DNA from: Candidatus Dormiibacterota bacterium
Lineage (GTDB): Bacteria; Chloroflexota; Dormibacteria; Dormibacterales; Dormibacteraceae
NCBI GenBank assembly: GCA_003151665.1
Contig: PLYD01000002.1
Span: forward strand, 953 to 17,649
Reading direction: 5' to 3'
Length of the DNA stretch: 16,697 nucleotides
Below, piece by piece: positions 1-16,697 of this stretch (its first letter is position 1; each line of letters begins with the position of its first letter). The translations under genes and the position numbers were made by a program. The notes under the pieces are model-generated. The model ran no database searches and had not been told where the DNA came from. It saw nothing but the letters and a program-made list of their open reading frames with translations.

Positions 1-108
1 GGCTTCCATGCCGGTTACCCGGATGAGGCGCTCCCGATCGTTATCGAGAATATCCGACACTTCCTGGCAGCGGACCTCGACGGCATGACCAACGTGGTTC
101 GCCGTTGA
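1..108 (+). CDS. D-2-hydroxyacid dehydrogenase, C-terminal fragment
   Basis: The reading frame is open from the first base and ends in TGA at 106-108, so only the last 35 residues are present. They include ENIRHFLAADLDGMTNVVRR, which resembles the common ending of NAD-dependent D-isomer-specific 2-hydroxyacid dehydrogenases ('..ENLRRYLAGEPL.NVVD'), with a preceding 'H.AGYPDE' segment like the end of the catalytic domain. The family reduces 2-keto acids or oxidises D-2-hydroxy acids in the cytoplasm. The stop is 16 bases before the next gene on the same strand, so the two are probably co-transcribed. The fragment is short and contains no active-site residue, so the family call rests on tail similarity alone. 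Confidence 0.55.
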   Translation, partial: GFHAGYPDEALPIVIENIRHFLAADLDGMTNVVRR

Positions 109-124
109 CCACGGACAAGGGAAA

Positions 125-1327
125 GTGAGCGATCCATCAGAGCGTCTCAACCATCCGATGCCTACCCGAGAACTCGAGCGTCGCTGGGGCCTGATTCGCA
201 CAGCAATGGAGCAGCGAGGGATCGACGTCCTGCTGGCTCAGGCCAACAACGACTTCATGGGTGGGTATGTCAAATACCTGACCGACCTGCCGGCCACGAA
301 CGGATACGTGATGACTGTCGTCTTTCCGCGCGACGAGCCGATGACCGTCATCGGCCAGGGCGCTTTCGGCCTCGACCAGCGACTGCCGCGGGAAGGCGAC
401 GGTGTTCGGAGGGGCGTTGGACGGCTGATGGGTACCCCGAGCTATGCGTCCGCGCACTACAGCGCCGGATACGACGCGGACCTTGCGGCACAGGCGCTGG
501 ATTCGTATCGCGGCGCGACGATCGGCATGCTTGGCACGGCTGCGATCTCCTTCGCTCTCATCGATTCGCTGAAACGCGGCGCGCTCTCCAACGCCAAGTT
601 CGTCGATGCGTCCGACCTGGTCGATCCGATCAAGGCCGTTAAGAGCGACGACGAGCTGGCCTTCGTCCGTCAAACGGCGGCGGCGCAGGACGCCGCGATG
701 AGCGCCGTGGTCGCGGCAATCAAGCCGGGGATGCGCGAGCTGGAAGTAGCCGCGATCGCGGAGCACGCCGGTCACGATATGGGCAGCGAGCAAGGGTTGT
801 TCCTTACGTACTCGAGTCCTGCAGGATCGCCCGGCCAGATCGTCAACCGGCATTTGCAGAGTCGTGTCCTGCGGAAGGGGGACCAGTTCAGCCTGCTCAT
901 CGAGAACAATGGTCCGGGCGGCTTCTACTGCGAGCTCGGACGAACAGCCGTCCTGGGGAGACCCACCGACCGGATGCAAGAGCAGCAGGCCTTCGTGCTC
1001 GAAGCCCAGCGGTTCTGCCTGCAGCTGCTCAAACCCGGAGCGGATCCTGCCACGATCTGGCACGACTACAACCGCTTCATGCGCGGGCACGGCCGGCCGG
1101 AGGAAAAGCGCGTCCACTTCCACGGCCAGGGCTATGACATGGTCGAGCGGCCGTTGGTCCGCTTCGACGAATCAATGCCGATCGGCACGAATATGTACTT
1201 CGCGCTGCATCCGGCCTTTTCCACTGAGCGGACCTACAGCTGGGCTTGCGACAACTTCCTTCTCAACTCAGAGGGCGCTGTCGAGCGGCTCCACCAGACG
1301 CCTCAAATCATTTTCGAGGTCGATTAG
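125..1327 (+). CDS. M24-family (creatinase/aminopeptidase P-fold) protein with altered active site
   Basis: This 400-residue protein has the two-domain layout of creatinase and aminopeptidase P: an N-terminal domain (about 1-165) and a pita-bread domain (about 170-395). The fold is recognisable from 'LIENNGPGGFYCELGRTAVLG' around 258-278, 'HFHGQGYDMVERP' from 331, 'MYFALHP' near 357-363 and the closing 'ACDNF' strand. The five metal-ligand positions of M24 peptidases (D, D, H, E, E) read here as E260, E270, H333, H362 and D376. The second catalytic histidine ('HExP') is V340. A normal metallopeptidase role is therefore doubtful; a creatinase-like or other C-N or C-S hydrolase role is possible. 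GTG is taken as the start, with AAGGG just upstream; an internal ATG at 158 has no ribosome-binding site. It probably forms an operon with the dehydrogenase before it. Confidence 0.8.
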   Translation: MSDPSERLNHPMPTRELERRWGLIRTAMEQRGIDVLLAQANNDFMGGYVKYLTDLPATNGYVMTVVFPRDEPMTVIGQGAFGLDQRLPREGDGVRRGVGRLMGTPSYASAHYSAGYDADLAAQALDSYRGATIGMLGTAAISFALIDSLKRGALSNAKFVDASDLVDPIKAVKSDDELAFVRQTAAAQDAAMSAVVAAIKPGMRELEVAAIAEHAGHDMGSEQGLFLTYSSPAGSPGQIVNRHLQSRVLRKGDQFSLLIENNGPGGFYCELGRTAVLGRPTDRMQEQQAFVLEAQRFCLQLLKPGADPATIWHDYNRFMRGHGRPEEKRVHFHGQGYDMVERPLVRFDESMPIGTNMYFALHPAFSTERTYSWACDNFLLNSEGAVERLHQTPQIIFEVD

Positions 1328-1339
1328 GGCAACTGCAGG

Positions 1340-2998
1340 CTAGGCCGGCGGGATCACCGGCACCAACAGGTGAGAGTTGTACTTCCCGCCCGTGTGAATC
1401 ACGTGCGTACCCAGGTTTCGCGTTACCGAATGCGCCATCGACACGACGCCGGGTGGGTACTGCTGGATGTCGCTCGCCTGCACAAGCAGCCGAAGCTGCT
1501 CGCCTGCGGCGAAGCGGGTGCTTGACGGCCAGATCTCGATCTCGACTGGAACAACTTGCCCAGGCTCGAGGCGACTTTCACGGCGATGCGGATGCCACGG
1601 TTGCTCGGCCGTGGAGCGCTCTTCGTCCAGCTCGCGGTGTGACACCCGCAGCCAACCAAGGGCCACCGGTCCATCCTCGAGCGCGTTCAAGAATGAAAAA
1701 GGCACCAGGTTGCCGCCGCTGTCGAGCTTCTGAACTCCGACAAAGAGATCCATGTCGTCAGCGCCTTCGGCCTCCACCCACAACTTCAGCTTGATCGGCC
1801 CGGTCAGCTCGGTTGGGGCGGAGAAACGATGAACGAACTCCGCACGGCCGTCGGCACCGCCATCAGTCCGATACCGAACCTCAGACTCGTTCGCAAAGCT
1901 GGACTCGGCCAGGGATTTCGAGGCAGCGTCGAGGTACAGCTCTTCGTAGCGCGTCCGCGCCAGGGGCCACTCCGATTCGTCTCTGATCTCTCCTTCGTAG
2001 AACCTATCTCGCACCTCCAGCCGCACCTTGGGCCACGACTCGACCTCATTAACGAGCCCTTTCAAGAAGCGATCGAAGAAGAGCCTCAGCCGCTCGACGT
2101 TCTCGGGCTGGTAGTAGTACTGCCACTTCTTGCGTCCGTGCACTGTGAGCCATTTGTGCTTGCTTCGGATGTGTTTGAACCCTTCGAGCGTGCCGCGGGT
2201 GTGAAGGCCCTGGTCGGACCAGCTGGCAACGATGTACGCGGGCACCTCGACCTTGCTCAGGTCTGCGGTCTTGCTCTCCCAGTACGCATCCCACAGCGGG
2301 TGCTCGGCGTACATCGTGACGGTGTCCTCGACACGCTGATTTGAATAAGGGACGCGCCTCGCGCGCCACATGGGACCGAAGCGGTTTTCCGGAATCCCAC
2401 CGTGGTACGCCATCTCGCGATAGCGATCGCTCACCCCTTCCCAGGGATTGATCGCCGCCAGGTGCGGAGGCTGCTCCGCCGCGGCGCGCCACTGGACGAT
2501 GGCCAGGTAGGAGACGCCGGACATGCCGACTTGGCCGTTGCTCCACGGCTGCGTCCCAGCCCATTCGATGAGGTCGTAGATGTCCAGCGCCTCCTGGGCG
2601 CTGTAGAAAGTGGCATCGCCTTGCGAGTTCCAGGTTCCCCTGGGGTCCACGTTGATGACCGCATACCCGTGGCGGGTCCAGTACAGAGGGTCAGGAGCCT
2701 CGAACCTGGCATATTCCGAGATCCAGGCAGGATCGACCCCGTGGTTGGGAAAGATCGAGTACTTCACGGGCCCATGCTTGCCGTAAGGTCCCCACGCCAC
2801 GATCACCGGCACTGGACCGGCGCCATCTGGCCGGAAGATGTCGCAGTAGATCTCAACACCATCCCTCATCGGGACCGCAGCGTCGTATTCGATGAGCATG
2901 CCGTCGGCGTGGTCGATCCGATGCTGCAGTGGAGGGCACCCGCCTTCCGCCGGAGGCAACCCGGGAAGGTATCTGGTTTCGAACGTCTCAGGTCTCAT
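1340..2998 (-). CDS. CocE/NonD-type alpha/beta hydrolase (S15 family)
   Basis: This 552-residue protein belongs to the CocE / X-Pro dipeptidyl-peptidase S15 group of acyl hydrolases, which cleave esters or amides and include cocaine esterase and glutaryl-7-ACA acylase-like enzymes. The N-terminal part has 'VPMRDGVEIYCDIFRP', the oxyanion-type 'AWGPYGK' and the nucleophile elbow 'GMSGVSYLA' with Ser163. Asp262 ('SWSDQGLHTRG') and His287 ('TVHGRKKW') complete a credible triad at family-typical spacing. A cap region lies between about 190 and 250, and the C-terminal jelly-roll domain runs from about 330. I see no signal peptide, so it is likely cytoplasmic. A GGAG lies five bases before the ATG. 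It is divergent from the ABC importer across 158 bp and convergent with the M24 gene, with 12 bp between stops. It may hydrolyse the imported substrate (inference). Confidence 0.9.
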   Translation of the reverse strand: MRPETFETRYLPGLPPAEGGCPPLQHRIDHADGMLIEYDAAVPMRDGVEIYCDIFRPDGAGPVPVIVAWGPYGKHGPVKYSIFPNHGVDPAWISEYARFEAPDPLYWTRHGYAVINVDPRGTWNSQGDATFYSAQEALDIYDLIEWAGTQPWSNGQVGMSGVSYLAIVQWRAAAEQPPHLAAINPWEGVSDRYREMAYHGGIPENRFGPMWRARRVPYSNQRVEDTVTMYAEHPLWDAYWESKTADLSKVEVPAYIVASWSDQGLHTRGTLEGFKHIRSKHKWLTVHGRKKWQYYYQPENVERLRLFFDRFLKGLVNEVESWPKVRLEVRDRFYEGEIRDESEWPLARTRYEELYLDAASKSLAESSFANESEVRYRTDGGADGRAEFVHRFSAPTELTGPIKLKLWVEAEGADDMDLFVGVQKLDSGGNLVPFSFLNALEDGPVALGWLRVSHRELDEERSTAEQPWHPHRRESRLEPGQVVPVEIEIWPSSTRFAAGEQLRLLVQASDIQQYPPGVVSMAHSVTRNLGTHVIHTGGKYNSHLLVPVIPPA

Positions 2999-3042
2999 GG
3001 CCGCTCCGTCGAGGCGCCGGCAGGCATCGCGCCGGGGTCCCC

Positions 3043-3071
3043 TTGCGCTCGGGGCGCGCGGCCACTATGGT
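3043..3071 (+). promoter_or_regulatory. Candidate sigma-70-type promoter of the ABC importer operon
   Basis: TTGCGC at 3043-3048 and TATGGT at 3066-3071 are separated by 17 bases, in the only intergenic space upstream of the importer. The match to consensus is partial (3/6 and 4/6). Transcription would start near 3078 and leave a leader of about 80 bases that contains the strong hairpin at 3098-3122. Confidence 0.35.
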
Positions 3072-3097
3072 ACTCATCACGGCGGTAGGGTGGACGC

Positions 3098-3122
3098 TCG
3101 GCCCGCCCCCCGGCGGGCCCGA
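3098..3122 (+). promoter_or_regulatory. Strong GC hairpin in the leader of the importer operon
   Basis: An 8-bp perfect inverted repeat (GGCCCGCC / GGCGGGCC) with a CCCC loop is extended by two further pairs if C3120 is bulged. It lies about 24 bases before the GGAGG ribosome-binding site of the binding-protein gene. No T-run follows, so a simple intrinsic terminator is unlikely. An operator, mRNA-stabilising element or attenuator is possible. Confidence 0.45.
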
Positions 3123-3156
3123 ATTGTGCAGCCGGCCGCGCGATTGGAGGATTCAA

Positions 3157-4455
3157 ATGGGGACACGTAGAAGCCGGTTCGGAACGCTGCTGGCCTTGGG
3201 CGTCTCGTTGGTCGTTGCAGCCTGCGGCGGCGGCGGCGGCTCCGCCGTCCCGACCCAGACAGGTCCGCTCAGTCTCGGCGTCATCGCACCGTTCACCGGG
3301 CCGGCGGCTCAGTTTGGCAAGCTCCTTTCCGCTCCATGTGTGGCCGCGACCGACCTCATCAACAAGGCCGGCGGCGTGATGGGCCACCAGATCGGCTGTG
3401 TCTCCATCGACGACACGGGTGACGCGGCAGACGCCGTGCCCAACGTGAGCGGGGCGATCGCCACGACCTCCAACTTCGATATGGCCATCGGGCTCGAGAG
3501 CAACACCGCGGCGACGACGGTGCCGCTTGTCGAAGCTGCCAAGATCCCGTTCTTCACCACCAACGGTCTCACTCAGTTCAACAAGAACACCCTCAAGTAC
3601 TACTACCGCATGACGCCTGGTGACGACGCCAACGGCGCCGCCTTCGCCGACTGGGCGGTCAAGCAGGGATTCAAGAACGTCGCCATTGTCTTCCAGAACA
3701 ACATCGGCTCCGAGGGCAACCTGCCCGGGCTCGCGTCAGCCATGCCGAAGTTGGGTGGCTCTATCGCGATTCAGCTCACCATCCCGGCGGATGCCGCCTC
3801 TTACTCCGTGGAGGTGGCGCGCGTAATCGCGAAGAAGCCTGACGCGCTGATCTGGTCGGCCGACCCGCAAACCACTGCGACGTTCCTGTCCAACTACAAG
3901 CAGCTGAACAACGGCGTCCTGCCCGCCATGGTCACTGCGACCGACTCTTTGACCCCTGACTTCTTCAAGGCGGTCACCAAGGTCGTCGGCATCAATTACG
4001 TGACGAGCAACATCTGGCTGGTCGGCTCGTACTTCGACCAGACGACTCCCGCCTTCAACACCTACAAAGCTGCGCTGCTCGCGGATTCGAAGACTCACGA
4101 CATCGCTCCGGTTTTGAGCACTGTCGGCCCGCCTGCGGGCGCGTACGACGGCATCAATATCATGGCGCTGGCGATGATCATGGCCAAAACCACAGTCGGC
4201 TCGGCTTACAACGCCGACATCCTCAAGGTCGTCCAGCCAAGCGCAGGCGCCACCGTCGTCGGCAACTACGCTGACGGCATGGCAGCTCTGGCGGCGGGCA
4301 AGACCATCCAGTACGTCGGCGTCCTCGGCGCGCCCGCCTTTGATGCGTCGCACAACTCGGGCGGCCAGTTCTCTGCCACCAAGTTCAATGCCGATGGCAG
4401 CGCCACGCTGGTCGGGACCATGCCCGGAGCCGAAGTCCTGAACCTGCTTGGGTAG
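3157..4455 (+). CDS. HAAT-type ABC transporter substrate-binding lipoprotein
   Basis: This 432-residue protein is the extracytoplasmic binding protein of a branched-chain-amino-acid-type (HAAT) importer, type I periplasmic-binding fold (Peripla_BP_6). It starts with a lipoprotein signal peptide: basic residues, a hydrophobic stretch and the lipobox VVAAC with Cys23, then a Gly-rich linker. The mature domain opens with 'LSLGVIAPFTGPAAQFG', the typical first strand of this family, and continues through 'DDTGDAADAV', 'NGLTQFN' and 'VAIVFQNN'. The ATG at 3157 is chosen because GGAGG sits six bases upstream and it yields a proper signal peptide; the frame is open further upstream but that part is not protein-like. 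Cys61 and Cys81 could form a disulfide. The ligand cannot be read from sequence. Relatives bind amino acids, amides, urea or aromatic acids. Confidence 0.93.
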   Translation: MGTRRSRFGTLLALGVSLVVAACGGGGGSAVPTQTGPLSLGVIAPFTGPAAQFGKLLSAPCVAATDLINKAGGVMGHQIGCVSIDDTGDAADAVPNVSGAIATTSNFDMAIGLESNTAATTVPLVEAAKIPFFTTNGLTQFNKNTLKYYYRMTPGDDANGAAFADWAVKQGFKNVAIVFQNNIGSEGNLPGLASAMPKLGGSIAIQLTIPADAASYSVEVARVIAKKPDALIWSADPQTTATFLSNYKQLNNGVLPAMVTATDSLTPDFFKAVTKVVGINYVTSNIWLVGSYFDQTTPAFNTYKAALLADSKTHDIAPVLSTVGPPAGAYDGINIMALAMIMAKTTVGSAYNADILKVVQPSAGATVVGNYADGMAALAAGKTIQYVGVLGAPAFDASHNSGGQFSATKFNADGSATLVGTMPGAEVLNLLG

Positions 4456-4477
4456 AGGCGCCCGCCGCGACTCAGGT

Positions 4478-4525
4478 CGTCCGCGCGTAGGTAGGGTTGT
4501 ATTAATGGTGCGCACCGCGCGGACG
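4478..4525 (+). promoter_or_regulatory. Inverted repeat between binding-protein and permease genes
   Basis: A perfect 10-bp inverted repeat, CGTCCGCGCG (4478-4487) and CGCGCGGACG (4516-4525), encloses a 28-base loop in the 81-base gap after the binding-protein stop. The right arm ends on the first G of the GGAGG ribosome-binding site (4525-4529) of the first permease. It could protect the upstream mRNA end, giving more binding protein than permease, or limit initiation of the permease. No T-run is present. Confidence 0.45.
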
Positions 4526-4536
4526 GAGGACACCCG

Positions 4537-5424
4537 GTGCAGCTGCTGATCGAGGCGATCGGCTTCGGAATCGCGACCGGCGCCGTGATCGCGCTCGGCG
4601 CGGTCGGCTTCTCGCTGCAATTCGGGATCAGCAGCATCCTCAACATCACATATGGGTCCTTGATGACCCTCGCCGCGTACATCGGGCTGTTTCTGATCGA
4701 CCTTGGTGTCAATCCGTGGGTGACGCTCGCGATCGCGGGCGTCGTCGTGGGCATCGTGTCGGTTGCATTTCATCGCTGGCTGCTGGCGCCTCTGGCCAGG
4801 CGAGGCACGAGGCCGTTTGCGATAGTCATCGTCACCGTTTCGGCGGGGGTCATCCTTCAGTACGTCATCCTCGCCGTCGCCGGGCCCGAAACGCAGAGCT
4901 ACGGCGATCAGGGCGGGCAGACCTTCCACTTCCTGGGCACTACGCTGGGGGCCAGCCAGGTCGCGATCGTCGGGCTCGCGGTCGTGTTGATGCTCGCGCT
5001 GCATCTCCTTCTCACGCAAACAACCCTGGGGCGAGCTATGCGGGCAACCTCTTCTAATCGGATTCTTGCTCAGAGCTGCGGCATCGATACGGACCGGATG
5101 AGCGATGTTGCATGGCTGCTGTCGGGGTGGTTGTGTGGGGCAACCGGAGTCGCGCTGGCGATCACGACCGCCGGCTTCGATTTCAGCATCGGCCAGGTCT
5201 TTCTCATCCCGATGATCGCGGCGGCAGTATTGGGAGGTGTCGGCCAGCCATATGGAGCGATGGTCGGCGGCCTGGTGGTGGGGCTCGCGAGCGAGCTGGC
5301 GGCGGCATACAGCAATCCCGCCTACCGGGAGGTCGTCGCTTTTGGCATCCTCATCGCGATCCTCCTCATCCGTCCCAGGGGCTTGTTCGGTGCCGCGTGG
5401 GCGACCAGAAGGCTGATGGCGTGA
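4537..5424 (+). CDS. livH: HAAT ABC transporter permease (LivH-type)
   Basis: This 295-residue, highly hydrophobic protein has about eight membrane segments. It is the LivH-type inner-membrane subunit that pairs with the next permease to form the channel. Family marks are 'GFSLQFGISSILNITYGSLMTLAAY' in the N-terminal third, the cytoplasmic coupling loop 'MRATSSNRILAQSCGIDTDRM' that contacts the ATPase (EAA-like), 'AAAVLGGVGQPYGAMVGG', and the closing 'LLIRPRGLFG'. GTG is the start, with GGAGG seven bases upstream. It follows the binding-protein gene by 81 bases. The symbol reflects family architecture and operon order only; it does not imply that branched-chain amino acids are the substrate. 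Confidence 0.92.
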   Translation: MQLLIEAIGFGIATGAVIALGAVGFSLQFGISSILNITYGSLMTLAAYIGLFLIDLGVNPWVTLAIAGVVVGIVSVAFHRWLLAPLARRGTRPFAIVIVTVSAGVILQYVILAVAGPETQSYGDQGGQTFHFLGTTLGASQVAIVGLAVVLMLALHLLLTQTTLGRAMRATSSNRILAQSCGIDTDRMSDVAWLLSGWLCGATGVALAITTAGFDFSIGQVFLIPMIAAAVLGGVGQPYGAMVGGLVVGLASELAAAYSNPAYREVVAFGILIAILLIRPRGLFGAAWATRRLMA

Positions 5425-5449
5425 GAGCTCGGCCGGGAGGACTTTAGCC

Positions 5450-6439
5450 ATCGGCGCCTGGGAGTTCTATCTCGTCGTCCTTCTTATATATCTAGGCACC
5501 GACCTTCTGGCTGCGTGGGGCCTGAACCTGGAATTCGGGGTCGCGGGCGTCGCCAACCTCGCATTCATCGTCACCATCGCTGCGGGCGCTTATGGGTACG
5601 CCATTTTCACCATCGGGTCGCCGACCTCCAACGGCAACTTCCAGCAGTACGTAGGCGGCTTCAGCTTTTCCTTTCCAATCGCCTTGGCCGCCGGCATCGT
5701 GGCCGGCGCTGTAGTGGGCGTTCTCATCGCGATCACCGGCCTTAAGCGGCTTCGCCAGGACTACCAGGCGATGGCCATGCTCGTCGTTTCGCTTATGGCG
5801 GCCACTGTGGTCAGCGCGGACACGCCGTTCCTTAACGGGAATGCCGGCCTGGTGATCTTTCCGTCTTTCGCCCCATTCTCAGACCAGGACCCTGAGGTCC
5901 AGCGGTGGGCCTACGTCGGAATAGTTTTCGTGGCCTGCCTGGGGGCCTACTTCATCCTTCGCCGGTTCACGGCCGGCCCCTTCGGCCGCACCCTTCGGGC
6001 GATGCGCGATGACGACCTTGCCGCGCAGGCCATCGGCAAGGACGTCGTCGTCCTTCGACTCGCGGTCCAGGCCGTCGGCGGCGCGTTCGGCGGCCTCAGC
6101 GGCGCACTGCTCATCGCTTTCATCGGCGGCTGGTCTCCGAGTGCGTGGGCGTACATCGAAACGCTCGCTTTGCTTACCGCGGTGATCGTCGGCGGGATGG
6201 GCAACGATCGGGGAGTGACCATCGGCATGTTCCTGATCGGCATCCTGATCCTCCAGGGGGTCCAGTTCTTGAACAACGTCCCCGCGCTGAGGGCGCTCGA
6301 GTCGTACGTCAACCGCACGGGACTGATCCATGACTTCGGCTGGATCGTGCTGGGCACCCTCACCATCGTGTTCATCTGGCTTCGCCCGCAGGGGATCTTC
6401 CCGGAGCGGCGCCCCCGTTACGGCGGTCAGGCCACTTGA
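5450..6439 (+). CDS. livM: HAAT ABC transporter permease (LivM-type), non-standard start codon
   Basis: This is the second channel subunit, about 329 residues with some eight to ten membrane helices. Family features include 'GLNLEFGVAGVANLAF' near the N-terminus, the coupling loop 'MRDDDLAAQAIGKDV', the repeated 'GGAFGGLSGAL' and 'VGGMGNDRG', and a final 'IWLRPQGIFPERRPRYGG'. The frame is open from 5417, just after a TGA at 5414-5416. It has no ATG, GTG or TTG until TTG 5684, which would delete about 78 residues including conserved helices. A clear ribosome-binding site, GGGAGG (5435-5440), points to ATC 5450, giving 'IGAWEFYLVVLLIYLG'. A downstream CTG, or a base error here, is the alternative. 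The stop overlaps the next start as TTGA. Confidence 0.82.
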   Translation: MGAWEFYLVVLLIYLGTDLLAAWGLNLEFGVAGVANLAFIVTIAAGAYGYAIFTIGSPTSNGNFQQYVGGFSFSFPIALAAGIVAGAVVGVLIAITGLKRLRQDYQAMAMLVVSLMAATVVSADTPFLNGNAGLVIFPSFAPFSDQDPEVQRWAYVGIVFVACLGAYFILRRFTAGPFGRTLRAMRDDDLAAQAIGKDVVVLRLAVQAVGGAFGGLSGALLIAFIGGWSPSAWAYIETLALLTAVIVGGMGNDRGVTIGMFLIGILILQGVQFLNNVPALRALESYVNRTGLIHDFGWIVLGTLTIVFIWLRPQGIFPERRPRYGGQAT

Positions 6440-7206
6440 CCGTCGCCATGGGCCCGATCCTCCAAGTCAAGAACCTGTCCAAGAACTACGGTGGCGTGCA
6501 AGCGGTCGATAGAGTGTCCTTCACGGTCGAGCGCGGCTCGATCACGGGCCTGATCGGCCCCAACGGCGCCGGCAAGTCGACCGCCCTGAACGTCATCGGG
6601 GGCCTTCTACCGCCCGCCGGGGGCAGTGTCGTCTTCGACGGAGTCGACGTGACGGGCCAACCGATGCACCGACTGGCCCGGCACGGCCTCGTCCGGACAT
6701 TTCAGCTCGCCAGGGTGTTCGGCAACCTCACGGCGATCGAGAACCTGCTTGTCGCCGCGCCCGCCCACCGTGGCGACAGCCCTTTTGGAATCCTCGTGGG
6801 GAAGCGGTACTGGGGGCAACAGGAACGGCAGCTGGTCGAGCGGGCGCGCGCTCTGCTCGCCTCGTTTGGCATGACCGGCAAGGAGGACGAATACGCTCGC
6901 AACCTGAGCGGTGGGCAGAAACGCGCAGTCGAGACCATGCGTGCCTTGATGATGAAACCCAAGCTCCTCCTGCTGGATGAGCCGATGGCGGGACTCAGTC
7001 CCAGCCTCTCGAGGCAGCTCGAGGACATGTTTCTCGAACTCAGCGCCGGCGGCCTTTCCCTCTTGCTGGTCGAGCATGGGCTGGACACCGTGGAGCGCAT
7101 CTGCGGCAAGGTGGTCGTAATGGCGCAGGGAAAGGTCCTCTCAGAGGGCCGCATGGCAGAGCTCCGCACCCGCCGAGAGGTGCAGGACGCGTATGTCATC
7201 GGCTGA
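6436..7206 (+). CDS. livG: HAAT ABC transporter ATPase (LivG-type)
   Basis: This 256-residue ATP-binding subunit drives the importer from the cytoplasmic face. Walker A is GPNGAGKST (41-49), the Q-loop is Gln90, the signature is LSGGQ (157-161), Walker B is LLLLDE (177-182) followed by 'PMAGLSP', and the switch His is His214 in 'VEHGLDTV'. The insert between Walker A and the signature ('RTFQLARVFGNLTAIENLLVA') is typical of LivG. The chosen TTG overlaps the stop of the preceding permease (TTGA), suggesting translational coupling. An ATG at 6448, four codons downstream, is the alternative but lacks a ribosome-binding site. Confidence 0.94.
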   Translation: MTVAMGPILQVKNLSKNYGGVQAVDRVSFTVERGSITGLIGPNGAGKSTALNVIGGLLPPAGGSVVFDGVDVTGQPMHRLARHGLVRTFQLARVFGNLTAIENLLVAAPAHRGDSPFGILVGKRYWGQQERQLVERARALLASFGMTGKEDEYARNLSGGQKRAVETMRALMMKPKLLLLDEPMAGLSPSLSRQLEDMFLELSAGGLSLLLVEHGLDTVERICGKVVVMAQGKVLSEGRMAELRTRREVQDAYVIG

Positions 7207-7969
7207 GCCTCGTGGATCGGAAGCCGAAGCTGGCATCGCGCTGGCGGCGCAGGGCATTACAGCCGGGTACAGCGAGATTCCGATCGTGAGTGACGTCGAC
7301 CTCGAGGTGCGTCATGGCCAGGTCGTCGCGGTTGTGGGTCCCAACGGGGCCGGCAAGAGCACGCTGCTGAAGGCGATCCTTGGCATCGCGCGGCTGCTGG
7401 GTGGCCACATCGAGCTCGACGGAAAGGACGTGACGGGCCTTCCTCTGCCCCGGCTCGCAAGGCTGGGGATCGGCTATGTACCGCAGGCGGAAGACGTGTT
7501 CGAGGGCCTGCGAGTGCGGGAGAACCTGGACATGGGCGGTTATCTGGTCAACCCCCGCGAGCGGGCGACCAGGATGGAAAAGGCGCTCGAAGTCTTTCCG
7601 CAGCTTCGGTCCAAGCTCAACCGTTATGTAGAGACGCTGAGCGGAGGCGAGCGCAAGATGACCGCGATCGCACGAGTCCTCATGCTCGATCCGAAAGTAC
7701 TTCTGCTCGATGAGCCGACAGCTGGACTCTCACCCGAGCTGTCGCGCGTGGTGCTCGAGGAACAGGTCCGAGCCCTCGGCCGGCATGGCAAAGCTGTGCT
7801 GCTGGTTGAGCAGAAGGCGGTGGCCGCCCTGGGCATCGCCGACTGGGCTTACATGATGGTGCGGGGACGGGTCGTCATGTCCGCGCGTGCGGTTGATGTC
7901 CTTGGCAACCCCGAGATGAGGGAGATCTTCCTGGGCGCCAAGGGGCCCGAGCTGGAGGCAAAGGTTTGA
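7193..7969 (+). CDS. livF: HAAT ABC transporter ATPase (LivF-type)
   Basis: This 258-residue second ATPase pairs with the LivG-type subunit. Walker A is GPNGAGKST (49-57), the Q-loop lies in 'GYVPQAEDVFEGLRVRENL', the signature is LSGGE (149-153), Walker B is VLLLDE (169-174), and the switch position is Gln207 in 'LLVEQ', a feature usual for LivF proteins. Its first 15 or so residues (rich in E, A and G) extend beyond the usual start, but the ATG at 7193 overlaps the LivG-type gene by 14 bases in a manner typical of coupled genes. It is the last gene of the importer operon; its stop is 21 bases from that of the convergent amidohydrolase. Confidence 0.94.
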   Translation: MSSAEPRGSEAEAGIALAAQGITAGYSEIPIVSDVDLEVRHGQVVAVVGPNGAGKSTLLKAILGIARLLGGHIELDGKDVTGLPLPRLARLGIGYVPQAEDVFEGLRVRENLDMGGYLVNPRERATRMEKALEVFPQLRSKLNRYVETLSGGERKMTAIARVLMLDPKVLLLDEPTAGLSPELSRVVLEEQVRALGRHGKAVLLVEQKAVAALGIADWAYMMVRGRVVMSARAVDVLGNPEMREIFLGAKGPELEAKV

Positions 7970-7990
7970 AAGCGGTGCGGGAGTAGCGCC

Positions 7991-9007
7991 TTAGGCGGAG
8001 GCAGCCGGCGCTGCACCTGTCTTGAGGGGCAGCTTCAGTAGCCGCGCCGCGTTTCCGTAGAGGACCTTCGCCCGCTCGGACTCGTCCATCGGCATCGTCT
8101 TGATGGTGTGGAGCTCATCGAGCGGCCAGCGCTCGCCGTTGTCCGGTCCAAACGGAAAATCCGTGCCGAACAGGATGTGGTCGGCGCCGAAGAAATTGAG
8201 CGCCACCCGGACCGCCTCCGGCGAGCCATTGCTGATGCAGTCGTTGTAGAAGAGGCGGAAGTGGTCTAGCGGCTGGCCGGTCAGCGCGGCACCGCTCTCG
8301 CCCAAGCCCAGCTTCGCGTACTCCTCTGAACTGGTCTCGGCAAAAGCCGCGATTCGTGCTGCGAAATGCGGAATCATCCCGCCCATGTGGTGCGTGACGA
8401 ACTTGATGCTGGGGAAGCGCTCGAACACACCGCCGTAAACCAACCTCGCCATCGCGAGCGACGTGTCGAACGGCCAGGCGAGTACGCGATCGAGCACGTC
8501 CTTTCTGATCCACGGGTAGTAGTTCGCGTGTTGAGGATGGATCCAGATCGGAAAGTCGAGCGCCGCCGCCCGCTCGTAGAGCGGCCACATCGACTCGTCA
8601 TCGAGGGGCTTGCCTTCGATGTTCGAGAAGATGAGCACACCCTTCAGGCCGAGTTCTCCGTGGATTCGCTCGAACTCATCCATCATCACTCCGTCGACTA
8701 CCGGCAGCACGCCGACCCCGACGAATCGATCGGGCCGCTTGGCAGCGAAGTTCGCGATTGAATCGTTCGCTACGCGCGAAAGCCGGTGGACGTCGGAGCG
8801 GTCCATGCCCAGCCATACAGGCGGCCGGGCCAGGATGAGCACCTGCACGTCGAAACCGTGCTCGTCCATGTAAGCGAGCCGTGCTGCGTGCTCGAAGTTG
8901 TGCGGGCTCTGCGCGCGAAGTGCGGCGAGCTCTTTGCTCGGCTTTACCTCAGCCAGGGCTTCGATCAGAGGCATTGGGAAAACGTGCGCATAGGCGTCGA
9001 TGACCAT
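7991..9007 (-). CDS. Amidohydrolase-2 family protein (ACMSD-like fold)
   Basis: This 338-residue TIM-barrel protein is of the amidohydrolase-2 family, which contains ACMSD, resorcylate decarboxylases and lactone hydrolases. Visible features are the N-terminal 'MVIDAYAHVFP', 'PIWIHPQH' with His157, 'FVTHHMGGMIPHF' with His206/His207, and 'ILFGTDFPFG' with Asp283, the usual metal and catalytic positions. The first His of the DxHxH motif is Tyr6, leaving only His8. ATG 9007 is chosen because family members start at this motif. An extension to 9130 would run into the divergent gene and adds no conserved residues. It is separated by 27 bp from the molybdenum hydroxylase gene. Decarboxylation or hydrolysis of a cyclic or aromatic acid is plausible; the substrate is unknown. 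Confidence 0.88.
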   Translation of the reverse strand: MVIDAYAHVFPMPLIEALAEVKPSKELAALRAQSPHNFEHAARLAYMDEHGFDVQVLILARPPVWLGMDRSDVHRLSRVANDSIANFAAKRPDRFVGVGVLPVVDGVMMDEFERIHGELGLKGVLIFSNIEGKPLDDESMWPLYERAAALDFPIWIHPQHANYYPWIRKDVLDRVLAWPFDTSLAMARLVYGGVFERFPSIKFVTHHMGGMIPHFAARIAAFAETSSEEYAKLGLGESGAALTGQPLDHFRLFYNDCISNGSPEAVRVALNFFGADHILFGTDFPFGPDNGERWPLDELHTIKTMPMDESERAKVLYGNAARLLKLPLKTGAAPAASA

Positions 9008-9020
9008 CCTGCCTCGATAA

Positions 9021-9034
9021 TACCTGCGAAGGTA
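9021..9034. promoter_or_regulatory. Small dyad in a 27-bp divergent intergenic gap
   Basis: TACCT and AGGTA flank GCGA in the gap between two divergent starts. It is short and may be chance, but it sits where an operator shared by both genes would be. The AAGG part could also serve as a close ribosome-binding site for the plus-strand gene. Confidence 0.2.
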
Positions 9035-11278
9035 GTGAGTAGGACAGAAGGCTTCATCGGACAGTCGATGAGGCGCCGCGAGGATCCGCCCCTGATCCAG
9101 GGAATGGGTCGCTACGCCGGGGACAATCACGTTTTCGGTACCGCTTACATGGCAGTGCGTCGTGCCGGTGTGCCACGTGGCGATGGCCTCCAGGTCGACG
9201 TTTCAGGGGCACTCAACATGCCGGGCGTCCTTGGGGCCTGGATTGCAGGCGAGCTCGGGCTGGCCGACGAGTTCATGCCGGACCCGAATCCCCAGCAACC
9301 ACTCGCGGTCCGCCGGCCTGTGCTGGCCAGGCAGGAGGTGCGCTTCGAGGGCGATGCTGTGGCGGTCGTGCTGGCTGAGTCGGAGTACCAGGCCCACGAC
9401 GCGATCGACGCGATCGACGTCCAGCTGAATCCCCTCTCGGAGGTGACAAGCGCCCTTCCCGTGCAGAGCTTCCGCATCGGGGATGCGGAGCGATCAATCC
9501 AGCAAGCACCCGTCAGGGAGAGGCAGCACCTTGCGATGGCACGGATCTGCGGCGCGGCGATGGAGCCCAGGGCCGCCTTCGCCGACTGGAGAGAAGAGGA
9601 GAACAAGCTCTACATCCGCGCCAGCGTCGGCGGCGTGCATGTCCTTCGCGACACGTTGACCAGATGCCTGGGGCTCGAGCGCGGGCAGGTCGTTGCCCTC
9701 GCGGAAGACGTGGGCGGAAGTTTCGGGGCGAAGAATCATCCCTACCCCGAATACATCATGGCGTCCGCGATCAGCCGCCTCGTGAGACGCCCAGTTCGCT
9801 GGGTGGCCGGTCGATCCGAGGACGGTCAAACGACCGGCCAGGCTCATTCGGCCGACCTCGACCTGGAGATCGCCTCCGACCGTGATGGACGGCTGCTCGC
9901 GCTGCGCGGGAAGATTTTGTGGACCGTCGGAGCCTACCTTGGCCGCGGCGCGTTGCAGGAGAACAGCATCGCCGCACATGCCATGTCCGCGTACCGGATG
10001 CCTGCTTTCGACATCGAGGTGGCACCGCGCCAATCGGACACTCCGCCGGCCGCGTTCATTCGCGGTGGCGGGCGCCCGGTCGGCAATTTTGCAGTCGAGC
10101 GGATGATGGACCGCCTCGCTCGGCGCATTGGCCTCGACCCGATCGAGCTGCGCCGCCGCAACCTCGTCGGGCCGGCGGAGATGCCTTACGACACGGGCCT
10201 CAACTCGATTGTGTACGACGGCGGCGATTACCCACGACTCCTTGAGCTGGCCGTCGAACGAGTCGGCGCCGCGGCAGTCCGCCAGCGCCAGCTCGCCGGC
10301 GAACCGGTTGGGGTGGGCGTCGCGATGTGCGTCGAGTCCACAGGGATTGGCATGCCTGAGCCCTCGCGCGTGGCAGTTCTGGCGGACGGCACCGTCCGGG
10401 TTTTCGTCGGCAGCACTCCTCAAGGCCAAGGGCACCAGACCTTCATCGCGCAGGTCGCCGCTGACCGGCTCGGCTGGCCAGTCGACCGCGTGGACGTGCG
10501 AGCCGGCGACAGCCGCGACGTCGCTTTCTCGTTTGTCACGGCGGGGAGTCGCAGCGCTCTCGAGGTCGGCAACTCGGTGGCGCTGTCCGCAGCGGCGGCG
10601 CGGCGCCTGCTTCTCGAACGTGCGTCGCAAAAGCTCGAAGCGGCGGCAGAGGATCTCGTGCTCGACGTCAGCGGGGTTGGAGTTCGTGGCGTGCCGGATC
10701 GCCGCATCAAGCTGAGCGATCTCGTGGGTGACGGGCTCGAGGCGGCGGAGGTCTGGGATTCGAAGGGCAAAGGCGCGTGGGCTTCGAGCTGCCATGCGGC
10801 AGTCGTGAAGGTGGATGCAGAGACTGGCGGCGTTGACATCGAGCGCTATGTGATCGCGCACGATTCCGGCCGCTCGATCAACCCCATGTTGTTGGACGGC
10901 CAGCTACACGGCGGCTACGCGCACGGCCTCGGCTACGCCCTCTTCGAGGAGGCGCTGTACTCGCCCGATGGAAACTTCCAGTCGCCGAGCTTTCTCGACT
11001 ACACGATCGTCAGCGCCCCCGAGCTCCGAGTCGAGCCCGAGCTGATCCACACCGAGACTGCCACGATTCACAACCCCGAGGGTTTTCGCGGAGCGGGCGA
11101 GGCGGGGACGATCGCGGTTCCGGCCGCGATTGCCAATGCGATTGAGGATGCGCTCTATGCGATGGGCTTCGATGTGGCCGTGGACTCCGTGCCGGTTACG
11201 CCGATGAAGCTGTGGAACCTGATACGCGCGGCCCCTCGGCGAGCACCTTCGGCCGGGCGCGCGCAGGGCGCAGGTTAG
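9035..11278 (+). CDS. Xanthine dehydrogenase-family molybdopterin-binding subunit
   Basis: This 747-residue protein is the large, Mo-cofactor-binding subunit of a molybdenum hydroxylase (aldehyde oxidase / XDH / CoxL superfamily), which hydroxylates aldehydes or heteroaromatic rings using water. The N-terminal 'FIGQSMRRREDPPLIQGMGRYAGD' is the usual opening, followed by the hammerhead domain to about 120 and two Mo-binding domains. Motifs are 'VGGSFGAKN' (226-234), 'FIRGGGRP' (341-348) and 'GAGEAGTIAVP' with the catalytic Glu689. The CO-dehydrogenase loop AYRCSFR is absent, so it is not a form I CODH. GTG 9035 is chosen to keep FIGQS; ATG 9068 is the alternative. No FAD or 2Fe-2S subunit gene lies in the window: the neighbours on both sides are on the other strand. 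Confidence 0.88.
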   Translation: MSRTEGFIGQSMRRREDPPLIQGMGRYAGDNHVFGTAYMAVRRAGVPRGDGLQVDVSGALNMPGVLGAWIAGELGLADEFMPDPNPQQPLAVRRPVLARQEVRFEGDAVAVVLAESEYQAHDAIDAIDVQLNPLSEVTSALPVQSFRIGDAERSIQQAPVRERQHLAMARICGAAMEPRAAFADWREEENKLYIRASVGGVHVLRDTLTRCLGLERGQVVALAEDVGGSFGAKNHPYPEYIMASAISRLVRRPVRWVAGRSEDGQTTGQAHSADLDLEIASDRDGRLLALRGKILWTVGAYLGRGALQENSIAAHAMSAYRMPAFDIEVAPRQSDTPPAAFIRGGGRPVGNFAVERMMDRLARRIGLDPIELRRRNLVGPAEMPYDTGLNSIVYDGGDYPRLLELAVERVGAAAVRQRQLAGEPVGVGVAMCVESTGIGMPEPSRVAVLADGTVRVFVGSTPQGQGHQTFIAQVAADRLGWPVDRVDVRAGDSRDVAFSFVTAGSRSALEVGNSVALSAAAARRLLLERASQKLEAAAEDLVLDVSGVGVRGVPDRRIKLSDLVGDGLEAAEVWDSKGKGAWASSCHAAVVKVDAETGGVDIERYVIAHDSGRSINPMLLDGQLHGGYAHGLGYALFEEALYSPDGNFQSPSFLDYTIVSAPELRVEPELIHTETATIHNPEGFRGAGEAGTIAVPAAIANAIEDALYAMGFDVAVDSVPVTPMKLWNLIRAAPRRAPSAGRAQGAG

Positions 11279-11309
11279 CGAAAGCGCGCGCAGGGCGCAG
11301 GTTAACGAA
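11257..11309. repeat. 27-bp tandem repeat across the convergent gene ends
   Basis: Copy 1 (11257-11282) and copy 2 (11284-11309) match at 25 of 26 positions with a period of 27 bases. The single difference is GTTAG versus GTTAA. Copy 1 carries the TAG stop of the molybdenum hydroxylase gene on the plus strand. Copy 2 carries, read on the minus strand, the TAA stop of the acyl adenylase gene. The period equals nine codons. Confidence 0.85.
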
Positions 11310-12867
11310 GGCGCTCGGCGAGCGCTTTCTTCGACACCTTCCCGAACGTAGAGAGAGGAAAATCGCCCATCAGCTCCAGGCGCTCGGGCAGCTTGAACTT
11401 GGCCATGCCCGCATCCAGGAGAAACCTGGTCAACTCTTCGAGCGTGAGCGTACTGCCCTGGCGTGGGATCACGCACGCGCACATTCGCTCGCCGAGAACG
11501 GGATCGGGAAACGGGACGCACGCAACGTTCCGGACCGAAGGGTGAGTCAGGATCACGCTCTCCACCTCTTCGCTGCTGATCTTCTCGCCACCGCGGTTGA
11601 CCAGGTCCTTGATCCGCCCCTCGACGAGGTACGACCCCGATGGGTGGCGTCGCATCAGGTCGCCCGAGCGGTAGAAACCATCCGCAGTGAATTGGCGGGC
11701 GTTGTAATCGGGCACCCGGTAATAGCCGCGCAATGTGTAAGGGCCGCGCACCGTGAGCTCGCCAACCTCGCCATCGGCGACCTCCCGGCCGTCCTCGTCG
11801 GTGAGCCGCACCTCGTCATCGGCGCTGACCGGCCTGCCGACGGTCTCGAGCCGCACGTCCTCGGGGTCATCTCGTCGTACGAAGAACAAGGTGCCTTCGC
11901 TCATTCCGAAATTCTCTTGAACGAAAGCGTTGGGGAAAGCTTGGGCCATCCGTCGCCGGACCTCGGGCTGCAGGCGCTGGCCACCTGACTGTAAGAGCTC
12001 GACCGAGGTCAGGTCGTGGCGGCTATGTGCCGGGTCCGCCAGCCAGCGGATGTACAGGGCGGGCACACCCCCGACGTGGGTGACCCGATGCTTTTCGATG
12101 AGCTCGAACACGTCGGGCGCCTTGGTGCTCGTCCCGATGACGACGCGACCGCCCGCCATGAGGAACCCCTGCACGCCGGGGCACGCAAGCGGCATGTTGT
12201 GCGCGAGCGGCAATACGCAGAGCTGGCGGCTCTCGGCGGTGATGTCCTGGACGGCAGCCGCGGCTCGCGAGTTGTAGAGGTAGTCATTGTGTGTTCGCGG
12301 TATCAGCTTTGGGATGCCGGTCGTTCCGCCTGACAGGAGCAACACACACGGGTCGGTCGGATCGACGTCGATGGGGGGCGGGGGAGCGGTTGGCGCAATG
12401 GCCGTCAGCTCGTCGAGTGTGAAGGTGTCGCGCAGCATCGCGTTTGTGCCCCGGACCTCCGAGGCCAGGTCCGGGTCGGTGCCGAAGTAGGCGATGGCGT
12501 CCGCCAGCTTGACGAAATGGTCGATCTCGAGCCGGCGATGCGGCGCGAGGGCCAGGATCGGGACGACCCCGAGCTTCTGCAGCGCGAAGTAGAGAAACAG
12601 GAACTCCGGGCCGTTGGGCAGGTGGACGACCACGCGATCGAGCGGGCGAAGGCCGCGCTCGTACAAGTATCCGGCCAGGGAAGCCGACCTCTGTCCGAGC
12701 TCCGCATATGTGATGGTCCGATCACCGCTTTGCAGGGCGACCCTGTCGTGATGCCTGGCGAAAAGGTCGCTGAAGACGGTGTCGAGCGTCTCGTCCCGCC
12801 AGTAGCCCAGTCGCCGATAGCGTTGGGCAAACTCGGGAGGATATGGAACGACCCCGTCAAGACCCAT
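11302..12867 (-). CDS. Aryl-acid adenylating enzyme (DhbE/EntE-like AMP ligase)
   Basis: This 521-residue ANL-superfamily enzyme activates a carboxylic acid with ATP, probably giving an acyl-CoA. The whole sequence resembles aryl-acid adenylases: opening 'YPPEFAQRYRRLGYW', P-loop LSGGTTGIPK (178-187) then 'LIPRTHNDY', 'LAHNMPLACPG' (222-231), 'NFGMSEG' (319-325), 'YRSGDL' (399-404), 'GRIKDLVNRGGEKI' (417-430) and catalytic Lys510 in 'STFGKVSKK'. Asn224 is kept, as in 2-hydroxybenzoate binders. Cys229 and Leu327 occupy positions that, as I recall, are Ser and Val in dihydroxybenzoate enzymes and Cys and Leu in salicylate ones. No siderophore NRPS or isochorismatase gene lies nearby, so an aromatic-acid catabolic ligase is more likely. 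Its ATG overlaps the SDR stop by one base (TGATG). Confidence 0.88.
   Translation of the reverse strand: MGLDGVVPYPPEFAQRYRRLGYWRDETLDTVFSDLFARHHDRVALQSGDRTITYAELGQRSASLAGYLYERGLRPLDRVVVHLPNGPEFLFLYFALQKLGVVPILALAPHRRLEIDHFVKLADAIAYFGTDPDLASEVRGTNAMLRDTFTLDELTAIAPTAPPPPIDVDPTDPCVLLLSGGTTGIPKLIPRTHNDYLYNSRAAAAVQDITAESRQLCVLPLAHNMPLACPGVQGFLMAGGRVVIGTSTKAPDVFELIEKHRVTHVGGVPALYIRWLADPAHSRHDLTSVELLQSGGQRLQPEVRRRMAQAFPNAFVQENFGMSEGTLFFVRRDDPEDVRLETVGRPVSADDEVRLTDEDGREVADGEVGELTVRGPYTLRGYYRVPDYNARQFTADGFYRSGDLMRRHPSGSYLVEGRIKDLVNRGGEKISSEEVESVILTHPSVRNVACVPFPDPVLGERMCACVIPRQGSTLTLEELTRFLLDAGMAKFKLPERLELMGDFPLSTFGKVSKKALAERLR
11311..11331 (+). terminator. Possible intrinsic terminator of the molybdenum hydroxylase gene
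   Basis: GCGCTC and GAGCGC (11311-11316, 11320-11325) form a perfect 6-bp stem with a GGC loop, followed by TTTCTT. It begins 33 bases after the plus-strand stop and lies inside the 3' end of the convergent adenylase gene. The T-run is interrupted, so strength is uncertain. Confidence 0.35.
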
Positions 12868-13637
12868 CAGGTGGTGGCCGAAAAGCCGCCATCGATGACG
12901 ACGATCTCGCCGTTCACCATCGGGTTGCTGGCGATCAAGCTCACGATGGTGATGGCGACCTCATCAGGCGTCACGCAGCGCTTCAGTGGTGTCAGGCTCG
13001 CGCGCCGCTCCATCAAGCGCTCGTAGTTATCGCCCAGGGCGTTCTCCATCCACTCGCCCGACATCCACCCAGGAGCCACGGCGTTGACGCGGATCTTCGG
13101 ACCGAGGGCCCCCGCCAGGGTCCGAGTCAGGTTCCCAACCGCTGCTTTGCTGGCGGCGTACGGAAACGGCTGCGGGCCGGGTCGGAGTCCAGCGATGCTG
13201 CAGAGGTTGACCACCGCGCCTGACCCGGAGTGGTTGAGCATAGGAACGCAGGCGCGCGTGACCTGATACATGCCGCGCACGTTGACTGCGAACACGCGGT
13301 CCCACTCGGCCATGTCAAGACCGTTGATATCGGAGGGCGGAGTCGGCACCGTCGTGCCGGCGTTGTTCACCAGGGCGTCCAGCCGCCCGAGCTCATCCTC
13401 GATGCGGCTAACCATCGCCAGCACCTGTGATTCGTCGGCGACGTCGGCCTGAACTACCACCGATCTGACCCCAAGCGCGGCGACCTCGTCCGCCACCGCC
13501 TGGGCGGCATCGCGGCTACGGCTGTAATTGACAGCCACGTCGTAGCCATGCCTCGCCAGCTCGAGGGCGGTGCTGCGGCCGATGCCGCGTGTGGCACCGG
13601 TCACGAGGGCAGCGCGGGTGCTCGCGGTTGGGCTCAT
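12867..13637 (-). CDS. SDR-family oxidoreductase (FabG-like)
   Basis: This 256-residue classical short-chain dehydrogenase/reductase catalyses NAD(P)-dependent oxidation or reduction of an alcohol/ketone. The Rossmann motif TGATRGIG is at 13-20, NNAG at 91-94, the structural Asn is Asn119 in 'FAVNV', and the catalytic set is Ser147, Tyr160 and Lys164 ('PYAASK'). The C-terminal 'VNGEIVVIDGGFSATT' is the usual ending. 'NYSRSRD' after the second strand, with no acidic residue at its end, hints at NADP preference. Its ATG overlaps the amidohydrolase stop by four bases (ATGA) and its TGA overlaps the ligase ATG. It is translationally coupled at both ends, so it probably acts in the same pathway. 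Confidence 0.92.
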   Translation of the reverse strand: MSPTASTRAALVTGATRGIGRSTALELARHGYDVAVNYSRSRDAAQAVADEVAALGVRSVVVQADVADESQVLAMVSRIEDELGRLDALVNNAGTTVPTPPSDINGLDMAEWDRVFAVNVRGMYQVTRACVPMLNHSGSGAVVNLCSIAGLRPGPQPFPYAASKAAVGNLTRTLAGALGPKIRVNAVAPGWMSGEWMENALGDNYERLMERRASLTPLKRCVTPDEVAITIVSLIASNPMVNGEIVVIDGGFSATT

Positions 13638-14515
13638 CGCACCCCGCGGCGCGGTTCCGCCGACGGCTCACGCATAAATCCGAGGACGCGCTCCGCGTTC
13701 CCGTGAAACACATCTTCCATGACCTCATCCGCGTACCCGAGCTCGCCCCATTCGCGGAAGACGCGCTCATACGCCAAGCTGGGGTAGTCGCTGCCGAACA
13801 TCACCTTGTCGCGGAGCCGACCCCTGACGTCCTTCTTCAAGCTGTCGGGAAAGTACTTCGGCGCCCAGCCCGACAGCTCCCAGTAGACGTTGCCCTTATG
13901 CAGCGCGACGGCCGTCATCTCCTCGATCCAAGGCCATCCTGGGTGCGCGGCGATGATGGTCAGCTTCGGAAAGTTGGCGGCAAGATCGTCGAGGGCGAGG
14001 GGATGCGCGTGCCGCAGCCTCGAGCCCAACCCTCCAGGAAGCCCCGCGCCCATACCTGTGGTGCCCACATCGATCATCACTGGAACCCTCAATGCATCGA
14101 TGAGCTCGAACAGCGGGCGCAGGCTCTCGTCGTCGACGGCGAATCGACCCATGATCGGATGGAAGTGGAAGCCCAGCAGGTGGAGGTCTTCGATTGCATG
14201 CCTGGCGTCCTCGAGTGCGGCCGCGCCCTTCAACGGGTCGACCGCCGCCCAGCCTTGAAGGATCGTGCCCGGGTGCCGATCCCGCAGCTCAGCCACGTAG
14301 TCGTTGCTGCAAGGCGGCGCGCCGGTGACGGATTCAATGTCGAAGGCGACGAGCACCGCCTCGACGCCCGCGTCCTCGAACTCCTGGATTACCTGGTCTT
14401 CGGTTTTCGCGACCCACTCACGCTTCCAGTAAGCGCCGAGCGCTTCAGCGAACGGCCCATACGAGTCGATCCACGGCTGCGTACCGGGGTAGCAGTGCAG
14501 GTCGATCTTGCGCAT
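13634..14515 (-). CDS. Amidohydrolase-2 family protein with degenerate metal motif
   Basis: This 293-residue TIM-barrel protein is of the amidohydrolase-2 family. It opens with 'MRKIDLHCYPG', so the usual DxHxH reads D-L-H7-C-Y9. The strand that normally carries a metal-binding His reads 'VPVMIDVGTTGMG' (Asp149). 'IIAAHPGWPW' gives His191, and 'VMFGSDYPS' gives Asp243. The segment 'GTTGMGAGLPGGLGSRL' and 'NVYWELSGWAPKYFP' mark a recurring uncharacterised clade. Because two His positions differ, the metal site may be mononuclear or absent. An AGGG lies five bases before the ATG. It is the second gene of the minus-strand operon, 23 bases after the regulator, and overlaps the SDR gene by four bases. 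Decarboxylase or hydrolase activity is possible; the substrate is unknown. Confidence 0.87.
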   Translation of the reverse strand: MRKIDLHCYPGTQPWIDSYGPFAEALGAYWKREWVAKTEDQVIQEFEDAGVEAVLVAFDIESVTGAPPCSNDYVAELRDRHPGTILQGWAAVDPLKGAAALEDARHAIEDLHLLGFHFHPIMGRFAVDDESLRPLFELIDALRVPVMIDVGTTGMGAGLPGGLGSRLRHAHPLALDDLAANFPKLTIIAAHPGWPWIEEMTAVALHKGNVYWELSGWAPKYFPDSLKKDVRGRLRDKVMFGSDYPSLAYERVFREWGELGYADEVMEDVFHGNAERVLGFMREPSAEPRRGVR

Positions 14516-14538
14516 CTTGCCCTGATGCTCGCTAGGAA

Positions 14539-15408
14539 TCAGGACTCGGACGCCGCAATCGTCCCCGGATCCGCTTCGACTGCGGGCTCGCCTTCGGACA
14601 GGTTGGTCAGCTCCAGCAGTCCCGGTCCATAAAGGCTCTCGAGCTCACTCGGCAGGTCCGCGTACATACGCTGCACGAACAGGTCGTGGCGGATGTAGGA
14701 CTTCACCAGGCTCGCGGCCAATGGGAAATCTCCGAACATCACCTCCCATTCGCGCCCGTCGCGAGCCAGGGCCCACAATGCCCACCTCGAGTCGACAACC
14801 AGCGCGAGGTGGCGCGCTTTTCGAGACGCGTAAAGCGTGCCCTCCGTGCTCGCGTGCCGCATGACCTGTCCGCGTGGCGGCTGGAACGGCAGGTGGCCGA
14901 AATGGACGATGACGAACTGGACGTCGCGGCCGGCCGCCTCGTCAACAGCGGCAGCGAGTCCCTTGAGCTCCTCTGTCCGACCGCTGAGGTAGACGCGACT
15001 GCGGGCGCGTGACAATGCGTCGGTCGCTCTCTCAGTAGCGGCAGCGAAGCTGTCCAGGCGCGAGAGCGCAACGCTGCCGTCGCGGAACGGACGGTCCGGG
15101 AGATTCTCGAGGCTCTTGCGGGCCGCCTTTACCTTTTCGCCGAATTCCTTCTCCAGCGCGCTGAGCAGAGCTTGCGGGGGCACCGCCGCATAACGGGCAG
15201 GCCGCTCGCCGGTCAAGATCGCGGCCCTGCGCTGAACCAGGCGGCGCAGGGTCTCGTACACCTTCGGCTGTGGCACCCCTGTGTCGTTGGCCACGCTGTA
15301 GCCGGTCGCGCCTTCTGACATCAGCAGACCGACGTAGGTGCGCGCTTCGTAGCGGGAGAAGCCGAGCTGGATCAGCCGCTCTGCGATGGACGTGGCGGAT
15401 TCATTCAT
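14539..15408 (-). CDS. TrmB-family transcriptional regulator
   Basis: This 289-residue protein has a TrmB-type winged helix at about 8-75 ('LIQLGFSRYEARTYVGLL', 'TGVPQPKVYETLRRL', 'RPARYAAV'), then a short coiled segment ('LEKEFGEKVKAARKSLENL') and a C-terminal effector domain from about 108 with the PLD-like pattern 'SRVYLSGRTEELKGLAAAV' and 'HLALVVDSRWALWAL'. TrmB proteins are often sugar-responsive in archaea, but bacterial members respond to varied ligands. It is the first gene of a four-gene minus-strand operon, suggesting that it controls that operon and itself. Four inverted repeats lie within 75 bases upstream. The ATG at 15408 lacks a strong ribosome-binding site; the surrounding ATGAAT-ACAG-ATGAATGAAT repeats make the exact start slightly uncertain. 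Confidence 0.88.
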   Translation of the reverse strand: MNESATSIAERLIQLGFSRYEARTYVGLLMSEGATGYSVANDTGVPQPKVYETLRRLVQRRAAILTGERPARYAAVPPQALLSALEKEFGEKVKAARKSLENLPDRPFRDGSVALSRLDSFAAATERATDALSRARSRVYLSGRTEELKGLAAAVDEAAGRDVQFVIVHFGHLPFQPPRGQVMRHASTEGTLYASRKARHLALVVDSRWALWALARDGREWEVMFGDFPLAASLVKSYIRHDLFVQRMYADLPSELESLYGPGLLELTNLSEGEPAVEADPGTIAASES

Positions 15409-15421
15409 CTGTATTCATGCC

Positions 15422-15482
15422 GCATCCGAGCCGGGGGCTCTGCGTCACTACGATGGTAGTGCGCAACATTGGCATCGGATGC
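15422..15482. promoter_or_regulatory. Nested inverted repeats upstream of the TrmB-like gene (candidate operator)
   Basis: Within 61 bases there are an outer pair, GCATCCGA (15422-15429) and TCGGATGC (15475-15482); a nearly concentric dyad, CACTAC-GATG-GTAGTG (15446-15461); GAGCC-GGG-GGCTC (15428-15440); and GCATC-G-GATGC (15472-15482). The 16-base central dyad lies 38-53 bases before the ATG, a sensible position for repressor binding near a promoter. I could not identify convincing -35/-10 boxes. Confidence 0.5.
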
Positions 15483-15501
15483 TAGCACAGCCCGGCGGAA
15501 A

Positions 15502-15520
15502 CCCCGAGCCGCGGCCGGGG
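15502..15520 (-). terminator. Weak hairpin after the OsmC-family gene
   Basis: CCCCG and CGGGG arms with a nine-base GC-rich loop lie shortly after the TAG of the OsmC gene; on the minus strand the hairpin is followed by only TTT. It may be a weak terminator separating this gene from the regulator operon, or simply GC-rich spacer. Confidence 0.25.
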
Positions 15521-15530
15521 CGCCTGGAAG

Positions 15531-16067
15531 CTAGCCCGGCGCCAGGGGATGGCCGTTCAAGGTGGCCTTCAGGTCCACCGGGACCGGCGCTCGAAAGGTT
15601 TGAGCCGCATGGCAGGCTCGCTCGGCGTGAGCCACCAGCTTGGCAACCTGTGATTCGGGCGCTGGGCTGGTTACGTGGAGATCGAATGTCACCTGCTGGA
15701 AGGCGCCCGGCGGGCCGCCCAGGTCGTACTTGTCCGCCACGCTGAAGGTGGCGCGGACGTCGACGTCGGCCTCTTCGATCGGGACCTCATACAGGGGCGA
15801 AAACTTCGCCAATTGGGTAAGCAGTCAAAAAGCTGCGCCGGCGAGGAGGTACTGCAAGGGCGCGGGCGCCAGGTCGTCGCCGCCCCGCTCCGGGGGCTCG
15901 TCGGACTCGATCTGAAACCGGCCGACCCGGCCGACCATATGCATGTCCTTGTCGATATGGGCGACCGCCCGCTGGGTCAAGACCGGAGTCTTCATGGTGT
16001 TTGCTCGCGTGGCGTCGTAAGCCTTTTGCATTCGGTCGCCGTCGACACGGGTGGGCTTGTCGCTCAA
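15531..16067 (-). CDS. OsmC-family protein, candidate selenoprotein (in-frame TGA = Sec81)
   Basis: Read through one in-frame TGA (15825-15827), this gene encodes 178 residues of the OsmC/Ohr-like thiol peroxidase family. The N-terminal half has 'ESDEPPERGGDDLAPAPLQYLLAGAAF' (54-80), then the TGA, then 'LLTQLAKFSPLYEVPIEEADVDVRATFS' and 'AERACHAAQTFRAPVPV' with Cys152. In the family the first redox Cys follows the 'P-x-x-L-L-L-A-A-L-G-G-C' pattern, 11 residues after the Pro; here Pro70 puts the TGA at exactly that place. The second conserved Cys is Cys152. The TTG at 16067 is chosen because GGGAGG lies seven bases upstream. A SECIS-like stem-loop follows the TGA. Other genes here end in TGA, so the code is standard. 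The alternative is a nonsense mutation. The likely role is reducing organic peroxides. Confidence 0.78.
15783..15827 (-). promoter_or_regulatory. Candidate bacterial SECIS element
   Basis: Starting at the UGA on the minus strand, the RNA can fold as GAC/GUC (15826-15824 with 15785-15783), CUUA/UGAG (15821-15818 with 15789-15786, one G-U pair), a 7x6 internal loop, then a perfect 6-bp apical helix GGCGAA/UUCGCC (15810-15796) with a GUU loop. The apical loop begins with G and lies 20 bases after the UGA, which fits the bacterial SECIS pattern as I know it. Confidence 0.62.
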
Positions 16068-16159
16068 GTTGCGTCCTCCCAATACAGAGCAGAACCTTTC
16101 CCTGGCAGCAAGATAGCAGCCGGCCGAGAGACGATTTTTCTCTTGCGCTCAAGGGGCCC

Positions 16160-16165
16160 TATAGT
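16160..16165 (+). promoter_or_regulatory. Possible -10 box of the MFS gene
   Basis: TATAGT ends eight bases before the ATG at 16174. If used, the transcript would be leaderless or nearly so, which fits the lack of a ribosome-binding site before that ATG. No well-spaced -35 is visible: TTGCGC at 16143 is only 11 bases away. Confidence 0.3.
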
Positions 16166-16173
16166 CCGCTGAC

Positions 16174-16697
16174 ATGTCGGCGGATCAGGCCTTGGCAACA
16201 TCGTCCCGAAGGGCGTCGGGGTGGATCACCCTGCTTGTGATCTTTGGGTTTGCTTCGACGGTCGAGGCCTTCACGGTGTCGCACGTTTTTCGGTTCATGC
16301 CCCTGTACCTCGCGACGGTGCAGGTGCCGCCCGCGGAGGTGCCCGCCTGGACCGGGTACCTGAACGCCGCATTTTTCCTGTTCGGCCTGCCGTTGGTCCC
16401 GTTCTGGGGCGTGTGGGCGGAGCGTTACGGCCGCGTCCCGATCATCGCGCGTAGCGCTTTCGTCGAGATGGTGGTCTTTGCCGTGCTCTGGTTCGCCCAG
16501 AACCGATGGGAGGCCGCCTTCGGCCTGCTGCTGGTCGGATTCCAGCTCGGCAACACAGGAGTGATGCTCACCGCCCTGCGCGCGGTCACGCCGAAGGGTC
16601 GGGTTGGTTTCGCCATCTCCCTGTTTGGCGTCAGCCCCTCACTCGGCTTCGCGCTCGGCCCGACCGTGGGGGGCTGGCTCGTCGACCACCGCGTTCT
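16174..16697 (+). CDS. MFS transporter, N-terminal part (runs off the window)
   Basis: The frame is open from ATG 16174 to the end of the window (174 codons), so the gene is cut by the window edge rather than broken. It encodes a polytopic membrane protein of the major facilitator superfamily: a first helix 'WITLLVIFGFASTVEAF', a second helix followed by the cytoplasmic loop motif 'GVWAERYGRVP' (matching GxLaDRxGR), and a fifth-helix-type 'GVSPSLGFALGPTVGGWLVD'. About five helices are present. MFS members with this layout are often drug or metabolite exporters, but the substrate cannot be told. It is divergent from the OsmC-family gene across 106 bases, and no ribosome-binding site precedes the ATG. 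Confidence 0.85.
   Translation, partial: MSADQALATSSRRASGWITLLVIFGFASTVEAFTVSHVFRFMPLYLATVQVPPAEVPAWTGYLNAAFFLFGLPLVPFWGVWAERYGRVPIIARSAFVEMVVFAVLWFAQNRWEAAFGLLLVGFQLGNTGVMLTALRAVTPKGRVGFAISLFGVSPSLGFALGPTVGGWLVDHRV

Follow-up and report, generated by a model that had tools for sequence, protein, structure and literature searches.

A minus-strand gene at positions 15531-16067 of the window (the whole 16,697-nucleotide stretch of DNA that was analysed) encodes an OsmC-family protein in which an apparent stop codon is very probably a selenocysteine (Sec) signal at an OsmC-type active site. Based on sequence comparison, we assign a probability of roughly 0.96 to the interpretation that the product is a thiol/selenol peroxidase of this family with Sec as its peroxidatic residue, inserted at UGA by SelB and tRNA-Sec via a hairpin. 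The selenoprotein proposed in the sequence-only reading is supported by the position of the codon at a redox-Cys site, by deep conservation of the TGA, by a covarying hairpin, and by the presence of selA, selB, selC, and selD in the nearest genome examined (G001, a Candidatus Dormiibacterota with 53% of sampled 31-mers in common with the window). Every sequence test applied points to a selenoprotein.

The gene comprises 178 codons when read through the TGA, running from a TTG start at 16067 to a TAG stop, with the TGA at 15825-15827 (codon 81, predicted to encode Sec where OsmC/Ohr proteins have their first redox residue) as the sole interruption. A Shine-Dalgarno-like GGGAGGA (16074-16080, minus strand; read by eye) lies 6 nt before the start. 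A plain list of open reading frames splits the gene into 15825-16082 and 15531-15812 (minus strand), which the earlier reading had joined into one continuous frame broken only by TGA; the 178-codon frame was verified. The Pfam OsmC match (PF02566, residues 63-167, E 2.4e-14) spans the TGA and scores 54 bits against a curated cut-off of 27.5. Between the window and locus L023, dN was well below dS both upstream (0.05/0.85) and downstream (0.07/1.34) of the TGA, and comparisons with L024, L025, and L027 likewise gave dN below dS. Gene callers that take TGA only as a stop cut this OsmC gene in two, so that a conserved redox protein is missed or misnamed, and the organisms affected are uncultured bacteria. 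One scan of viral contigs found no relative of the read-through protein.

The two redox positions of the family are both accounted for in the read-through protein. Alignments with 3cje, 1n2f, and 6mjn place residue 81 opposite a Cys in each structure and Cys152 (15612-15614, minus strand; the predicted resolving residue) opposite the second Cys, in agreement with the earlier proposals that the TGA occupies the first redox Cys of the family and that the second Cys is kept; the Cys152 column is also invariant in a 28-row alignment. The best match among solved structures was the OsmC-like protein of Jannaschia (3cje, E 1.1e-9), which is a Cys form. Organic hydroperoxide reductases of the Ohr/OsmC type (1n2f, 6mjn) have the fold and both redox positions in common with the window protein, though the first redox residue is Cys in those proteins rather than Sec, and Ohr rows are only 13-23% identical to the window protein. 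The peroxidatic and resolving residues are both present, and organic hydroperoxide reductase activity is a prediction for this protein.

Conservation of the TGA among relatives is extensive. In G001, which is 98% identical to the window over 2159 bases of this region, codon 81 is also TGA. Across the window and 75 loci, 71 of 76 sequences cover the codon (L043, L045, L079, L085, and L086 do not), and these comprise 65 with TGA, six with TGC or TGT, and none with TAA or TAG; the locus sets of our searches overlap, so the count of independent cases is closer to that of the distinct Sec segments, 43. A search of 101 genomes returned 25 matches (E <= 1e-12), 24 of which had one TGA and no other stop. 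The TGA fell at the aligned codon in 23 of these 24 and elsewhere, near the end of the frame, in L043, while L045 does not span the Sec codon. The 23 of 25 rows provide the other genomes with TGA at this codon that the earlier reading had asked for, and the same TGA across relatives excludes chance, as its argument against a random nonsense mutation had held. Among 400 genomes of the phylum, 36 contained a match (E <= 1e-10), giving 38 rows, of which 25 had one TGA and 13 had no stop. Five of the latter carry TGC or TGT (L087, L094, L098-L100), two more lack coverage of the codon, and the remaining six were not retrieved, such that Cys forms are undercounted among distant kin.

Could the gene simply be a pseudogene, an OsmC gene split by a nonsense mutation? 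A stop codon does interrupt the frame and some relatives have damaged copies, but the codon is never TAA or TAG among the covering sequences, purifying selection persists after the TGA, and third positions within the hairpin are fixed, which together make this explanation extremely improbable. Two observations named in advance as contrary to a selenoprotein were partly addressed by these data. Sequencing reads with TGC or TGT at the codon would have been one; here the evidence is at the level of the assembly, where G001 has TGA. The other was close relatives with unrelated stops or frameshifts: no other stop codon occurs at the site, but some distant copies from metagenome-assembled genomes (MAGs) are partial, shifted, or lack a segment (L041/L080, L042/L082, L044, L043/L079). 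In L079 and L043, from another Dormiibacterota MAG, the stretch of the OsmC gene with the Sec codon is missing, reflecting either decay or an assembly fault; this copy is flanked by AMP-ligase, hydroxylase, and amidohydrolase genes.

A SECIS-like hairpin (GGCGAA-GUU-UUCGCC; 15796-15810, minus strand, with arms at 15805-15810 and 15796-15801 and the loop at 15802-15804) starts 14 nt after the TGA and consists of six base pairs and a GUU loop. Excerpts of a published description define the bacterial SECIS by a small apical loop holding a guanosine (PMC1088965), and the window hairpin, a stem-loop just downstream of the codon with a small G-containing apical loop, fits that definition. In 20 distinct sequences, taken from 22 of the 24 TGA rows (all but L022 and L033), pairing holds in 98.3% of cells and three of the six pairs changed on both sides; no slid version of the register has even one such pair. 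Of 500 shuffled alignments, none reached the covariation score, 29 equalled the number of pairs changed on both sides, and all 500 equalled the number of further pair types; the last two are those of the five pair measures that do not clearly beat the shuffles. The stability of the 48-nt fold exceeds that of shuffled sequences only moderately (z -1.61), with 13 of 200 shuffles doing equally well. With the register fixed, all six pairs are kept in 37 of the 43 distinct Sec segments, five pairs in three, and one or two pairs in three (L092, L093, and L095, in which a shifted hairpin was seen by eye), and further double changes occur in the stem (GAUGCG/CGCAUC, UGUGCG/CGCACA, and UGUGCA/UGCACA).

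Codon usage over the hairpin is also restricted in a set of 32 distinct main-clade segments, for which 11 distant segments were set aside. Every one of the 32 has G as the third base of codons +5, +6, and +9 (stem) and +7 (the loop G), and outside the hairpin no position between codons -20 and +20 is so fixed except the TGA itself. At the close of the stem, the choice of Phe codon tracks the codon it pairs with: TTT in 9 of 11 segments with AAG and TTC in 21 of 21 with CGG. The six Cys loci retain only one to three of the six pairs, i.e., they are without the hairpin. With this hairpin, the OsmC gene offers a bacterial SECIS element that is both compact and well supported.

The machinery for Sec insertion was found in full in G001, a close relative and not the window's own assembly; the earlier reading had suggested selA, selB, selC, and selD in the same genome as a check, and absence of selB or selC as evidence against a selenoprotein. 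Its tRNA-Sec gene scores 69.4 bits and is called tRNA-SeC with anticodon tca by ARAGORN, selA (487.6 bits) adjoins selB (343.7 bits), and selD scores 356.6 bits. Among the genomes tested, the cut-off was passed by SelA in seven of seven, selD in six of seven, and selB in five of seven; the two below the selB cut-off have shorter selB-like matches beside selA, and the SelB-wing_3 domain was found in six of six genomes. Because the Rfam tRNA-Sec search gave a signal in all 14 control genomes (over the cut-off in 5, compared with 34 of 41 relatives), it counts only with ARAGORN support, and ARAGORN called all 20 loci given to it tRNA-SeC. The window has no tRNA-Sec gene within it by Rfam at the gathering score or by ARAGORN. 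The SelD match has one TGA inside it in L105, L106, and L109 (from G002, G025, and G013, respectively) and none in G001, G034, and G082, so SelD may occur both with and without Sec in this group of genomes.

We also weighed a global reassignment of TGA in the lineage, or its reading by a suppressor tRNA, in which case the residue would not be Sec. Trp stands at the Sec site in three JGI metagenome proteins (P0003, P0004, and P0005; 73-85% identical), as a TGA=Trp code would give, and this Trp probably comes from a caller reading TGA as Trp. Given that TGA terminates 7 of the 14 listed frames in the window, that more distant homologues have Cys at the site, and that hairpin and sel genes are present, reassignment has next to no probability.

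The genes around the OsmC gene suggest a metabolic context. Next downstream is a TrmB-type transcriptional regulator (14539-15408, with homologues in L051, L054, L056-L058, and L081), followed by an Amidohydro_2 family protein (13634-14515), a short-chain dehydrogenase (SDR; 12867-13637), and an AMP-binding enzyme of the acyl/aryl ligase type (11302-12867), all on the minus strand, and by a plus-strand molybdopterin-binding hydroxylase subunit of the xanthine dehydrogenase type (8786-11278; the true start is probably further downstream than the listed one). Farther off, the window also carries genes for a Liv-type ABC importer and an S15-type hydrolase, another Amidohydro_2 gene, and one of M24 type. 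The LivM frame (5684-6439) has no other in-frame TGA inside it; this frame is open upstream of its listed TTG start at 5684, and the true start is probably further up.

At least two neighbour genes of the window were matched (E <= 1e-15) in 10 of 36 loci (L051, L053-L058, L079, L081, and L084), a count that includes the near-identical region, L051. The remaining 26 loci comprise 15 with no neighbour match, seven with LivF only, three with only a hydroxylase further off, and one with only the AMP-ligase; the neighbourhood is not conserved there, and the linkage thus chiefly characterizes the branch to which the window belongs. In seven of the 36 (L053-L057, L079, and L081), a hydroxylase match with 33-36% identity to the window's enzyme lies on the same strand as the OsmC match and ends 14-23 nt ahead of it, and the molybdenum hydroxylase and Sec-OsmC genes form an apparent operon (at about 1700-4000 in L053, L054, L056, L057, L079, and L081, and 1336-3618 in L055). 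The distant Sec copy L083 adjoins an M24-type gene (absent from the list of the tblastn screen), and the distant copy L084 has a hydroxylase and an S15-type hydrolase nearby. These two copies form a distant Sec-OsmC branch, about 30% identical, with similar neighbours and a compensated hairpin of its own.

The close spacing of hydroxylase and OsmC genes in the seven loci, and the hydroxylase and S15-type hydrolase near L084, would also suit a selenoprotein that is no peroxidase, acting instead as a selenol carrier or reductase for the adjacent molybdenum hydroxylase or another pathway enzyme. We consider this unlikely, as both Ohr/OsmC redox positions are kept, the window's own hydroxylase is encoded on the opposite strand at a distance of about 4.3 kb, and the arrangement is absent in the other 29 loci.

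For the peroxidase that we favour, the known Ohr/OsmC mechanism provides a template for the catalytic cycle. By analogy, Sec81 would attack a hydroperoxide, most likely an organic one, and form a selenenic acid, which would condense with Cys152 to a selenenylsulfide; a small dithiol or a lipoylated protein may then reduce this Sec81-Cys152 bond. The recurrent neighbours within the window's own branch (hydroxylase, AMP ligase, SDR, amidohydrolase, S15-type hydrolase, and Liv-type importer) point to a role in substrate breakdown, such that Sec-OsmC may guard, or join in, the oxidative breakdown of an imported organic substrate.

The relatives also bear on the history of Sec and Cys at this site. 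Our tree contained 51 rows (38 Sec and 13 Cys, with Sec scored as a gap), drawn from two sources: 43 of the 71 sequences that cover the codon, after removal of near copies and partial ones, and 8 of 12 full-length proteins (P0003-P0005, with Trp, and P0008 left out). It needs three Sec/Cys changes, though only one is forced if starred branches alone are counted, and the tree has several long branches that meet. With four distant Cys rows taken as the outside, two Cys groups (L059 with P0006, P0007, and P0009-P0012; and P0013 with P0014) fall within the Sec rows. Placing all Sec rows in one clade was rejected (p-AU 0.003), as was placing the nine inner Cys rows in one (p-AU 0.003), with both groupings tested after the tree was seen. 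Two Cys groups are thus apparently nested inside the Sec branch, and Sec-to-Cys is the cheaper reading of the change, not proof of it. Excerpts of a 2026 review describe such changes as rare in prokaryotes, with documented cases mainly in FdhA and SelD, and the present family provides a prokaryotic case for testing which way Sec and Cys have been exchanged.

Comparison of Sec and Cys forms against SelB presence gave no clean contrast in 19 further genomes of the 400-genome search. SelB-wing_3 was found in 16 of the 19, among them all five in which a Cys form was read at the codon; the domain was not found in G239, G151, and G264, which are 80-85% complete and two of which carry the Sec form. 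A broader scenario, which we offer tentatively and regard as doubtful, is that Sec was ancestral and usual in the branch, that Cys arose at least twice, and that in Dormibacterota the protein serves specifically as redox partner to a molybdenum-hydroxylase catabolic cluster rather than as a general stress peroxidase.

The match titles suggest a broad range of carriers. A sequence from Candidatus Dormiibacterota palsa_842 (PLJM01000018.1) was 99% identical, and other titles named Dormiibacterota/Dormibacteraeota, Chloroflexi, Ktedonobacteria, Actinomycetes, Acidimicrobiaceae, Streptosporangiales, Deltaproteobacteria, and unnamed bacteria, though bin labels may err. The carriers are presumably soil or peat bacteria, as isolate names suggest, and presumably aerobic. 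A literature search joining 'Dormibacter' with selenocysteine or selenoprotein found nothing under that spelling, which does not cover Dormiibacterota.

The family itself is not new, and the marine OsmC selenoproteins mentioned in the earlier reading do exist. The relevant portions of the literature describe an 'OsmC-like protein, UxxT' from the Sargasso Sea in 2005 (PMC1088965) and give counts of three OsmC-like selenoproteins from the Sargasso Sea and five from GOS samples (PMC1088965, PMC2398784). As portrayed in parts of these and later reports (PMC1088965, PMC2398784, PMC9312934, PMC13188914), the published proteins resemble the window protein in having an OsmC domain, Sec at the first redox position, a UxxT motif, and a bacterial SECIS after the UGA; the window motif, ULLT, fits UxxT. 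Compared by description only, the branch found here is larger than the published marine set and comes from Dormibacterota and other MAGs. The gene adds a lineage to a selenoprotein family in print from sea water, and what our data contribute is a larger, predominantly Sec-bearing branch from Dormibacterota, other Chloroflexota, and MAGs with Actinomycetes labels.
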